DNA of 64,000 nucleotides from assembly GCF_025152405.1 (NCBI RefSeq), contig NZ_CP102292.1, positions 930,001 through 994,000 on the forward strand, written 5' to 3'. This document shows positions 1 through 64,000 of this stretch, piece by piece. The notes beneath the pieces were generated by a model that was not told where the DNA came from, did not search any database, and was given only the letters and a program-made list of their open reading frames with translations. How positions within the stretch are numbered: position 1 is the first letter of the stretch; every line of letters starts with the position of its first letter. The stretch comes from [Ruminococcus] lactaris ATCC 29176 (GTDB lineage: Bacteria; Bacillota; Clostridia; Lachnospirales; Lachnospiraceae). The translations under genes and the position numbers were made by a program.

Positions 1-888
1 TTCCTCGATCTTTCCGTCCTTAAGTGCCTGTACAGCGGTGATCGTACGCTGATTTTCGTAAACGGCATGCTTTGCACGTTTCCGCTGGATCTCATCAGAG
101 ATAAGCTCTTTGTTGGCTTCAAATTCTTCGATAGAGAGATCACCTAAAGACTGGATATCCAGCTTTGTCTGAAGAGCCTTTAATGCCGCAGCACACTCAT
201 TTCTTCTGTCGTTATAAGCGGAATCTACAAGGCTGTGCTTCACCTTGCTGTTGGTAATGACGATCTTTGCACCGTCCAGCACGCAAGGTGCATACTCATA
301 GTCCAGAGTAGCTGTATCCAGGAAGATCGCATGATCTTTCTTTCCCATGGCAACAGCAAACTGATCCATGATTCCACAGTTGCAACCGTTGAAGTTATTT
401 TCAGAATACTGTCCGATCAGGGCGAGATCTGTCATGGACAGGTCTTTGATATCAAAAAGGTCAGATAAAATAACTCCGGTCAGAACTTCAAGTGAAGCGG
501 AAGAGGAAAGACCGGAACCATTCGGGATATTTCCCCAGATCACCATATCAAATCCACTGGAAATCGGATGTCCTTTTTCCGCAAATGCCCAGACAACTCC
601 GAGTGGATAATTTGCCCAGTTGTATTCTTTTTTGTTCGTGAGATCATCCAGTGAAGCTTCTACGACACCGAATGAATCAAGGTTCATAGAGTAAAAATGA
701 ATCTTGCGGTCCTCTCTTTTACGGGCAGCTCCGTAAGTACCGAGCGTCAATGCACACGGAAATACATGACCTCCGTTATAATCGGTATGTTCTCCGATGA
801 GATTGACACGGCCCGGGGAAAAATAAAAATTTACTCCGTCGGAATTGCCGAAGAGTTCCGCGAATTTGTCAAATAACTTCTGCTTCAT
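1..888 (-). CDS. galK: Galactokinase, C-terminus beyond window edge
   Basis: Galactokinase uses ATP to phosphorylate galactose at C1 in the cytoplasm, the entry step of the Leloir pathway. The 296 visible codons hold the galactokinase signature GRVNLIGEHTDYNGG (about residues 26-40), the GHMP-kinase ATP loop NGSGLSSSASLE (about 120-132) and CGIMDQFA near residue 170. The gene runs off the left edge, so roughly the last quarter is missing. The start at 888 follows an AGGAGG ribosome site. It is divergent from an AraC regulator, which suggests local control of galactose use. The family assignment is firm; the regulatory link is inference. Confidence 0.96.
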   Translation of the reverse strand, partial: MKQKLFDKFAELFGNSDGVNFYFSPGRVNLIGEHTDYNGGHVFPCALTLGTYGAARKREDRKIHFYSMNLDSFGVVEASLDDLTNKKEYNWANYPLGVVWAFAEKGHPISSGFDMVIWGNIPNGSGLSSSASLEVLTGVILSDLFDIKDLSMTDLALIGQYSENNFNGCNCGIMDQFAVAMGKKDHAIFLDTATLDYEYAPCVLDGAKIVITNSKVKHSLVDSAYNDRRNECAAALKALQTKLDIQSLGDLSIEEFEANKELISDEIQRKRAKHAVYENQRTITAVQALKDGKIEE

Positions 889-949
889 TTTACAATCCTC
901 CTGTAATCAATATTGCCCGAAACATTTTCCATGTCTGGATACTGATTTT

Positions 950-978
950 ATTATAAATGAAAGAGTCGGAAACGTCCA
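950..978 (-). promoter_or_regulatory. Probable galK promoter
   Basis: On the minus strand a TGGACG -35 (973-978) and a perfect TATAAT -10 (950-955) are 17 bp apart and point at galK, about 60 bp upstream of its start. Confidence 0.55.
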
Positions 979-1009
979 TAAAAAATACGTGCTGTCATAT
1001 GTAAAAATG

Positions 1010-1038
1010 TTGCAGTGAAAAGAAGAAACGTCTATAAT
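1010..1038 (+). promoter_or_regulatory. Probable promoter of the AraC-family regulator
   Basis: TTGCAG (1010-1015), a 17-bp spacer and TATAAT (1033-1038). The -10 overlaps an in-frame ATG at 1037, so that ATG cannot be the translation start. The real start is 1073. Confidence 0.6.
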
Positions 1039-1072
1039 GATAAAAGATGGAGCAAAGACGGGAGGCTGGTTT

Positions 1073-1948
1073 ATGTCAGATTCTTATAAGCATTCTTATA
1101 TTGTCGGAGAAAATCTGTTAAATTCCCTGTCGGTATACAATGTAGGGTATCAGAAGTGCGATCCGGAGTATCAGTGGGGACCGGGAGTGAGAGATCATTA
1201 TTGCATCCACCATATTTTCTCGGGAAGTGGTTCTTATATGATCGGAGAAAAGCAGATCCGGTTAAAAGAGGGAGATACGTTTATCCTGTATCCGGGAGTG
1301 GAAGTGCGGTACTGTGCGGACCGGGAGAAGCCGTGGGAATATGGCTGGGCCGGTTTTATGGGAACTGATGCGGCATCGATCATAAGAAATACGGATTTCA
1401 CAAAGAAAATTCCATATATTCCTGCGGGAAAGATTCCGGACAGGAAGATCAGGGAAGGTCTGCAGAAGATTTATGATGTCAAGGGAAATACCTATGAAGC
1501 TGCGGTTGCAATGACGGGGGCGTTGTACAGTTTCCTTGCGGTTTTTATGCATTATCATGAAAGTGAAGTTCCGGAGCGGGATGCCAGGATGATGTATGTG
1601 GAAAAAGCAGAAAATTATATAGAAACGAATTATTCTTATCCTGTGACGGTGGAAGATGTTGCGGACTATGTAGGAATCAGCAGAAGTCATCTGTTCCGCT
1701 CTTTTCAGACTTATATGAACTGTTCGCCAAAGGAATTTTTGTCCCAGTACAGGATCAAGCAGGCATGCAGGCTTTTAAAGGAGACTGATCTGTCGGTTTC
1801 TGCGATTGCATATTCTGTTGGATTTGAGAATAATCTTTATTTTTCAAAGGCATTCCGTAAGCAGAAGCAGATCAGTCCGACCCTTTACAGAGAAAAGCAC
1901 AGAAATTATACCGGTTCAGGAACGGGGATGGAACGGCGGGCAGATTGA
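1073..1948 (+). CDS. AraC-family transcriptional regulator
   Basis: A 291-residue two-domain regulator. The N-terminal half is a cupin-like sensor (GSYMIGEKQIRLKEGDTFIL, then YPGVEVRY). The C-terminal ~100 residues form the double helix-turn-helix AraC/XylS domain, with SRSHLFRSFQ in the first helix pair and the family signature SVGFENNLYFSKAFRKQ. The start at 1073 follows GGGAGG at about 1060-1065. It is divergent from galK, with the two promoters about 30 bp apart, so it probably senses a sugar and regulates galactose or galactoside genes. The ligand cannot be read from the sequence. Confidence 0.9.
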   Translation: MSDSYKHSYIVGENLLNSLSVYNVGYQKCDPEYQWGPGVRDHYCIHHIFSGSGSYMIGEKQIRLKEGDTFILYPGVEVRYCADREKPWEYGWAGFMGTDAASIIRNTDFTKKIPYIPAGKIPDRKIREGLQKIYDVKGNTYEAAVAMTGALYSFLAVFMHYHESEVPERDARMMYVEKAENYIETNYSYPVTVEDVADYVGISRSHLFRSFQTYMNCSPKEFLSQYRIKQACRLLKETDLSVSAIAYSVGFENNLYFSKAFRKQKQISPTLYREKHRNYTGSGTGMERRAD

Positions 1949-2057
1949 TTCTGGGACAGGAGGATGGAGCAGGAGCGTGCTGTTGTATAGATTTTGGAAT
2001 CAGAAGAAACCGGGGAGCATATAATAAGGTGACTTCCTGGAATTGGGGGCTGTCAGT

Positions 2058-2762
2058 GTGAAAAGAAAAAGCAGTGATCTGACAGAATTTTATATACAGT
2101 TTCTGATCGTGGTGTATCTGCTGTGGAGTTTTCCTGTGCTGTCTTTTGGGCAGAAGGAAGTGCTTGTTCCTGCAGACGGAACGGTATCGGAGGGAGAAGA
2201 GCAGCCGGTGGTGGCACTGACTTTTGATGACGGGCCGTCGGGAACTTCAACACCTGTGTTACTGGAGGGACTGCGGAAAAGAGGCGTGCGTGCCACCTTT
2301 TTTGTGGTTGGAGAGAATGTCGAAAAGGGGGAAAATGCACAGATCCTACGTGAAATGAGTGCGGATGGACATCTGATCGGGAATCATACATATCATCATG
2401 TAAATCTGTCGAAAATGTCAGCAGAACAGGCACAGGCAGAACTGGATGCAACGGATGAACTGGTCAGAAAGATTACCGGGAAGTACCCGATCTATGCCAG
2501 GGCACCTTACGGAGAAGTGCCGGAAAATGGCGATGTTGACCGACAAAGGTTTTATATAGGCTGGACGGTTGATCCGCTGGACTGGATGACCGAAGATGTG
2601 TCCAGAATTACGCAAAGTGTATTGGAAAAAGTAGAGCCGGGAGATATTATTTTACTGCATGATTCGTATCTTAGTTCGGTGCAGGCCGCTTTAAGGATCG
2701 TAGATGCCCTGCAGGGAAAAGGATATGAATTTATTACAGTGGATCAGATGATCTCAGATTAA
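2058..2762 (+). CDS. Polysaccharide deacetylase (NodB domain), probably membrane-anchored
   Basis: A carbohydrate esterase family 4 enzyme that removes N- or O-acetyl groups from glycans, most likely peptidoglycan or another envelope polymer. All five NodB motifs are present: TFDDGPSG, NHTYHH (metal histidines), RAPYGE, VDPLDW and ILLHD. An N-terminal hydrophobic segment (FYIQFLIVVYLLWSFPVLSF) acts as a membrane anchor or signal peptide, so the enzyme works outside the cytoplasm. A GTG at 2058 after GGGGGC is taken as the start; a TTG at 2043 in the same frame is the alternative. The 234-residue length is normal for a single NodB domain. The substrate is unknown. Confidence 0.9.
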   Translation: MKRKSSDLTEFYIQFLIVVYLLWSFPVLSFGQKEVLVPADGTVSEGEEQPVVALTFDDGPSGTSTPVLLEGLRKRGVRATFFVVGENVEKGENAQILREMSADGHLIGNHTYHHVNLSKMSAEQAQAELDATDELVRKITGKYPIYARAPYGEVPENGDVDRQRFYIGWTVDPLDWMTEDVSRITQSVLEKVEPGDIILLHDSYLSSVQAALRIVDALQGKGYEFITVDQMISD

Positions 2763-2839
2763 GGCAGAAAAGACTGAGTTACCGGAGGCTCATGTGCAGA
2801 ACAGAGAGCCTGGAAGAAAAATAAATGGAGAGAATAAAA

Positions 2840-4156
2840 ATGGATCTATTTGATTATATGCGGGAAACTGCAAAGGAAAAAGAATCACCACTGGCTTCGA
2901 GGATGCGTCCGACGACGCTGGAAGAAGTAGTGGGACAGCAGCATATCATTGGAAAAGGGAAACTTCTATATCGGGCGATCAAGGCGGATAAGCTGAGTTC
3001 CCTGATCTTTTACGGCCCTCCGGGAACCGGAAAGACCACCCTTGCAAAAGTGATCGCCAATACGACAAGTGCTGAATTTAAGCAGATCAATGCGACAGTA
3101 GCCGGAAAAAAGGATATGGAAGAGGTCGTGAAAGCGGCGAAGGATCTGCAGGGAATGTATGGTAAAAAGACGATTCTTTTTATTGATGAGATCCACCGGT
3201 TTAATAAGGGGCAGCAGGATTATCTTCTGCCGTTTGTAGAGGATGGGACTTTGATCCTGATCGGGGCAACGACGGAAAATCCGTATTTTGAAGTGAATGG
3301 TGCTTTGATCTCACGCTCCAGCATTTTTGAATTAAAGCCGTTAGAGAAGGAAGACATTAAGAAACTTCTGGTGCGTGCGGTAGAAGATACAGAAAAAGGA
3401 ATGGGAAGTTTTCATGCACAGATCGACCCGGATGCACTGGAATTTCTGGCAGATGTATCCGGTGGAGATGCAAGAAATGCTTTGAATGCGGTGGAACTTG
3501 GCATACTTACGACAGACCGCAGCAGTGACGGAATCATCCATCTTACACTGGAAGTTGCATCAGAATGTATTCAGAAACGGGTTGTGAACTATGATAAAAA
3601 AGGGGATAACCATTATGATATCATTTCTGCCTTTATTAAAAGTATGCGGGGGTCAGACCCGGATGCAGCAGTCTTTTATCTTGCAAAAATGCTGTATGCG
3701 GGAGAAGATGTGAAGTTTATTGCGAGAAGGATCATGATCTGTGCCTCAGAAGATGTAGGAAATGCAGATCCGATGGCACTGACCGTGGCAGTGGCAGCAG
3801 CACAGGCAGTTGAGAGGATCGGTATGCCTGAATCCCAAATCATTTTATCCCAGGCGGTGACTTATGTGGCATCTGCACCGAAGAGCAATGCGGCAGTGAA
3901 TGCGATTTTTGCTGCGACTGAAGCAGTGAAAAAATATAAAACGACTGTACCGTCACATCTGCAGGATGCTCACTATAAGGGAGCAGAAAAGCTGGGGCAT
4001 GGAACAGGCTACAAATATGCACATGATTATCCGGGACATTATGTGGAACAGCAGTATCTTCCGGACGAAATAAAAGACGCCAGGTTCTACGAACCCGGCG
4101 ACCTTGGTTATGAAAAAAAGATCAAAGAGCATCTACAGAAGCTGCGAAAGCAGTGA
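2840..4156 (+). CDS. rarA: Replication-associated recombination protein A (MgsA/RarA AAA+ ATPase)
   Basis: An AAA+ ATPase of the clamp-loader clade that acts at stalled replication forks in the cytoplasm. Seen: N-terminal SRMRPTTLEEVVGQQHI, Walker A GPPGTGKTT, Walker B LFIDEIHRF, sensor 1 GATTENP, and the C-terminal tetramerisation region including YKYAHDYPGHYVEQQYLP. The start at 2840 has GGAGAG seven bases upstream and gives the family's usual MDLFDYMRE opening; the in-frame ATG at 2825 is less likely. The last 24 bases overlap the convergent DUF4364 gene. At 438 residues it is full length. Confidence 0.95.
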   Translation: MDLFDYMRETAKEKESPLASRMRPTTLEEVVGQQHIIGKGKLLYRAIKADKLSSLIFYGPPGTGKTTLAKVIANTTSAEFKQINATVAGKKDMEEVVKAAKDLQGMYGKKTILFIDEIHRFNKGQQDYLLPFVEDGTLILIGATTENPYFEVNGALISRSSIFELKPLEKEDIKKLLVRAVEDTEKGMGSFHAQIDPDALEFLADVSGGDARNALNAVELGILTTDRSSDGIIHLTLEVASECIQKRVVNYDKKGDNHYDIISAFIKSMRGSDPDAAVFYLAKMLYAGEDVKFIARRIMICASEDVGNADPMALTVAVAAAQAVERIGMPESQIILSQAVTYVASAPKSNAAVNAIFAATEAVKKYKTTVPSHLQDAHYKGAEKLGHGTGYKYAHDYPGHYVEQQYLPDEIKDARFYEPGDLGYEKKIKEHLQKLRKQ

Positions 4157-4645
4157 TGCGTAGATCTCCTGATTTTTCAGATTCCAGTTATTTACAATGG
4201 CTTTGGCTTCTTTTTCTGTGGGAACGGTGATTCGCATGTCAATGAGGCTGGAGCCATTTTCTACGATCTGACACTGCACTTCAAACTGATGGTCTGTCTT
4301 GAGATAATAGTCGGATTTGACAGCCACTTCTTCTTTCAGATCGTACTGTTTTTCTTTCAGAAAATCATCAATTTCGGTACGGATTTCGGGTGAAATCTTA
4401 TTGCTGAAAAAGTGGATCGTGTCTGCACCGGTCTCTGTCAGACGGTAGAGTGTACGGTTGTGCGTTGTCTCGATCTTCAGAAGTTCGGAATCCGTCAGTT
4501 CTGATAAGGTTTCCTGAAGCCGGAAATAAGTCGTATATCCCTTGTCCAGTATAAATTCGGAAATCTGTGAAGTAGTCAGTGGAAAATCCACTTTGTCCAG
4601 CATATAGAGAACAATCAGTTTATATAACGTGTAAGTTTCAGCCAT
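4133..4645 (-). CDS. DUF4364 family protein
   Basis: A 170-residue protein matching the clostridial DUF4364 family as I recall it. The N-terminal ~75 residues look like a winged helix (LTTSQISEFILDKGYTTYFRLQETLSELTDSELL, then a basic turn RTLYRLTETG), resembling PadR-like or other DNA-binding domains. The remainder is an alpha/beta domain of unknown role. Its start overlaps the end of the upstream radical-SAM gene by 8 bp, so the two are likely co-translated. Its 3' end overlaps rarA on the other strand by 24 bp. No substrate or target can be assigned. Confidence 0.8.
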   Translation of the reverse strand: MAETYTLYKLIVLYMLDKVDFPLTTSQISEFILDKGYTTYFRLQETLSELTDSELLKIETTHNRTLYRLTETGADTIHFFSNKISPEIRTEIDDFLKEKQYDLKEEVAVKSDYYLKTDHQFEVQCQIVENGSSLIDMRITVPTEKEAKAIVNNWNLKNQEIYASLLSQLL

Positions 4646-5603
4646 AATACTCCTTTCCCTGCCAGATATCCTGTTTTTTCAGGTATTGGTGGATGTGGTT
4701 TAATACAGTACGCTTTGCTCCGGTCCATTGTGGTTCGATGAGCAGATCCTTTGGACCGTCCCCGGTAAGCCGGTGGATGACGATGTCAGGGCGTAAATGT
4801 GCGATACAGTTTCCGATGCAGCGGATATATTCGTCCATGTCAGGAATATGAAAAGGCGAGCGTGCATAATCGCGTGCAAGATCGGTTCCCTTTAAAATGT
4901 GGAGTAGCTGCAATTTGATCCCATCAATGGGATTGCAGTTCAGATAATCGATGGTTTTAAGCATCTGTGCTTCTGTCTCTCCCGGAAGAAAAAGGATGAC
5001 ATGCGTGATCACCTGGATTCCGGCCGCTTTCAGTCTGACTACAGCATCGTCAAAAACCTCCAGCGGGTATCCCCGGCGGATGTAGCGGGCAGTCTGCGGA
5101 TGGATGGTCTGAAGACCAAGCTCGATCCAGACCGGCTTGATCTGATTTAAGCGTCTCAGAAGTTCTACGGTCTCATGAGACAGACAGTCAGGACGCGTTG
5201 CAACGGCGAGTACCTGGACATCGGGATCAAGGATTGCCTCGGTAAAAATCTTTTCCAGGTATTCGACAGGTGCATACGTATTTGTAAATGCCTGGAAATA
5301 GGCAATATAGGAATGAACCGGTCGTTTCGCCTGAAGAGCCGCTTTTCCGGCAGCAAGCTGTTCGCAGATACTGAAAGAGGCAGATCCGGCAAAGTCGCCA
5401 GATCCCATGCCACTACAGAAGATACAGCCGCCCCGGCCAATCTTTCCATCCCGGTTGGGGCAGGTCATCCCCCCGTTTAATGCAATCCGGTAGACTTTTT
5501 CACCAAACTGACTTTTTAATGCATAATCCAGGGAATGATATCTTTTTTCACCCCAGCGTACAGGCATCGGTACAGAACGGGTTGTGGTAAAGCCATCTGC
5601 CAT
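4638..5603 (-). CDS. TIGR01212-family radical SAM protein (YhcC/YtqA type)
   Basis: A 321-residue radical SAM protein. The [4Fe-4S] cluster motif is the extended type CPNRDGKIGRGGCIFC near residues 48-63, typical of the YhcC/YtqA group rather than the plain CxxxCxxC. The conserved run GLQTIHPQTARYIRRGYPLEVFDDAV matches the Elp3-like radical SAM core. The reaction of this group is not established. It lies 1 bp downstream of the malic enzyme gene and overlaps the DUF4364 gene, forming a three-gene minus-strand operon. The grouping looks positional rather than metabolic. Confidence 0.85.
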   Translation of the reverse strand: MADGFTTTRSVPMPVRWGEKRYHSLDYALKSQFGEKVYRIALNGGMTCPNRDGKIGRGGCIFCSGMGSGDFAGSASFSICEQLAAGKAALQAKRPVHSYIAYFQAFTNTYAPVEYLEKIFTEAILDPDVQVLAVATRPDCLSHETVELLRRLNQIKPVWIELGLQTIHPQTARYIRRGYPLEVFDDAVVRLKAAGIQVITHVILFLPGETEAQMLKTIDYLNCNPIDGIKLQLLHILKGTDLARDYARSPFHIPDMDEYIRCIGNCIAHLRPDIVIHRLTGDGPKDLLIEPQWTGAKRTVLNHIHQYLKKQDIWQGKEYYG

Positions 5604-5604
5604 A

Positions 5605-6753
5605 TCAGATCAGATCCTTTATTGCTTTACTTACAGTTTCAGCTACACGCGGGTCAAATGCCTCCGGCAGGATGTTGTTCTCGTTAAGTTCTTCTTCAGG
5701 AACAAGACCTGCAATCGCATTGGCGGCAGCCAGCTTCATCTCTTCGGTGATCTGAGTGGCACGTCCCTCTAAAGCTCCTTTGAAGATTCCAGGGAAAGCA
5801 ACAACGTTATTGACCTGGTTCGGGAAGTCGGAGCGTCCTGTACCGACAACTTTTGCACCGGCAGCTTTTGCGAGATCCGGCATGATCTCAGGTACCGGGT
5901 TCGCCATAGCAAACAGGATTGCATCCTGGTTCATGGATGCAACCATCTCCGGGGTAACAATATTCGGGGCAGATACACCTACAAAGATGTCAGCACCTTT
6001 CAGAGCATCGGCAAGAAGACCGATCCGTCCCTCAAGATTTGTCACTTTTGTCATTTCTTTCTGCATCCAGTTCAGATCCGGTGAATCCTTGGAAATGATT
6101 CCGTTGATATCACACATCGTAATATGCGGGAATCCATAAGTCAGCAGCAGTTTAGTGATTGCAACACCTGCAGAACCTGCACCGTTTACAACAACACGGC
6201 AGTCTTCTTTCTTTTTCCCGGTTACTTTTAAGGCGTTGATGATGCCGGCGAGAACAACAATTGCAGTTCCGTGCTGGTCATCATGGAAGACCGGGATATT
6301 CAGAAGTTCCTTTAAACGGGTCTCAATCTCAAAGCAGCGTGGTGCGGAGATGTCCTCCAGATTGATACCACCAAAAGCAGGTGCAATATTGACAACAGAG
6401 CGAATGATTTCCTCTGTATCCTGCGTATCCAGGCAGATCGGAACTGCGTTGACTCCGCCAAATTCTTTAAAGAGAACACATTTTCCCTCCATGACCGGCA
6501 TGGCAGCCAATGCACCGATATTTCCAAGACCGAGTACGGCACTTCCGTCAGAGACAACAGCGACTGTATTGGCTTTCATTGTATAAGTATAGGCGGCTTC
6601 CGGGTCTTTGGCGATGATTTTACATGGTTCAGCAACACCCGGAGTATAGGCGATCGCCAGGTCTTCCCGGGAATTGACGTGAGCCTTTGCCGTGGTTTCC
6701 AGTTTTCCATTCCATTCTTTGTGCATCTGTAATGCTTTTTCGTTATTTGTCAT
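5605..6753 (-). CDS. NAD(P)-dependent malic enzyme
   Basis: Malic enzyme oxidatively decarboxylates malate to pyruvate and CO2, yielding NAD(P)H, in the cytoplasm. The 382-residue chain is the short bacterial form without a phosphotransacetylase domain. Seen: YTPGVAEPC in the N-terminal malic domain, FKEFGGVNAVPICLDT, the metal/substrate motif FHDDQHGTAIVV, the dinucleotide fold GAGSAGVAI, and FAMANPVPEI. The cofactor choice cannot be read with confidence. It heads a minus-strand operon with the radical-SAM and DUF4364 genes. The promoter is at 6786-6814, inside the segment duplicated by the neighbouring IS. Confidence 0.94.
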   Translation of the reverse strand: MTNNEKALQMHKEWNGKLETTAKAHVNSREDLAIAYTPGVAEPCKIIAKDPEAAYTYTMKANTVAVVSDGSAVLGLGNIGALAAMPVMEGKCVLFKEFGGVNAVPICLDTQDTEEIIRSVVNIAPAFGGINLEDISAPRCFEIETRLKELLNIPVFHDDQHGTAIVVLAGIINALKVTGKKKEDCRVVVNGAGSAGVAITKLLLTYGFPHITMCDINGIISKDSPDLNWMQKEMTKVTNLEGRIGLLADALKGADIFVGVSAPNIVTPEMVASMNQDAILFAMANPVPEIMPDLAKAAGAKVVGTGRSDFPNQVNNVVAFPGIFKGALEGRATQITEEMKLAAANAIAGLVPEEELNENNILPEAFDPRVAETVSKAIKDLI

Positions 6754-6785
6754 ATTTTTTACCTCGCAGAATCAATTTGTAATTA

Positions 6786-6814
6786 ATAATAACACTCCCG
6801 CAGATTTCATGCAA
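6786..6814 (-). promoter_or_regulatory. Probable malic-enzyme promoter with tandem repeat upstream
   Basis: Minus-strand TTGCAT (6809-6814), 17-bp spacer, TATTAT (6786-6791), pointing at the malic enzyme gene. Directly upstream of the -35, at 6811-6845, a 17-18 bp unit GCAA(A)TATCYGCATTTTT occurs twice in tandem, in a position suited to an activator. A second copy of promoter plus repeats lies at 8956-9015 because of the IS-linked duplication. Confidence 0.5.
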
Positions 6815-6899
6815 TATCCGCATTTTTGCAAATATCTGCATTTTTGAAAAAAAGCTTTCTTTTTATAGGAAAGTAGTGTATAATACGAACCATATTTAT

Positions 6900-6971
6900 G
6901 ATGCCAGGGGGGGAGTGCGTAGCACGGAGTAATCCGTAGGCATCAAAGTCGGGGGCTTTTGACCCCGACAT
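6900..6971 (+). repeat. Dispersed hairpin element, copy A (created by the IS target duplication)
   Basis: Identical to copy B (9070-9141) because it lies inside the 187-bp duplicated segment, so it is not an independent insertion. It holds the outer stem GATGCC/GGCATC, the hairpin GTGC-GTA-GCAC and the terminal stem GTCGGGG/CCCCGAC. Its left flank has the direct repeat CATATTTAT (6891-6899). The matching right repeat was cut off by the IS, which begins one base past the element. Confidence 0.85.
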
Positions 6972-7008
6972 CCGGGAGTTTGACAGTTGAATATTAGAAA
7001 AATACCTT

Positions 7009-7035
7009 GCAGGCCTTATAAAACCTGCTTTTTTT
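7009..7035 (+). terminator. Hairpin plus T-run at the left end of the IS
   Basis: GCAGG (7009-7013) pairs with CCTGC (7024-7028), followed by seven T residues. It sits between the outside promoter (TATAAT at 6879) and the transposase start at 7113, so it should block transcription entering from the flank, as is common in insertion sequences. Confidence 0.6.
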
Positions 7036-7112
7036 ATGTCAAATTTTCCGTTTTTATATGTACTTGTTTGTAATAGTGGGTTATAATAAAAGAAAAGGAG
7101 TTTTTTCTAATC

Positions 7113-8861
7113 ATGTATATTGCACTTACAGGTAGTGAAAACAATAAAGATGTGTATATTTATCATTCTTTTCGCAAGGAAAATGGTAAGTCCTCATCTC
7201 GTATTTATAAAAAACTTGGAAAATATAACACACTTTTAGAACAATTCGATGGTGACAGAGATAAGATGATGGCATGGGCAAGAGAGCAGGCTGATAAAGA
7301 AACAAAGCTCTATAAAGAAGCTACTGGAAAGATTTCTGTAGAGTTTTCAAAAGCTGCTTGCATTCCGATGAATGAACGCCGTTCTTTCAATGTTGGGTAT
7401 CTCTTTTTACAAGAACTTTGTACACAACTTCGTATAGATAAGATTTGTAGAACAATCAAAGAACGCCACAAATATAAATATAATCTACAAGCAATCCTGA
7501 CTGATTTAGTTTATGCACGAATCCTATCGCCTTCTAGCAAGCTGGCTAGCTATGACTATTGTCAAACACTGTTAGAGCCACCTAAATACAGTCTGCAGGA
7601 TGTTTACCGCTCTCTTTCTGTGATTGCAGAAGAATCGGATTTTATTCAAAGTGAACTTTACAAGAATTCTAATTTCCTTTATCCAAGAAATAATCGTATC
7701 CTCTATTACGATTGCACAAACTACTATTTCGAAATTGAAGAGGAAAGCGATTCTAAGCGTTATGGTAAAAGTAAGGAAAACCGTCCGAATCCAATTGTAA
7801 CTATGGGATTATTTATGGATGCTGATGGTATTCCTCTTGCTTTTGATGTTTATCCAGGAAATCAAAATGAACAGACAACTTTAAAGCCTTTAGAATCAAA
7901 AATTCTCCAGGACTTTAACTGCAGTGAATTCATCTATTGTTCTGATTCCGGACTTGGAAGTGCTGCGAACAGAAGATTTAACAGTCTTGGAAACCGGGCA
8001 TACATCATCACTCATTCTCTTAAAAAGATGAAGAAAGAAGATCGTGAGATTGCTCTGAACCCTACGCAGTTTCGTAAAGTCGGTAGCACAAAATTCATAG
8101 ATCTGCGTACACTTGATGAAACTGATGAAGAAGTTTATAACACTGTTTATTACAAAGAAGTTCCCGTGGTTACAGGAAACATGGATGAAACTCTGATTGT
8201 TACTTATTCTCCAAAATATAAAGCATACCAAAGAAGAATTCGTGACCGCCAAATCGAACATGCTGAAAAGATCATCAACACACCTGGGCGTAAACGAAAA
8301 GGAAAAAATCAGAATGATCCAATGCGTTTTGTAAAGAAGACTTCTGTGACGCCAGATGGGGAAATCGCTAATAAACAAGTATACAATATCGATGAAGAAC
8401 AGATTCAAAAAGAAGAAATGTATGATGGTTTTTATGCTGTTATTACAAATCTGGAAGGTGATGTCTCTGAAATCATACGGATTAACAAACAGCGTTGGGA
8501 AATAGAAGAAAACTTTAGAATTATGAAAACCGAATTTGAAGCTAGACCAGTCTATGTACGAAGAGAGGAGCGAATAAAAGCTCATTTCATGACTTGCTAT
8601 ATCAGTCTTCTTCTTTATCGGTTATTAGAAAAGAAACTTGGAGATGCTTATACGGTCAGTCAGATACTTGGGACATTACGTTCTATGCAAATGACACTAC
8701 TAAATACAGCAAGTGGTTATATTCCTTCCTACACAAGAACAGAATTAACGGATTCTCTGCACAAAACATTCGGCTTTAGAACGGATTATGAATTCATTAC
8801 AAAAGCCTCCATGCGAACAATCATTAAAGAAACGAAACAGATTAAATCAAAAAAATCATAA
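7113..8861 (+). CDS. IS1634-family transposase
   Basis: A DDE transposase of 582 residues that would cut and join the IS ends. Seen: the first catalytic Asp region ILYYDCTNYYFE, the second in FIYCSDSGLGSA, and the IS4-type signature around the catalytic Glu, RWEIEENFRIMKTEFEARP, followed by a helical tail. The start at 7113 follows AAAAGGAG. The frame is open from end to end, so the enzyme may be active. Lysine-rich composition and AT-rich codons differ from the adjacent housekeeping genes. The family call rests on overall pattern and on the long flanking duplication. Confidence 0.93.
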   Translation: MYIALTGSENNKDVYIYHSFRKENGKSSSRIYKKLGKYNTLLEQFDGDRDKMMAWAREQADKETKLYKEATGKISVEFSKAACIPMNERRSFNVGYLFLQELCTQLRIDKICRTIKERHKYKYNLQAILTDLVYARILSPSSKLASYDYCQTLLEPPKYSLQDVYRSLSVIAEESDFIQSELYKNSNFLYPRNNRILYYDCTNYYFEIEEESDSKRYGKSKENRPNPIVTMGLFMDADGIPLAFDVYPGNQNEQTTLKPLESKILQDFNCSEFIYCSDSGLGSAANRRFNSLGNRAYIITHSLKKMKKEDREIALNPTQFRKVGSTKFIDLRTLDETDEEVYNTVYYKEVPVVTGNMDETLIVTYSPKYKAYQRRIRDRQIEHAEKIINTPGRKRKGKNQNDPMRFVKKTSVTPDGEIANKQVYNIDEEQIQKEEMYDGFYAVITNLEGDVSEIIRINKQRWEIEENFRIMKTEFEARPVYVRREERIKAHFMTCYISLLLYRLLEKKLGDAYTVSQILGTLRSMQMTLLNTASGYIPSYTRTELTDSLHKTFGFRTDYEFITKASMRTIIKETKQIKSKKS

Positions 8862-8891
8862 TATAGCACATATCGTTACGAAATAAAAAAC

Positions 8892-8931
8892 GGCTACAGA
8901 GCCCATGTTTACTGGGTTTGTAGCCATTTTT
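8892..8931 (+). terminator. Hairpin after the transposase gene
   Basis: GGCTACA (8892-8898) pairs with TGTAGCC (8919-8925), extended by CCCA/TGGG, followed by a short T-rich stretch. Likely the transposase terminator. The 445 bases from 8862 to 9306 hold this hairpin, the IS right end, the right direct repeat with hairpin element B, and the rho leader. Confidence 0.6.
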
Positions 8932-9048
8932 ATCTTTCCAACTGTCAAAGATGGGATAATAACACTCCCGCAGATTTCATGCAATATCCGCATTTTTGCA
9001 AATATCTGCATTTTTGAAAAAAAGCTTTCTTTTTATAGGAAAGTAGTG

Positions 9049-9054
9049 TATAAT
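9049..9054 (+). promoter_or_regulatory. Probable -10 of the rho promoter
   Basis: A perfect TATAAT about 250 bp upstream of rho. No good -35 lies 16-18 bp upstream (TTTCTT at best), so the promoter would need an activator or be weak. Transcription would begin close to the left end of hairpin element B, making it the first part of the rho leader. Confidence 0.4.
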
Positions 9055-9069
9055 ACGAACCATATTTAT

Positions 9070-9141
9070 GATGCCAGGGGGGGAGTGCGTAGCACGGAGT
9101 AATCCGTAGGCATCAAAGTCGGGGGCTTTTGACCCCGACAT
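9070..9141 (+). repeat. Dispersed hairpin element, copy B (72 bp, internally deleted form)
   Basis: Flanked by a 9-bp direct repeat CATATTTAT at 9061-9069 and 9142-9150, like a target-site duplication. Internal pairing: outer stem GATGCC (9070-9075) with GGCATC (9109-9114), hairpin GTGC-GTA-GCAC (9085-9095), and terminal stem GTCGGGG (9118-9124) with CCCCGAC (9133-9139). Compared with the 192-bp copy C it lacks about 120 bases between the left end and the GTGC hairpin. It lies in the leader of rho. Confidence 0.75.
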
Positions 9142-9306
9142 CATATTTATTTTAATGCAGATATCGATACAAGTCATTTCTGACGCGAATCCCGGGGTAT
9201 TATTTAAGGACAGAGTGAATATGGACAGTTAGACAGTTTCTGACAGGATCATTTATTAATTTTTTGAAGAATACGTCAGATTTTATGAAAAGAAAGGAAA
9301 AGATGT

Positions 9307-10656
9307 ATGACACGTGAAAGATATGAATCTTTGCCGCTTGCAACCTTAAAAGAACTGGCAAAAGCAAGAAATATGAAAGGAGTTTCAACGCTGAAAAAAA
9401 GTGCTCTGATCGATGAGATGTTGAAGTTGGATGAGACGGAAAAGCAGATGCAGGCAAATGAAAAAGCAAAAGAAGAAGTACGGCAGGAAATGAAAGAAAA
9501 AAAGGAAGAGTCAGATATCGAGCAGCTTGACAGCGGAAAAACCGCAAAGGGTATTTTTGAACTCCATCAGGACGGATATGGCTTTATCCGCAGCGATAAT
9601 TATCTTCCGGGAGAGCAGGATGTGTATGTGGCTCCGTCACAGATCAGGCGATTTGGACTGAAGACAGGAGATATCCTGACAGGAAATACAAGGATCAAGA
9701 CGCAGGGGGAGAAGTTCAGTGCCCTTTTGTATGTATCTACGATCAACGGACTTCCACCGGAAGAAGCAATGAAAAGAAAAAATTTTGAAGATCTGACTCC
9801 AATCTTTCCAAATGAAAGGATCAGACTGGAAAATCCGGGATGTTCCACGGCAATGAGAGTCGTAGATCTGATTTCACCGATCGGGAAGGGACAGCGTGGT
9901 ATGATCGTGTCTCCTCCGAAAGCAGGAAAGACCACTTTATTAAAAGAAATTGCACTTTCCGTTCAGAAGACAGAGCCGGATATGCATATGATCATTCTTC
10001 TGATCGACGAACGACCGGAAGAAGTGACCGATATCAGAGAAGCAATCGAAGGTCCGAATGTGGAAGTAATCTATTCTACTTTTGATGAACTTCCGGAACA
10101 TCATAAGAGAGTTTCAGAGATGGTGGTCGCAAGAGCAAAACGTCTGGTAGAGCATGGAAAGGATGTTATGATTCTGTTAGACAGTATTACCCGACTGTCC
10201 AGAGCCTATAATCTGATCGTACCACCATCAGGAAGAACACTTTCGGGAGGTCTCGATCCGGCGGCACTCTACAGCCCGAAGCGTTTCTTTGGAGCAGCCA
10301 GAAATATGAGAGAGGGCGGAAGTCTTACAATTCTGGCAACTGCACTGGTCGATACGGGAAGCAGAATGGATGATGTTGTCTATGAAGAATTTAAAGGAAC
10401 GGGTAATATGGAGCTGATGCTGAATCGTAAACTGCAGGAAAAGAGAGTGTTCCCTGCGATTGACATTCCGAAGTCCGGTACGAGAAGAGAGGATCTGCTG
10501 CTGGATAAAGAGGAGCAGGAAGCTGCCTATATTATGCGGAAAGCCATGAATGGTATGAAAGCAGAAGAGGCTGTGGACAACCTTCTGACCATGTTCTCAA
10601 GAACAAAAAATAACGAAGAACTGGTACAGCAGATTATCCGTCAGAAGTTTATCTAA
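9307..10656 (+). CDS. rho: Transcription termination factor Rho
   Basis: A hexameric RNA helicase that ends transcription of untranslated RNA. Its 449 residues are ordered as in the family: N-terminal Rho_N SAP-like helices ([20 protein letters not shown]), a short charged linker (about 45-75), a cold-shock-type RNA-binding domain ([38 protein letters not shown]), then the RecA-like motor with Walker [12 protein letters not shown], Walker [17 protein letters not shown] and the Q-loop region GGLDPAAL. The start at 9307 follows AAAGGAAA. The gene lies downstream of the IS right repeat and seems to have kept its promoter. Confidence 0.97.
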
Positions 10657-10663
10657 AAAAGTA

Positions 10664-10692
10664 TTGCAAAACAAAAAAGTCTGTGGTACAAT
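10664..10692 (+). promoter_or_regulatory. Probable rpmE promoter
   Basis: TTGCAA (10664-10669), 17-bp spacer, TACAAT (10687-10692), just after the rho stop and about 55 bp before rpmE. Confidence 0.6.
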
Positions 10693-10747
10693 TAGAAAGC
10701 TGTTTAGAGAAATTTATAAGTAATTTAAAAATAGAGAGGTGAAAATC

Positions 10748-10948
10748 ATGCGCGAAGGTATCCATCCTAATTATTATCAGGCAACTGTAACCTGCAACTG
10801 CGGGAACACTTTTGTAACAGGATCTACAAAGGAGAACATCCACGTAGAAATCTGCTCCAAGTGCCACCCATTCTATACAGGTCAGCAGAAGGCTACACAG
10901 GCTCGTGGCCGTGTTGATAAGTTCAACAAGAAATATGGTATTAAATAA
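10748..10948 (+). CDS. rpmE: Large ribosomal subunit protein bL31
   Basis: A 66-residue protein of the 50S subunit that helps bridge the subunits. It begins [10 protein letters not shown], the family opening, and keeps the zinc-binding cysteines CNCG and [10 protein letters not shown], so it is the zinc-containing (C+) paralogue. The start at 10748 follows AGAGGTG; a GTG at 10739 in frame is rejected because it lies within that ribosome site. It has its own promoter and terminator between rho and the DUF1385 gene. Confidence 0.97.
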
Positions 10949-10961
10949 GAGCAACAGATCG

Positions 10962-10996
10962 GAGGCTGAGGTGGAATCATCTCAGCTTCTTTTTTT
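10962..10996 (+). terminator. rpmE terminator
   Basis: GAGGCTGAG (10962-10970) pairs with CTCAGCTTC (10981-10989), one G-T pair, followed by seven T residues. Confidence 0.85.
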
Positions 10997-11011
10997 GTCA
11001 GGCATACGACA

Positions 11012-11032
11012 AAAAGATCCATGGGATCTTTT
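11012..11032. repeat. Perfect inverted repeat upstream of the DUF1385 gene
   Basis: AAAAGATCC-ATG-GGATCTTTT, a 9-bp stem with a 3-base loop, ending a few bases before the ribosome site of the next gene. It could be an operator or an RNA hairpin near the start of translation. Confidence 0.5.
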
Positions 11033-11049
11033 CAGTTAGGAGAAAATAT

Positions 11050-11964
11050 ATGAAATCATCGAATATAGGTGGACAGGCAGTGCTGGAGGGGATCATGATG
11101 CGGAACGGCGGAAGATACTCTGTTGCAGTCAGGAAACCGGACGGGGATATCGAAGTGGATATCCGGCAGTACAAAAGTATCATTCCATGGAAGACACCTC
11201 TGAAGATCCCTTTTATCAGAGGCATTTTTAATTTTGTGGATTCTCTTGTCCTTGGAATGAAGACGCTGACTTTTTCAGCAAGTTTTTTTGAAGAGGAAGA
11301 AGAGGAGCTTCTGACAGAAGCTGAAGCGAAGAAACGGGAAAAAAATGAAAAGATCATGATGAACCTGACCGTAGTTCTTTCGGTGATCATAGCGGCGGGA
11401 TTATTCATGGTGCTTCCTTATTATTTAAGTGGGCTGGTAAAGCATTATACCGATTCAAGAATGGTCATGACTGTCTGCGAAGGACTGATCCGTGTCGGAT
11501 TATTCCTACTATATATTGCACTGATCTCACGGATGAAGGATATTCAGAGAACGTTTATGTATCATGGAGCAGAGCATAAATGCATTAACTGTATTGAGCA
11601 TGGACTGGAACTGAATGTGGAGAATGTGCGGAAGAGTTCCAGACAGCATAAACGCTGCGGGACGAGTTTTCTGTTCTTTGTCATGATCGTGAGTATTATT
11701 TTCTGCTTTTTTATCACCGCCCAGTCACAGATCGCAAGAGTCCTGATCCGGCTTGCACTGCTTCCGGTGATCGCCGGGGTATCTTATGAGATCATTAAAC
11801 TTGCAGGAAACAGTGAAAATCCCTTTGTGAACTTACTGAGCAGACCGGGAATGTGGGTTCAGAACATGACGACCAAAGAGCCGGATGATGATATGATCGA
11901 AGTGGGAATCCGGGCAGTTGAGGCAGTCTTTGACTGGAAGAACTGGCAGAAGGAGAATCTGTAA
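11050..11964 (+). CDS. DUF1385 domain-containing membrane protein (YqhQ-like)
   Basis: A 304-residue DUF1385 protein. The conserved N-terminus IGGQAVLEGIMMRNG is diagnostic. A hydrophilic first third is followed by hydrophobic segments (LTVVLSVIIAAGLFMVLPYYLSG, IRVGLFLLYIALISRM, FLFFVMIVSIIFCFFIT, LIRLALLPVIAGVSYEIIKLA), so about four membrane helices. FMYHGAEHKCINCIEHG and HKRCGTSFLF are conserved Cys/His motifs that may bind metal. The molecular role is unknown. It sits directly before prmC, with the stop and the next start overlapping by one base, an arrangement common in Clostridia. Confidence 0.9.
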   Translation: MKSSNIGGQAVLEGIMMRNGGRYSVAVRKPDGDIEVDIRQYKSIIPWKTPLKIPFIRGIFNFVDSLVLGMKTLTFSASFFEEEEEELLTEAEAKKREKNEKIMMNLTVVLSVIIAAGLFMVLPYYLSGLVKHYTDSRMVMTVCEGLIRVGLFLLYIALISRMKDIQRTFMYHGAEHKCINCIEHGLELNVENVRKSSRQHKRCGTSFLFFVMIVSIIFCFFITAQSQIARVLIRLALLPVIAGVSYEIIKLAGNSENPFVNLLSRPGMWVQNMTTKEPDDDMIEVGIRAVEAVFDWKNWQKENL

Positions 11965-12884
11965 TGTGCAGGGAAAAGGCCGGTGGGCAAGACGAAATGC
12001 GGATGCTCAGAGCGATGTATGCTGAAGGAGAAGAGCGGCTCCGGCAGGCGGGAATCGAAGAGGCAGGACTGGATGCGTGGTATCTGCTAGAATTTGTCAC
12101 AGGAGTAGATAAGGCACATTACTATATGAACCCGGACCGCAGGATGGAACAAAGCGTGGCACAGGAATATGAAAAAGTAGTGAAGCTAAGGACAGAGCAT
12201 ATCCCTTTGCAGCATATTACGGGAGTGCAGGAATTTATGGGGCTTGAATTTCAGGTCAGCGGAGATGTCCTGATTCCAAGGCAGGATACGGAAGTGCTGG
12301 TGGAAGAAGCACTGAAGCTGTTGGAACAGGAAAAAGTCCCGAAGGAAAAGGAGACCGTCCGGATGCTCGACCTGTGTACCGGGTCGGGGTGTATCCTGAT
12401 CAGTATCCTGTATTATGCAGCAAAAGAAAAAATACAGATACAGGGAACCGGTGCAGATATTTCAGAAGCTGCTTTACGCATTGCAGAAGAAAATCTGGAT
12501 CTGCTGGAAAAAAACGGAAATAAAGGTATGGCAGAGCTTTTGGAAAGTGATTTGTTTGAACAGGTGGACGGAACCTTTGGAATGATCGTCTCCAATCCAC
12601 CGTATATCAAAACCTCTGTGATCAGCGGACTCCAGGAGGAAGTCAGGCTGCATGATCCGTTTCTTGCACTGGACGGGAAAGAAGATGGTCTGTTTTTTTA
12701 CAGAAAGATCATTGAAGAAAGCAGAGCATATTTGCAGAAGAATGGAGTCCTCCTCTTTGAGATTGGATATGACCAGGGAGAAGCAGTTTCGGAGCTGATG
12801 ACGAAAGAGGGGTACGGTCAGGTTGTGGTAAAAAAGGATCTGGCAGGACTTGACCGCATCGTCTGTGGCGTGTACACTGAGTAG
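11964..12884 (+). CDS. prmC: Peptide chain release factor N5-glutamine methyltransferase
   Basis: PrmC methylates the glutamine of the GGQ motif in release factors, using SAM, and so raises termination efficiency. The N-terminal helical domain is followed by a class I methyltransferase fold: MLDLCTGSGCILISI (SAM loop) and the catalytic motif VSNPPYI. HITGVQEFMGLEFQVSGDVLIPRQDTE is the classic HemK segment. The start overlaps the DUF1385 stop (TAATG); a later ATG at 11997 is possible. The substrate gene prfA is the next gene, 50 bp downstream, a conserved functional pair. Confidence 0.95.
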   Translation: MCREKAGGQDEMRMLRAMYAEGEERLRQAGIEEAGLDAWYLLEFVTGVDKAHYYMNPDRRMEQSVAQEYEKVVKLRTEHIPLQHITGVQEFMGLEFQVSGDVLIPRQDTEVLVEEALKLLEQEKVPKEKETVRMLDLCTGSGCILISILYYAAKEKIQIQGTGADISEAALRIAEENLDLLEKNGNKGMAELLESDLFEQVDGTFGMIVSNPPYIKTSVISGLQEEVRLHDPFLALDGKEDGLFFYRKIIEESRAYLQKNGVLLFEIGYDQGEAVSELMTKEGYGQVVVKKDLAGLDRIVCGVYTE

Positions 12885-12934
12885 AGAAATATAAGAAGTA
12901 AAAGAGTAAAAGAGAAGAGTAAAGGATAGAAAAG

Positions 12935-14005
12935 ATGTTTGACAGATTAGATGACCTGCTCATCCGTTATGAGGAAGTAATGGGTGAGCTTCAGGAACCG
13001 GATGTGGCAAATGACCCGGAGCGGTTCAGAAGACTGATGAAGGAGCAGAGTGATCTGGCTCCGATTGTAGAGGCGTATAAAGAGTATAAAAACTGTAAGC
13101 AGAATATAGAGGAAAGCCTTCAGCTTCTTGAAGAGGAGTCCGATGAGGAAATGAGGGAGCTTGCAAAGGAAGAACTCAGCGGATCAAGAGCAAGGATTGA
13201 AGAACTGGAACAGGAACTGAAGATCCTGCTTCTTCCAAAAGATCCGAATGATGATAAGAACGTCATCGTGGAGATTCGTGCCGGTGCCGGTGGAGATGAG
13301 GCGGCATTATTTGCAGCAGAGATCTACCGTATGTACGTGCATTATGCGGACAGCCGCAGATGGAAGACAGAGATGATCTCGTTGAATGAGAACGGGATCG
13401 GCGGTTTTAAAGAGTGTGTCTTTATGGTCACAGGACAGGGAGCATATTCCCGTATGAAATACGAAAGTGGTGTCCACCGTGTCCAGCGTGTGCCGGAGAC
13501 AGAAAGCGGTGGAAGAATCCATACCTCTACGATCACGGTTGCAGTGATGCCGGAGGCAGAGGAAGTCGATGTAGTGATTGACGAAAAAGATATCCGTATT
13601 GATGTGATGCGTGCATCCGGAAATGGAGGACAGTGTGTCAATACAACCGATTCAGCGGTACGACTGACCCATTATCCGACCGGGATCGTGATTTACAGTC
13701 AGACAGAAAAATCGCAGCTTCAGAATAAAGAAAAGGCATTCCGTCTTCTGCGTTCCAAGCTGTATGATCTGGAACTGGAGAAGCAGCAGGCATCTGAGGC
13801 GGCAGAGAGAAGAAGTCAGATCGGTACAGGAGACCGTTCGGAGAAGATCAGAACCTACAACTTCCCACAGGGACGCGTGACAGACCACAGAATCAAGCTG
13901 ACCCTGCATAAGTTGGACAGTATTCTGAACGGCGATCTGGATGAGATCATTGACAGCCTGATCGCGGCAGATCAGACAGCCAAGCTGGCAAAGATGGAAG
14001 AATAA
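12935..14005 (+). CDS. prfA: Peptide chain release factor 1
   Basis: RF1 reads UAA and UAG in the ribosome and triggers peptide release. The 356-residue chain carries the catalytic GGQ at residues 231-233, in the context [24 protein letters not shown], and the N-terminal helical domain (about 1-100). RF1 and RF2 are similar. This one starts at the typical RF1 position without a programmed frameshift, and the [15 protein letters not shown] segment and length fit RF1. The neighbouring prmC would methylate Gln233. Confidence 0.95.
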
Positions 14006-14083
14006 AGATGGATTCAGGAAAAGCTGCAAAAAAAAGCCGGATCAGGACGAACCGGCAGAATGATAAGAAATGGAGTGAAAGAG

Positions 14084-15271
14084 ATGATTTCAAAGAAAAT
14101 GGAAAATATGGTGGCGAACAGTTCGGCAATCCGTGCGATGTTTGAAGAGGGAAACCGCCTTGCAAAAATTTATGGTGCGGAGAATGTCTATGACTTCAGC
14201 CTGGGCAATCCGAATGTACCGGCACCGGAGGCAGTGAAAAAGGCGATGATCGATATCCTGAATGAAGAGGATCCGATCGTACTTCACGGTTATACCAATA
14301 GCAATGCAGGATATGAAGATGTAAGACAAGCAGTTGCAGATTCTTTGAATGAACGCTTTGGCACTTCTTTTGCAGCAAAGAATATTACCATGACAGTAGG
14401 AGCAGCAGGCGGATTGAATGTCATCCTGAAAGCACTGCTCAATCCGGGAGATGAAGTGGTAGTATTTGCACCTTATTTCGGAGAGTACAGAAGTTATACG
14501 AATAACTATGACGGAGTGATCGTGGAGATCTCTCCTGATACAGCAACATTCCAGCCAAAACTGGATGAGTTCAGGGAGAAACTTTCCCCGAAGACCAAAG
14601 CAGTGATCGTTAATACACCGAATAATCCGACCGGTGTTGTGTACTCGGAAGAGACGATCAAAAAGCTGGCTGCCATCATGGAAGAAAAGCAGAAAGAGTT
14701 TGGCACGGAGATTTATCTCATCTCAGACGAGCCATACAGAGAGCTGGCTTATGACGGAGTAGAAGTTCCATACCTGACAAAGTACTATGATAATACGATC
14801 GTAGGATATTCATACAGCAAGTCCTTATCTCTCCCGGGAGAGCGTATCGGATATCTTGTGATCCCGGATGAGGTATGCGACAGTGAGAAGCTCAATGCAG
14901 CAGCAAATGTGGCGACGAGAATCCTTGGATTTGTAAATGCACCGACCCTGCAGCAGAAGGTAGTGAAAGCATGCCTGAATGAGCAGACCGATATTTCCTA
15001 TTATGACAGAAACAGAGAAGCTTTATACAACGGACTGAAAGAGCTTGGCTTTGAGTGCATCAAACCGGAGGGAGCCTTCTATCTGTTTGTTAAGTCTCCG
15101 GTAGCGGATGAAAAGAAATTCTGTAATGCTGCAAAGAAGCATAATATTCTTCTTGTTCCGGGAAGTTCTTTTGGATGCCCGGGTTATGTGCGTATGGCAT
15201 ACTGCGTTGCATATGAAACAATCGTAAATTCCCTTCCGAAATTCAAAGAACTTGCGGAAGAGTATAAATAA
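14084..15271 (+). CDS. Pyridoxal-phosphate-dependent class I/II aminotransferase
   Basis: A 395-residue fold-type I aminotransferase acting on an amino acid/2-oxo acid pair. Seen: GNPNVPAPEAV, TVGAAGGLNVILKALLNPGDEV, VNTPNNPTGVVYS, SDEPYRELAYDG, the PLP lysine in YSYSKSLSLPGERIGY, and the C-terminal PGSSFGCPGYVRMAY arginine region. The sequence resembles aspartate or aromatic aminotransferases, but the substrate cannot be fixed. The start at 14084 follows GGAGTG; the in-frame ATG at 14060 has no ribosome site. It is followed by a histidinol-phosphate aminotransferase-like gene. Confidence 0.9.
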   Translation: MISKKMENMVANSSAIRAMFEEGNRLAKIYGAENVYDFSLGNPNVPAPEAVKKAMIDILNEEDPIVLHGYTNSNAGYEDVRQAVADSLNERFGTSFAAKNITMTVGAAGGLNVILKALLNPGDEVVVFAPYFGEYRSYTNNYDGVIVEISPDTATFQPKLDEFREKLSPKTKAVIVNTPNNPTGVVYSEETIKKLAAIMEEKQKEFGTEIYLISDEPYRELAYDGVEVPYLTKYYDNTIVGYSYSKSLSLPGERIGYLVIPDEVCDSEKLNAAANVATRILGFVNAPTLQQKVVKACLNEQTDISYYDRNREALYNGLKELGFECIKPEGAFYLFVKSPVADEKKFCNAAKKHNILLVPGSSFGCPGYVRMAYCVAYETIVNSLPKFKELAEEYK

Positions 15272-15353
15272 AGCAGAGCCTGCCGGTTTATGGAGGAACT
15301 TTACAGAGTCAGAACATGATCTGACAGTGAGAAAAGGACAGAGGTTTAGACGA

Positions 15354-16421
15354 ATGGCTGTAAGAGCAGAACTTTTAAAAAATATACGACAGGCAGAGCC
15401 TTATGTACCGGGTGAGCAGCCGCAGAATAAGGTGATCAAGCTGAATACAAATGAAAATCCTTACCCGCCTGCTCCGGGAGTGGAGCGGGTGTTGCGTGAG
15501 ATGGATACAGACAGATTCCGGTTATATCCGGATCCAGCAGCAGAAGAACTGACCGGATGCCTTGCAGAGTATTATGGGGTAGACCGGGATCAGGTTTTTG
15601 TGGGAGTCGGCTCGGATGATGTATTATCTATGTGCTTCCTGACATTTTTTAATTCCGGGAAACCGGTATTATTCCCGGATATTACCTATTCTTTTTATAA
15701 AGTGTGGGCAGAGCTGTACAAGATTCCATATGAGACACCGGCACTGGATGAACAGTTCCGCATTGTAAAGGAAGATTATTACCGGGAAAATGGTGGAATC
15801 ATTTTTCCGAACCCGAATGCACCGACCGCAATTTATGAAGAACTGGATTTTATAGAAGATATTCTGGAACATAACCGGGATTCGATCGTGATCGTGGATG
15901 AAGCATATATTGATTTCGCAGGAAGATCGGCACTGGAACTGATCGACCGTTATGATAATCTGATCGTGACGCAGACCTTTTCAAAAGCCAGAAGTATGGC
16001 TGGTATGAGGATCGGTTACGCAGTCTCCAATCCTGAATTGATCCGCTGTCTGAATGATGTCAAGTATTCTTTTAATTCTTATACAATGAATCAGACCGCG
16101 ATTGCATGTGGTGTTGAAGCAGTCCGGGATAAGGAATATTTTGAGGAGCATGTTCGTAAGATTATAGAGACGAGAGAATGGGCAAAAGAAGAATTGCACC
16201 GGCTTGGATTTGAATTTCCCGATGCAAAAGCCAATTTCATTTTTGCAACGCATCCGCAGACAGATGCCGGCAGACTTTTTGAAGCACTGAAGGCAAATGA
16301 TATCTATGTCAGGCACTGGGATTCAGAAAGGATCGGCCAGTATCTGAGGATTACAGTGGGTACAAGGGAAGAAATGCAGGTGTTATTTGATTTTCTGACG
16401 AAATATATTAAGGGAGAATAG
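15354..16421 (+). CDS. hisC: Histidinol-phosphate aminotransferase
   Basis: Converts imidazole-acetol phosphate and glutamate to histidinol phosphate in histidine synthesis. The 355 residues show KLNTNENPYPPAPGV, YPDPAAEELTGCLAEYYG, VGVGSDDVLSMCFLTF, PNPNAPTAIY, VDEAYIDFAG and the PLP lysine in TQTFSKARSMAGMRIGYA, all HisC hallmarks. The start at 15354 follows AGAGGT; upstream in-frame codons overlap the previous gene and lack a ribosome site. No other his genes are in the window, so this copy is detached from a his operon and could also serve phenylalanine or tyrosine transamination, as some HisC enzymes do. Confidence 0.88.
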   Translation: MAVRAELLKNIRQAEPYVPGEQPQNKVIKLNTNENPYPPAPGVERVLREMDTDRFRLYPDPAAEELTGCLAEYYGVDRDQVFVGVGSDDVLSMCFLTFFNSGKPVLFPDITYSFYKVWAELYKIPYETPALDEQFRIVKEDYYRENGGIIFPNPNAPTAIYEELDFIEDILEHNRDSIVIVDEAYIDFAGRSALELIDRYDNLIVTQTFSKARSMAGMRIGYAVSNPELIRCLNDVKYSFNSYTMNQTAIACGVEAVRDKEYFEEHVRKIIETREWAKEELHRLGFEFPDAKANFIFATHPQTDAGRLFEALKANDIYVRHWDSERIGQYLRITVGTREEMQVLFDFLTKYIKGE

Positions 16422-16426
16422 TTTAG

Positions 16427-16936
16427 ATGAGTGATGTATTGATCAACTGGTTTGTAACAAATCTCGGAGGAAAGGTTGGAAAAGAGCTGATCCTTTTTAT
16501 CATCTCGATGGTTCCGATCCTGGAATTGCGTGGGGGACTGCTTGCGGCAGGACCGGCATTTCTGAATATCCCGATGTGGCGTGCGATTCCGGTCGGTATC
16601 ATCGGAAATCTGCTGCCGATTCCTTTTATCCTGCTTCTGATCACAAAGATTTTTGACTGGATGAAAGGAACAAAGAGGTTGAAGCCGGTTGTGGAAAAGC
16701 TTGAAAAAAAGGCGATGAGCCAGAGTGCCAATATTGAAAAATATGAGTTCTGGGGGTTGGTTGCATTTGTGGGTATTCCACTTCCAGGCACAGGTGCCTG
16801 GACAGGGGCATTGATCGCAGCCCTGCTTGGAATCCGTTTCAGAAAAGCGTTTCCGGCGATCGTGATCGGTGTATGCCTTGCAGCATGTATCATGACGATC
16901 ATTTCTTATGGAATCGTTGGAGGAATATTTGGTTAA
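16427..16936 (+). CDS. Small multidrug export-like membrane protein (COG2426)
   Basis: A 169-residue integral membrane protein of the family annotated 'putative small multi-drug export protein', a name with little experimental backing. Four hydrophobic stretches are visible. Two related motifs recur, PILELRGGLLAAG near residue 30 and PLPGTGAWTGALIAA near residue 120, suggesting an internal duplication. It lies 5 bp after hisC, so the two are probably co-transcribed. Transport substrate and direction are unknown. Confidence 0.82.
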   Translation: MSDVLINWFVTNLGGKVGKELILFIISMVPILELRGGLLAAGPAFLNIPMWRAIPVGIIGNLLPIPFILLLITKIFDWMKGTKRLKPVVEKLEKKAMSQSANIEKYEFWGLVAFVGIPLPGTGAWTGALIAALLGIRFRKAFPAIVIGVCLAACIMTIISYGIVGGIFG

Positions 16937-16965
16937 ACTAATGGCAGGAAAAGGAGGCACGAACA

Positions 16966-17421
16966 ATGCTGATGGAACAGAATGAAAAAGGAAGAGATAC
17001 GATATGGAGTGTCGTAATGGCAGTGACAACAGTACTGATCCTTCTGATCGGTATTTTCTTCCTGACAAAGCTTTTTACTGCAAACCCACTGGAAGGAACC
17101 TGGAGTGATACAGAGAACGGAATGGTACTTCATATCAAGAGTGACGGAGTGATGGAGATCACGCAGGCACTGGAGGCAGAGACCGTGACAATTCCTGTTG
17201 AATATTCAATGGACAGGAATACAAAAAGGTTTGCGGTTCATATAAAAGACGAAGAACTTGAAAAAGCGGCAGAAGAAACGAAAGATTTGACAGAGCAGGA
17301 TCTGAGAGATATCGCAGATGTGATGGAAGGCACATATGAATACAGTGTGGATGAACAGGTGCTGACACTGACAGAGATGGAATATGGAAGCCAGAAGACC
17401 TTTGTCCGTGAAGAAGACTGA
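16966..17421 (+). CDS. Uncharacterised single-span membrane protein
   Basis: A 151-residue protein of no recognised family. Residues about 13-36 form one membrane helix (WSVVMAVTTVLILLIGIFFL), followed by an extracytoplasmic or cytoplasmic domain that opens with LEGTWSDTENGMVLHIKSDG. That opening resembles small beta-barrel, lipocalin-like domains that begin with a G-x-W motif, and the C-terminal LTEMEYGSQKTFVR fits a final strand. The start follows AAGGAGG. The gene lies between the exporter-like gene and ispG; no function can be assigned. Confidence 0.7.
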   Translation: MLMEQNEKGRDTIWSVVMAVTTVLILLIGIFFLTKLFTANPLEGTWSDTENGMVLHIKSDGVMEITQALEAETVTIPVEYSMDRNTKRFAVHIKDEELEKAAEETKDLTEQDLRDIADVMEGTYEYSVDEQVLTLTEMEYGSQKTFVREED

Positions 17422-17451
17422 CCGGACAGAGCTTTTGAAAGGATGAAGAAA

Positions 17452-18510
17452 TTGTATAGAAATCAGACAAAAGAGATTCGGATCGGTGATGTAGTGATCG
17501 GTGGGAATCACCCGGTTGCGATCCAGTCTATGACCAATACAAGGACCGAAGATGTAAAGGGTACTGTTGAGCAGATACATAGGCTGGAAAAAGCAGGATG
17601 TGAGATCATCCGGTGTACTGTTCCGACAAGGGAGGCAGCGGAAGCGTTAAAAGAGATCAAAAAGCAGATCCATATTCCGCTGGTTGCAGATATTCATTTT
17701 GATTACCGGCTTGCAATCGCAGCCATTGAGAACGGAGCCGACAAGATCCGGATCAATCCTGGAAATATCGGTACAAAAGAACGGGTTCAGGCGGTAGTTG
17801 ACAAGGCAAAAGAATACGGTGTGCCGATTCGTGTCGGGGTGAACAGCGGATCACTGGAGAAGCCGTTAATTGAGAAATATGGCGGAGTCACCGCAGAGGG
17901 AATTGTAGAGAGTGCTTTGGATAAAGTGCATATGATCGAGGAGATGGGGTATGACAATCTGGTGGTCAGTATCAAGTCTTCGGATGTTCTGATGTGCGTC
18001 AAAGCACATGAACTGATTGCGGAACAATGTCCTTATCCGCTTCATGTCGGAATTACAGAATCCGGTACCGTATATTCAGGGAATGTAAAATCTTCTGTCG
18101 GACTGGGAATTATCCTGTATGAAGGGATCGGAAATACGATCCGTGTGTCTCTGACAGGAGATCCGGTGGAGGAGATCCGTACAGCAAAGCTGATTCTTAA
18201 GACTCTGGGACTCAGGAAAGGCGGAATCGAAGTCGTTTCCTGTCCGACCTGTGGCAGAACCAGGATCAATCTGATTCACCTTGCAAATGAGGTGGAGAAA
18301 ATGGTTGCAGACATTCCACTGGATGATATCAAAGTTGCAGTTATGGGATGTGTGGTGAACGGTCCAGGAGAAGCGAAAGAGGCAGATATCGGTATTGCCG
18401 GTGGAATCGGCGAAGGACTGCTGATTAAAAAGGGACAGGTCATTAAAAAAGTAAAAGAAGAGGAACTTCTCGATACATTGCGACAGGAGTTGTTGAATTG
18501 GAACAGGTAA
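17452..18510 (+). CDS. ispG: 4-hydroxy-3-methylbut-2-enyl diphosphate synthase (flavodoxin-type)
   Basis: IspG/GcpE reductively opens methylerythritol cyclodiphosphate to HMBPP in the MEP isoprenoid pathway, using a [4Fe-4S] cluster. Seen: IGGNHPVAIQSMTNT, VADIHFDYRLA, KIRINPGNIG, and the cluster cysteines in SCPTCGRT and GCVVNGPGEAKEADIG. A TTG at 17452 with AAAGGA seven bases upstream is the preferred start. The ATG at 17443 in frame sits directly on that ribosome site. Its 3' end overlaps the polC start by 13 bp. ispF of the same pathway lies at 54224. Confidence 0.94.
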   Translation: MYRNQTKEIRIGDVVIGGNHPVAIQSMTNTRTEDVKGTVEQIHRLEKAGCEIIRCTVPTREAAEALKEIKKQIHIPLVADIHFDYRLAIAAIENGADKIRINPGNIGTKERVQAVVDKAKEYGVPIRVGVNSGSLEKPLIEKYGGVTAEGIVESALDKVHMIEEMGYDNLVVSIKSSDVLMCVKAHELIAEQCPYPLHVGITESGTVYSGNVKSSVGLGIILYEGIGNTIRVSLTGDPVEEIRTAKLILKTLGLRKGGIEVVSCPTCGRTRINLIHLANEVEKMVADIPLDDIKVAVMGCVVNGPGEAKEADIGIAGGIGEGLLIKKGQVIKKVKEEELLDTLRQELLNWNR

Positions 18511-21500
18511 AAAGTGAAAAAGTATTTTTTAATGTATTTCCGACGCTGAAAGTCGGGAACGAACTGCAGATGCTCTTTTCGGATGTAGAAGTTAAGAAGA
18601 TCACGACTAATTCAGGTCGTGATTTTCTGCATATACATATCCTTTGCAGGCATCTGATACAGAAGAAGCAGATCTGGCTGATGGAACAGCGGATCAAGGA
18701 ACAGTTATTTGGAAGAGCCGCAGTAAAGATCGAAATCGTGGAAGAGTTTCAACTGTCGGAGCTTTATACGCCACAGGCGATTCTGACGGAGTACAGGGAA
18801 AGTCTGATCGAAGAGCTGCGGCAGACCAGTGTACTTGCTGCAAATATGTTTGCAAGGGCAGATCTCCGGTTTGAAGAGGGAAATCTGATCCACCTGGAAC
18901 TGCTGGACACGATCGTATCAGAAGGACGGAAAGAAGAAATCGTCACACTGGTGGAACGGGTTCTGCGGGAACGGTTCCGCATAGATGCAAAATTACTGGT
19001 AGCTTATAAAGAGACGGATCAGGAAGGCACAAGAGAGTACGATGAGCAGCGGATTCAGCAGGAAATCAATGCGATCTTTGAACGTCGTGCAAGGCAGCGT
19101 GGTGAAGAACCTGAGAGGGCAGCGGAAAATCAGGAAATAGGATCAGATACAAAGAAGAGGCAGGCCGAACCGGGTGAAAAGGCAGCAGGTGGAAAAGAAA
19201 AAGCTGCTGCAGGAAAGGAACCATCAGGCAGGAGAAAAGAATTTCAGAAGAAGGAATTTAAAAAGAAAGATTATGTACGCCCACTGAAGCTGGGAGATGA
19301 TCCGAACCTCATCTATGGCAGGAATTTTGAAGATGAGCCGATCCGCTTGGATCAGGTCGTGGAAGAAATGGGAGAAATTACCTTTCATGGTAAGATCATC
19401 AGTCTGGATACCCGTGAGATCAAGAATGAACGGACGATCATCATTTTTGCGGTCAGTGATTTTACAGATACGATCAGCGTGAAAATGTTCATTAAAAATG
19501 AGCAACTGGCAGAGATTCTCGGAAGTCTGAAAAAAGGCGGTTTTGTCAAGATCAAAGGAGTCACTACCATTGATAAGTTTGACGGGGAACTGACGATCGG
19601 ATCTGTCACCGGAATAAAAAAAATCGGTGATTTCACGGTCAAACGAGAGGATCTGAACCCGTTAAAGAGAGTGGAACTCCACTGCCATACCAAAATGAGT
19701 GATATGGATGGTGTTTCAGAAGTAAAAGATATCGTAAAGAGGGCTCATGACTGGGGACACCCTGCTATTGCGATCACGGATCACGGGGTAGCACAGGCAT
19801 TCCCGGATGCCAACCACTATATTGAGACACTGGACAAGGACGATCCGTTTAAGGTACTTTACGGGGTGGAAGGCTATGTAGTAGATGACCTGACCAAGAT
19901 CGCGGTTCATGCAGGAACGCAGACGCTGGATGACACGTATATTGTGTTCGACATTGAGACGACCGGTTTTAGTGCCATCCGGGATAAGATCATTGAGATC
20001 GGGGCAGTGAAAGTTGTAAACGGAGAGATCGTGGACCGGTTCAGTACGTTTGTCAATCCGCAGCGTCCGATCCCGTTTGAGATCACGAATCTGACCAGTA
20101 TTACGGATGAAATGGTACTGGAAGCGGATCCGATTGAGAATGTACTTCCACAGTTCCTGGAATTTGTCGGGGATGGAGTCCTGGTTGCCCATAATGCTTC
20201 GTTCGATGTGGGATTTATTGAACAGAACTGCCGGTATCAGGAGATAGAATACAGATTTACTTATGTGGATACGGTGGCAATGGCGAGAGTTCTTTTGCCG
20301 ACGCTGTCAAAATATAAGCTGAACCTGGTGGCGAAGACACTGGGGATTTCCCTGGAAAACCATCACCGTGCGGTAGATGATGCAGGGGCGACAGCGGAGA
20401 TTTTTGTGAAATTTGTAGAGATGCTGAAGAAGGATCATATTACAGATCTTAAGGGCATCAACCGGTTTGGAGAGCGGAATGTGAATGCGATCCGCAAAAT
20501 GGCAACGCATCATATCATCATTCTTGCGAAAAATGACATCGGAAGATACAATCTGTACCAGCTTATTTCAGAATCTCATATGACCTATTATGGAAGACGG
20601 CCGAGAATCCCGAAAAGTCTGCTCAATGAGCATCGGGAGGGGCTGGTCATCGGAAGTGCATGTGAAGCGGGTGAGCTGTATAAGGCAATCCTGGAAGAAA
20701 GGCCGGCAGAAACCATTGCGGAACTTGCGGACTTTTATGATTATTATGAGATCCAGCCGATCGGTAATAACCGGTTTATGATCGGGAGCAGCAAGGTGAA
20801 AAATGTCAATTCAGAGGAGGATCTGCAGGAGATCAACCGGAAGATCGTAGAACTGGGTGAGCAGTTCAAAAAGCCGGTCGTGGCAACGTGTGATGTGCAT
20901 TTCCTTGACCCGGAAGATGAAGTCTACCGAAGGATCATCATGGCGGGAAAAGGATTTGATGATGCGGATACCCAGCCACCGCTGTTCCTGCGGACAACCG
21001 ATGAGATGCTGGAAGAATTTGCCTATCTTGGATCTGCAAAGGCAAGAGAAGTGGTCATTGACAACCCGCAGAAGATCGCAAAAATGATAGAAAAGATCTC
21101 GCCGGTCAATCCGAACAAATGCCCGCCGGTCATTCAGGATTCGGATCAGGAACTGAGAGATATCTGTTACAGGAAAGCTCATGAGATGTACGGGGAAGAC
21201 CTGCCGGTACAGGTTTCTTCCAGACTGGAAAAGGAATTAAATTCCATTATTTCCAACGGATATGCCGTTATGTATATCATTGCACAGAAACTGGTATGGA
21301 AGTCCAATGCGGACGGATACCTGGTTGGTTCACGTGGATCAGTAGGATCTTCGTTTGTAGCAACGATGTCAGGAATTACGGAGGTAAATCCACTCAGTCC
21401 ACATTATTATTGTGAAAAATGTCATTACAGTGATTTCGATTCCGAGGAAGTACGTGCTTTTGCAGGAGGCTGTGGATATGATATGCCTGACCGTATGTGT

Positions 21501-23051
21501 CCGAAGTGCGGAGCGAAGCTGATCAAGGCGGGATTTGACATCCCATTCGAGACATTCCTTGGATTTAAGGGGGATAAAGAGCCGGATATCGACCTGAACT
21601 TTTCAGGAGATTATCAGGCAAAAGCTCATAAATATACAGAAGTATTGTTTGGTGAGGGACATACGTTCAAAGCCGGAACGATCGGAACACTGGCGGACAA
21701 GACTGCCTACGGATTTGTGAAAAATTATTATGAAGAGCGTGGACAGAGGAAAAGAAGATGTGAGATTGAGCGTGTGACGGAAGGGTGTACCGGAATCCGC
21801 AGAAGTACCGGGCAGCATCCGGGAGGAATCGTTGTACTTCCGCATGGTCACAGTATCAATGAGTTTACACCGGTGCAGCATCCTGCCAATGATATGGAGT
21901 GCGGGATCACTACGACCCATTTTGATTATCATTCCATTGACCATAACCTTTTAAAGCTCGATATTCTCGGACATGATGATCCGACCATGATCCGAACGCT
22001 GGAAGATTATATCACCTCGGATGCCATGCCGAATGAGTACAATGCAGAGCATCCGTTCATTGCGACAGAGATCCCCCTGGACGATAAGCGGGTGATCGAG
22101 CTGTTCCACGGAACAGAAGTACTGGGAATTAAACCGGAGGATATCGACGGATGTAAGATCGGAAGTCTGGGAATCCCGGAGTTTGGTACAGATTTCGTTA
22201 TCCAGATGGTGCAGGATACCAAGCCTCAGACCCTGTCAGACCTGATCCGTATTTCCGGTCTGTCCCACGGGACAAATGTATGGCTTGGAAATGCACAGGA
22301 GCTTGTCAAATCAGGGACGGCAACGATTTCTACCGCAATCTGTACCCGTGATGATATCATGATCTACCTGATTAATCAGGGCGTGGAAAGTGCTCTCGCA
22401 TTTACGATCATGGAAAGTGTGCGAAAGGGAAAAGGACTGAAACCGGAATGGGAAGAGGCGATGAAGGCACAGAATGTGCCGGACTGGTATATCTGGTCGT
22501 GCAAAAAGATCAGTTATATGTTCCCGAAAGCTCATGCCGCAGCTTATGTTATGATGGCATACCGGATTGCATACTGCAAGATCAATTATCCGCTGGCATA
22601 TTATGCAGCTTACTTCAGTATCCGTGCGGACGCATTCTCTTATGAGATCATGTGTCAGGGGAGAGAGAAGCTGGATTATTATATGAAAGATTATAAGCGA
22701 CGCAGTGATACCCTGACGAAAAAAGAGCAGGATACGATGAAAGATATGAAGATCGTGCAGGAGATGTATGCCCGTGGGTTTGAGTTTGTTCCGGTGGATC
22801 TTTATAAGGCGAAAGCAAAAATGTTTCAGATCGTGGACGGAAAACTGATGCCGTCCTTTGCAAGCATTGAAGGCATGGGAGATAAAGCTGCGGAGGCAGT
22901 CGAAGAGGCGGGAAAGGACGGGCCGTATCTGTCACTGGATGATTTCCGGCAGCGGACAAAAGTCAGCAAGACAGTGATCGATCTGATGTCGGAGCTGGGA
23001 CTGTTTGGAAATCTGCCGAAGAGCAATCAGTTATCGTTGTTTGATTTTTAA
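18498..23051 (+). CDS. polC: DNA polymerase III alpha subunit, PolC type
   Basis: The main replicative polymerase of low-GC Gram-positives, with built-in proofreading. Its 1517 residues show: N-terminal domain, a lysine-rich linker (about 215-260), an OB-fold region, a PHP domain opening VELHCHTKMSDMDG (about 395), a DnaQ-type exonuclease inserted in the PHP domain (VFDIETTGF near 484, HNASFDVGF, HRAVDDAGAT near 622), the polymerase core with GSRGSVGSSF and the catalytic PDIDLNFSGDYQ (about 1030), and a four-cysteine zinc site (CEKCHY to CPKCGAK, about 971-1008). TTG start after AGGAG, overlapping ispG by 13 bp. Confidence 0.97.
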   Translation: MEQVKSEKVFFNVFPTLKVGNELQMLFSDVEVKKITTNSGRDFLHIHILCRHLIQKKQIWLMEQRIKEQLFGRAAVKIEIVEEFQLSELYTPQAILTEYRESLIEELRQTSVLAANMFARADLRFEEGNLIHLELLDTIVSEGRKEEIVTLVERVLRERFRIDAKLLVAYKETDQEGTREYDEQRIQQEINAIFERRARQRGEEPERAAENQEIGSDTKKRQAEPGEKAAGGKEKAAAGKEPSGRRKEFQKKEFKKKDYVRPLKLGDDPNLIYGRNFEDEPIRLDQVVEEMGEITFHGKIISLDTREIKNERTIIIFAVSDFTDTISVKMFIKNEQLAEILGSLKKGGFVKIKGVTTIDKFDGELTIGSVTGIKKIGDFTVKREDLNPLKRVELHCHTKMSDMDGVSEVKDIVKRAHDWGHPAIAITDHGVAQAFPDANHYIETLDKDDPFKVLYGVEGYVVDDLTKIAVHAGTQTLDDTYIVFDIETTGFSAIRDKIIEIGAVKVVNGEIVDRFSTFVNPQRPIPFEITNLTSITDEMVLEADPIENVLPQFLEFVGDGVLVAHNASFDVGFIEQNCRYQEIEYRFTYVDTVAMARVLLPTLSKYKLNLVAKTLGISLENHHRAVDDAGATAEIFVKFVEMLKKDHITDLKGINRFGERNVNAIRKMATHHIIILAKNDIGRYNLYQLISESHMTYYGRRPRIPKSLLNEHREGLVIGSACEAGELYKAILEERPAETIAELADFYDYYEIQPIGNNRFMIGSSKVKNVNSEEDLQEINRKIVELGEQFKKPVVATCDVHFLDPEDEVYRRIIMAGKGFDDADTQPPLFLRTTDEMLEEFAYLGSAKAREVVIDNPQKIAKMIEKISPVNPNKCPPVIQDSDQELRDICYRKAHEMYGEDLPVQVSSRLEKELNSIISNGYAVMYIIAQKLVWKSNADGYLVGSRGSVGSSFVATMSGITEVNPLSPHYYCEKCHYSDFDSEEVRAFAGGCGYDMPDRMCPKCGAKLIKAGFDIPFETFLGFKGDKEPDIDLNFSGDYQAKAHKYTEVLFGEGHTFKAGTIGTLADKTAYGFVKNYYEERGQRKRRCEIERVTEGCTGIRRSTGQHPGGIVVLPHGHSINEFTPVQHPANDMECGITTTHFDYHSIDHNLLKLDILGHDDPTMIRTLEDYITSDAMPNEYNAEHPFIATEIPLDDKRVIELFHGTEVLGIKPEDIDGCKIGSLGIPEFGTDFVIQMVQDTKPQTLSDLIRISGLSHGTNVWLGNAQELVKSGTATISTAICTRDDIMIYLINQGVESALAFTIMESVRKGKGLKPEWEEAMKAQNVPDWYIWSCKKISYMFPKAHAAAYVMMAYRIAYCKINYPLAYYAAYFSIRADAFSYEIMCQGREKLDYYMKDYKRRSDTLTKKEQDTMKDMKIVQEMYARGFEFVPVDLYKAKAKMFQIVDGKLMPSFASIEGMGDKAAEAVEEAGKDGPYLSLDDFRQRTKVSKTVIDLMSELGLFGNLPKSNQLSLFDF

Positions 23052-23069
23052 AGGGTGCTGTGCTATAAT
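23041..23069 (+). promoter_or_regulatory. Probable glyA promoter
   Basis: TTGATT (23041-23046), 17-bp spacer, perfect TATAAT (23064-23069). The -35 lies in the last codons of polC. The glyA start is 47 bp downstream. Confidence 0.7.
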
Positions 23070-23115
23070 GTGCATAACGCTTTTGCGGAGTAAAGTATAG
23101 TGGAGGAAATAGAGA

Positions 23116-24351
23116 ATGTACGATTTCGATGAAATTACGAAGACGGATCCTGAGATTGCAGATGCGATAAAAGCAGAGATGGAGAGACAGAACTCCCATA
23201 TTGAGCTGATCGCATCAGAGAACTGGGTAAGTAAAGCAGTTATGGCAGCGATGGGAAGTCCTTTGACGAATAAATATGCAGAGGGATATCCGGGAAAAAG
23301 ATATTATGGCGGATGTCAGTGCGTGGATGTTGTGGAAGATCTTGCAAGAGAGAGAGCAAAGAAGCTGTTCGGCTGTGAATATGTCAATGTTCAGCCACAT
23401 TCCGGTGCACAGGCAAATATGGCAGTTATGTTCGCCATGCTTGAGCCGGGAGACAAGATCATGGGAATGAATCTGGATCATGGCGGACACCTGACTCATG
23501 GTTCACCGGTTAATATGTCAGGAAAGTATTTTGATGTGGCACATTATGGTGTCAATGAAGATGGTGTGATTGATTATGATGAGGTACTGCGGATTGCAAA
23601 AGAGCATCAGCCGAAGCTGATCGTAGCGGGAGCAAGTGCTTATGCAAGAACGATCGATTTCAAGCGTTTCCGTGAGATCGCTGATGAGGTGGGAGCATAC
23701 CTGATGGTAGATATCGCACATATCGCAGGACTGGTAGCAACAGGACTTCATCCAAGTCCGATCCCGTATGCCCACGTAACGACGACGACAACGCATAAGA
23801 CACTTCGTGGTCCAAGAGGCGGAATGATTATGTGCAGTGAGGAGATGAACAAAAAGTTCAACTTCAATAAGGCTGTATTCCCAGGCATCCAGGGTGGTCC
23901 GCTGATGCATGTGATCGCAGGAAAGGCAGTATGCTTCAAAGAAGCACTTCAGCCGGAATATAAGACTTATATGGAGCAGGTTGTCAGGAATGCAAAGGCT
24001 CTTTGCAATGGCTTAAAGAGCAGAGGAGTTAAGATCGTATCAGGTGATACAGATAACCATCTGATGCTGGTAGATCTGTCCGGTACAGATATCAGCGGAA
24101 AAGAGCTGGAGAAGCGTCTGGATGATGCTCATGTGACAGCCAATAAGAATACAATCCCGAATGATCCACGTTCTCCGTTTGTGACAAGTGGTGTGAGACT
24201 GGGAACTCCGGCTGTTACGACCCGTGGCATGAAGGAAGAGGATATGGATAAGATCGCAGAGATCATCGCTATGGTGATCGAGAGCGAAGATAATGTAGAA
24301 AAAGCGAAAGCCATGGTAGCTGAGCTTACAGCAAAATATCCGCTCTGTTAA
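23116..24351 (+). CDS. glyA: Serine hydroxymethyltransferase
   Basis: A PLP enzyme that converts serine and tetrahydrofolate to glycine and methylene-THF, the main source of one-carbon units. The 411 residues carry [48 protein letters not shown] and the PLP lysine motif [14 protein letters not shown]. Length is standard. It has its own promoter overlapping the end of polC, and is followed 59 bp later by sbcD, with no terminator visible between them. Confidence 0.97.
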
Positions 24352-24410
24352 GAAGACAGAATCTGTTAAGAACAAATAAAAGAGAATAAAAAGAATACGG
24401 AGGTAGCAGT

Positions 24411-25547
24411 TTGAAGCTGATTCATTTATCCGATCTGCATATTGGAAAAAGAGTGAACGAGTTTTCCATGCTGGAAGATCAGAGATATATTTTAGATCAG
24501 ATTACCTCCATCATAGAGAAGGAAGCACCGGATGCAGTATTGATCTGCGGTGACATTTATGATAAACCCGTTCCGCCCTCAGATGCAGTGAGGGTTCTGG
24601 ACGGGTTTTTGACTTCTCTGGCACAGAAAAAAGTGCCGGTTTTTCTGATCAGTGGAAATCATGATTCGGCAGAAAGACTGGCATTTGGTTCGCAGCTAAT
24701 GATGGAAAGCCAGGTAATCTTTTCACCGGTCTATGATGGAGAACCGGTGAAATATTGTATGAAAGATGAATATGGGGAAGTGTGGATCCATCTTCTTCCA
24801 TTTTTGAAGCCGGCAGTGGTACGTCATGTATTTCCTGAGGAAGAGATTACTTCTTATCAGGATGCGGTTTCCTGTGCGGTGAAGCATATGCAGATTGATC
24901 CGACAAAGAGAAACGTGCTTCTTGCACATCAGTTTGTAACCGGTGCGGCAAGATGCGATTCTGAAGAAGTTTCGGTCGGAGGTGTAGATCAGATCGCAGC
25001 AGAGACATTTCAGGAGTTTGACTATACAGCACTGGGACATATCCACAGTCCGCAGAATTTTAAAAATGGAAAAATGCGATATTGCGGAACACCACTGAAA
25101 TATTCTTTTTCCGAGTGTGGACAGAAAAAGTCAGTGACGGTTGTGGAACTGAAAGAAAAAGGAACAACCGAGATCCGGGAGATCGGTCTTTTACCGCTCC
25201 GGGATCTGAGGAGTATCAGGGGAAGTTATCTGGAAGTTTCATCCAGGGAATTTTATGAAGATACCAATACAGAAGATTATGTCAGGATGATTCTTACGGA
25301 TGAAGAGGATGTTGTCGATGGAATGCAGAAGTTGCGGACGATCTATCCAAACCTCATGCAATTAGAATATGATAATCAGAGGACAAGAGAAGCAAAAGAG
25401 ATCACAGAGGCACAGGTGGCAGAAGAGAAAAGTGAGCTGGAATACTTTGAAGAATTTTTTGAACTTCAGAATAACCATCCCATGTTACAGGAACAGAGAG
25501 AGTTTGTCAGTGGACTGATCGGGAAACTGAAGGAGAATGAACTATGA
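24411..25547 (+). CDS. sbcD: Exonuclease SbcCD subunit D
   Basis: The Mre11-type nuclease subunit that, with SbcC, cleaves DNA hairpins and processes broken ends. The phosphodiesterase motifs are all present: LSDLHIGK, CGDIYDKPVPPSDA, ISGNHDSAERL, and the late histidines in ALGHIHSPQ. The 378 residues are standard. A TTG start at 24411 follows GGAGG. The gene ends 13 bp before the sbcC start codon at 25561, the usual order for this pair. Confidence 0.95.
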   Translation: MKLIHLSDLHIGKRVNEFSMLEDQRYILDQITSIIEKEAPDAVLICGDIYDKPVPPSDAVRVLDGFLTSLAQKKVPVFLISGNHDSAERLAFGSQLMMESQVIFSPVYDGEPVKYCMKDEYGEVWIHLLPFLKPAVVRHVFPEEEITSYQDAVSCAVKHMQIDPTKRNVLLAHQFVTGAARCDSEEVSVGGVDQIAAETFQEFDYTALGHIHSPQNFKNGKMRYCGTPLKYSFSECGQKKSVTVVELKEKGTTEIREIGLLPLRDLRSIRGSYLEVSSREFYEDTNTEDYVRMILTDEEDVVDGMQKLRTIYPNLMQLEYDNQRTREAKEITEAQVAEEKSELEYFEEFFELQNNHPMLQEQREFVSGLIGKLKENEL

Positions 25548-25560
25548 AAGGAGAGATCAG

Positions 25561-28500
25561 ATGAAACCTGAGAAACTGGTCATCAGTGCATTTGGACCAT
25601 ATGCAGGCAGGACAGAGATTGATTTTACAAAGCTCGGGGGACAGGGAATCTATCTGATCACCGGGGATACAGGGGCAGGAAAAACGACAATTTTTGATGC
25701 GATCACCTTTGCCCTGTACGGGGAGGCAAGTGGTCAGGTCAGAGATTCAGCCATGTTCCGCAGTAAGTATGCTGCGGAAGAGATAGAAACGTATGTGGAG
25801 TTTCTTTTCTCGTGGCGTGGAAAATCTTATCAGGTGATACGAAATCCTGAATATCTGGCACGAAAAAAGAGGGGAACGGGTTATACAGTAAGAAAATCCG
25901 ATGCCACGCTAGTGTACCCGGATGAACGCCTGCCGGTAACGAAAGCGAAAGAAGTCACCAGGGCAGTCACGGAACTTCTGGGACTGGATTACAGGCAGTT
26001 CACGCAGATCGCCATGATCGCACAGGGAGATTTCCAGAAGCTTCTGCTGGCAGGAACAGCACAGCGTGGAGAGATCTTCCGGCAGTTGTTCCATACAGAA
26101 TTATATCAGAGCCTTCAGTTGAAGCTGAAAGATGCGGTGAAAATGCAATGGAAGCAGTATGATGAGCTGAGAAGAAGTATCAGCCAGTATCTGAACGGAA
26201 TCCGTTACGGACAGGAGGCAGAAGAACTCACAGAGAAACTGGAAGAGATGAAAAAGTCCGGGTTTGATGGAAGAGTTGTGGAAGGACTGGAGCTGTTACT
26301 GGAACTGACGGAGAGAGAAAAAGAATTTCTGATGCAGCTTGAACAGAAAGAAAAAGTGCTGGAAGAAAGCATTTCAGAGTCAGAAAAGAGACTACAGAAA
26401 TGTATGCAGAAGCAGGAACTGGAGTCTTCTCTGCGATTGCAGGAAGAGCAGAGAGAACCGCTCCTGCAGGCAGCCGGGAAAGCGGAAGAAGAGCGGAAAA
26501 AGAATCCGGAACTGCAAAGGAAGGCGGAAGAGCTGGAAGGAGAAATCCGTAAAATCCGGGAACGGATGGAAAGAATCCTGAGGATTGAAACGCTGGGGCA
26601 GAAAGCGGAAAAGCTGGGAGAAGAACTGGAAAAAGTGCAGAAAAAGTGTCAGGAGCATACTGCACAAAAAGAGCAGCTTCAAAGAGAACTGGATCGTTTT
26701 GGAGCTTTGGAGGCAGTGAGAGAGAAATATTGCGGACAGCTTGCAAATCTGCAGGAACAGGCAGACCGGCTGGAATCTGCAAAAGATGCATATGGCACGA
26801 GGATGAAAAAAGAAGCTGCACTGACAGAAAAAATGAGGCAGTTGCAGGAAGAACTGGATAACCGGAAGGAAATGCTCAAAAAAATGGGAGAGGAGATAGA
26901 AAAATCCGGGGATGCCGGGGAGATCCGTCTGAGTCTGTATCAGAAAAAGAATAATCTGACTGTACAGTTGAACCAGGCAGAACGGCTGATCGAGGCGAAA
27001 GAAGAACAAAGCTCGTTGCAGAAAAAGCTGGAATTTACAACCGGACGTTATTTGAAAGCAAGAGAAAACTATCTTCCGGTAAAAGAAGCATACGAAAGAG
27101 AGTTCCGTCTGTTCCTGGATACGCAGGCAGGAATTCTTGCAGAAGGGCTGAAAGAAGGAATGGCATGTCCGGTCTGTGGTTCAGTTCATCATCCGGTTCT
27201 TGCAGAAAAATGTAGCGAGGAAATTTCCAAAGAAAGCGTAGATCAGAAGAAGGCGGCAGCGGATGAGGCAGAAAAAAATGTCAGAAATTACAGTGCAATG
27301 GCAGGCAGCCTGAAAGAACAACTGGAGCGACTGAAGAAAAAAGCAGAGCAGATGGAAAAAGATGCAGGCTATCATTTGGAAGATGCAGAGTGGGTAAAAG
27401 AACGGCTGCAGAAAGAAATCAGAACCTGTGGAGAGGAACTGAAAAAAGCAGAGGAGACACTTGTTCAGAGAGAGAAGCTTGTAAAGGCAGAAGAACAGAA
27501 AAAAGCAGAACAGCTTCAGGTGGAGCAGTTACTTCATGAGCAGGAAAAAAAGATGGCAGAAGCCCAGGCACAAAAGAGCAGTGCAAGAGAAATTCTCTGT
27601 CAGATTCTCGGGAAAATGGAGAAAGATGAAAAGAGAAAATCTGACTCTCTGAAAGATAGTGAAGTTCAGGAACTGACTGTATCGGCAATGAAACGGTTAA
27701 AATCCTGCACCGGAGAAATCTCAGAAAAAAAATCTGCTGTAGAACAGGAAATCCAAAGACGGGAGGAGCTGAAAAAAGAAGAAGGGCGACTCCGGGCAAT
27801 CGTGGAGCAGGAGAAAGAAAAGACTGTGCAGCTTCAGGCAGAGAAAAAATCTGTAGAAGAACGGATCAAAGAAGAGCAGGAAAAGAATGGGGCTGAGAGT
27901 GAAAGAGAGGAAATCTTAAAGGAGCAGATCCTACAGAAGCAGGAAGAACAGAAAAAGCTGAAAGCTCTACAGCAGAAAAACCAGCAGGAATATGAGCAGA
28001 TTCTGCAGAAAAAAGCAGAAAATGAGGCCACGATTCAGACAATCCGGGTACAGCTTGAACAACTGGAAGATGTAAATGAAGAAGAAATCCTGAAAGAGAA
28101 AAGCCGGATGACAGAAGAAAAAAGCCAGATGGCAGAAGAAAAAAAAGAACTTTATGTCAGGTATTCAGGAAACCGGGAAATCTATGATAAAGTTAATGTA
28201 CAGAGAGATCTGCTGGAAGAAGTAGAAAAGAAGTATGTATGGATGAAGTCACTTGCCGATACGGCAGGCGGCAATCTGAATGGCAAGCAGAAAGTAGAAC
28301 TGGAGACCTATATTCAGATGGCATATTTTGACCGGATTTTACGACGTGCAAATCTGCGTTTCATGACAATGAGCAGTGGACAGTATGAGTTAAAAAGACA
28401 GAAAGCACCGGAAGATAAAAAAGGAAAATCCGGTCTGGAATTAAATGTGATCGATCACTACAACGGCAGTGAGCGGAGTGTTAAAACCCTGTCCGGTGGA

Positions 28501-28788
28501 GAGTCATTCCAGGCATCTCTGTCGCTGGCACTGGGGCTGTCAGATGAAATCCAGGCCAATGCGGGAGGAATCTGCCTGGAGGCAATGTTCGTGGATGAAG
28601 GTTTCGGTTCTCTGGATGAGGAAGCACTGGAGCAGGCAATCAAGGCATTGGGAAATCTGACGCAGGGAAACCGCAGTGTGGGGATCATTTCTCATGTGGC
28701 TGAACTGAAAGAACGGATCGAAAATAAGATAATCGTGACGAAAGAGCGGGGCGGAGAAAAATTAGGCAGCAGGATTGAAATTATATAA
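25561..28788 (+). CDS. sbcC: Exonuclease SbcCD subunit C (Rad50-like ATPase)
   Basis: The SMC-like ATPase partner of SbcD. The 1075 residues show Walker A GDTGAGKTTIFD near residue 34, a long coiled coil rich in E/K/Q, a zinc hook CPVCGSVHHP near 536 at the coil apex, a second coil, then the ABC signature TLSGGESFQASLSLALG near 975 and Walker B MFVDEGFGSLD. The start at 25561 follows AAAGGAGAG; an in-frame ATG at 25537 lies inside sbcD and is rejected. The gene is complete. Confidence 0.96.
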   Translation: MKPEKLVISAFGPYAGRTEIDFTKLGGQGIYLITGDTGAGKTTIFDAITFALYGEASGQVRDSAMFRSKYAAEEIETYVEFLFSWRGKSYQVIRNPEYLARKKRGTGYTVRKSDATLVYPDERLPVTKAKEVTRAVTELLGLDYRQFTQIAMIAQGDFQKLLLAGTAQRGEIFRQLFHTELYQSLQLKLKDAVKMQWKQYDELRRSISQYLNGIRYGQEAEELTEKLEEMKKSGFDGRVVEGLELLLELTEREKEFLMQLEQKEKVLEESISESEKRLQKCMQKQELESSLRLQEEQREPLLQAAGKAEEERKKNPELQRKAEELEGEIRKIRERMERILRIETLGQKAEKLGEELEKVQKKCQEHTAQKEQLQRELDRFGALEAVREKYCGQLANLQEQADRLESAKDAYGTRMKKEAALTEKMRQLQEELDNRKEMLKKMGEEIEKSGDAGEIRLSLYQKKNNLTVQLNQAERLIEAKEEQSSLQKKLEFTTGRYLKARENYLPVKEAYEREFRLFLDTQAGILAEGLKEGMACPVCGSVHHPVLAEKCSEEISKESVDQKKAAADEAEKNVRNYSAMAGSLKEQLERLKKKAEQMEKDAGYHLEDAEWVKERLQKEIRTCGEELKKAEETLVQREKLVKAEEQKKAEQLQVEQLLHEQEKKMAEAQAQKSSAREILCQILGKMEKDEKRKSDSLKDSEVQELTVSAMKRLKSCTGEISEKKSAVEQEIQRREELKKEEGRLRAIVEQEKEKTVQLQAEKKSVEERIKEEQEKNGAESEREEILKEQILQKQEEQKKLKALQQKNQQEYEQILQKKAENEATIQTIRVQLEQLEDVNEEEILKEKSRMTEEKSQMAEEKKELYVRYSGNREIYDKVNVQRDLLEEVEKKYVWMKSLADTAGGNLNGKQKVELETYIQMAYFDRILRRANLRFMTMSSGQYELKRQKAPEDKKGKSGLELNVIDHYNGSERSVKTLSGGESFQASLSLALGLSDEIQANAGGICLEAMFVDEGFGSLDEEALEQAIKALGNLTQGNRSVGIISHVAELKERIENKIIVTKERGGEKLGSRIEII

Positions 28789-28796
28789 TTTCATGC

Positions 28797-28825
28797 TTTA
28801 ACTCGGAAAAGTATTATGATATACT
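28797..28825 (+). promoter_or_regulatory. Possible promoter of the aromatic oxo-acid operon
   Basis: TTTAAC (28797-28802), 17-bp spacer, TATACT (28820-28825), about 40 bp before paaK. The -35 is poor, so this is tentative. Confidence 0.4.
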
Positions 28826-28862
28826 TAAGAGAAGCGAATGCTTAAAAAGGAGGTACAAAGGA

Positions 28863-30173
28863 ATGATATGGGCAAAGGAAGAAACTCTGCCAAGAGAAGA
28901 GATCGAAAAGATCCAGTTAGATAAGCTGAAGACGACTGTCAGCTATATTTACGACAGAGTAAAACCTTATCGTGATAAGATGGATGCAGCCGGAGTGAAA
29001 CCGGAAGATATTCAGACGCTGGAAGACCTGAAAAAGCTGCCTTTTACATATAAAGCAGATTTTCGAGATCATTATCCGGATGGACTTTTTGCGGTAGATA
29101 AAAAGGAAATCGTGCGTTATCATGCAAGTTCAGGAACAACCGGCAAGCCAACTGTGGTCGGATATACAAGAAATGATCTGGATATCTGGCTGAATAATGT
29201 GGCAAGACTGGCCTGTATGGGCGGTGCCACTGCGGATGATGTGGCACAGATCTCATTTGGATACGGTACATTTACAGGAGCACTGGGGCTTCATGGTGGA
29301 CTGGAAAAGATCGGAGCGGCGGTGATCCCGATGTCTTCGGGCAATACAAATAAGCAGATCATGTTCCTTCAGGATATGGGGGTGACCCTTCTTGTGGCAA
29401 CGCCATCGTATGCACTGCATTTAGGAGAAGAACTGCGTCACCGGGGAATTGATCCTTCTAAGGATCTGAAGATCCATATCGGTTTGTTCGGCGGGGAAGG
29501 CATGACAGAGCCGATGCGTGATGAGATGCATAAAGTCTGGGGCGATCAGTTTGTCTGTACCCAGAATTATGGTATGAGTGAGCTTTGCGGACCGGGAGTT
29601 GCAGGGGAATGTACGGAGCTTTGTGGTATGCATATTAACGAAGACTGGTTTATCCCGGAAGTCATTGATCCTGAGACTGAGGAGGTTCTTCCACCGGGAG
29701 AACTTGGGGAACTGGTAGTGACCTGCCTTGGAAAAGAAGCACTTCCGCTTGTAAGATACCGCACAGGAGATCTGACAAGACTGATGTACGAACCGTGTAA
29801 ATGTGGAAGAACGACAGTCAGGATGGAGAATCTTTCAGGACGTGCCGATGATATGCTTGTGATCCGCGGTGTGAATGTATTCCCGGGACAGATCGAGGAA
29901 GTTCTGTTCAAGATTGATGAGATCGGACCACATTATGAAATTCTGGTAGAGCGTAAGAACCGTCTGGATGTGATGACTATCACGGTAGAACTGATCGATG
30001 ACCGTCTTCTGGACAGTTATGGACAGTTGAGTGAACTGGAGAACCGGATCAAGACAAGATTAAAGTCCCAGCTTGGACTTGCAACACAGATCCGGCTGGT
30101 TGCACCGAACTCTCTGCAGCGGTTTGAGGGAAAAGCAAAACGTGTGACAGATTTACGAAAGGATGGACTGTAA
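28863..30173 (+). CDS. paaK: Phenylacetate-CoA ligase family protein, first copy
   Basis: An AMP-forming acyl-CoA ligase of the PaaK type, linking aryl acetates to CoA with ATP or, in fermenters, possibly helping recover energy from aryl-acyl-CoA. Seen: the ATP loop HASSGTTGKPTVVGYT, QNYGMSELCGPGVAGEC, VRYRTGDLTRL, CKCGRTTVRMENLSGRADDM and the C-terminal IRGVNVFPGQIE. At 436 residues it is standard. The start follows AAGGAGG. It opens a six-gene run in which the iorA start is 2 bp after its stop. A second PaaK paralogue lies five genes down, so the two may prefer different aryl acids. Confidence 0.92.
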   Translation: MIWAKEETLPREEIEKIQLDKLKTTVSYIYDRVKPYRDKMDAAGVKPEDIQTLEDLKKLPFTYKADFRDHYPDGLFAVDKKEIVRYHASSGTTGKPTVVGYTRNDLDIWLNNVARLACMGGATADDVAQISFGYGTFTGALGLHGGLEKIGAAVIPMSSGNTNKQIMFLQDMGVTLLVATPSYALHLGEELRHRGIDPSKDLKIHIGLFGGEGMTEPMRDEMHKVWGDQFVCTQNYGMSELCGPGVAGECTELCGMHINEDWFIPEVIDPETEEVLPPGELGELVVTCLGKEALPLVRYRTGDLTRLMYEPCKCGRTTVRMENLSGRADDMLVIRGVNVFPGQIEEVLFKIDEIGPHYEILVERKNRLDVMTITVELIDDRLLDSYGQLSELENRIKTRLKSQLGLATQIRLVAPNSLQRFEGKAKRVTDLRKDGL

Positions 30174-30174
30174 A

Positions 30175-31920
30175 ATGGCAGAAAAAGTAATTATGCTCGG
30201 AAATGAAGCGATTGCCCGCGGAGCATACGAGGCGGGAGTAAAAGTTTCTTCCGCATATCCGGGAACTCCGAGTACTGAGATCAGTGAATACCTTGTCCAG
30301 TACAGGGATGATGTATATGAAGAATGGGCACCGAACGAGAAGGTTGCTACAGAGGTAGCGGTAGGTGCAAGCATCGCAGGTGTGCGTTCCATGGCCTGTA
30401 TGAAGCATGTAGGACTGAATGTGGCAGCAGATCCGCTCTATTCAGTATCTTATATGGGAGTAAACGGTGGACTTGTTCTTGTTGTTGCGGATGATCCGGG
30501 ACTTTACAGCTCTCAGAACGAGCAGGATACAAGAATGGTTGCAAGGGCAGCACAGATCCCGGTTATCGAACCTTCGGACAGTGCAGAGGCAAAAGATTTC
30601 TTTAAGGCAGCTTTTGAACTCAGTGAGAAATTCGACCGTCCGTTTATTTTCAGAACGACAACGAGACTGGCACATTCACAAGGACTGGTTGAGCTTTGTG
30701 AGCGTGAAAATATAGAAGATAAGGAATATATAAAGAATATTCAGAAAAATGTCATGATGCCGGGAAATGCAAAGCAGAGACATATTGAGATCGAACGTCT
30801 GAACAGGGAACTGGCAGAGGCAGCTAATACCCTTCCGATCAACAGAGTTGAGATGAACGATACCAAGATTGGAGTTATTACCAGTGGAATCCCATATCAG
30901 TATGTAAAAGAAGCATTGCCGGAGGCGTCTGTACTGAAGCTGGGAATGGTGAATCCGCTTCCAAGAAAGCTGATCGAAGATTTTGCAGAAAAAGTTGATA
31001 CACTCTATATTGTAGAGGAACTGGATCCGGTGATCGAGACGCAGGTAAAATCCTGGGGAATCCAGGCGATTGGCAAGGAAATCTTCACAGTACAGGGAGA
31101 ATACAGTGCCAATATGCTCCGTAAAGCGATTCTGAAGCAGGAACTGGAACTGAAAGAGCCTGCAAAAGCACCGGGAAGACCGCCAATCCTCTGTCCGGGA
31201 TGTCCGCACAGAAGTGTATTCTTTGTCCTGAACCGTCTGAAAATGCATGCAGCAGGTGATATCGGATGTTATACATTAGGTGCAGTTGCACCGCTGAGTG
31301 TCATCGATACAACGATGTGTATGGGATCAAGTATTTCCACACTTCATGGAATGGAGAAGGCAAAAGGAAAAGAGTATATCAAGAACTGGGTTGCCGTGAT
31401 CGGTGATTCTACTTTCATGCATACAGGTGTTAATTCACTGATGAATATGGTTTACAACAAAGCGACCGGAACAGTGATCATCATGGATAATTCCACGACA
31501 GGAATGACCGGACATCAGGATCACTCCGCAACCGGAAAGACATTGCAGGGAGATCCGACTTATGCCATTGATATTCCGGAATTATGTCATGCAGTCGGAG
31601 TGAAGCATGTCAATGTAGTGAATGCATTTGATATCGAATTGCTTCAGAAGACGATTAAAGAAGAAGTGGCAAGGGATGAAGTATCTGTTATCATCACAAA
31701 GACTCCTTGTGTTCTGCTTGACAAGAGAAAGAAGCCATTGTATCTGGCACATGAAGATCAGTGTAAGAAATGCGGTCTCTGCATGAAACCGGGATGTCCG
31801 GCCATGACAAAGAATGCAGACGGAAGTGTTCATATTGATGATACGATGTGTACTGGATGCGGACTGTGCGAAAAACTGTGTAAATTTAATGTGATAGAAC
31901 TTGTAAAGGAGGGCGAATAA
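30175..31920 (+). CDS. iorA: Indolepyruvate ferredoxin oxidoreductase, alpha subunit
   Basis: The large subunit of the enzyme that oxidises aromatic 2-oxo acids (indolepyruvate, phenylpyruvate, hydroxyphenylpyruvate) to the aryl-acetyl-CoA, passing electrons to ferredoxin. Seen: SAYPGTPSTEISEYL, CPGCPHRSVFFVLNRL, the thiamine diphosphate site GDSTFMHTGVNSLMN to IIMDNSTTGMTG, and two C-terminal [4Fe-4S] ferredoxin motifs (CKKCGLCMKPGCPA and CTGCGLCEKLCKF). The start at 30175 is preferred over an in-frame ATG at 30163 inside paaK. The 581 residues are normal. Confidence 0.95.
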   Translation: MAEKVIMLGNEAIARGAYEAGVKVSSAYPGTPSTEISEYLVQYRDDVYEEWAPNEKVATEVAVGASIAGVRSMACMKHVGLNVAADPLYSVSYMGVNGGLVLVVADDPGLYSSQNEQDTRMVARAAQIPVIEPSDSAEAKDFFKAAFELSEKFDRPFIFRTTTRLAHSQGLVELCERENIEDKEYIKNIQKNVMMPGNAKQRHIEIERLNRELAEAANTLPINRVEMNDTKIGVITSGIPYQYVKEALPEASVLKLGMVNPLPRKLIEDFAEKVDTLYIVEELDPVIETQVKSWGIQAIGKEIFTVQGEYSANMLRKAILKQELELKEPAKAPGRPPILCPGCPHRSVFFVLNRLKMHAAGDIGCYTLGAVAPLSVIDTTMCMGSSISTLHGMEKAKGKEYIKNWVAVIGDSTFMHTGVNSLMNMVYNKATGTVIIMDNSTTGMTGHQDHSATGKTLQGDPTYAIDIPELCHAVGVKHVNVVNAFDIELLQKTIKEEVARDEVSVIITKTPCVLLDKRKKPLYLAHEDQCKKCGLCMKPGCPAMTKNADGSVHIDDTMCTGCGLCEKLCKFNVIELVKEGE

Positions 31921-31921
31921 G

Positions 31922-32491
31922 ATGGCAGTAAAAAATATTATGATCGTCGGTGTCGGCGGACAGGGAACCCTTCTTACGAGCCGGATCCTGGGAGGGCTGA
32001 CCATCGCAGGCGGATATGATGTCAAGCTTTCAGAAGTACACGGCATGGCACAGAGAGGCGGAAGTGTTGTAACATTTGTCCGTTATGGTGACAAGGTTGC
32101 AGAGCCGATCGTAGAAGAGGGACAGGCAGATGTCCTGATCGCATTTGAGAGACTGGAGGCACTCCGTTATGCACATTTTCTGAAAAAAGATGGGGCTCTG
32201 ATCGTAAATGACTGGAGAATCGATCCGATGCCGGTTGTGATCGGAAATGCAGAATATCCGGATCATATCATTGAGGATCTGGAAAAGGAATACAAAGTAT
32301 ATAAAGTAGATGCCACAGAAGAATCCAGAAAGCTTGGAAATCCACGAGTCTTTAACCTGATCGTTCTTGGAATCGCCGCACAGCATATGGATTTCACAAA
32401 AGAACAGTGGTATGAAGTGATCGAAAAGACTGTACCTCCGAAGACGATTGAGATCAATAAAAAGGCATTTGAGGTTGGATTTAATCTTTAA
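31922..32491 (+). CDS. iorB: Indolepyruvate ferredoxin oxidoreductase, beta subunit
   Basis: The small subunit of the iorA complex, 189 residues, the pyruvate/ferredoxin oxidoreductase gamma-type domain. Seen: IMIVGVGGQGTLLTSRILGG and SEVHGMAQRGGSVVTFVRYG, both typical. It starts 1 bp after the iorA stop, so the subunits are translationally linked. Confidence 0.95.
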   Translation: MAVKNIMIVGVGGQGTLLTSRILGGLTIAGGYDVKLSEVHGMAQRGGSVVTFVRYGDKVAEPIVEEGQADVLIAFERLEALRYAHFLKKDGALIVNDWRIDPMPVVIGNAEYPDHIIEDLEKEYKVYKVDATEESRKLGNPRVFNLIVLGIAAQHMDFTKEQWYEVIEKTVPPKTIEINKKAFEVGFNL

Positions 32492-32519
32492 ATATATGTG
32501 CAGGGAAAGGAGAAAAAAG

Positions 32520-32939
32520 ATGATCAGACAGCTTTCAGTATTTGTGGAAAACCAGCCGGGGAGTATGATGAGAGTGACTTCTGTATTGACAGATAGCCAT
32601 ATTAATATCCGTGCGATCTCCACATTTGATACACCGGAATTTGGGATCATGCGTCTGGTAGTAGATGAGCCGGAGTGCGCAAAAGAAAGTCTGACAGCAA
32701 AAGGGTTTGTTACAAGGATCACGGAAGTAGTCGGGGCTGAGCTTAAGGATGAAAAAGGAAACCTGAACCGGATGCTTACGATCCTTGCAGATGGAGAGAT
32801 CAATGTAAATTATATTTATTCGTTTGTGATCCGCGAGGGAAAAGCACCGGTGATCGTATTCCATACGGATGATTTTGACAAGGCACAGAAAGTCCTGGAG
32901 AAGGCAGATGTGAAACTGGTAGAGGAAGAAGATTTATAG
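32520..32939 (+). CDS. Tandem ACT-domain protein, first copy
   Basis: A 139-residue stand-alone regulator made of two ACT domains. The first opens QLSVFVENQPGSMMRVTSVLTDSHINIRAIS; the second opens after LKDEKGNLNRMLTILADGEINVNYIYSF. ACT domains bind amino acids, so it may sense an aromatic amino acid and control the neighbouring enzymes, which is inference from position. The start at 32520 follows AAAGGAGA; an upstream in-frame codon lies within iorB. A second, related ACT protein closes the operon. Confidence 0.88.
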   Translation: MIRQLSVFVENQPGSMMRVTSVLTDSHINIRAISTFDTPEFGIMRLVVDEPECAKESLTAKGFVTRITEVVGAELKDEKGNLNRMLTILADGEINVNYIYSFVIREGKAPVIVFHTDDFDKAQKVLEKADVKLVEEEDL

Positions 32940-32956
32940 AAAAAGGAGAAGCGAAG

Positions 32957-34288
32957 ATGGCGGCAGTATCATTAGAAAATTGGGAAGAACGGATCCGGGA
33001 TCCCAAAGTGGAATGTATGAGCAGTGACGAGATGGCAGCACTGCAGAGCAAGCGTCTTGTAGATGTGGTAAAAAGAGTATATGACCATGTGGATTTTTAC
33101 CATAAAAAAATGAAAGAGACCGGAGTAGAACCGGGCGATATCCGTTCTATTGAAGATATCAACAAGCTTCCTTTTACTACGAAGGAAGACCTGAGAGCCA
33201 ATTATCCATTCGGACTTCTTGCAATTCCGCAGTCGGATGTGGTACGTGTGCAGGGAACTTCCGGTACTACCGGAAAACTGACGATCGCACCGTATTCACA
33301 GAAAGATGTGGAAGTATGGGGAGAATGTGTGGCAAGATGTCTGACGATGGCAGGACTTACAAAAGATGATATTCTGCACGTATGCTATGGATATGGACTT
33401 TTTACCGGTGGTCTTGGACTGGATTTTGGGGCAAGAGCGTTAGGTGCAATGACGATCCCGATGTCAGCAGGAAATACCAAGCGTCAGATGATGGTCATGG
33501 AAGACCTTGGAGCAACTGCATTTGCATGTACTCCATCTTATGCACTTTATCTTGCTGAGTCCATTCAGGAAGCTGGACTGACAGACCGGCTGAAGATCAG
33601 GGCAGGAATCCACGGAGCAGAACCATGGACAGAAGAGATGCGTAAAAAAATTGAAAATATTCTTCATATCAACTGCTTTGATATTTATGGATTATGTGAG
33701 ATTACCGGACCGGGTGTGGCAATGGATTGTATCCATCATGCAGGACTTCATGTCAATGCGGATCATTTCTATCCTGAAGTATTGAACCCTGCAACGAATG
33801 AAGCGTGTGCAGACGGGGAAACCGGAGAGCTTGTCTTTACAACGTTATCCAAAGAAGCAATGCCGCTTCTGCGTTACCGCACGAAAGATCTGACCAGCAT
33901 TGACCACAGTCGTTGTGCCTGCGGAAGAACAACTCCGAGAATTTCCAAGTTCACTGGAAGAACAGACGATATGAAGGTGATCCGTGGAGTCAATGTATTC
34001 CCGACCCAGGTTGAGACAGCACTGCTTAGTATGGGTGGTGCGGTAGCTCCACATTATATGATGATCGTAGACAGAGAGGATAATCTGGATGTACTTACCG
34101 TTATGGTGGAAGTAGATGAGAGCATGTTCTCAGATGAGATCCGTAAACTGGATGCACTGAGAGATAAGATCGCAGCAATTCTGAAGACAGCACTTGGAGT
34201 GTCTGTCAGAGTGAAACTGGTTGAGCCGAAATCGATCCAGAGAAGCGAAGGAAAAGCAGTTCGTGTGATCGACAACAGGAATCTGTAG
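32957..34288 (+). CDS. Phenylacetate-CoA ligase family protein, second copy
   Basis: A 443-residue paralogue of the ligase at 28863, AMP-forming type. Seen: VQGTSGTTGKLTIAPYS, HVCYGYGLFTGGLGLDFG, YGLCEITGPGVAMDC, LRYRTKDLTSID, CACGRTTPRISKFTGRTDDM and VIRGVNVFPTQVE. In the motif after SGTTGK it has L where the first copy has P, and other pocket stretches differ, which suggests a different aryl acid. It sits between the two ACT genes, 17 bp after the first. Confidence 0.92.
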   Translation: MAAVSLENWEERIRDPKVECMSSDEMAALQSKRLVDVVKRVYDHVDFYHKKMKETGVEPGDIRSIEDINKLPFTTKEDLRANYPFGLLAIPQSDVVRVQGTSGTTGKLTIAPYSQKDVEVWGECVARCLTMAGLTKDDILHVCYGYGLFTGGLGLDFGARALGAMTIPMSAGNTKRQMMVMEDLGATAFACTPSYALYLAESIQEAGLTDRLKIRAGIHGAEPWTEEMRKKIENILHINCFDIYGLCEITGPGVAMDCIHHAGLHVNADHFYPEVLNPATNEACADGETGELVFTTLSKEAMPLLRYRTKDLTSIDHSRCACGRTTPRISKFTGRTDDMKVIRGVNVFPTQVETALLSMGGAVAPHYMMIVDREDNLDVLTVMVEVDESMFSDEIRKLDALRDKIAAILKTALGVSVRVKLVEPKSIQRSEGKAVRVIDNRNL

Positions 34289-34304
34289 AAAGGGGAAAGG
34301 AAGA

Positions 34305-34751
34305 ATGGGAATTACAATTCAGCAGTTATCAGTTTTTCTTGAGAACAGAGAAGGACGTCTTGATGAAGTGCTTTCTGTACTGGCGGGAAATGATATCAAT
34401 ATCGTAGCGTTAAGTCTTGCAGACACCTCCGAATACGGAATGCTGCGTATGATCGTATCAGATCCGAATAAAGGAAAAGCCGTATTGAAAGAAAATGGAA
34501 TTACTTCCATGCTGACCGATGTTGTTGCACTGAGAGTTCCTCATGAGACCGGTTCACTGAGCCGGGCAATGCATCAGATCGTGGAAGGTGATGTGAATAT
34601 TGAATATATGTATGCTTTTGCTAACGGGGCAGATGCTTCTGCTGTTCTTAAGACCGATGATCCGGCAAGGGTTGTTGATATTTTAAGAGGAAGTGGCTTT
34701 GATGTCTGGGAAGCAGACCAGGCGTATGTGTCGAATGTAAGCGGAGCATGA
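34305..34751 (+). CDS. Tandem ACT-domain protein, second copy
   Basis: A 148-residue double ACT protein: QQLSVFLENREGRLDEVLSVLAGNDINIVALSLA, then VPHETGSLSRAMHQIVEGDVNIEYMYAFA. It is similar in layout to the product at 32520, so ligase and ACT genes appear to have duplicated as a pair. It is the last gene before a strong terminator at 34807. The ligand is unknown; an aromatic amino acid or its oxo acid is the natural guess. Confidence 0.88.
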   Translation: MGITIQQLSVFLENREGRLDEVLSVLAGNDINIVALSLADTSEYGMLRMIVSDPNKGKAVLKENGITSMLTDVVALRVPHETGSLSRAMHQIVEGDVNIEYMYAFANGADASAVLKTDDPARVVDILRGSGFDVWEADQAYVSNVSGA

Positions 34752-34806
34752 TCTGGTTACCGGAGCAGAAGAAATACCATAAAATGTAATTGAAAAACGA
34801 AATACA

Positions 34807-34846
34807 AATCCCCCTGCAGGTCATTGATGATCTGCAGGGGGATTTC
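34807..34846 (+). terminator. Terminator of the paaK-ior-ACT operon
   Basis: AAATCCCCCTGCAG (34807-34820) pairs perfectly with CTGCAGGGGGATTT (34833-34846), a 14-bp stem with a 12-base loop. The T-tract is short. The hairpin is symmetrical, so it could work for both strands. Confidence 0.8.
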
Positions 34847-34887
34847 GTTAATCTCATTTCCTGTATTACTTTTAATATTAAATTTGA

Positions 34888-35079
34888 TGTCGGGGTCAAA
34901 AGCCCCCGACTATGATACCTACGGATTGTTACGCACTATGTGCTCCCACAATCCTACCCAACATTCGCATATCGTAGTGCTTACGCCCCGCTTTTATGCT
35001 CATATTGGGGCGGGTCACAAGGTCATTTTACCACTAGTGTGCGAGTACACGTGGTGTCAGACCTTGTGACCCTGGTATC
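34888..35079 (-). repeat. Dispersed hairpin element, copy C (192 bp, longest form)
   Basis: Flanked by a perfect 10-bp direct repeat TTAAATTTGA at 34878-34887 and 35080-35089. Read on the minus strand: outer stem GATACC/GGTATC, a large hairpin with a perfect 13-bp stem GGGTCACAAGGTC/GACCTTGTGACCC (plus-strand positions 35012-35024 and 35060-35072), a GCCCC/GGGGC hairpin, GGATTGT/ACAATCC enclosing GCAC-ATA-GTGC, and the terminal GTCGGGG/CCCCGAC. Relative to copy B, the outer stem changed at both partners (G-C to A-T) and the inner hairpin is GCAC/GTGC instead of GTGC/GCAC. Lies between convergent genes. Confidence 0.8.
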
Positions 35080-35128
35080 TTAAATTTGAGCTTATCTATA
35101 ATAATTAAAAGGTACAATGAATATTTGA

Positions 35129-35326
35129 TTAAAGTTTTACTACGTTTGTTGCCTGAGGTCCTTTAGCTCCTTCTGTTACATCGAACTCTACAGCCTGACC
35201 TTCTTCAAGTGATTTGAATCCATCCATCACCAGTCCTGAATAGTGAACGAAGATGTCATTTCCTTCAGAGTCGGAGATGAATCCATAACCCTTCTGGTTG
35301 TTAAACCATTTTACTGTACCTGTCAT
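35129..35326 (-). CDS. Cold shock protein
   Basis: A 65-residue single cold-shock domain that binds single-stranded RNA or DNA as a chaperone. RNP1 is KGYGFIS and RNP2 is DIFVHYS. The opening [16 protein letters not shown] and length are typical of CspA-type proteins. A good sigma-A promoter lies upstream at 35390-35418, with a leader of about 60 bases. The 3' end faces hairpin element C. Confidence 0.95.
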
Positions 35327-35389
35327 TGTTGTTGCCCTCCATAAAAAAATAAGTTGTTAGACCGGGAATCAAAAACCCGATACCGTTTT

Positions 35390-35418
35390 AGAATAGCATA
35401 TTTAACAATAAAAGTCAA
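35390..35418 (-). promoter_or_regulatory. Probable cold-shock gene promoter
   Basis: Minus-strand TTGACT (35413-35418), 17-bp spacer, TATTCT (35390-35395). The leader between it and the gene contains a small hairpin (CGGGTTTTTGATTCCCG). Confidence 0.65.
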
Positions 35419-35481
35419 TGCAAATCTGATTGAGGTTGTAAAATTACACAAAAATAATGTGCTAAAATTATGCGAAATGCC

Positions 35482-35548
35482 GAAAGTGATTATTCGTGAA
35501 AATAAATGACTGAAAATGATTGACTGTGACTGAAAATGATTTTATTAT
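35482..35548 (+). promoter_or_regulatory. fruRKA promoter with direct-repeat operator
   Basis: Promoter TTGACT (35520-35525), 17-bp spacer, TATTAT (35543-35548). The 15-bp sequence TGACTGAAAATGATT occurs at 35507-35521 and 35527-35541, and a weaker GAAAGTGATT at 35482-35491. The GAAARTGATT cores are 30 and 20 bp apart, placing them on one face of the helix across the -35 and spacer. This is a likely operator for the adjacent DeoR-type regulator. Confidence 0.65.
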
Positions 35549-35581
35549 AAGGGCAGAGAAATGAAAGAAGGAGGTGCAGAG

Positions 35582-36331
35582 ATGCTTACGGAAGAGCGGT
35601 TTGCCGAGATTCTGAGAATGCTCGGAGAGGAAAAATCGGTCACAGTGCAGGAACTTACGGAGAGACTGGCAACTTCAGAATCGACGATCCGAAGAGACCT
35701 GACAGCACTTGCGGAAAAGGGATTACTGGTGAAAGTTCATGGTGGGGCGACGGCTTTGGAGATGGATTATACAACCAAAGATGTAGAAATCACATCGCGG
35801 ATGACACAGAATGTAGATGAAAAATCCCTGATCGGAAAGTATGCGGCATCCTTGATCGAGAAAGAAGATTTTGTTTATCTGGATTCGGGAAGCAGTATTG
35901 CACAGATGCTAAAATACATGACCGGCAGTGGGGCGGTATTTGTGACGAATGGGATTGCCCATGCACAGAGCCTGACAAAGAAAGGGATTACTGTCTATCT
36001 GGTTGGAGGGATGTTTAAAGGAGCAACGGATGCGGTGATCGGAAGTCAGGCTGTGGAGGATCTGAAAAAGTATAATTTTACAAAAGGATTTTTTGGAACG
36101 AATGGTGTAGATAAAAAGCATGGGTTTACGACGCCCGATCCTGCGGAAGCGATGATAAAAAAAGCTGCCATGGAACGGTGCAGAACATGCTATATTCTAG
36201 CAGATTCAAGTAAAATCGGTCAAATCGCTCCGGTTACGTTTGCAAAATTCGATCAGGCAAAATTAATCACTACAGAACTTACGGATAAGGATCTGAAAAA
36301 GGAAAAAAATATTGTAGAGGTGAAAGCATGA
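35582..36331 (+). CDS. fruR: DeoR-family transcriptional regulator of the fructose operon
   Basis: A 249-residue repressor. The N-terminal winged helix (VTVQELTERLATSESTIRRDLTALAEKGLLVKVHGGAT) is the DeoR signature. The C-terminal DeoRC sensor domain includes VYLDSGSSIAQML and ILADSSKIGQ and resembles sugar-phosphate isomerase folds, so it probably binds fructose 1-phosphate, as known FruR proteins do. The start at 35582 follows AGGAGGTG; the in-frame ATG at 35561 lies before that site. It overlaps fruK by 4 bp (ATGA) and heads the operon it probably represses. Confidence 0.9.
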   Translation: MLTEERFAEILRMLGEEKSVTVQELTERLATSESTIRRDLTALAEKGLLVKVHGGATALEMDYTTKDVEITSRMTQNVDEKSLIGKYAASLIEKEDFVYLDSGSSIAQMLKYMTGSGAVFVTNGIAHAQSLTKKGITVYLVGGMFKGATDAVIGSQAVEDLKKYNFTKGFFGTNGVDKKHGFTTPDPAEAMIKKAAMERCRTCYILADSSKIGQIAPVTFAKFDQAKLITTELTDKDLKKEKNIVEVKA

Positions 36332-37248
36332 TTTATACAGTAACATTTAATCCTTCTCTTGATTATGTAATTCAGGTCGATGACCTGACACTTGGGGAAG
36401 TGAACAGGACAACATCAGAAAAAATTTATCCGGGTGGAAAGGGCAATAATGTATCCGTAATCCTTTCTAATCTGGGACACAAGAGCAAAGCTCTTGGATT
36501 CAAGGCCGGTTTTACCGGAGAGCAGATGGAAACCATGCTGGAAGAATTCGGATGCTATACGGATTTTATCCCGCTGGAAGAAGGGCTGACCAGAATCAAT
36601 GTGAAAGTGAAATCAAATGAGGAAAGTGAGATCAACGGACAGGGACCGGTTATTACAGATACAGCGATTGAGGCACTCTATCAGAAACTGGATAAGCTGA
36701 CGGCAGGAGATGTACTTGTACTTGCCGGAAGTATCCCGAATACACTTCCGGGGGATATGTATGAACGGATCATGGAAAGACTTCAGGGAAAAGAGATCAG
36801 GATTGCGGTGGATGCGACAAAGGATCTGCTGGTGAATGTTCTGAAATATCACCCGTTCCTGATCAAGCCGAATAATCATGAACTGGGTGAGATCTTCGGC
36901 AAGGTACTGGAAAGTGAAGCAGATATCGTGGAGTATGCAAAAAAACTTCAGGAGATGGGAGCAGTCAATGTTCTCATATCGATGGCAGGGGACGGTGCGA
37001 TCCTGGTAACGGAAGACGGAACTGTAAGCAGTAAAAAACCACCAAAAGGAACGGTGGTCAACTCTGTTGGAGCAGGGGATTCCATGGTAGCAGGATTCCT
37101 TGCAGGATGGCTGAATACCGGTGATTATGAAAAGGCACTGGAACTGGGGACAGCAGCAGGAAGTGCGACAGCCTTTGTATCCTGGCTTGCAACCAGAGAA
37201 GAAATTACAGAGAAACTGGAACGTACGGAAAAAGAGTATGGTATATAG
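36328..37248 (+). CDS. fruK: 1-phosphofructokinase
   Basis: Phosphorylates fructose 1-phosphate from the fructose PTS to fructose 1,6-bisphosphate. The 306-residue PfkB-family protein shows the N-terminal PGGKGNNVSVILSNLG, where FruK/LacC enzymes have GGKGxN, and the C-terminal signature VVNSVGAGDSMVAGFLAGW with the catalytic Asp. It overlaps fruR by 4 bp and is followed by fruA 12 bp later, an order that supports fructose 1-phosphate over tagatose 6-phosphate. Confidence 0.95.
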   Translation: MIYTVTFNPSLDYVIQVDDLTLGEVNRTTSEKIYPGGKGNNVSVILSNLGHKSKALGFKAGFTGEQMETMLEEFGCYTDFIPLEEGLTRINVKVKSNEESEINGQGPVITDTAIEALYQKLDKLTAGDVLVLAGSIPNTLPGDMYERIMERLQGKEIRIAVDATKDLLVNVLKYHPFLIKPNNHELGEIFGKVLESEADIVEYAKKLQEMGAVNVLISMAGDGAILVTEDGTVSSKKPPKGTVVNSVGAGDSMVAGFLAGWLNTGDYEKALELGTAAGSATAFVSWLATREEITEKLERTEKEYGI

Positions 37249-37260
37249 GAGGAAATGAGT

Positions 37261-39177
37261 ATGAGGATTACAGATTTGCTCAAGGCGTGCAGTGTGGAAC
37301 TAAATGGTACACCGCAGACGAAAGAAGAGACCATCAAACAGATGGTAGCCCTGATGGAAAAGGGCGGTAATGTGACAGATGTTGAAAAATATAAAGCAGG
37401 GGTCTTTGCCCGTGAGGAAGAAGGAACGACGGGAATCGGGGAAGGAATTGCAATCCCTCATGCAAAGACCGATGCAGTTAATGCACCGGGGCTTGCAGCA
37501 ATGGTGATTCCTGCCGGTGTAGATTATGATGCACTGGACGGACAGCCGGTGGATCTGGTATTTCTGATTGCTGCACCGAATACAGAAGACAATGTACATC
37601 TTGAAGTACTGAGCAGACTTTCCATGCTTTTAATGGATGAATCCTTTAAGCAGAATCTTCTGAAAGCAAAGACAGTAGAAGAATTCCTTGCAGTTGTGGA
37701 TCGGGCAGAAAATGCGAAAAATGAAGCAGAGGAAGAGAAGGCAGTGAATGTACCGGACAGTGGATATCGTGTTCTGGCAGTGACTGCATGCCCGACCGGG
37801 ATCGCCCACACATATATGGCGGCAGAGAGTCTGGAAAATACAGCAAAAGAGCTGGGTTATACGATCAAAGTTGAGACAAATGGTTCGGGTGGCGATAAAA
37901 ATGTCCTGACAGCGGAAGAAATTGCTGCCTGTGACGGAATCATCGTGGCAGCGGACAAGGAAGTCAGAATGGCACGATTCGACGGAAAGCCGGTCATTGT
38001 CACGAAAGTAGCAGACGGAATCCATAAACCACAGGAACTGATCGAAGACATCATCAATGGCAGGGCAAAGGTATATCATAATGATGGCAAAGGAGAAGAG
38101 AACGCCGGCATAGGCGATGAGAGCCTTGGAAGAAAGCTTTATAAAGCACTGATGAATGGAGTATCCCATATGCTTCCGTTCGTTATCGGTGGCGGTATCC
38201 TGATCGCCCTTTCATTTATCTGTGACGGGGCAAATGCGGGAACAGATGTATTCGGAAATGGAACTGCACTTGCAAAGTTTTTTAATACAGTCGGAAATAC
38301 AGCGTTTGGAATGATGTTCCCGATCCTTGCAGGATATATTGCAATGGCGATCGGGGAAAGACCGGCACTGATGCCCGGTATTGTAGGCGGTCTGCTTGCA
38401 AAAGCAGGAACAAGTATTTTCCTGCCGGAAGATCAGTGGGTTTCTTCAGGATTTTTCGGAGCATTGATCGCGGGTTTTGTAGCAGGTTATCTGATGGTCC
38501 TGATCAAGAAACTGTTAGAAAAACTTCCTCATGCACTTGAGGGGACAAAACCGGTTCTGCTGTATCCGTTTTTGGGGATCGTAGCAATGGGAGCAATCAT
38601 GATCTTTATTGTAAATCCACCGATGGGAGCATTCAATACATGGCTTAATAATGTCCTGACGAACATGGGAGAGGGCAGTAAGATCACACTGGGAGCAGTT
38701 CTTGGCGGTATGATGGCAATCGATTTCGGAGGACCATTCAATAAAGCAGCCTATGTATTTGGCACAGCGTCAATTGCCAGCGGACAGTTCGATATGATGG
38801 CGGCAGTTATGGCAGGTGGTATGGTTCCTCCGCTCGCGATTGCTCTGGCAACGACTTTCTTTAAGAACCGTTTTACAAAGAGTGAACAGCAGACAACCGT
38901 GACAAATTACATTATGGGACTTTCCTTTATCACAGAAGGAGCGATTCCGTTTGCTGCATCGGATCCGCTGAGAATCATCCCACCATGTGTGGTTGGTTCA
39001 GCAATTGCAGGAGCCCTTTCCATGGCATTTGGCTGCGGTTCAAGAGCACCTCACGGAGGAATTTTCGTAATCGGTATTATCGATCATGGTCCGATGTTCC
39101 TTTTAGCAATCCTGATCGGAGCAGTTGTGGGAATGGCAGGAATCGTTTTGTTGAAAAAACCACTGAAAGCTGATTGA
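37261..39177 (+). CDS. fruA: Fructose-specific PTS enzyme IIABC
   Basis: Membrane permease that imports fructose and phosphorylates it at C1. Domains in order: EIIA with the phospho-His in IAIPHAKT (His67), EIIB with the phospho-Cys in TACPTGIAHTYMAAE (Cys177), then the EIIC membrane domain from about residue 290 with many helices and the motif MGLSFITEGAIPFAA. At 638 residues it has the usual A-B-C order. The start at 37261 lies 8 bases after GGAGG; the ATG at 37255 is too close to it. Phosphate comes from HPr, encoded next. Confidence 0.95.
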   Translation: MRITDLLKACSVELNGTPQTKEETIKQMVALMEKGGNVTDVEKYKAGVFAREEEGTTGIGEGIAIPHAKTDAVNAPGLAAMVIPAGVDYDALDGQPVDLVFLIAAPNTEDNVHLEVLSRLSMLLMDESFKQNLLKAKTVEEFLAVVDRAENAKNEAEEEKAVNVPDSGYRVLAVTACPTGIAHTYMAAESLENTAKELGYTIKVETNGSGGDKNVLTAEEIAACDGIIVAADKEVRMARFDGKPVIVTKVADGIHKPQELIEDIINGRAKVYHNDGKGEENAGIGDESLGRKLYKALMNGVSHMLPFVIGGGILIALSFICDGANAGTDVFGNGTALAKFFNTVGNTAFGMMFPILAGYIAMAIGERPALMPGIVGGLLAKAGTSIFLPEDQWVSSGFFGALIAGFVAGYLMVLIKKLLEKLPHALEGTKPVLLYPFLGIVAMGAIMIFIVNPPMGAFNTWLNNVLTNMGEGSKITLGAVLGGMMAIDFGGPFNKAAYVFGTASIASGQFDMMAAVMAGGMVPPLAIALATTFFKNRFTKSEQQTTVTNYIMGLSFITEGAIPFAASDPLRIIPPCVVGSAIAGALSMAFGCGSRAPHGGIFVIGIIDHGPMFLLAILIGAVVGMAGIVLLKKPLKAD

Positions 39178-39202
39178 AAAATGATGGGATGTGTTATATA
39201 AT
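39174..39202 (+). promoter_or_regulatory. Probable ptsHI promoter
   Basis: TTGAAA (39174-39179), 17-bp spacer, perfect TATAAT (39197-39202). The -35 overlaps the fruA stop codon, so ptsHI can be made independently of the fructose operon. Confidence 0.75.
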
Positions 39203-39236
39203 GAACGCAACGTCTTAATAAAAGGAGGATATAACT

Positions 39237-39494
39237 ATGAAAGAATTTAAATATGTGGTAACAGACCCGGAAGGAATCCATGCAAGACCTGCAGGAATCC
39301 TTGTAAAGCAGGCAGCAGGATATAAGTCAGCAGTTACGATCGTAAAAGGTGAGAAGAGTGCTGATGCGAAGAGAATCTTCGGAGTTATGGGGCTTGGTGT
39401 TAAGACAGGCGAAGAAGTTACGATTAAGGTAGACGGAGAGGACGAAGAGACAGCAACAGCAGAATTAGAGGCATTCTTCAAGGAGAACTTATAA
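39237..39494 (+). CDS. ptsH: HPr phosphocarrier protein with Arg at position 46
   Basis: HPr relays phosphate from enzyme I to the PTS permeases. The 85-residue protein has the phospho-His15 in GIHARPAG. In most Firmicutes Ser46 is phosphorylated by HPr kinase for catabolite repression (context KSIMGVMSLG in B. subtilis). Here the aligned stretch reads AKRIFGVMGLG, with Arg at residue 46, so this HPr cannot carry that mark. It lies between fruA and ptsI with its own promoter. Whether another HPr with Ser46 exists is not visible. Confidence 0.95.
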   Translation: MKEFKYVVTDPEGIHARPAGILVKQAAGYKSAVTIVKGEKSADAKRIFGVMGLGVKTGEEVTIKVDGEDEETATAELEAFFKENL

Positions 39495-39496
39495 TT

Positions 39497-41119
39497 ATGA
39501 TAACAATTCAGGGGAAAAGCGTGTTTGGCGGTGTTTCCATTGGAAAACTGATGTTCTATAAGAGAAATGAAAAAGTCATCAAAAGAGAGCATATCAGTGA
39601 TGCAGATGCAGAATGGAAACGCTTTGAAGCCGCAAAAGGTCAGGCAGTTGACCAGTTAAAAGAGCTTTATGAGAAAGCTCTGGAAGATGTGGGAGAAGCA
39701 AATGCCATGATCTTTGAGATCCATCAGATGATGCTTGAAGATCTGGATTATCTTGAATCAATTGAAAATATTATCCGTTCTCAGGAAGTAAATGCGGAGT
39801 ATGCCGTTGCGACGACAGCGGATAACTTTGCACAGATGTTCGCATCAATGGATGATGCTTATATGCAGGGAAGAGCAGCCGATGTAAAAGATGTATCGGA
39901 GCGTGTGCTGGATATTCTCTGTGGAGTCAGTGCAGGAGTAAAAGAGATGACTGAGCCGTGTATCATTGCAGCAGATGATCTTGCTCCAAGTGAGACAGTT
40001 CAGCTGGATAAGAGTAAGGTACTTGGATTTGCGACGATGTACGGTTCAGCTAATTCCCATACAGCCATCCTTGCGAGAACCATGAATATCCCTGCAGTGA
40101 TCGGTCTGGGAGAAACTCTTTCATCTCAGTATGACGGAAAGATGGCAGTGATTGACGGATTTACGGGAATCCTCTATGTAGATCCAGATGAAGAGACACT
40201 TGCCAGAATGCAGGAGAAGCGTGCAAAGGATCTGGAGCAGAAAGAGCTTCTGAATCAGTTAAAGGGAAAGGAAAATGTGACCAGGAGCGGTCAGAAGATC
40301 AATGTTTATGCGAACATTGGAAATGTTTCCGACCTTGGAGCAGTACTTAAAAATGATGCAGGTGGAATCGGTCTGTTCAGAAGTGAGTTCCTTTATCTTG
40401 AGAACAGCACATTTCCTACAGAGGAGCAGCAGTTTGCAGTATACAAGCAGGTTGCGGAAAGCATGGCAGGAAAGAAAGTTATCATCCGTACACTTGATAT
40501 TGGAGCAGATAAGCAGGTAGATTATTTTAATCTTGACAAAGAAGAGAACCCGGCACTGGGATACAGAGCAATTCGTATCTGTCTGACAAGACCGGAAATC
40601 TTCAAGACTCAGTTACGTGCCCTTTATCGTGCAGCAGTATATGGAAATCTGTCTATTATGTTCCCGATGATCATTTCTGTAAGTGAAGTAAAGAAGATCA
40701 AAGAGATCATTGCACAAGTGCAGGCAGAACTGAAGGCAGAGGGCATCCCTTATAAAGAGGATGTAGAGCTTGGTGTCATGATCGAGACACCGGCAGCAGT
40801 GATGATAAGCCGTGAACTTGCGAAGGAAGTGGATTTCTTCAGTGTGGGAACGAATGACCTGACGCAGTATACACTGGCGATCGACCGTCAGAACCAGAAG
40901 CTGGATACATTTTATGATCCGCATCATCCGGCAGTGCTTGCCATGATCAAAATGGCGGCAGACAATGCACATGCAGAGGGAAAATGGATCGGTATCTGTG
41001 GAGAGCTTGGTGCAGATCTTGAACTTACGGAAGAATTTCTTAAGATGGGACTGGACGAGCTGTCTGTATCTCCGGCACTTGTGCTGCCGCTGAGAAAGAG
41101 GATCAGAGAGTGCGAATAA
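39497..41119 (+). CDS. ptsI: PTS enzyme I (phosphoenolpyruvate-protein phosphotransferase)
   Basis: Takes phosphate from PEP and passes it to HPr in the cytoplasm. The 540 residues show the N-terminal HPr-binding helices, the phospho-His in GSANSHTAILARTMNIPAV (His188), and the C-terminal PEP-binding barrel with GGIGLFRSEFLYL, DIGADKQVDYF, MIETPAAVMIS, FFSVGTNDLTQYTLAIDR and GICGELGAD. It starts 2 bp after ptsH and is closed by a terminator, a standard ptsHI pair. Confidence 0.97.
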   Translation: MITIQGKSVFGGVSIGKLMFYKRNEKVIKREHISDADAEWKRFEAAKGQAVDQLKELYEKALEDVGEANAMIFEIHQMMLEDLDYLESIENIIRSQEVNAEYAVATTADNFAQMFASMDDAYMQGRAADVKDVSERVLDILCGVSAGVKEMTEPCIIAADDLAPSETVQLDKSKVLGFATMYGSANSHTAILARTMNIPAVIGLGETLSSQYDGKMAVIDGFTGILYVDPDEETLARMQEKRAKDLEQKELLNQLKGKENVTRSGQKINVYANIGNVSDLGAVLKNDAGGIGLFRSEFLYLENSTFPTEEQQFAVYKQVAESMAGKKVIIRTLDIGADKQVDYFNLDKEENPALGYRAIRICLTRPEIFKTQLRALYRAAVYGNLSIMFPMIISVSEVKKIKEIIAQVQAELKAEGIPYKEDVELGVMIETPAAVMISRELAKEVDFFSVGTNDLTQYTLAIDRQNQKLDTFYDPHHPAVLAMIKMAADNAHAEGKWIGICGELGADLELTEEFLKMGLDELSVSPALVLPLRKRIRECE

Positions 41120-41136
41120 GTTATTGATTTTGCAGA

Positions 41137-41200
41137 AAGAAGATTACCGAACCGGGGGATTGAGATGTCTTTCCGGGGCGGTTTTCTTCTTTTTTTCTTT
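41137..41200 (+). terminator. ptsHI terminator
   Basis: An interrupted stem AAGAAGA..ACCG..CCGG (41137-41154) pairs with CCGG..CGGT..TCTTCTT (41173-41191), followed by a T-rich tract. Confidence 0.75.
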
Positions 41201-41323
41201 TCGCGACTTTTTTTAGAAACTTAAAAGAAAAATAAGTTGTATAAAAGAGAAAATACGATTATGATAATAATAACATGACTGCTCATATTATGAATACAAA
41301 AGAGAAGCAGGGAAAGGAGTTAT

Positions 41324-41782
41324 ATGGAAAAAGAAGTTTTTCTGTGGCTTGGACTGATGATCCTATTTCTTGTTGTAGAACTTGCCACAGTCGGACTGAC
41401 CAGTATCTGGCTTGCCGGAGGTGCGTTGATCGCATTATTTGTTGCTCTTGCCGGAGCAACAGTTGCATGGCAGTGTATTGCGTTTATCGTGGTATCAGTT
41501 CTGCTCCTGATTTTTACGAGGCCTTTTGCAACGAGATATATCAACAGGCATCATGAAAAGACAAATTGTGATGAACTGATCGGCAGGACGGTCAGGGTAA
41601 CGGAGCAGGTGGATAATTATGAACAGACCGGTGCGGCATTTGCCAACGGGCTGGAATGGACTGCCAGATCAGAAAAAGACGATCAGAAGATCAAAGCAGG
41701 CAGTCTTGCAACGGTGACGGCAATCTCCGGTGTAAAATTAATCTTAAGACCGGTTAAGGAGGAAAAGAAATCATGGGATTAG
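41324..41782 (+). CDS. NfeD family protein
   Basis: A 152-residue membrane protein of the NfeD type, usually encoded beside an SPFH protein and thought to help organise membrane microdomains. Two or three N-terminal helices (about 5-70: LGLMILFLVVELATVGL, WLAGGALIALFVALAG, CIAFIVVSVLLLIF) precede a C-terminal OB-fold domain with DELIGRTVRVTEQVDN and GSLATVTAISGVKLILRP. It overlaps the SPFH gene by 10 bp, so the two are translationally coupled. Confidence 0.9.
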   Translation: MEKEVFLWLGLMILFLVVELATVGLTSIWLAGGALIALFVALAGATVAWQCIAFIVVSVLLLIFTRPFATRYINRHHEKTNCDELIGRTVRVTEQVDNYEQTGAAFANGLEWTARSEKDDQKIKAGSLATVTAISGVKLILRPVKEEKKSWD

Positions 41783-42723
41783 CTATTTTAATTGTCTGGG
41801 TGATCATACTTGGAATTGCGATCTTACTGATCGTGAGCAATATCAAGATTGTTCCACAGGCACATGCGTATGTAGTTGAAAGACTTGGAGGATATAAAGA
41901 AACCTGGGGGGTAGGACTTCATTTTAAGATGCCGATCCTGGATCGTGTCGCGAGAAGAGTCTCACTGAAAGAACAGGTCGTTGACTTTGAACCGCAGGCA
42001 GTAATTACAAAAGATAATGTTACGATGCAGATTGATACCGTCGTATTCTATCAGATCACTGACCCGAAGAAGTATGCATACGGGGTAGAAAGCCCGATTG
42101 CGGCGATCGAAAATCTGACAGCAACAACGCTGCGTAATATTATCGGTGATCTGGAACTGGATGAGACACTGACTTCCCGTGAGACGATCAACTCCAAGAT
42201 GCGTACGATCCTGGATATTGCGACAGATGAATGGGGAATTAAAGTAAACCGTGTAGAATTGAAAAATATTATGCCGCCGAAAGCAATTCAGGATGCCATG
42301 GAAAAGCAGATGAAGGCGGAGCGTGAACGAAGAGAGGCAATTCTCCGTGCGGAAGGTGAAAAGAAATCTACGATCCTTGTAGCAGAAGGTGAGAAGGAGT
42401 CGGTGATCCTGGAAGCAGAAGCATCCAAGCAGGCAGCAATCCTGAAAGCGGAAGCTGAGAAGCAGAAGCGGATCAAAGAAGCAGAAGGTCAGGCAGAAGC
42501 CATCCGTACTGTACAGAAAGCGACTGCGGAAGGGATTGAGTACATCAAGGAAGCCGGTGCGGATGAGGCAGTGCTGACACTGAAGAGTCTGGATGCATTT
42601 GCGAAAGCAGCTGACGGCAAGGCAACAAAGATCATTATTCCTTCTGATCTGCAAGGCATTGCAGGGCTTACGAAGACCATCGCAGAAGTAGCACGCCCGG
42701 ATGTGACAGAAAAGGTGGATTAA
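41773..42723 (+). CDS. SPFH/Band 7 (stomatin-like) membrane protein
   Basis: A 316-residue stomatin-like protein that scaffolds membrane complexes. An N-terminal helix (LAILIVWVIILGIAILLIV) anchors it. The SPFH domain follows (VERLGGYKETWGVGLHFKMPILDRVARRVSLKEQVVDF and VTMQIDTVVFYQITDPKKYAYGV), then a long coiled coil of alternating E/A/K (about 170-260). This is the usual form of the NfeD-linked (slipin-type) SPFH proteins. The partner or client cannot be told from the sequence. Confidence 0.92.
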   Translation: MGLAILIVWVIILGIAILLIVSNIKIVPQAHAYVVERLGGYKETWGVGLHFKMPILDRVARRVSLKEQVVDFEPQAVITKDNVTMQIDTVVFYQITDPKKYAYGVESPIAAIENLTATTLRNIIGDLELDETLTSRETINSKMRTILDIATDEWGIKVNRVELKNIMPPKAIQDAMEKQMKAERERREAILRAEGEKKSTILVAEGEKESVILEAEASKQAAILKAEAEKQKRIKEAEGQAEAIRTVQKATAEGIEYIKEAGADEAVLTLKSLDAFAKAADGKATKIIIPSDLQGIAGLTKTIAEVARPDVTEKVD

Positions 42724-45105
42724 TTGGAATCGGGAGAAAAAGTCATCAGGATCTCAGTCAGAAATCTCGTGGAATTTATTTTAAAAGAAGGCGATATTGA
42801 TAATCGTATTACGGCAGGAACTGCGGAAAAGGATGCGATGTTGATGGGAAGCCGGCTTCACCGGAAGATCCAGAAAAGTATGGGATCGGGATATCAGGCA
42901 GAAGTACCGCTGAAAATTTCTGTTCCTTGTCAGGAATTTACTCTGAGGATAGAAGGCAGGGCAGATGGGATCATTGCAGATGAAACTTCAGATGGAAAGC
43001 TGCATCAGGTGACGGTGGACGAGATTAAGGGAGTCCTGAGAAATCTGGAACAGATTCAGAAACCGGCAGGAGTACATCTGGCACAGGCAAAATGCTATGC
43101 ATATATTTACGGAAAAGAAAAAGAACTGGAAAAGATCAGTATCCAGATGACATATTGTCATCTGGATACTGAAGAAATAAGACGGTTTAAAGAAGAGTAT
43201 ACACTGGAAGATCTGAAAAGCTGGTTTAAAGAACTGGTGCATAGATATGAAAAATGGGCCAGGCTTCAGATTGAATGGGAGCGGATGCGGGATGAGACGA
43301 TCCGCAATCTGAAATTTCCATTTCCATACAGGGAGGGGCAGTTCAATCTTGCCGCATCTGTATATCGCACGATCGCAAGAAAGAAAAAGCTTTTTATCCA
43401 GGCACCGACGGGGACAGGAAAGACGATGGCAGTTCTCTATCCTGCTGTCAGGGCAATGGGAGAGGGTCTGGGCGAGAAGATCTTCTATCTGACTGCAAGA
43501 ACGATCACAAGGACGGTTGCCGAGCAGGCTTTTTTTATTTTAAAGGAAAAAGGGCTGAAGTTCCGTTCAGTGACCCTGACAGCGAAAGAAAAAATTTGTT
43601 TTTGTGAAAAAGCAGAGTGTAATCCACAGGCCTGCCCCTATGCAAAAGGACATTTTGACCGGGTTAATGATGCGGTCTATGACCTTTTGAAAAATGGCGG
43701 CGGAATGGGAAGAAAGGAGATTGAGGAGCAGGCACAAAAGTTCCAGATCTGTCCTTTTGAATTTGCATTGGAGCTTTCGGTCTGGGCAGATGGGATTATC
43801 TGTGATTATAATTACGTATTTGATCCAAATGCACATCTGAAAAGGTTTTTCGCAGACGGAGGAAATAACCACTATCTGTTTCTGGTTGACGAAGCTCACA
43901 ACCTTGTGGAACGTGGACGTGAGATGTACAGTGCGAGCCTGTATAAGGAAGATGTTCTTGAAGTGAAAAGAATTGTAAAGGGAAAAGATAAAAAGCTGAC
44001 GAGAAGTCTGGAGAGCATGAATAAGGCATTTCTGGAACTGAAAAGAGAGTGTGAAAATTATCAGATTCTGGACAGCGTATCTGTCCTTGCACTGAAGGCG
44101 ATGAATCTTCTGACCGAAATGGAACGTTATTTAGAAGAACAGAGAGAGCAGGGAAGGCAGGATGGAACGGAAGAAGAGATACTTCCATTGTTCTTTGGAT
44201 TACGAAGTTTTCTGAACATCCATGATCTGCTGGATAAAAATTATGTGATATACAGCGAAATGCAGTCTGATGGAAGATTTATGGTAAAGCTTTTCTGTGT
44301 TAACCCGGCAGAGAATCTTCAAAAATGTCTGGAACAGGGCAACAGTACGATCTTTTTTTCCGCAACATTGCTGCCGATACAGTATTATAAGTCTCTGTTA
44401 TCGGTAGTTCAGGATGATTATGCAGTCTATGCAGAATCGACTTTCCCGGAAACGAACCGGAGTGTACTTCTGGCAGAAGGGATCAGTACAAAGTACACGA
44501 GCCGTGGAGAAGAAATGTATAGCAGGATCGCAGAATATATAGGGAAAACGATTGACAGTAAGACGGGAAATTATATGGCTTTTTTCCCGTCTTACCGCCT
44601 GATGGAGGCAGTGTATGAAAAATTCCTGGAGCTTGGGAAGAAAAGTGAAGTTTTGCTTCAGTCGCAGTATATGGATGAGGAAGAACGGGAAGAATTTCTG
44701 AAAAAATTTGAAAAAGAGCAGGGCGGGACATTGGTAGCATTCTGCGTGATGGGCGGTATTTTTTCAGAAGGAATCGACCTGACGCAGGATCGTCTGATCG
44801 GAGCCATGATCGTTGGAACAGGAATCCCGCAGGTATGCAACGAAAGGGAGATCCTGAAGCAGTATTTTGGAGCAGAGGGATTTGACTATGCCTATCTCTA
44901 TCCCGGAATGAACAAAGTACTTCAGTCAGCGGGGCGTGTGATCCGTACGGAAAAAGATAAAGGGGTAATTCTTCTGATGGATGAAAGATTCCAAAGCCCG
45001 CATTATAGGAGAATGTTTCCGCGAGAATGGTCGGACTGTAGAAGATGTACGATGGAAAATGTGACAGAGCTGCTGACAGAATTTTGGAAAAAAGATCCCA
45101 CCTGA
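42724..45105 (+). CDS. PD-(D/E)XK nuclease fused to XPD/DinG-type FeS helicase
   Basis: A 793-residue two-part DNA repair protein. Residues 1-170 look like a RecB/Cas4-family nuclease: EGRADGI near 77, VDEIK near 97 and HLAQAKCYAYIYG after it. The rest is a superfamily 2 helicase: Walker A APTGTGKTMA near 227, the iron-sulfur cysteines in CFCEKAECNPQACPYAKG (about 291-308), FLVDEAHNL near 388, SATLLPIQYY, GGIFSEGIDLTQDRLIG and the motif VI run QSAGRVIRTEKDKG. TTG start after AAAGGTGG, directly at the SPFH stop. The fold calls are by motif; the joint activity is inference. Confidence 0.85.
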   Translation: MESGEKVIRISVRNLVEFILKEGDIDNRITAGTAEKDAMLMGSRLHRKIQKSMGSGYQAEVPLKISVPCQEFTLRIEGRADGIIADETSDGKLHQVTVDEIKGVLRNLEQIQKPAGVHLAQAKCYAYIYGKEKELEKISIQMTYCHLDTEEIRRFKEEYTLEDLKSWFKELVHRYEKWARLQIEWERMRDETIRNLKFPFPYREGQFNLAASVYRTIARKKKLFIQAPTGTGKTMAVLYPAVRAMGEGLGEKIFYLTARTITRTVAEQAFFILKEKGLKFRSVTLTAKEKICFCEKAECNPQACPYAKGHFDRVNDAVYDLLKNGGGMGRKEIEEQAQKFQICPFEFALELSVWADGIICDYNYVFDPNAHLKRFFADGGNNHYLFLVDEAHNLVERGREMYSASLYKEDVLEVKRIVKGKDKKLTRSLESMNKAFLELKRECENYQILDSVSVLALKAMNLLTEMERYLEEQREQGRQDGTEEEILPLFFGLRSFLNIHDLLDKNYVIYSEMQSDGRFMVKLFCVNPAENLQKCLEQGNSTIFFSATLLPIQYYKSLLSVVQDDYAVYAESTFPETNRSVLLAEGISTKYTSRGEEMYSRIAEYIGKTIDSKTGNYMAFFPSYRLMEAVYEKFLELGKKSEVLLQSQYMDEEEREEFLKKFEKEQGGTLVAFCVMGGIFSEGIDLTQDRLIGAMIVGTGIPQVCNEREILKQYFGAEGFDYAYLYPGMNKVLQSAGRVIRTEKDKGVILLMDERFQSPHYRRMFPREWSDCRRCTMENVTELLTEFWKKDPT

Positions 45106-45191
45106 TCCGGAAAATGTGTCCGGGAAACCGGGCAGACCGGATGCAGGAGGGGATGAGACTTATTCTTTCACCGGATTCTTCTTCCAATGGA

Positions 45192-46082
45192 TTACTCTTC
45201 CACCGGATGGAAGCAACTCAGAAATTCCTGCGTTGCCTTGGAAAGCGGGAGCTGCTCATTGTATGCGATGACCAGCGAACGCTCCGGCATCTCTTCGTTC
45301 ATATCCAGGGTGAAGATACCGTCAGATTCTTTGGAGATACAGTAATCAGGAATAAATGCAATTCCGAGTCCGATGCGTGCAAGGTCGATCAGAAGATCGT
45401 TGCTTGTCAGCTCAATCTCAGGAACAAGGTCTAACTGATGCTGCTGGAACAGGCGGTGGAGAAATTCATTGGTGGTACTGTTCTTATCCAGCATGAGGAT
45501 CGGATAAGCAAGAAGGTCTGAAAGAGAGATCTTTTTTTCTTTTAATTCTTCGTAATTATTCCCTGCGATAAATACATCACGGAAATTCTTGATCTTCATG
45601 GATGCGGAAATATTATTCAGGCTGGCATTGGGATAATTGACCACAATGAGATCTACCAGCCCGTTCTTGAGCAGTTCCGTACAATGCAGAGAAGTCTGAT
45701 TGATCACTTTGATATGTACATTGGGGAACATTTTGTGAAACTTTTCAAGGTATGGTACAAGAAAGTATCTGCAAATTGTATCACTCGCACCAATACGGAT
45801 CTGACCTCCGGTAGAAGCTGCATCAAGAAGCTGTGCCTCTCCTTTTTGGATCAGATTCATAGCCGGTTCAATATGGCGGAGCAGGATCTCACCTTCCGGG
45901 GTAAGCTGGACTTTTTTGGTGCTTCTGATAAAGAGTGTCTGATCCAGTTTCCGCTCCAGTGTCTTGATCGACTGGCTTACAGCAGACTGAGAAATAAAAA
46001 GCTGCTTGGACGCCTCTGAAAAATTCAGCGTAGTTGCAACATGGTAAAATACCTTATATAGTTCATAATTTATATCCATCAT
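45192..46082 (-). CDS. LysR-family transcriptional regulator
   Basis: A 297-residue LysR-type regulator. The N-terminal winged helix (YHVATTLNFSEASKQLFISQSAVSQSIKTLERKLDQTLFIRSTKKVQLTPEG) is diagnostic, and a periplasmic-binding-like effector domain follows (GQIRIGASDTICRYFLVPYLEKF). The start at 46082 lies eight bases after AGGAGGT; the longer open frame upstream is hydrophobic and unlikely to be translated. It is divergent from the DUF1461 gene with 77 bp between them and might regulate it. The effector is unknown. Confidence 0.92.
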   Translation of the reverse strand: MMDINYELYKVFYHVATTLNFSEASKQLFISQSAVSQSIKTLERKLDQTLFIRSTKKVQLTPEGEILLRHIEPAMNLIQKGEAQLLDAASTGGQIRIGASDTICRYFLVPYLEKFHKMFPNVHIKVINQTSLHCTELLKNGLVDLIVVNYPNASLNNISASMKIKNFRDVFIAGNNYEELKEKKISLSDLLAYPILMLDKNSTTNEFLHRLFQQHQLDLVPEIELTSNDLLIDLARIGLGIAFIPDYCISKESDGIFTLDMNEEMPERSLVIAYNEQLPLSKATQEFLSCFHPVEE

Positions 46083-46159
46083 ATTATTAGACCTCCTAAT
46101 AAGTAATAATAGTATTATAAGATAAATACATAAAGAATACAACAAAAAGGAGTAAATTT

Positions 46160-46948
46160 GTGAAAAAACGGGTCTTATCTTCTGAAAAAGTGAAAAGCAA
46201 AATAAGTCTGATTTTAAGCCGGATCCTGGGACTGATCCTGACGGTTTCTTTTTTAGCGGTGTGGCTGGTCACGAGTGTCCGACTCGTACTTTATTCGGAT
46301 GTTGATCTGTACCGGGCGGAATATGAAAAATACGGGGTATTAGATGAATTGAACATGACAATGGGAGATACAATTTATGTAACCCGTGAGATGATGGCAT
46401 ATTTAAATGGAGAGCGTGAAGAACTGAAAGCAGAGACTACGGTGGATGGAATATGGAGAGATTTTTTTAATGAGCAGGATCGGCTGCATATGAAGGATGT
46501 AAAGCAGATTTTTGACTGGAGCAAGAGAGTCCGGTTTATGGCAGGAGTGACCGCAAGTTTTTCTTTTGTATTTCTGCTGATCTGCTTCTTCTGTGAAAAA
46601 ACAGGTGCTGAAAAAACAATTTTGTGGAAGGTCTTATGGAAAGTGTACCGGAATATTGCGGGGCTGATTTTACTGGCAGGCGTTGTGGCCGGATTTGTGG
46701 TCAGCCGGAACTTTGATTACTGGTTTACATGGTTTCATGAAAAAGTTTTTACGAACCGGCTGTGGATGTTTGATGCAGAAAAAGACTATATGATCCGAAT
46801 GTTGCCGGAGGGCTTTTTTTCAGATATGGCAATGTGGTCCATGTGGATTTTCGGTGCAGGTGCAGTTATCACAGGAGGATTTTTATGGGTGAAAAGCAGA
46901 AAAGAAACAATGAGAAGTTCCGTGGAAACTTTCCGGATGGATAACTGA
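46160..46948 (+). CDS. TIGR01906/DUF1461 integral membrane protein
   Basis: A 262-residue membrane protein that fits the TIGR01906 (DUF1461) family, which has no known function. Four hydrophobic segments: LGLILTVSFLAVWLVTSVRLV near residue 25, FMAGVTASFSFVFLLICFF near 135, IAGLILLAGVVAGFVV near 170 and MWSMWIFGAGAVITGGFLWV near 230. The loop after the first helix carries YMTREMMAYLNG-like residues (YVTREMMAYLNG here), a family landmark. GTG start after AAGGAG. Divergent from the LysR gene. Confidence 0.85.
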   Translation: MKKRVLSSEKVKSKISLILSRILGLILTVSFLAVWLVTSVRLVLYSDVDLYRAEYEKYGVLDELNMTMGDTIYVTREMMAYLNGEREELKAETTVDGIWRDFFNEQDRLHMKDVKQIFDWSKRVRFMAGVTASFSFVFLLICFFCEKTGAEKTILWKVLWKVYRNIAGLILLAGVVAGFVVSRNFDYWFTWFHEKVFTNRLWMFDAEKDYMIRMLPEGFFSDMAMWSMWIFGAGAVITGGFLWVKSRKETMRSSVETFRMDN

Positions 46949-47080
46949 TTAGAAATGCTTATGATAAAGTTTAAATTTATTAATTATACGGATGTGCAAT
47001 TATATGATACGATAAGCATAACAGGTTCATTCTAATTTGGTGTGAAGGAATAAGCACATAAGAGGAAAAGGAGATTGTAT

Positions 47081-50000
47081 ATGAGTAATGTAAAGCGTGT
47101 GTATGTGGAAAAAAAGCCGGAATTTGCCGTAACAGCGAAAGGGCTTGGACATGAGATCCGTCATTATCTCGGAATTAAAGATGTGACCGGGGTACGGGTT
47201 CTGATCCGGTATGACGCAGAAAATATATCAGATGAGACATTTGAAAAAGCATGTGGCGGAGTGTTTGCAGAGCCTCCGGTCGATATCCTTTACAGAGAAA
47301 GTTTTACAAAGAATGAGACAGATCGGTGCTTTTCAGTTGAATTTCTTCCGGGACAGTTTGACCAGAGAGCAGATTCAGCAGAACAGTGTATCAGATTTAT
47401 CAAAGAAGATGAGACACCGGTGATCCGTACAGCGGTAACTTATGTGATCGAGGGAAATATATCAGAGGAAGAGTTTGAAGCAATCAAGAATCACTGCATC
47501 AATCCGGTAGATTCAAGAGAAGCTGCTGCAGAGAAGCCGAAGACACTGGTAACGGTATTTGAAGAACCGGCAGATGTAAAGGTATTTGACGGATTTAAAG
47601 ATATGCCGGAGGCAGAACTGAAAGAGTTGTATGATTCACTTGGTCTTGCGATGACGTTTAAAGATTTCCAGCATATCCAGAAGTATTATCATGGAGAGGA
47701 AGACCGGAATCCGACGATGACAGAGATCCGTGTACTGGATACTTACTGGTCAGATCACTGCCGTCATACGACATTTTCTACAGAATTAAAAGATGTAAAA
47801 TTTGATGACGGAGATTACAGAGATGCCATCGAGGATACATATAAAGAGTATCTGAAAGATCACAGTGAGATCTTTAAAGGAAGAGAAGATAAGTTTGTAT
47901 GCCTGATGGATCTGGCACTGATGGCAATGCGTCGTCTAAAAAAAGAAGGAAAGCTTGCAGATCAGGAAGAGTCCGATGAGATCAATGCGTGCAGTATCGT
48001 TGTACCGATCAAGGTAGACGGTGTCGAGGAAGAATGGCTGATCAATTTTAAAAATGAGACGCACAACCATCCGACAGAGATTGAGCCGTTTGGTGGAGCA
48101 GCTACCTGCCTTGGCGGTGCAATCCGTGATCCGCTGTCAGGACGTACTTATGTATATCAGGCGATGCGTGTGACGGGAGCGGCTGACCCGACGGTTTCAG
48201 CGAACGAGACACTGAAAGGAAAGCTTCCACAGAAAAAGCTGGTGCGTGAGGCTGCACATGGATACAGTTCTTACGGAAACCAGATCGGTCTTGCAACCGG
48301 ACTGGTAAAAGAGATTTACCATCCGGATTATGTCGCAAAGCGTATGGAGATCGGAGCAGTGCTTGGTGCAGCACCGAGACGTGCAGTGATCCGTGAAAAT
48401 TCTGATCCGGGCGATATCATTATCCTGCTGGGTGGTCGTACCGGTCGTGACGGATGCGGAGGAGCAACAGGTTCTTCCAAGGTTCATACAGAGGAGTCCA
48501 TCGAGACATGCGGAGCTGAAGTGCAGAAGGGAAATGCACCGACAGAGCGTAAGATCCAGCGTCTGTTCCGCAGAGAAGAAGTCAGCCATCTGATTAAAAA
48601 GTGTAATGACTTTGGTGCCGGAGGAGTTTCAGTTGCCATCGGAGAACTGGCAGACGGACTGCGGGTAGAGCTGGATAAAGTGCCAAAGAAATATGCAGGA
48701 CTGGACGGAACAGAGATCGCGATTTCCGAATCCCAGGAAAGAATGGCAGTCGTTGTCGATCCGAAAGATGTAGATGAGTTTATGGCATATGCGAAAGAGG
48801 AAAATCTTGAGGCAACGGTTGTAGCAGTCGTTACGGAAGATCCGAGACTGGTTCTTGTATGGAGAGGAAAAGAGATTGTAAACCTTTCCCGTGCATTCCT
48901 TGATACCAACGGGGCACATCAGGAGACAGACGTAGAAGTAGAGATGCCGTCCAGAAAAGACAGCCTTTTTATCAAAAAAGAAGTAGAAGATGTAAAAGAG
49001 ACCTGGCTGAATACTCTTTCTGATTTAAATGTATGCTCTCAGAAGGGTCTTGTGGAAATGTTTGACGGTTCCATCGGAGCCGGATCAGTGTTCATGCCTC
49101 ATGGCGGAAAATATCAGATGACAGAGACGCAGGCGATGGTGGCAAAAGTTCCGGTACAGAATGGTACAACGGACAGCGTATCCATGATGAGTTATGGATT
49201 TGATCCGTATCTGTCAAGCTGGAGTCCGTATCACGGAGCAGTTTATGCGGTGACAGAATCAGTTGCAAAGATCGTGGCAGCCGGTGGAGATTATAGTAAG
49301 ATCCGTTTTACATTCCAGGAGTATTTCCGCAGAATGACCGAAGATCCGAAGAGATGGAGCCAGCCTTTTGCTGCATTGCTCGGAGCGTATGCGGCACAGA
49401 TCGGATTTGGCCTTCCGTCAATCGGAGGTAAGGACAGTATGTCCGGTACATTCCAGGATATTGATGTTCCTCCGACACTGGTATCTTTTGCGGTCGATAT
49501 GGCACTGGAGCAGGATATCATCACACCGGAACTGAAAAAAGCGGGAAATAAGCTTGTATGGCTTAAGATTGAGAGAGATGAAAATGATCTTCCGGTTTAT
49601 GAGAAAGTGATGGAGCAGTATGGAAAGATCCATGAAGATATTCAGAAAGGAAGAATCGTTTCCGCTTATGCACTTGATCGTCATGGAATTGCCAGTGCTG
49701 TAAGTAAGATGGCATTTGGTAACAGACTGGGAGTTCAGCTTGAGACAACGGTGGATAAAAAGGATCTGTTCGCACCGGCATTTGGTGATCTCATTGCAGA
49801 GGTACCTGCGGGAGAAGTGGAGAACCTTGTGGCTGACTATACAGAGATCGGAGCAGTAACTGAGGAAGCAGTGCTGGCATATGGGGATGTAACGATCAGT
49901 CTGAAAGAGGCAGAACAGGCATGGACAGGTACTCTTGAAAAAGTATTTGCAACAAAGTCTGCAGCAGATTCTGATAAAAAAGTAGAAGAAAAGTTGTTTA

Positions 50001-50836
50001 ATACAGCAGATATCCATATCTGCAGCCATAAGATCGGACAACCGACTGTCTTTATTCCTGTTTTCCCGGGAACGAACTGTGAGTACGACAGTAAACGTGC
50101 ATTTGAGCGGGCAGGAGCAAAGGTGATTACGAAAGTATTCCGTAATCTGGACGCAGAGGATATCAGAGGATCTGTTGGTGAATTTGAAAAAGCCATCGGA
50201 CAGGCACAGATGATCATGTTCCCGGGTGGATTCAGTGCAGGAGATGAACCGGATGGTTCTGCCAAATTCTTTGCAACAGCATTCCAGAATGCAAAGATTA
50301 AAGAAGCGGTAGAGAAATTGTTGAATGAAAGAGACGGACTGGCACTGGGAATTTGTAATGGATTCCAGGCACTGATCAAGCTGGGGCTTGTACCATACGG
50401 TAAGATCATAGGTCAGACGGAAGATTCACCGACCCTGACATACAATACCATCGGCCGTCATATTTCTAAGATGGTTTATACGAAAGTTGTAACCAATAAG
50501 TCCCCATGGCTGCAGGGAGCAGAGCTTGGCGGAGTCTATACGAATCCGGCTTCCCATGGAGAAGGAAGATTCGTTGCAAGTGAGGAATGGCTGGACCGGC
50601 TTTTCGCTAACGGACAGGTTGCAACGCAGTACTGTGATCCTGAAGGTAAGATCAGCATGAATGAAGAGTGGAATGTTAATGGTTCCTATCGTGCGATTGA
50701 AGGTATCACAAGCCCGGACGGACGTGTACTTGGTAAGATGGCTCATTCAGAACGTCGTGGGGATCATGTTGCGATCAATATTTATGGAGAACAGGATCTG
50801 AAGATTTTTGAATCAGGTGTAAAATATTTTAAATAA
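47081..50836 (+). CDS. purL: Phosphoribosylformylglycinamidine synthase, single-chain form
   Basis: Fourth step of purine synthesis: FGAR, ATP and glutamine to FGAM. The 1251-residue chain fuses the N-terminal PurS-like region, two AIR-synthase-related halves (SDHCRHTTFSTEL, NFKNETHNHPTEIEPFGGAATCLGGAIRD, GRTGRDGCGGATGSS, IGGKDSMSGTF) and a C-terminal glutamine amidotransferase with the nucleophile in GICNGFQ (about Cys1092), plus FPGGFSAGDEPDG. Most Bacilli split this enzyme into PurS, PurQ and PurL; this is the large form. The start at 47081 follows AAGGAG. It stands alone, without other pur genes. Confidence 0.96.
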   Translation: MSNVKRVYVEKKPEFAVTAKGLGHEIRHYLGIKDVTGVRVLIRYDAENISDETFEKACGGVFAEPPVDILYRESFTKNETDRCFSVEFLPGQFDQRADSAEQCIRFIKEDETPVIRTAVTYVIEGNISEEEFEAIKNHCINPVDSREAAAEKPKTLVTVFEEPADVKVFDGFKDMPEAELKELYDSLGLAMTFKDFQHIQKYYHGEEDRNPTMTEIRVLDTYWSDHCRHTTFSTELKDVKFDDGDYRDAIEDTYKEYLKDHSEIFKGREDKFVCLMDLALMAMRRLKKEGKLADQEESDEINACSIVVPIKVDGVEEEWLINFKNETHNHPTEIEPFGGAATCLGGAIRDPLSGRTYVYQAMRVTGAADPTVSANETLKGKLPQKKLVREAAHGYSSYGNQIGLATGLVKEIYHPDYVAKRMEIGAVLGAAPRRAVIRENSDPGDIIILLGGRTGRDGCGGATGSSKVHTEESIETCGAEVQKGNAPTERKIQRLFRREEVSHLIKKCNDFGAGGVSVAIGELADGLRVELDKVPKKYAGLDGTEIAISESQERMAVVVDPKDVDEFMAYAKEENLEATVVAVVTEDPRLVLVWRGKEIVNLSRAFLDTNGAHQETDVEVEMPSRKDSLFIKKEVEDVKETWLNTLSDLNVCSQKGLVEMFDGSIGAGSVFMPHGGKYQMTETQAMVAKVPVQNGTTDSVSMMSYGFDPYLSSWSPYHGAVYAVTESVAKIVAAGGDYSKIRFTFQEYFRRMTEDPKRWSQPFAALLGAYAAQIGFGLPSIGGKDSMSGTFQDIDVPPTLVSFAVDMALEQDIITPELKKAGNKLVWLKIERDENDLPVYEKVMEQYGKIHEDIQKGRIVSAYALDRHGIASAVSKMAFGNRLGVQLETTVDKKDLFAPAFGDLIAEVPAGEVENLVADYTEIGAVTEEAVLAYGDVTISLKEAEQAWTGTLEKVFATKSAADSDKKVEEKLFNTADIHICSHKIGQPTVFIPVFPGTNCEYDSKRAFERAGAKVITKVFRNLDAEDIRGSVGEFEKAIGQAQMIMFPGGFSAGDEPDGSAKFFATAFQNAKIKEAVEKLLNERDGLALGICNGFQALIKLGLVPYGKIIGQTEDSPTLTYNTIGRHISKMVYTKVVTNKSPWLQGAELGGVYTNPASHGEGRFVASEEWLDRLFANGQVATQYCDPEGKISMNEEWNVNGSYRAIEGITSPDGRVLGKMAHSERRGDHVAINIYGEQDLKIFESGVKYFK

Positions 50837-50863
50837 AAATTGCGGTAAAATATTGCAGATTGT

Positions 50864-50900
50864 AGAAAAGTTCAGCGATTGCTGGACTTTTCTGCTTTTA
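50864..50900 (+). terminator. purL terminator
   Basis: AGAAAAGTTCAGC (50864-50876) pairs with GCTGGACTTTTCT (50881-50893), one T-G pair, loop GATT, followed by GCTTTT. Confidence 0.8.
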
Positions 50901-50996
50901 GAACCGTCTTTCTGTAAATTCTGCAGTTGAGGATCGTAAAAGTCAGGCAAGGACGGCAAAAGTCGGAGATGATAATTAAAAAAATTGAAAAAAGTG

Positions 50997-51026
50997 TTGA
51001 CATTTGCGATGAGATGATAGTATAAT
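50997..51026 (+). promoter_or_regulatory. tRNA cluster promoter
   Basis: Consensus TTGACA (50997-51002), 18-bp spacer, consensus TATAAT (51021-51026), about 55 bp before the first tRNA. Confidence 0.8.
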
Positions 51027-51080
51027 AAGCAAGTCGGTTGCGGGAAAGAGTAATCAGAACCGCAAGAGATACAGGTATAT

Positions 51081-51153
51081 GGGGTCTTAGCTCAGCTGGG
51101 AGAGCATCTGCCTTACAAGCAGAGGGTCACAGGTTCGAGCCCTGTAGGCCCCA
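51081..51153 (+). tRNA. tRNA-Val (UAC), first copy
   Basis: 73 nt cloverleaf. Acceptor GGGGTCT pairs with AGGCCCC, discriminator A; anticodon loop CTTACAA gives UAC; T-arm GTTCGAGCC. CCA is not encoded. Confidence 0.96.
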
Positions 51154-51167
51154 TACCAATTTAATAT

Positions 51168-51241
51168 GGCGGGATAGCTCAGTTGGCTAGAGCACACGGT
51201 TCATACCCGTGGTGTCGCTGGTTCAAATCCAGTTCCCGCTA
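51168..51241 (+). tRNA. tRNA-Met (CAU), elongator type, first copy
   Basis: 74 nt cloverleaf. Acceptor GGCGGGA pairs with TCCCGCT (one G-T pair), discriminator A; anticodon stem ACGG/CCGT with loop TTCATAC. The anticodon arm matches elongator Met tRNAs rather than initiator or Ile2. CCA is not encoded. Confidence 0.93.
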
Positions 51242-51247
51242 CTATAT

Positions 51248-51320
51248 GGGGTCTTAGCTCAGCTGGGAGAGCATCTGCCTTACAAGCAGAGGGTCACAGG
51301 TTCGAGCCCTGTAGGCCCCA
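51248..51320 (+). tRNA. tRNA-Val (UAC), second copy
   Basis: Identical in sequence to the tRNA at 51081, 167 bp downstream, part of a tandem duplication. Confidence 0.96.
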
Positions 51321-51334
51321 TATCAATTTAATAT

Positions 51335-51408
51335 GGCGGGATAGCTCAGTTGGCTAGAGCACACGGTTCATACCCGTGGTGTCGCTGGTTCAAATCCAGT
51401 TCCCGCTA
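51335..51408 (+). tRNA. tRNA-Met (CAU), elongator type, second copy
   Basis: Identical to the tRNA at 51168, 167 bp downstream. The spacer before it differs from that of the first copy by one base (ATACC versus ATATC). Confidence 0.93.
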
Positions 51409-51418
51409 CTTGGTTTGA

Positions 51419-51442
51419 GAAGCTCTGAGGAGCTTCTTTTTT
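51419..51442 (+). terminator. tRNA cluster terminator
   Basis: GAAGCTC (51419-51425), loop TGAG, GAGCTTC (51430-51436), then six T residues. Confidence 0.9.
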
Positions 51443-51483
51443 GTTGCCTCCTGATAAGCTGCATCCGTCCCGAATGATCACTG

Positions 51484-51513
51484 TTGTATTTGCGATACCG
51501 GATGGTGTATACT
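51484..51513 (+). promoter_or_regulatory. Probable promoter of the ABC exporter operon
   Basis: TTGTAT (51484-51489), 18-bp spacer, TATACT (51508-51513), about 34 bp before the permease start. Confidence 0.5.
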
Positions 51514-51546
51514 TGAAAAGATGAGAGAATCAGGAGGAACAATATT

Positions 51547-52395
51547 TTGTACGAAAGAAAGTATCATAAGCACATCTCCGCAAGACATAACTGGTTTGAC
51601 CTGAAGTTGAACGAAGTATGGCAGTATCGGGATCTGATCTTTTTATTTACGCAGAAGAATTTTACGGTAAGTTATAAGCAGACGATCTTAGGTCCGTTAT
51701 GGCTTTTTATCAATCCATTGTTGACCAGTGTTATGTATATGGTTGTATTTGGAAATATTGCGAAACTTGGAACGGACGGGATTCCGCAGCTTTTATTTTA
51801 TCTGAGCGGAAATGCAGTATGGAGTTATTTTGCCTCCTGTCTGAATGGAAATGTGGCAACGTTTACATCGAATGCACGTTTGTTCGGAAAAGTGTATTTT
51901 CCGAGACTGACTGTTCCGATTTCCAATGTTCTCTGTAGTGTGATCCGGTTTGGAATCCAAATGCTGCTGGTAGTGATTCTGCTCGGATATTATATATGGA
52001 AAGGGGCTGTCAGTCCTCACTGGGAAGCTCTTCTTCTGATTTTTTTACTTTTACTATGGCTTGGCTGCATGGGGATGGGAGTCGGGATTCTGATCTCCAG
52101 TGTGACGACAAAATACAGAGATCTTTCAGTAATGGTGGGCTTTGGAATGTCACTATGGATGTATGGCACACCGGTGGTTTATCCAATGAGCATTTTACCT
52201 GAAGGAATCCTGAAAAAAATAATCTTATTAAACCCGGTCACTGCTCCGATGGAAATGTTCCGTTATATTTTACTGGGGGAAGGAAATATTCTTCCGGTGA
52301 GTATCGGAGTTTCACTTCTTTTTACAATACTGGTAATGCTAGGAGGAATAGTCGTATTTAATAAAGTGGAAAGAACATTTATGGATACGGTGTAA
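51547..52395 (+). CDS. ABC-2 type polysaccharide export permease (Wzm/TagG-like)
   Basis: A 282-residue membrane permease for exporting a lipid-linked glycan or teichoic-acid-like polymer. The cytoplasmic N-terminus with DLIFLFTQKNFTVSYKQTILGPLWLFINPLL is the ABC-2 polysaccharide signature; six hydrophobic segments follow, and YGTPVVYPMSILPE is a conserved late motif. TTG start nine bases after AGGAGG. The ATPase partner begins 11 bp after its stop. No glycosyltransferase genes are nearby, so the cargo is unknown. Confidence 0.9.
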   Translation: MYERKYHKHISARHNWFDLKLNEVWQYRDLIFLFTQKNFTVSYKQTILGPLWLFINPLLTSVMYMVVFGNIAKLGTDGIPQLLFYLSGNAVWSYFASCLNGNVATFTSNARLFGKVYFPRLTVPISNVLCSVIRFGIQMLLVVILLGYYIWKGAVSPHWEALLLIFLLLLWLGCMGMGVGILISSVTTKYRDLSVMVGFGMSLWMYGTPVVYPMSILPEGILKKIILLNPVTAPMEMFRYILLGEGNILPVSIGVSLLFTILVMLGGIVVFNKVERTFMDTV

Positions 52396-52406
52396 AGGAG
52401 GACGGA

Positions 52407-53717
52407 ATGGAAAAGGAAAATCTGGCGATCCGAATTTCAGGGGTGAAAAAGGAGTATCGTCTTGGGAATATCGGGGGAAGAACTTTGCAGGCAGATCTTC
52501 AGTCCTGGTTTGCAAGAAAGCGGGGCAGAGAAGATCCAAATGTAAAAATCGGGCAGGATGAACGGCTGGTCGGACAAAAATTTATGGCATTGAACGGGAT
52601 TGATCTTACGATCCGTCAGGGTGAAATGTGTGGAATCATTGGAAGTAACGGTGCAGGAAAATCGACCCTGCTGAAACTGCTGGCACAGGTGACGGCACCG
52701 ACAGAAGGAGAGATTGACCTCTATGGAAGAGTGACTTCCATGCTGGAAGTCGGAACCGGTTTTAATGGAGAGATGACCGGAAGAGAAAATATTTACATGA
52801 ACGGAACGATTCTTGGAATGTCAAAAGCGGAGATCAGAAGCAAAATGGAACAGATCATTGAGTTTTCGGAGGTAAGGGAGTTCATTGATACACCGGTCAA
52901 GCGATATTCTTCCGGTATGTTTGTAAAGCTGGCTTTTTCTGTGGCAGCACATCTTGACAGCGAGATCATGATCATGGATGAAGTGCTGGCGGTCGGTGAT
53001 ATGGCATTTCAGAAAAAGTGTTTGGATAAGATGCGGGAAGTTGCACAAAAGGAGAACAGAACGGTTTTATATGTAAGCCATAATATGAATACGATCCGGA
53101 GACTGTGCGACAGATGTATTGTGCTGGATCAGGGAAAAGTGATCTATGACGGCGAAGTAGAGGGTGCCATCGCAGTGTATATGGATCATGCAGTTGGAGA
53201 AAATGAGACTGACATGGATCTGGCAGAAAAGCAGCGTGCCGCCCGCATTCTGAACCTTCAGCGGAATCAGGGACTCTTTATGGAGCATCTGACCATGAAG
53301 GGAAAGATCACTCCGGTTTTTGCAAGGGAAGAAACACTGGATTTGAGGATCAGAGTCAGGACCACGCAGCCTTTGAAAAATGTCATGTTCCGTCTGACGC
53401 TGCGTACGGACAGTGATTCGGGATTGGGAACATTCTGGTCAAAGCCGGTAGATTTTCCTGCGACAGGAGAGCAGGATATGGAAATGAGCATGCCATTACA
53501 GCTCTTTGAGAAGGGAATCTTTTATGCCAGCATTGGGTTTTATCAGAAGACAGCGGGCGGAGAACCACGGATACTGGATCATATTACCAGAGCATTTAAG
53601 ATTGAAATCCCGGGCAGTGCAGGATGGAGTACCAATGCATACGGGTATCTGCGGTTCCCGGAAATGAAGATACAAAAAGTGAAGAACACAAGAAAAAAGG
53701 AGACCAATTATGAATAA
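52407..53717 (+). CDS. ABC polysaccharide exporter ATPase with Wzt-like C-terminal domain
   Basis: The 436-residue ATPase of the exporter. The nucleotide-binding domain has Walker A GSNGAGKSTLL (near residue 75), the degenerate signature YSSGMFVKLAFSVA typical of TagH/Wzt transporters in place of LSGGQ, and Walker B IMIMDEVLAVGD. After about residue 270 an extra ~160-residue beta-rich domain (LDLRIRVRTTQPLKNVMFRLTLRTD) resembles the Wzt carbohydrate-binding domain that recognises the polymer end. Overlaps the next gene by 8 bp. Confidence 0.9.
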   Translation: MEKENLAIRISGVKKEYRLGNIGGRTLQADLQSWFARKRGREDPNVKIGQDERLVGQKFMALNGIDLTIRQGEMCGIIGSNGAGKSTLLKLLAQVTAPTEGEIDLYGRVTSMLEVGTGFNGEMTGRENIYMNGTILGMSKAEIRSKMEQIIEFSEVREFIDTPVKRYSSGMFVKLAFSVAAHLDSEIMIMDEVLAVGDMAFQKKCLDKMREVAQKENRTVLYVSHNMNTIRRLCDRCIVLDQGKVIYDGEVEGAIAVYMDHAVGENETDMDLAEKQRAARILNLQRNQGLFMEHLTMKGKITPVFAREETLDLRIRVRTTQPLKNVMFRLTLRTDSDSGLGTFWSKPVDFPATGEQDMEMSMPLQLFEKGIFYASIGFYQKTAGGEPRILDHITRAFKIEIPGSAGWSTNAYGYLRFPEMKIQKVKNTRKKETNYE

Positions 53718-54222
53718 AAAAGGTGGAAATGTGATCAGAATCGTATTAGGAGTATATCTGATCTATCTTGGAGTGAATATTTTTATTGAAGTTGTTCAGA
53801 AGAATCCGGCTAATTCAGGATTTATGGGAGTAGCCGGCGGTATATTTGTCATTGTCGGAGCGGTCTATGCATTTCTTGCGGCAAAAAAAGTGTTTGCTGA
53901 GATGAAAAAAGAGAAGAATGTCGAAGAAGAGCTTTCAGTTTCAGAAGCGGATGGAAATGAAATAAAATGGCAGGAGGCAGAAATATCCCATGCGAAGAAA
54001 GAATCAAAAGGACCAGTCATGGTAGAGGCAGGACCGGACAGGAATGAAAGAAAAGAGGCAGAAAAAGAGAACAAGGTGAACACCGGAGAAAAAATAGCAG
54101 ATAAGGAAAGGGCAGATAAGGAAAAAGTGACGGCTGAAAAAAAGGCAGATAAAGAAAAGGCGGAGACCGAGGCAAAAGCCGGTAAAGGAGAAAATCCGGC
54201 AGAAAGGGACAAGGTGAAATAA
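53710..54222 (+). CDS. Two-span membrane protein with charged repetitive tail
   Basis: A 170-residue protein of no recognised family. Residues about 9-28 ([21 protein letters not shown]) and 38-60 ([21 protein letters not shown]) are membrane helices. The C-terminal ~100 residues are highly charged, with degenerate repeats of DKEKA/ADKEKAE type near the end, probably disordered. It overlaps the exporter ATPase gene by 8 bp and ispF begins 1 bp after it, so it is co-translated with both. A role in polymer export is possible but unsupported. Confidence 0.75.
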
Positions 54223-54223
54223 A

Positions 54224-54769
54224 ATGCGGGTAGGCATGGGATATGATGTTCATAAACTGACAGAAGACCGGAAACTGATTCTTGGCGGAGTTGAGATCCC
54301 TTATGAAAAGGGACTTTTAGGACATTCTGATGCAGATGTTCTGCTGCATGCGATCATGGATGCACTGCTGGGAGCAGCGGCACTGGGAGATATCGGAAAG
54401 CATTTCCCAGATATAGATCCGCAGTATAAAGGCATTTCAAGTATCAAATTACTGGAACATGTAGCAGCATTACTGGATGAAAATGGATATGTGGTTGAAA
54501 ATATTGATGCGACGATCATTGCCCAGCGTCCGAAAATGCGTCCATATATTGATCAGATGCGGGAAAATATTGCAAAGGCACTTGGCGTGGAAACCGATCA
54601 GATCAATGTCAAGGCAACGACAGAAGAGGGCCTGGGCTTTACCGGAACAGGTGAGGGGATTTCTTCTCAGGCAATCTGTGCAATCGAGAAATATACCAAT
54701 TATAGCAGTATAGATGTTGCAGCACCGGCTGCGGGGTGTGGAGGCTGTTGTGCAATGAACAATCAGTGA
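54224..54769 (+). CDS. ispF: 2-C-methyl-D-erythritol 2,4-cyclodiphosphate synthase with Cys-rich tail
   Basis: IspF cyclises CDP-methylerythritol 2-phosphate in the MEP pathway as a trimer with a zinc site. Seen: the opening [12 protein letters not shown] with metal-binding Asp8 and His10, [26 protein letters not shown], and [19 protein letters not shown]. The family usually ends at about 155-160 residues; here 181, with an extra tail [21 protein letters not shown]. The tail's cysteines are unusual and could bind metal. ispG of the same pathway is elsewhere in the window. Confidence 0.95.
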
Positions 54770-54793
54770 GATCAGAAAGACGAGGAAAAGAGG

Positions 54794-55999
54794 ATGGAAA
54801 TCCGTAAACTGGAATCTGCAGAACATGGAAAGACCCGATTTTTGTGGGAAAAGATTTTCAAGGAAGACAGTCAGACATTTGTAGATTATTATTATTTTAT
54901 CAGGACAAAAGAGAATGTGATCTATGTAGTTGAAGAAGACGGAGCAATCCGTTCCATGCTGCAAAAGAATCCATACCGGATGAAACTGGAAGATTCGGTT
55001 TTTGATTCGGAATATATTGTCGGAGTCGCAACGGAAAAGGAGTACCGGAGCAGAGGGTATATGCGGCAGCTTCTGATCGCGGCACTGGAAGAGGAAAATA
55101 AGAAAAAGCATCCTTTTACTTTTCTTATGCCGGCAGCAGAAGCAATTTACAGCCCGTATGATTTTCGATATATATATCATCAGAAACAGATGGAACTGGA
55201 CTCTGACGTTTTCTTTGCCTTAAAAAGAGATAAAAAAACCGGCGAAAAAGAAAGCAGAGACAGGGGAAGACAGGAAAGAGTTACACGGGATGCCGAACTG
55301 GGAGATGCAGAAAGGATCGCTGCGTTTTTTGAAAAAAATGAATCCCCGAAATGGGCAGTCTGCACAGTGAGGGACAGCGTATATTATCAGACCAAAATTC
55401 TGGAACAGCAGAGCGAATCCGGTGGAGTACGGCTGATCTTTGAAGAAAAAGATTTAGTCGGTGTCTTCTTTTATGCAAGAGAGGACATTCTTGAGATCCT
55501 TGAACCGGTTATCCTGCAGGAAAAAGAGGATGCATTCCTGGAGGCGGTGGAAGAACTGCGAAGAGAAAAGGAACTGGTGAAGATCCTGGGATGTACGGAG
55601 AAAATGCGGGAATTGTGGGAAAATGTCCATGGCGTGAGGACGGAAGAGAAGCCTCTCATCATGGCGCGGATTACGCATCTGCCGACTTTCCTGTCTGCGA
55701 TGAAAGTTCCTGAGGAAGAGAAAGTAGACTGCTCCTTTGCGGTGATCGATCCTTTGCTTCAGAAGAACAGTGGTGTATGGAGAATGAAAAGTGACTGGGG
55801 AGAAGATAAACTTTGTGTGAGTGAGACGGAAGATTCCGAGGGAGTTTTTCCGATCGATGCACTGACCCAGCTTTTATTTGGAACTGTACCGATCAGAGAG
55901 ATCGCAGAGCGGACGGATGTAATGGCAACAGAGCGGCTGGTGGCAGAACTGGAGAAAATCTGTAAACTGAACCGGGTTTTCTTAAATGAGATTGTATAA
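54794..55999 (+). CDS. Eis-like GNAT N-acetyltransferase
   Basis: A 401-residue protein with an N-terminal GNAT fold and a longer C-terminal part, the layout of Eis-type acetyltransferases. The acetyl-CoA loop is GVATEKEYRSRGYMRQLL near residue 80, followed by FLMPAAEAIYSPYDFRYIY. The second half (about 160-400) probably holds a further GNAT-like domain and the sterol-carrier-like C-terminal domain, ending near LTQLLFGTVPIREIAERT. The substrate is unknown; Eis enzymes acetylate aminoglycosides or protein lysines in other species. Confidence 0.8.
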   Translation: MEIRKLESAEHGKTRFLWEKIFKEDSQTFVDYYYFIRTKENVIYVVEEDGAIRSMLQKNPYRMKLEDSVFDSEYIVGVATEKEYRSRGYMRQLLIAALEEENKKKHPFTFLMPAAEAIYSPYDFRYIYHQKQMELDSDVFFALKRDKKTGEKESRDRGRQERVTRDAELGDAERIAAFFEKNESPKWAVCTVRDSVYYQTKILEQQSESGGVRLIFEEKDLVGVFFYAREDILEILEPVILQEKEDAFLEAVEELRREKELVKILGCTEKMRELWENVHGVRTEEKPLIMARITHLPTFLSAMKVPEEEKVDCSFAVIDPLLQKNSGVWRMKSDWGEDKLCVSETEDSEGVFPIDALTQLLFGTVPIREIAERTDVMATERLVAELEKICKLNRVFLNEIV

Positions 56000-56004
56000 T
56001 GCGG

Positions 56005-56033
56005 TTGACAAAAACTGAAAAGTTGAATAAGAT
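56005..56033 (+). promoter_or_regulatory. Probable promoter of the cysE T-box operon
   Basis: Perfect TTGACA (56005-56010), 17-bp spacer, TAAGAT (56028-56033). Transcription would start next to hairpin element D, placing that element in the leader RNA ahead of the T-box. Confidence 0.5.
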
Positions 56034-56047
56034 AATGTAAGTGAGTA

Positions 56048-56115
56048 GGATTGTGGGAGTGCGTAGCACGGAGCAATCCGTAGGCATCAAAGTCGGGAGC
56101 TTTTGCCCCGACATC
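56048..56115 (+). repeat. Dispersed hairpin element, copy D (68 bp, 5'-truncated form)
   Basis: Flanked by a direct repeat ATGTAAGTGAGTA at 56035-56047 and 56116-56128. Opens with GGATTG (pairing CAATCC) around GTGC-GTA-GCAC, then GTAGGCATC and the terminal hairpin GTCGGG/CCCGAC. The left part present in copies B and C, including the GATGCC/GATACC strand of the outer stem, is missing. It has one base fewer in the terminal loop than copies B and C, which breaks any shared reading frame. Confidence 0.75.
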
Positions 56116-56129
56116 ATGTAAGTGAGTAA

Positions 56130-56370
56130 GAAAAAGACCAGGAACGGGAAGAGTAGCTATGTTCAGGCTGCCAGAGAGTGGGTGTCATCGGCTGGAAGCA
56201 TCCTTAAGTTATGAAGATTGTGAAGTGCCCCCGGGAGTTGATCCTGCGAAAGAGTAAGTAGCGGGATACGTTGACACGCGTTAAGTGTATTAAGTGAAAG
56301 AAGAGGATTCTTTTATTAGAGTGGAACCGCGGAGAAGACTTCGTCTCTATTTTGAGACGGAGTCTTTGTT
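56130..56370 (+). promoter_or_regulatory. T-box riboswitch, probably tRNA-Cys responsive
   Basis: The T-box sequence AGAGTGGAACCGCGG at 56318-56332 is diagnostic and precedes a terminator hairpin. Upstream lies a stem I-like region with AGAGAGTGGGTG at about 56173. A TGC at 56226-56228 is a candidate cysteine specifier, though its exact place in the specifier loop cannot be fixed by eye. Uncharged tRNA should favour the antiterminator and switch on the operon. The downstream genes cysE and cysS support cysteine. Confidence 0.88.
56335..56369 (+). terminator. T-box regulated terminator
   Basis: AAGACTTCGTCTC (56335-56347) pairs with GAGACGGAGTCTT (56354-56366), followed by a T-rich stretch. 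Confidence 0.85.
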
Positions 56371-56409
56371 GTTCTTAAACTTTTGAATAGGGTGTTAGGA
56401 GAGAGGAAA

Positions 56410-57105
56410 ATGAGCATATTATCGTATGTGAAAGATGAAATTCAGGTTATACGGGAGCGTGATCCTGCGATCAAATCGAATATGGAAGTATTTCTTTATC
56501 CGAGTTTTAAAGTCATATTGAATTATCGGATCGCACATAAGCTGTATCTGAAAAAGCATTTCTTTTGGGCAAGATGGATCTCCCAGAGGGCTGCACGAAA
56601 GACCGGGATTGAAATCCATCCGGGAGCCACAATAGGAAAAGGGCTTTTTATTGACCATGGAAGTGGTGTGATCATTGGAGAAACGACGATCATTGGAGAT
56701 AATGTGACTTTGTATCAGGGCGTAACACTTGGGGGTACAGGAAAAGAACAGGGAAAGAGACATCCTACTTTAAAAGATAATGTTATGGTCAGTGCAGGGG
56801 CAAAAGTAATCGGTTCTTTTACGATCGGGGAAAATTCCAAGATCGGGGCAGGATCCGTTGTGCTTGAAGAAGTTCCTCCGAACTGTACCGTGGTCGGTGT
56901 GCCGGGCAGAATTGTAAAGATGGATAATAAGAAAGTTCCGCGAAGCGATATGGATCAGATCCATCTGCCGGATCCGGTACTGAATGATATCCGTGAACTC
57001 CAACAGGAAAATATTCAACTTCACAAGCAGTTGGAGGATATGGTAGAATATATGAAATGCTTAGAGAAGAAAAGAAAGGAAGACGCAGCAAATGAAGATT
57101 TATAA
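56410..57105 (+). CDS. cysE: Serine O-acetyltransferase
   Basis: Acetylates serine to O-acetylserine, the first step of cysteine synthesis. The 231-residue protein has an N-terminal helical part and a left-handed beta-helix of hexapeptide repeats ([73 protein letters not shown]) with catalytic His in IDHGSG. A C-terminal coiled segment rich in Q/K/E follows. The start at 56410 follows AGGAGAG. It overlaps cysS by 14 bp, and the pair is under one T-box. Confidence 0.95.
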
Positions 57106-58498
57106 TACGATGTCAAAGAGAAAAGAAGAATTTGTGCCGTTGGAAGAAGGAAAAGTAAAAATGTATGTATGCGGTCCTACGGTTTACAATTTTATTCATA
57201 TAGGAAATGCAAGACCGATGATCGTATTTGATACAGTAAGAAGATATTTTGAATATAAAAATTATGATGTGAATTTTGTATCAAATTTCACAGATGTAGA
57301 TGATAAGATCATTAAAAAGGCAAATGAAGAAGGCGTTACTGCGGAAGAAATCTCCAAAAGATATATTGAAGAGTGTAAGAAAGATATGGAAGGAATGAAT
57401 ATCCAGCCGGCAACGAAGAATCCTCTTGCAACAGAAGAAATTGGCGGAATGATCAGCATGATCGAGACTCTGATTGAAAAAGGTTATGCCTATGAAAAGA
57501 ACGGAACTGTTTACTACCGAACAAGAAAGTTTGCAGAATACGGCAAGCTGTCCCATAAAAATCTGGATGATCTGCAGTCCGGTGGACGTGCATTGCTTGT
57601 AAGCGGTGAAGATGAAAAGGAAGATTCACTGGATTTTGTATTATGGAAACCAAAGAAAGAGGGCGAGCCGGCATGGAAATCTCCATGGGGAGAGGGTCGT
57701 CCGGGATGGCATATCGAATGCTCAGAGATGTCTAAAAAATATCTGGGCGAGCAGATTGATATTCATGCCGGTGGAGAAGATCTGATCTTTCCTCATCATG
57801 AGAATGAGATTGCACAGAGTGAAGCTGCAAATGGAAAAGAGTTTGCAAAATACTGGATGCATAATGGATTCCTGAACATCGACAACCGCAAGATGTCCAA
57901 ATCTCTTGGAAATTTCTTTACCGTAAGAGAAATTTCTGAAAAATATGATCTACAGGTTCTGAGATTTTTTATGCTCAGTGCACATTATAGAAGTCCTCTG
58001 AACTTCAGTGCAGAACTGATGGAAGCTGCTAAAAATGGGCTGGAGAGGATTACAACAGCAGCAGAGAACCTGAAATTCCTCATCAATAATGCAAGAACGG
58101 AAGATATGAGTGAGGATGAGAGAAAAAAACTTGCCGGATCGATAGCATATGTCGAGAACTTTGAGAAAGCAATGGATGATGATTTTAATACAGCGGATGC
58201 GATTTCAGCAGTATTTGAACTTGTAAAATATATGAATACGACAACTGACGGAGCAAGTTCCAAAGAATATCTGCAGAATCTGTTTGACTGTCTTATAAGA
58301 CTGACGGATGTTCTGGGAATTATTGTGGATAAGGAAGATGAGATCCTTGCATCTGATATTGAAGCACTGATCGAAGAACGTCAGGCAGCAAGAAAAGCTA
58401 AGAACTTCGCAAGAGCAGATGAGATCAGGGATGAACTTCTGGCAAAGGGAATCATCTTAAAAGATACAAGAGAAGGAGTACAATGGAAAAAAGCGTAG
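57092..58498 (+). CDS. cysS: Cysteine-tRNA ligase
   Basis: Charges tRNA-Cys. The 468-residue class I synthetase shows the zinc ligand and HIGH-like motif [16 protein letters not shown], the zinc-site stretch [13 protein letters not shown] and [10 protein letters not shown], and KMSKSLGNF for ATP. Its start overlaps cysE by 14 bp and its end overlaps mrnC by 16 bp, so these genes are translated as a coupled series. Confidence 0.97.
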
Positions 58499-58968
58499 GT
58501 ACAGGATTGGAACCATTTATCAGGAAAATTCCGGGGATGAAGCAGATTGACCCGAAGCAGTGTTCACCACTGGTTCTGGCATATGTAGGGGACTGTGTCT
58601 TTGATCTGATCGTAAAGACGATGGTCGTCGGAAGAGGAAACCGGCCGGTTCATCGTCTTCATGAGGAGACGAGCCGGTATGTCCAGGCATCGGCACAGTC
58701 CTATATGATGCGGTTCATGCAGGAGCATCTGAATGAGGAGGAACATGCAGTTTACCGGAGGGGGCGGAATGCAAGAAGTGTATCACCGGCGAAAAACCAG
58801 TCGATCACGGACTATAGAAGAGCAACCGGCTTTGAAGCTCTGATCGGGCATCTTTATCTGAGTGAAGAATATGAAAGACTGACAGAACTGGTGACGATCG
58901 GACTGGAGGCCATGGAAGAAAAATTTGATACAGAAAGAAATGAAGGAGCAAAGAATGCGGGAAAATAG
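58483..58968 (+). CDS. mrnC: Mini-ribonuclease III
   Basis: A 161-residue RNase III catalytic domain without an RNA-binding domain, the enzyme that matures 23S rRNA ends in Bacillus. Seen: [18 protein letters not shown] (in place of the RNase III LEFLGDAVL-type motif), [15 protein letters not shown] and the late acidic [19 protein letters not shown]. Position between cysS and rlmB matches B. subtilis exactly. It overlaps cysS by 16 bp. Confidence 0.93.
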
Positions 58969-59752
58969 CAGATATCATGAAGCAGAGAATCATACGGGAC
59001 AGGATAATTCCCATACGCTGGTTATTGAAGGCAGAAATGCAGTACTGGAAGCATTCCGGTCAGGGAAACCGATCGACAAAGTATTTGTACTGGATGGATG
59101 TCAGGATGGTCCGGTGAGAACGATTGTAAGAGAAGCAAAAAAGCATGATGCCCTGTTGAATTTTGTAACAAAAGAGAGACTGTCGCAGATTTCGGAGACC
59201 GGAAAGCATCAGGGAGTTGTGGCATATGCAGCAGCATATGAATATTCAACGGTTGATGATATGCTTGCACTTGCAGAGGAACGGGGAGAAGATCCTTTTA
59301 TCCTGATCCTTGATAATATCGAAGATCCGCATAATCTTGGAGCAATTATCAGAACGGCGAATCTTGCAGGAGCACATGGAGTGATCATTCCAAAAAGACG
59401 GGCAGTCGGGCTGACGGCAACTGTTGCAAAGACTTCGGCAGGGGCATTGAATTATACTCCGGTTGCCAAAGTGACGAATCTGGTTAAGACGATGGAAGAA
59501 CTGAAAGAAAAGGGGCTTTGGTTTGTCTGTGCGGATATGGACGGTGAGCCGATGTATCATCTGAACCTGACAGGACCGATCGGACTGGTGATCGGAAATG
59601 AAGGAGAGGGAGTCAGCAGACTGGTAAAAGAAAACTGTGATTTTGTAGCAGGAATCCCGATGAAAGGTCAGATCAATTCTCTGAACGCATCGGTGGCAGC
59701 AGGAGTTCTTGCATATGAGATCGTAAGGCAGAGAATCATAAAAGGACAGTAG
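58955..59752 (+). CDS. rlmB: 23S rRNA (guanosine-2'-O)-methyltransferase, RlmB/TrmH type
   Basis: A 265-residue SPOUT-family enzyme expected to methylate ribose of G2251 in 23S rRNA. The substrate-binding N-terminal domain (VIEGRNAVLEAFRSGKPIDKVFV) precedes the knotted catalytic domain with LDNIEDPHNLGAIIRTANLAG, GLVIGNEGEGVSRLV and IPMKGQINSLNASVAAGVLAYE. The start at 58955 follows AAGGAG and overlaps mrnC by 14 bp. Confidence 0.93.
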   Translation: MRENSRYHEAENHTGQDNSHTLVIEGRNAVLEAFRSGKPIDKVFVLDGCQDGPVRTIVREAKKHDALLNFVTKERLSQISETGKHQGVVAYAAAYEYSTVDDMLALAEERGEDPFILILDNIEDPHNLGAIIRTANLAGAHGVIIPKRRAVGLTATVAKTSAGALNYTPVAKVTNLVKTMEELKEKGLWFVCADMDGEPMYHLNLTGPIGLVIGNEGEGVSRLVKENCDFVAGIPMKGQINSLNASVAAGVLAYEIVRQRIIKGQ

Positions 59753-59778
59753 ACGCAGGAGCATTTGAGTAAGAACCG

Positions 59779-60399
59779 ATGGAAAAATATGATAAAGTGA
59801 CGGATGAGCAGCTTATCAAGGATTTCCGTAATGGAGACCGGGAAATTATGGATCATCTGATGATGAAGTATAAAGCAATGGTAAGAAAAAAAGCCAGGGC
59901 GATGTATTTGTTTGGCGGGGAGAACGAAGATCTGATCCAGGAAGGGATGATCGGACTGATCAAAGCTGTCCGGGATTATGACCCGGATCAGGGAGCTTCT
60001 TTTGCGAGTTTTGCGGAACTTTGTGTGTCAAGACAGATGTATTCCGCAATCGAGGCATCAAAAAGAAAAAAGCACATACCGTTAAATTCATATGTATCGC
60101 TGTATGATGACAGTGGTCAGGAAGGAGAGGAAAGAAGAACCCCTCTGATCGATACCATTGAGCCGGTTCGTGATAATGACCCGGAAGTGCTGTATTTGGG
60201 GAAGAAATTTACGGAAGTTTTTATTGAACAGTTGAAAGATACTTTGAGTCCTTTGGAGAACCATGTGATGTATCTGCATTTAATGGGAACGGATTATAAG
60301 ACGATCGCAGAGCTTCTGGGCAAAAGTCCGAAGTCAATTGATAATGCCCTGCAAAGGATCAAAGCAAAGGCAGAAAAGATGCTTGACAAATCAGAATAA
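59779..60399 (+). CDS. sigH: RNA polymerase sigma factor SigH (sigma-30)
   Basis: The sigma factor that starts stationary-phase and sporulation gene expression in Bacilli and Clostridia. The 206 residues show region 2 (MMKYKAMVRKKARAMYLFGGENEDLIQEGMIGLIKAVRDYDP and FASFAELCVSRQMYSAI) and region 4 (LSPLENHVMYLHLMGTDYKTIAELLGKSPKSIDNALQRIKAK). The position after cysS-mrnC-rlmB matches B. subtilis, except that yacP, usually between rlmB and sigH, is absent. It lies 26 bp after rlmB. Confidence 0.93.
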   Translation: MEKYDKVTDEQLIKDFRNGDREIMDHLMMKYKAMVRKKARAMYLFGGENEDLIQEGMIGLIKAVRDYDPDQGASFASFAELCVSRQMYSAIEASKRKKHIPLNSYVSLYDDSGQEGEERRTPLIDTIEPVRDNDPEVLYLGKKFTEVFIEQLKDTLSPLENHVMYLHLMGTDYKTIAELLGKSPKSIDNALQRIKAKAEKMLDKSE

Positions 60400-60420
60400 G
60401 CTCTTTCAGAGGAGATACAA

Positions 60421-61275
60421 ATGAATAAAGGGAAAAATTGTTTTTTTGCAATACTCGTATTTGGATTAACGATGGCAGTATTTAATGGAATGTCGGTCGT
60501 ATTGGCTGTATCTGCGTCCATCGGTGGAGGAATCATTCAGGGAGCAAATGGAGTGAATATGACCTACGATTATCTGATGGATCATATGAATTTCTATTCT
60601 GTACTGGTTTATCTGATTCCGCTGGCTATTTTTGGACTTTGGTACTATTTCGCATTTGTGGATCAGAAAGGTACAGAAAATTCCCTGTCCGTGAAAATAA
60701 AAAAGTTAGATATAACAGGGTGTCTGATCCTCGTGGTTTTTACATTTTCAATCCAGCATGTGACGAGTCTGGTGATGGCAGTAATCAACCAGTTATTTCC
60801 ACAGGCAATGGAAACTTATACGGAAATGATTGATAGTTCGGGAATTACGGAGTATTCGCTGATGTGGGTAGTCAGCACGCTGATTCTCCCTCCGCTGGTG
60901 GAAGAAATGATCTTCCGTGGACTGATTATGGGATATCTGAGGAGAACCGGAATGCACTGGATGATCGCCAATGTGATCCAGGCAGTCTGCTTCGGCATTT
61001 TTCATCAAAATTTAGTTCAGGGAATCTATGCAGGGCTTCTCGGACTGGCACTTGGATATGTAGCGTATCGTTATGGAACACTATTTGCATCTATGCTGAT
61101 GCATCTGCTCTATAATCTTTTCGGAACTGTACTGATTGATATTGAATCAAGTATTATGCCGGACTGGATGCTGGGGCTTCTGATTTTCCTCTGTGTGCCG
61201 CTTACAGTTGTGGGAATTGTGCTTGTATATATCAAGACAGTAAATACAGATAAAAAGCAGGAGAGCAAGATATGA
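60421..61275 (+). CDS. CPBP family intramembrane metalloprotease
   Basis: A 284-residue membrane protein of the CAAX protease/bacteriocin-processing (CPBP, ABI) family. The three motifs are present: EEMIFRG (the EExxxR motif, about residue 160), [11 protein letters not shown], and a late [11 protein letters not shown] histidine motif. About six hydrophobic segments are visible. Such proteins process peptides or prenylated proteins in the membrane; the substrate here is unknown. It starts 21 bp after sigH and overlaps dtd by 4 bp. Confidence 0.9.
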
Positions 61276-61718
61276 GATTTGTAATACAGAGAGTCACAGA
61301 GGCTGCTGTCCGGGTGGATGGTGAACTTCTTGGACAGATAGAGAAAGGATACCTGGTTCTGATTGGTGTGGCAGAATCAGATACGGAGGAAATCGCAGAT
61401 AAGATGGTAAAGAAGATGACCGGTCTGCGGATTTTTGAAGATGAGCAGGGAAAGACGAATCTTGCGTTGAAAGATGTGGGAGGCAGTCTGCTTCTTGTGT
61501 CGCAGTTTACACTATATGCAAACTGTAAAAAAGGAAATCGTCCAAGTTTTATCGAGGCAGGTTCTCCGGAAAAAGCGAATGCCCTGTATGAATATATTAT
61601 TAAAAAATGCAGAGAAAGTGTGGAATGGGTAGAAACCGGCCGGTTTGGTGCGGATATGAAAGTGAGTCTGCTGAATGACGGACCGTTTACGATTGTCCTT
61701 GATTCGGAAAAATTATAA
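61272..61718 (+). CDS. dtd: D-aminoacyl-tRNA deacylase
   Basis: Removes D-amino acids, and glycine mischarged on tRNA-Ala, from tRNA. The 148-residue homodimer subunit keeps the opening [15 protein letters not shown], the motif [21 protein letters not shown] and the C-terminal [22 protein letters not shown] with its Gly-cis-Pro-like region (NDGPFT). It overlaps the CPBP gene by 4 bp (ATGA) and ends the run that begins at cysE. Confidence 0.95.
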
Positions 61719-61757
61719 GATGTAAGAAAATGATTATAACAATTATAAGAGATTTTC

Positions 61758-61786
61758 TTGACTTTTCTTTCAGAGTAGTGTATATT
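61758..61786 (+). promoter_or_regulatory. Probable tRNA-Thr promoter
   Basis: TTGACT (61758-61763), 17-bp spacer, TATATT (61781-61786), about 30 bp before the tRNA. Confidence 0.65.
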
Positions 61787-61816
61787 TATGATTGCGTTCG
61801 GTTTTGGACGCAATGT

Positions 61817-61889
61817 GCTGTCTTGGCGCAGTCGGTAGCGCGTCGCCTTGGTAAGGCGGAGGTCGGGGGTTCAAGTCCCCTAGACAGCT
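61817..61889 (+). tRNA. tRNA-Thr (GGU)
   Basis: 73 nt cloverleaf. Acceptor GCTGTCT pairs with AGACAGC, discriminator T; anticodon stem TCGCC/GGCGG with loop TTGGTAA gives GGU; T-arm GGGGGTTCAAGTCCCCT. CCA is not encoded. An integrase relic 90 bp downstream suggests its 3' end once served as an attachment site. Confidence 0.94.
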
Positions 61890-61898
61890 TTGAACTTA

Positions 61899-61941
61899 AT
61901 CCCCGGAAGTGCCTGAAAATGCGGTGTTTCCGGGGATTTTT
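61899..61941 (+). terminator. tRNA-Thr terminator
   Basis: ATCCCCGGAA (61899-61908) pairs with TTCCGGGGAT (61928-61937), then a T-rich tail. Confidence 0.85.
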
Positions 61942-61977
61942 CTTGCTCAAAATCACAATCCGTAGGAAATCCGTAGG

Positions 61978-62205
61978 TTACTTTGCAAGAAGCTGAATCT
62001 CTTTTATCTTACTATTTTCCTGCTCTTGCTTTTTCTTCGTGATGTGTAGGTAGATTTCTTTTGTGATTTTGCTGTCAGCGTGACCGAGCCTGCGTGAGAT
62101 TGTATCCACATCAACTTCCTGTTCCAGTAGCAGAGATGCGTGGTTGTGAATACTGTCATAATCAGAATTATGGAGTATAGCGTATGTAAAGTAAAAGGCA
62201 ATGGA
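61978..62205 (-). pseudogene. Tyrosine recombinase (integrase) C-terminal relic
   Basis: The minus-strand frame open from an in-frame TGA at 62206-62208 to TAA at 61978-61980 contains HNHASLLLEQEVDVDTISRRLGH, followed by KITKEIYLHITKKK. This matches the last ~60 residues of phage or ICE tyrosine recombinases, including the catalytic His of RLGH and the Tyr of IYLH. The usual Arg of the DLRHTHAS box is Ile here (DSIHNHAS), and everything upstream is missing, so it is dead. A 9-base ATCCGTAGG occurs twice just past its stop (61959-61976 region). It marks a lost prophage or ICE beside tRNA-Thr. Confidence 0.8.
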
Positions 62206-62238
62206 TCAGAAATGGTTCATTGCCCTTTATGCAGGCTT

Positions 62239-62697
62239 CTATAGCCGTAATCCTTTAATATCTTTAATACGTGATAAGATTGTATTGCAGCTGCAGCTGA
62301 TAACGCCGGGAAGTGTATCAATAACTGTGTGCAGGAAGTGTTCCATTTCATCACTTGATGAAGCAACGGCATGTACATGCAGTTTGTCTCTTCCTGTGAC
62401 ACGGTAAATCTGCGTGACGGTATCATTATTATATAATATATCTGTCACCTGCGACAGATGGTCTGGTTTTGTCTCGATTTCAAAATAGCATGAAACAGCA
62501 CCACTGATCTTTTGAGGGTTTATTATAGTTGTATATTCTTCAATTATGCCTTTTTTCTCCAGAGCCTGAATCCGGGCTTTTACTGCCACTCTGGAAATAC
62601 CGGTTTCTTTACCGATATCAGAGTAGGAAATACGTGCATTTTCTATAAGCAACTGGATGATCTTCTGATCCAGTTCATCTAAACCGTTCAGGTACAT
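62239..62697 (-). CDS. Lrp/AsnC-family transcriptional regulator
   Basis: A 152-residue feast/famine regulator. The N-terminal helix-turn-helix is LDELDQKIIQLLIENARISYSDIGKETGISRVAVKARIQALEKKGII. The C-terminal ligand-binding RAM domain (AVSCYFEIETKPDHLSQVTDILYNNDTVTQIYRVTGRDKLHVHAVA) binds amino acids in relatives. It is divergent from the MATE transporter and is the most likely regulator of it. The start follows AGGAGGG. The inverted repeat TATCC-GGA-GGATA just upstream may be its operator. Confidence 0.92.
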   Translation of the reverse strand: MYLNGLDELDQKIIQLLIENARISYSDIGKETGISRVAVKARIQALEKKGIIEEYTTIINPQKISGAVSCYFEIETKPDHLSQVTDILYNNDTVTQIYRVTGRDKLHVHAVASSSDEMEHFLHTVIDTLPGVISCSCNTILSRIKDIKGLRL

Positions 62698-62784
62698 AAG
62701 TGTCCCTCCTGTAAAATAATATCCTCCGGATAGTAATTTTTCTTAAATATCATATCATTTATGTTGCTGAAAGTAAACTCTGGC

Positions 62785-62813
62785 TTGACTTAGCGGCTGT
62801 AACTATATATAAT
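62785..62813 (+). promoter_or_regulatory. Probable MATE transporter promoter
   Basis: TTGACT (62785-62790), 17-bp spacer, perfect TATAAT (62808-62813), about 100 bp before the gene. The 218-bp intergenic region also contains the Lrp gene's upstream sequence. Confidence 0.7.
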
Positions 62814-62915
62814 TGTTTCGCAATGTAATTTGAGACTTGCGTTTTGAATACATGGGATAAATTCCGGTGAAGGAAAGAATAAGTGAAATTATAAAGGCTG
62901 TGGAGGAATATGATA

Positions 62916-64000
62916 ATGTCAAAAGATGAATATTTGATCACAGATACACCTCTTAAAGCATTGACAGTTTTTGCAATGCCAATGATTTTGGGCAGTTTTT
63001 TTCAGCAAATATACAATATGGCTGACTCTATCATCGTCGGCCAATTTGTTGGCTCCTCTGCACTTGCAGCTGTCGGGGCCTGTGCAGCACTGACCAATGT
63101 TTTCATTTGTGTGGCACTGGGGGCCGGTGTCGGTGCCGGTGTGCTCGTGAGCCGCTATTTCGGTGCCAGGGAATATGGAAAAATGAAGACCATCGTGTCA
63201 ACGTCCTTGTTTAGCTTTTTAATTCTAAGCATAGTCCTTGGTGTTTTTGGCTTTTGCTTTTCCCATTCGATGATGAGGATATTACAAACCCCTGGTGATA
63301 TACTGAATGATGCAGTGTTATATCTGCGGGTCTATTTTGTGGGCTTTCCATTTCTGTTTATGTATAACATTCTTTCCAACATGTTCACTTCCATTGGTGA
63401 ATCAAAAATCCCACTGGGACTCTTGGTATTCTCGTCAATCTTAAATATTTTTATGGATATTTGGATGGTGGCCGGACTTGGTCTCGGTGTGTTTGGTGCA
63501 GCCCTTGCGACTCTTATAGCACAGGGGATTTCTGCGGTGTTTTCACTTTTTCTTTTCCTCAGCCGGATGCGTCGATATAAAAGTCGCTTTGATTGGTTTG
63601 ACAGGCAGAAGTTATATTCCATGCTTCAAATTGCTGTCCCTTCGGTTCTTCAGCAGTCTACAGTGTCTATCGGTATGATGATCGTACAGGCTGTTGTAAA
63701 TCCTTTCGGTACACAGGCACTTGCGGGGTATGCGGCGACGATGCGGGTAGAGAATGTTTTTTCATTGATTTTTGTATCCATTGGCAATGCGGTTTCCCCA
63801 TATGTTTCCCAGAATCTTGGTGCAAAGAAAATTGAACGGATCAAAAAAGGATATCACGCTGCACTGGTGTTAGATGTATGTTTTGCAGTTCTTGCTTTTA
63901 TAGTTATTGAAACATTGCATACTCAGATTTCCTCGTTATTCCTTGGTAAAGATGGAACTGCCCTGGCTTATCAGGTAGCCGAGGGTTATATGAGATGGAT
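62916..64000 (+). CDS. MATE family efflux transporter, partial at right edge
   Basis: The first ~361 residues of a multidrug and toxin extrusion transporter, which exports drugs or dyes in exchange for Na+ or H+. Seen: the opening segment LTVFAMPMILGSFFQQIYNMADSIIVGQFVGSSALAAVGA, then GVGAGVLVSRYFGAREYGKM, GESKIPLGLLVFSSILNIFMDIWMV, and the second-half start MLQIAVPSVLQQSTVSIGMM. About eight membrane segments are visible; the C-terminus lies beyond the window. The start at 62916 lies nine bases after GGAGG; an ATG at 62910 is too close. The gene is divergent from an Lrp regulator. Confidence 0.93.
   Translation, partial: MSKDEYLITDTPLKALTVFAMPMILGSFFQQIYNMADSIIVGQFVGSSALAAVGACAALTNVFICVALGAGVGAGVLVSRYFGAREYGKMKTIVSTSLFSFLILSIVLGVFGFCFSHSMMRILQTPGDILNDAVLYLRVYFVGFPFLFMYNILSNMFTSIGESKIPLGLLVFSSILNIFMDIWMVAGLGLGVFGAALATLIAQGISAVFSLFLFLSRMRRYKSRFDWFDRQKLYSMLQIAVPSVLQQSTVSIGMMIVQAVVNPFGTQALAGYAATMRVENVFSLIFVSIGNAVSPYVSQNLGAKKIERIKKGYHAALVLDVCFAVLAFIVIETLHTQISSLFLGKDGTALAYQVAEGYMRW

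Follow-up and report, generated by a model that had tools for sequence, protein, structure and literature searches.

Small intergenic palindromic repeats such as ERIC, BOX and RUP occur in tens of copies, and some are mobilised in trans by IS. MITEs of IS1182-family elements are also known; the ISMac2-related MITE of M. acetivorans, as tabulated in PMC3852290, is 160 bp long and present in 14 copies. IS1272, a member of the IS1182 family, is described in PMC5678879 as replacing target stem-loops and making no duplication. Rfam curators have remarked on MITEs confounding microRNA families, as noted in PMC4383904.

The Clostridiales-1 RNA (RF01699) is listed in Rfam under type Gene; sRNA. Its single mention in Weinberg et al. 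2010 (PMC2864571) is a table entry that rates it as probably RNA and probably not cis-regulatory, and a term search of a later structured-RNA screen (PMC8632094) did not find the family named. We found no description of Clostridiales-1 RNA as a transposon in literature judged by titles and the beginnings of abstracts, with most subscription papers and supplements lying outside that search. Here we compare these systems with an RF01699 copy from R. lactaris.

Results

Position, ends and predicted fold of the window element

The window, meaning the whole stretch of DNA analysed, comprises 64,000 bp of the [Ruminococcus] lactaris ATCC 29176 genome (NZ_CP102292.1, positions 930,001 to 994,000), and feature coordinates refer to it; L and G numbers are our handles for loci and genomes. 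The original prediction, made from the letters alone, had described a 192-bp structured mobile element and recognised no named RNA family in it. On this last point it was wrong: an Rfam search matched the minus strand to RF01699 over its full length at 124.7 bits, the gathering score being 48, an outcome that the prediction had itself listed as counting against it. The Rfam model omits the 3' hairpin and 3' TIR of the window element. The features of the element are as follows.

34886..35079, minus strand: full element (194 bp), with 5' TIR GATACCAGGGTCACAAG from 35079 and 3' TIR CTTTTGACCCCGACATC to 34886
34913..35080, minus strand: full-length match to RF01699, Clostridiales-1 RNA (124.7 bits, gathering 48, model positions 1-166 of 166)
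34886..34910, minus strand: 3'-terminal hairpin GTCGGGGGC-TTTTGA-CCCCGAC plus the 3' TIR, helix 8 of the consensus, outside the Rfam model
34878..34885, no strand: target-site duplication TTAAATTT, copy 1, from family junctions and empty sites
35080..35087, no strand: target-site duplication TTAAATTT, copy 2, from family junctions and empty sites
35012..35072, minus strand: long hairpin with a perfect 13-bp stem (arms 35012-35024 and 35060-35072)

The boundaries 34886-35079 follow from the family, whose ends have the form GAT...CATC and whose host duplications measure 7 or 8 bp. A 10-bp direct repeat, TTAAATTTGA, is present as had been reported, but only 8 bp of it (TTAAATTT) are a target duplication by the family junctions. 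The final GA belongs to host DNA in the right copy, whereas in the left copy the element (GATGTCGGGGTC...) begins with it, a match of two bases by chance, and the element is therefore 194 bp long and not 192. It is short, has TIRs and lacks a transposase gene, as a MITE does. The perfect stem that had been proposed is exact in the sequence, with GGGTCACAAGGTC (35012-35024) pairing with GACCTTGTGACCC (35060-35072). The predicted RNA fold of 34878-35089 reached -87.1 kcal/mol compared to a shuffled mean of -53.7 (z -7.8), a value equalled in 0 of 200 shuffles. Folded as DNA, the whole element gave -47.4 on the Rfam strand and -41.8 on the opposite strand.

Copies in the R. lactaris genome

The genome is a single contig of 2.73 Mb. 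Counting matches at E 1e-3 or better, it holds 109 matches to RF01699, of which 84 exceed the cut-off and 75 are near full length (the first 75 in the list, with 167-169 aligned bases; the remaining 34 are partial), and none of 14 control genomes gave any match. The family has imperfect TIRs of about 17 bp (GATGYCRGGGTCAAAAG). Allowing up to two mismatches, the TIR pattern CTTTTGNCCCYRRCATC was found 121 times on the forward and 119 times on the reverse strand, compared to 6 and 4 for the same pattern written backwards.

Target duplications were counted in 73 near full-length copies, leaving out two in which the 3' end was not recognisable (L028, L075). With the junctions fixed, an exact duplication of 7 bp was present in 43 and of 8 bp in 12, a total of 55 of 73 with none counted twice. 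When the left flank of one copy was set against the right flank of another, 67 of 5248 combinations matched (58 at 7 bp and 9 at 8 bp). The duplicated sequences vary, with 38 distinct sequences among the 49 copies that have at most one mismatch in 7 bp.

A second palindromic repeat family (GCCGGATGGCTATTGACTAAGATATTCGATCG...GATAGCCATCCGGC) occurs in the same genome, and RF01699 elements have inserted into it repeatedly at TTTACTA or similar sequences. Interrupted repeats were seen in L008, L025, L048, L060 and L083 (at about 1470-1500) and in L057 and L084, and the copies without an insertion, in L066 (near 3000) and L112 (near 4010), represent paralogous empty sites.

Empty orthologous sites

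A 600-base query spanning the insertion was searched against 41 genomes of the genus, R. lactaris included. Four of the 20 loci fetched were not counted: the window locus itself (L122), two other copies of the element (L127, L128) and one locus with about 1.7 kb between the anchors (L132). The element was absent from all 16 orthologous intergenic regions read (L123-L126, L129-L131, L133-L141), in which the upstream terminator-like hairpin is joined to the cold-shock-like gene without it. The original prediction had expected empty sites to hold a single copy of the repeat. One ATTAAAT was present in L123, L125 and L140, and most of the others had a close variant (for example AATAAAT or TATAAAT). 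Mobility, the central claim of the original prediction, is borne out by the TIRs, the variable target duplications, the empty orthologous sites and the 75 near full-length copies.

Candidate transposase partner

An element of 978 bp in an uncultured Mediterraneibacter MAG (G035; L172/L189) is flanked by the duplication ATGCCAT and carries a 205-aa transposase fragment on its minus strand. Its TIRs are identical to the 3' TIR of the window element at 17/17 and 16/17 positions. The fragment scored above the cut-off for Pfam DDE_Tnp_1_6 and below that of the NCBIfam IS1182 model. Relatives of this fragment at E 1e-15 were found in 5 of 58 genomes of the genus, G035 included, and in the R. lactaris genome there were 0.

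A scan of the named genome collection yielded 24 loci, with both ends recognisable in 12. Eight of these 12 measure 1.85-1.91 kb and mostly have the TIR GATGCTGGGGTCAAAAG. An exact 7-bp duplication flanks five of the 12, namely the G035 element (L189) together with L193, L196, L199 and L202; in L190 and L198 the duplications differ at one base (ATGTCAT/ATGACAT), and in L192, L197, L204, L205 and L209 the flanking repeats do not match. The L196 element has an intact 546-aa ORF, TIRs matching at 15/17 and the duplication ATGTCAT. Its transposase passed the Pfam DDE_Tnp_1_6 cut-off (39.5 against 25.1); the best NCBIfam model, NF033551 (IS1182), was not passed at 109.7 bits, and as this is far under the cut-off of 270 we use the term IS1182-like and not IS1182. 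The identical TIR (L172/L189, transposase truncated) and the intact gene (L196, TIR 15/17) do not occur in any single element.

RF01699 did not reach its gathering score in any of the three IS loci scanned (L172, L193, L196), and therefore the interior of the MITE does not look like a deleted IS. The R. lactaris genome has two IS1182-like fragments, both N-terminal, and neither is bounded by matching ends. No autonomous partner was found there among the matches listed, which cover 100 of the 240 TIR hits (forward strand, to 2.15 Mb); 16 of the listed hits outside RF01699 matches, read in 12 stretches, looked like short ends or chance matches.

In genome G008, three of the five RNA copies read (L227-L229) end like GATGTAAGTGTCAAAAG...CTTTTGACACTCACATC, two of them (L227, L228) with exact 7-bp repeats, and an IS1182-like remnant in the same genome ends in GATGTGGGTGTCAAAAG. 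As both depart jointly from the usual form, the ends of MITE and IS have changed together and the fold has stayed. An IS1182-like IS in G068 (L183, 1-1900) was set aside as a partner, having other ends (ATGAGTTGCCCGACAAATGGGCAATT). Only some 5 bp separate it from an RF01699-type element, whose 3' end faces it.

The analysis thus showed the ends, the duplications, the empty sites and, in relatives, elements that carry a transposase and have identical or almost identical ends. We estimate a probability of roughly 0.85 that the window element is a MITE with inverted ends of about 17 bp, mobilised in trans by an IS1182-like DDE transposase and inserting into AT-rich targets with duplication of 7-8 bp.

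Shortened and derivative copies

Three shorter copies are present elsewhere in the window.

6900..6972, plus strand: copy A, an internally deleted derivative (GATGCCAGG plus the 3' part), with no matching right-hand duplication
9070..9142, plus strand: copy B, the same derivative as copy A, with the 8-bp repeat ATATTTAT (9062-9069, 9143-9150)
56048..56115, plus strand: copy D, the 3' part only, starting GGATTGTGGGAG, with the 13-bp repeat ATGTAAGTGAGTA (56035-56047, 56116-56128)

Copies A and B (6790-6972 and 8960-9142 with flank) have about 110 bp of upstream flank in common, including a TATAAT-like box. Because B has a full duplication and A does not, A looks like a later copy of B together with its flank. 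Copy D and its 13-bp repeats end two bases before a T-box leader, RF00230 (56131-56351), and together with it span 56035-56351. Elsewhere in the window (51076-51409) there is a tandem duplication, 99% identical, of a 167-bp unit that contains two tRNA genes.

Genome-wide, shorter forms with family ends comprise 77-base forms in which the 5' hairpin is left, 115-base forms, and forms consisting mainly of the 3' part. Direct repeats of at least 7 bases flank five of the six 115-base forms, two of the five 77-base forms (the end of one of these five was not recognisable) and nine of the 16 forms with mainly the 3' part (L086, L089, L090, L093, L095, L098, L099, L107 and copy B); the same rule applied to unrelated flanks gave 72 of 650. 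L092 and L096 retain the 5' hairpin and have lost the interior, with 7-bp repeats present. In L093, L095 and L098 (near position 1500) the 5' TIR is gone and an exact direct repeat of 7-13 bp lies at the truncated end. These three repeats are not explained by plain TIR-to-TIR transposition; L098, alone among them, fits slippage between two GTA triplets.

Orientation relative to replication

The GC skew of the 109 loci indicates that replication starts near 0 and ends near 1.14-1.22 Mb. Taking 1.2 Mb as the terminus, we count 60 of the 75 near full-length copies as head-on to replication; any terminus from 1.14 to 1.30 Mb gives 60 or 61. Where the neighbouring genes are divergent or convergent and set no direction, 22 of 25 copies are head-on. 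In tandem gene contexts, 35 of 48 near full-length copies are antisense to both neighbours, with genes called by a simple longest-ORF rule.

In the two deleted classes (6 copies of 115 bases and 16 consisting mainly of the 3' part) the orientation was mainly the opposite, with 18 copies co-directional and 4 head-on (Fisher p 2e-7). Of the 77-base forms, 4 were head-on and 1 co-directional; for the nine partial copies outside these classes the numbers were 6 and 3. The contrast weakens once every shortened copy is counted (34 partial copies plus A, B and L114), to 14 head-on and 23 co-directional (p 1.6e-5 against intact copies). Forms that retain the 5' hairpin tend to be head-on, whereas forms without the hairpin or the middle do not. 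Intact copies are thus found mainly where the folding strand is not the lagging-strand template, and the two deleted classes mainly in the opposite arrangement. Parts of the element may be lost by slippage between short repeats when the folding strand is the lagging-strand template, and biased insertion or selection could also contribute to the orientation bias.

Strand bias against replication, together with the structured RNA, would also suit a retroelement, a bacterial SINE of sorts, whose RNA copy is inserted by target-primed reverse transcription; L093, L095 and L098, which lack the 5' end yet have a direct repeat, could be read in the same way. However, RVT_1 (PF00078) had 0 matches in the R. 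lactaris genome, while the control search found it in 3 of 14 genomes. The duplication is of nearly fixed length (7-8 bp) and the ends are inverted repeats of each other. L092 and L096 keep the 5' hairpin, lose the interior and still have 7-bp repeats, and L098 is explicable by the GTA slippage described above. We dropped target-primed reverse transcription on the missing RVT_1, the near-fixed duplication and the TIRs, and consider it very improbable.

Hairpins and a strand bias relative to the fork would also be expected if the element moved as single-stranded DNA, like IS200/IS605 or REP/RAYT elements, with an HUH (Y1) transposase acting at the replication fork, and the genome has one Y1_Tnp gene. 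That gene, at 480,655, is separated from the nearest listed RF01699 match by about 18 kb. To our knowledge elements of this class make no target duplication, in contrast to the exact 7-8 bp duplication in 55 of 73 copies. HUH or REP mobility was dropped on these duplications despite the Y1_Tnp gene, and is the least probable of the explanations weighed. Transposition by a DDE enzyme in trans remains our reading of the duplications and ends.

Conservation of the internal fold

Alignment A1 has 46 rows (44 distinct): 37 of the 75 R. lactaris copies, picked by hand for variety, and 9 copies from relatives. Its consensus has 61 pairs, with 98.8% of cells paired, and two-sided changes occur at 13 pairs in 162 cells. 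None of 500 shuffles reached these paired or double-change values, and sliding the partner by 1-3 columns left at most 45% of cells paired and at most 5 double-change cells. The fold is thus kept by compensatory changes, as had been proposed from two copies. Both individual changes then reported are real. The outer-stem change from GATGCC/GGCATC to GATACC/GGTATC is seen in alignment columns 4/164 (GC:33 AU:10 GU:1), and the inner-hairpin change in columns 139/147 (UA:32 CG:11 other:1) and 140/146 (GC:33 AU:11). Further pair types showed no excess over shuffles in A1 (reached by 489 of 500). As the changes mostly separate three subfamilies, the cells are not independent and a few events are counted many times.

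An internal loop, 5'-GA-3'/5'-GA-3', lies between helices that change freely (ATAT/ATAT, ACAT/ATGT, CACC/GGTG, GCAC/GTGC). Under a strict rule 44 of 75 R. lactaris copies have the GA/GA loop, as do 29 of 47 copies in relatives and 14 of 18 across the wider order (two of these 14, L261 and L266, have it at another place), whereas single-base shuffles averaged 3.0, 2.0 and 0.8. Other repeated dinucleotides reached at most 1 of 75, 12 of 47 and 9 of 18 by the same rule, the last two being AT, which is self-pairing; dinucleotides without Watson-Crick self-pairing reached at most 5 of 47 and 2 of 18. Judged from these sequence comparisons, the loop is a stricter sign of fold conservation than the A1 covariation.

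Read on the Rfam strand, 11 pair positions have G-T in at least two rows and 2 have A-C, which would be G-T on the opposite strand (p 0.02); over all pair positions the numbers are 25 and 15 (p 0.15). This points weakly to the minus (Rfam) strand of the window as the selected one. Compensatory changes and the GA/GA loop together indicate that the fold of the RF01699 interior is under selection, probably on the minus strand.

RF01699 outside the genus

RF01699 was found at E 1e-3 in 33 of 148 genomes of the order, above the cut-off in 25. We read 65 copies from other genomes; two further stretches were cut by contig ends. The pattern identified a 3' TIR in 19 of the 65. Among the 46 without it, contig ends truncate three, and L234 does have the TIR, though with an extra base, as well as a 7-bp repeat, so that about 42 lack the TIR. 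Therefore, the MITE mechanism does not cover the whole RF01699 family. Tandem RF01699 copies were seen at L230, L231, L232, L236 and L246 (G057, G052, G028), most with ends unrelated to the MITE ends.

Flanks complementary over at least 3 bp were present in 12 of 43 copies without these TIRs, compared to 3.7 expected. Such flanks may reflect either a longer outer stem or insertion into a palindrome; by analogy, they might fit stem-loop replacement of the IS1272 type as described in PMC5678879. At the one such site examined, L256 (G162), for which 15 loci were compared, the element separates two genes; in seven relatives the stop of one overlaps the start of the other. It is present in G162 and L274, and shortened, element-like hairpins occupy the corresponding position in L276, L279 and L284, from the genus of G162. 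Presence in several genomes, full or shortened, marks this as an old insertion; there is extra sequence and no clean duplication.

Copies of this kind bear on the reading of RF01699 as a chromosomal small-RNA gene that became multicopy by ordinary duplication or recombination, its mobility being incidental. The fold and its non-Watson-Crick loop are kept across several families of the order, including in copies without transposon ends, and the Rfam type (Gene; sRNA) and the rating in the table of Weinberg et al. 2010 (PMC2864571) agree with such a gene. Against it, variable duplications in 55 of 73 copies, TIRs and empty orthologous sites are not products of recombination, and the antisense placement of 35 of 48 copies in tandem contexts also speaks against it. 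We regard a host gene of this kind as improbable. At least part of the RF01699 family is mobile DNA.

Discussion

Under the MITE reading, an IS1182-like transposase would have moved the window element in trans, as the common ends suggest, and the source element may since have been lost from the R. lactaris genome, leaving the amplified family behind. The interior would then be the RF01699 structured domain and not a piece of the scanned IS loci. The fold may act for the element itself while its strand is single, either as a transcript or as DNA at the fork, and we favour the view that the fold of the RF01699 strand serves the element's own spread.

A broader reading, which we consider unlikely though plausible enough to set out, is that the folded RF01699 domain is portable, is under selection in single-stranded form and has been combined with more than one set of transposon ends, its fold being a mobility determinant. 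It would account for IS1182-like ends in Mediterraneibacter, for G008 ends that track the local IS, and for dispersed or tandem copies without such ends elsewhere. The fold of the exposed strand might then present a structured substrate to the stem-loop-seeking transposases of this group. If this were true, an established family of non-coding RNAs would amount to an organ of a transposon.

RF01699 is already catalogued; within the literature searched here, its nature as an amplified transposon interior is new. In at least one genus the family is the interior of an amplified transposon, and this accounts for its copy number there. The case is a caution that covariation by itself does not make a host RNA gene. 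It also offers transposition as an assay for testing the RF01699 fold, and the orientation of intact and shortened copies as a natural record of a strongly folding strand at the fork. Ends and folded interior evolve separately, which raises the question of what a MITE needs besides ends.

By description, ERIC, BOX and RUP resemble the window element in being small, palindromic, intergenic and present in tens of copies. The likeness to Clostridiales-1 RNA is a full-length match to the minus strand of the element; Rfam and the table of the 2010 paper (PMC2864571) treat it as an RNA of unknown function, whereas in R. lactaris it makes up the interior of a transposon that has TIRs, target duplications and empty sites. 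The ISMac2-related MITE (PMC3852290) is likewise short, has ends in common with an IS1182-like transposon and is flanked by target direct repeats. It differs in its 26-bp IRs and 4-bp DR, as the columns of the published table read, compared to about 17 bp and 7-8 bp here, and the window element in addition carries a conserved RNA fold that was not found in the scanned IS loci. IS1272, as described in PMC5678879, has a related transposase family, and structured palindromic DNA matters in its transposition. It makes no duplication, however, whereas the window element duplicates 7-8 bp of an AT-rich target.
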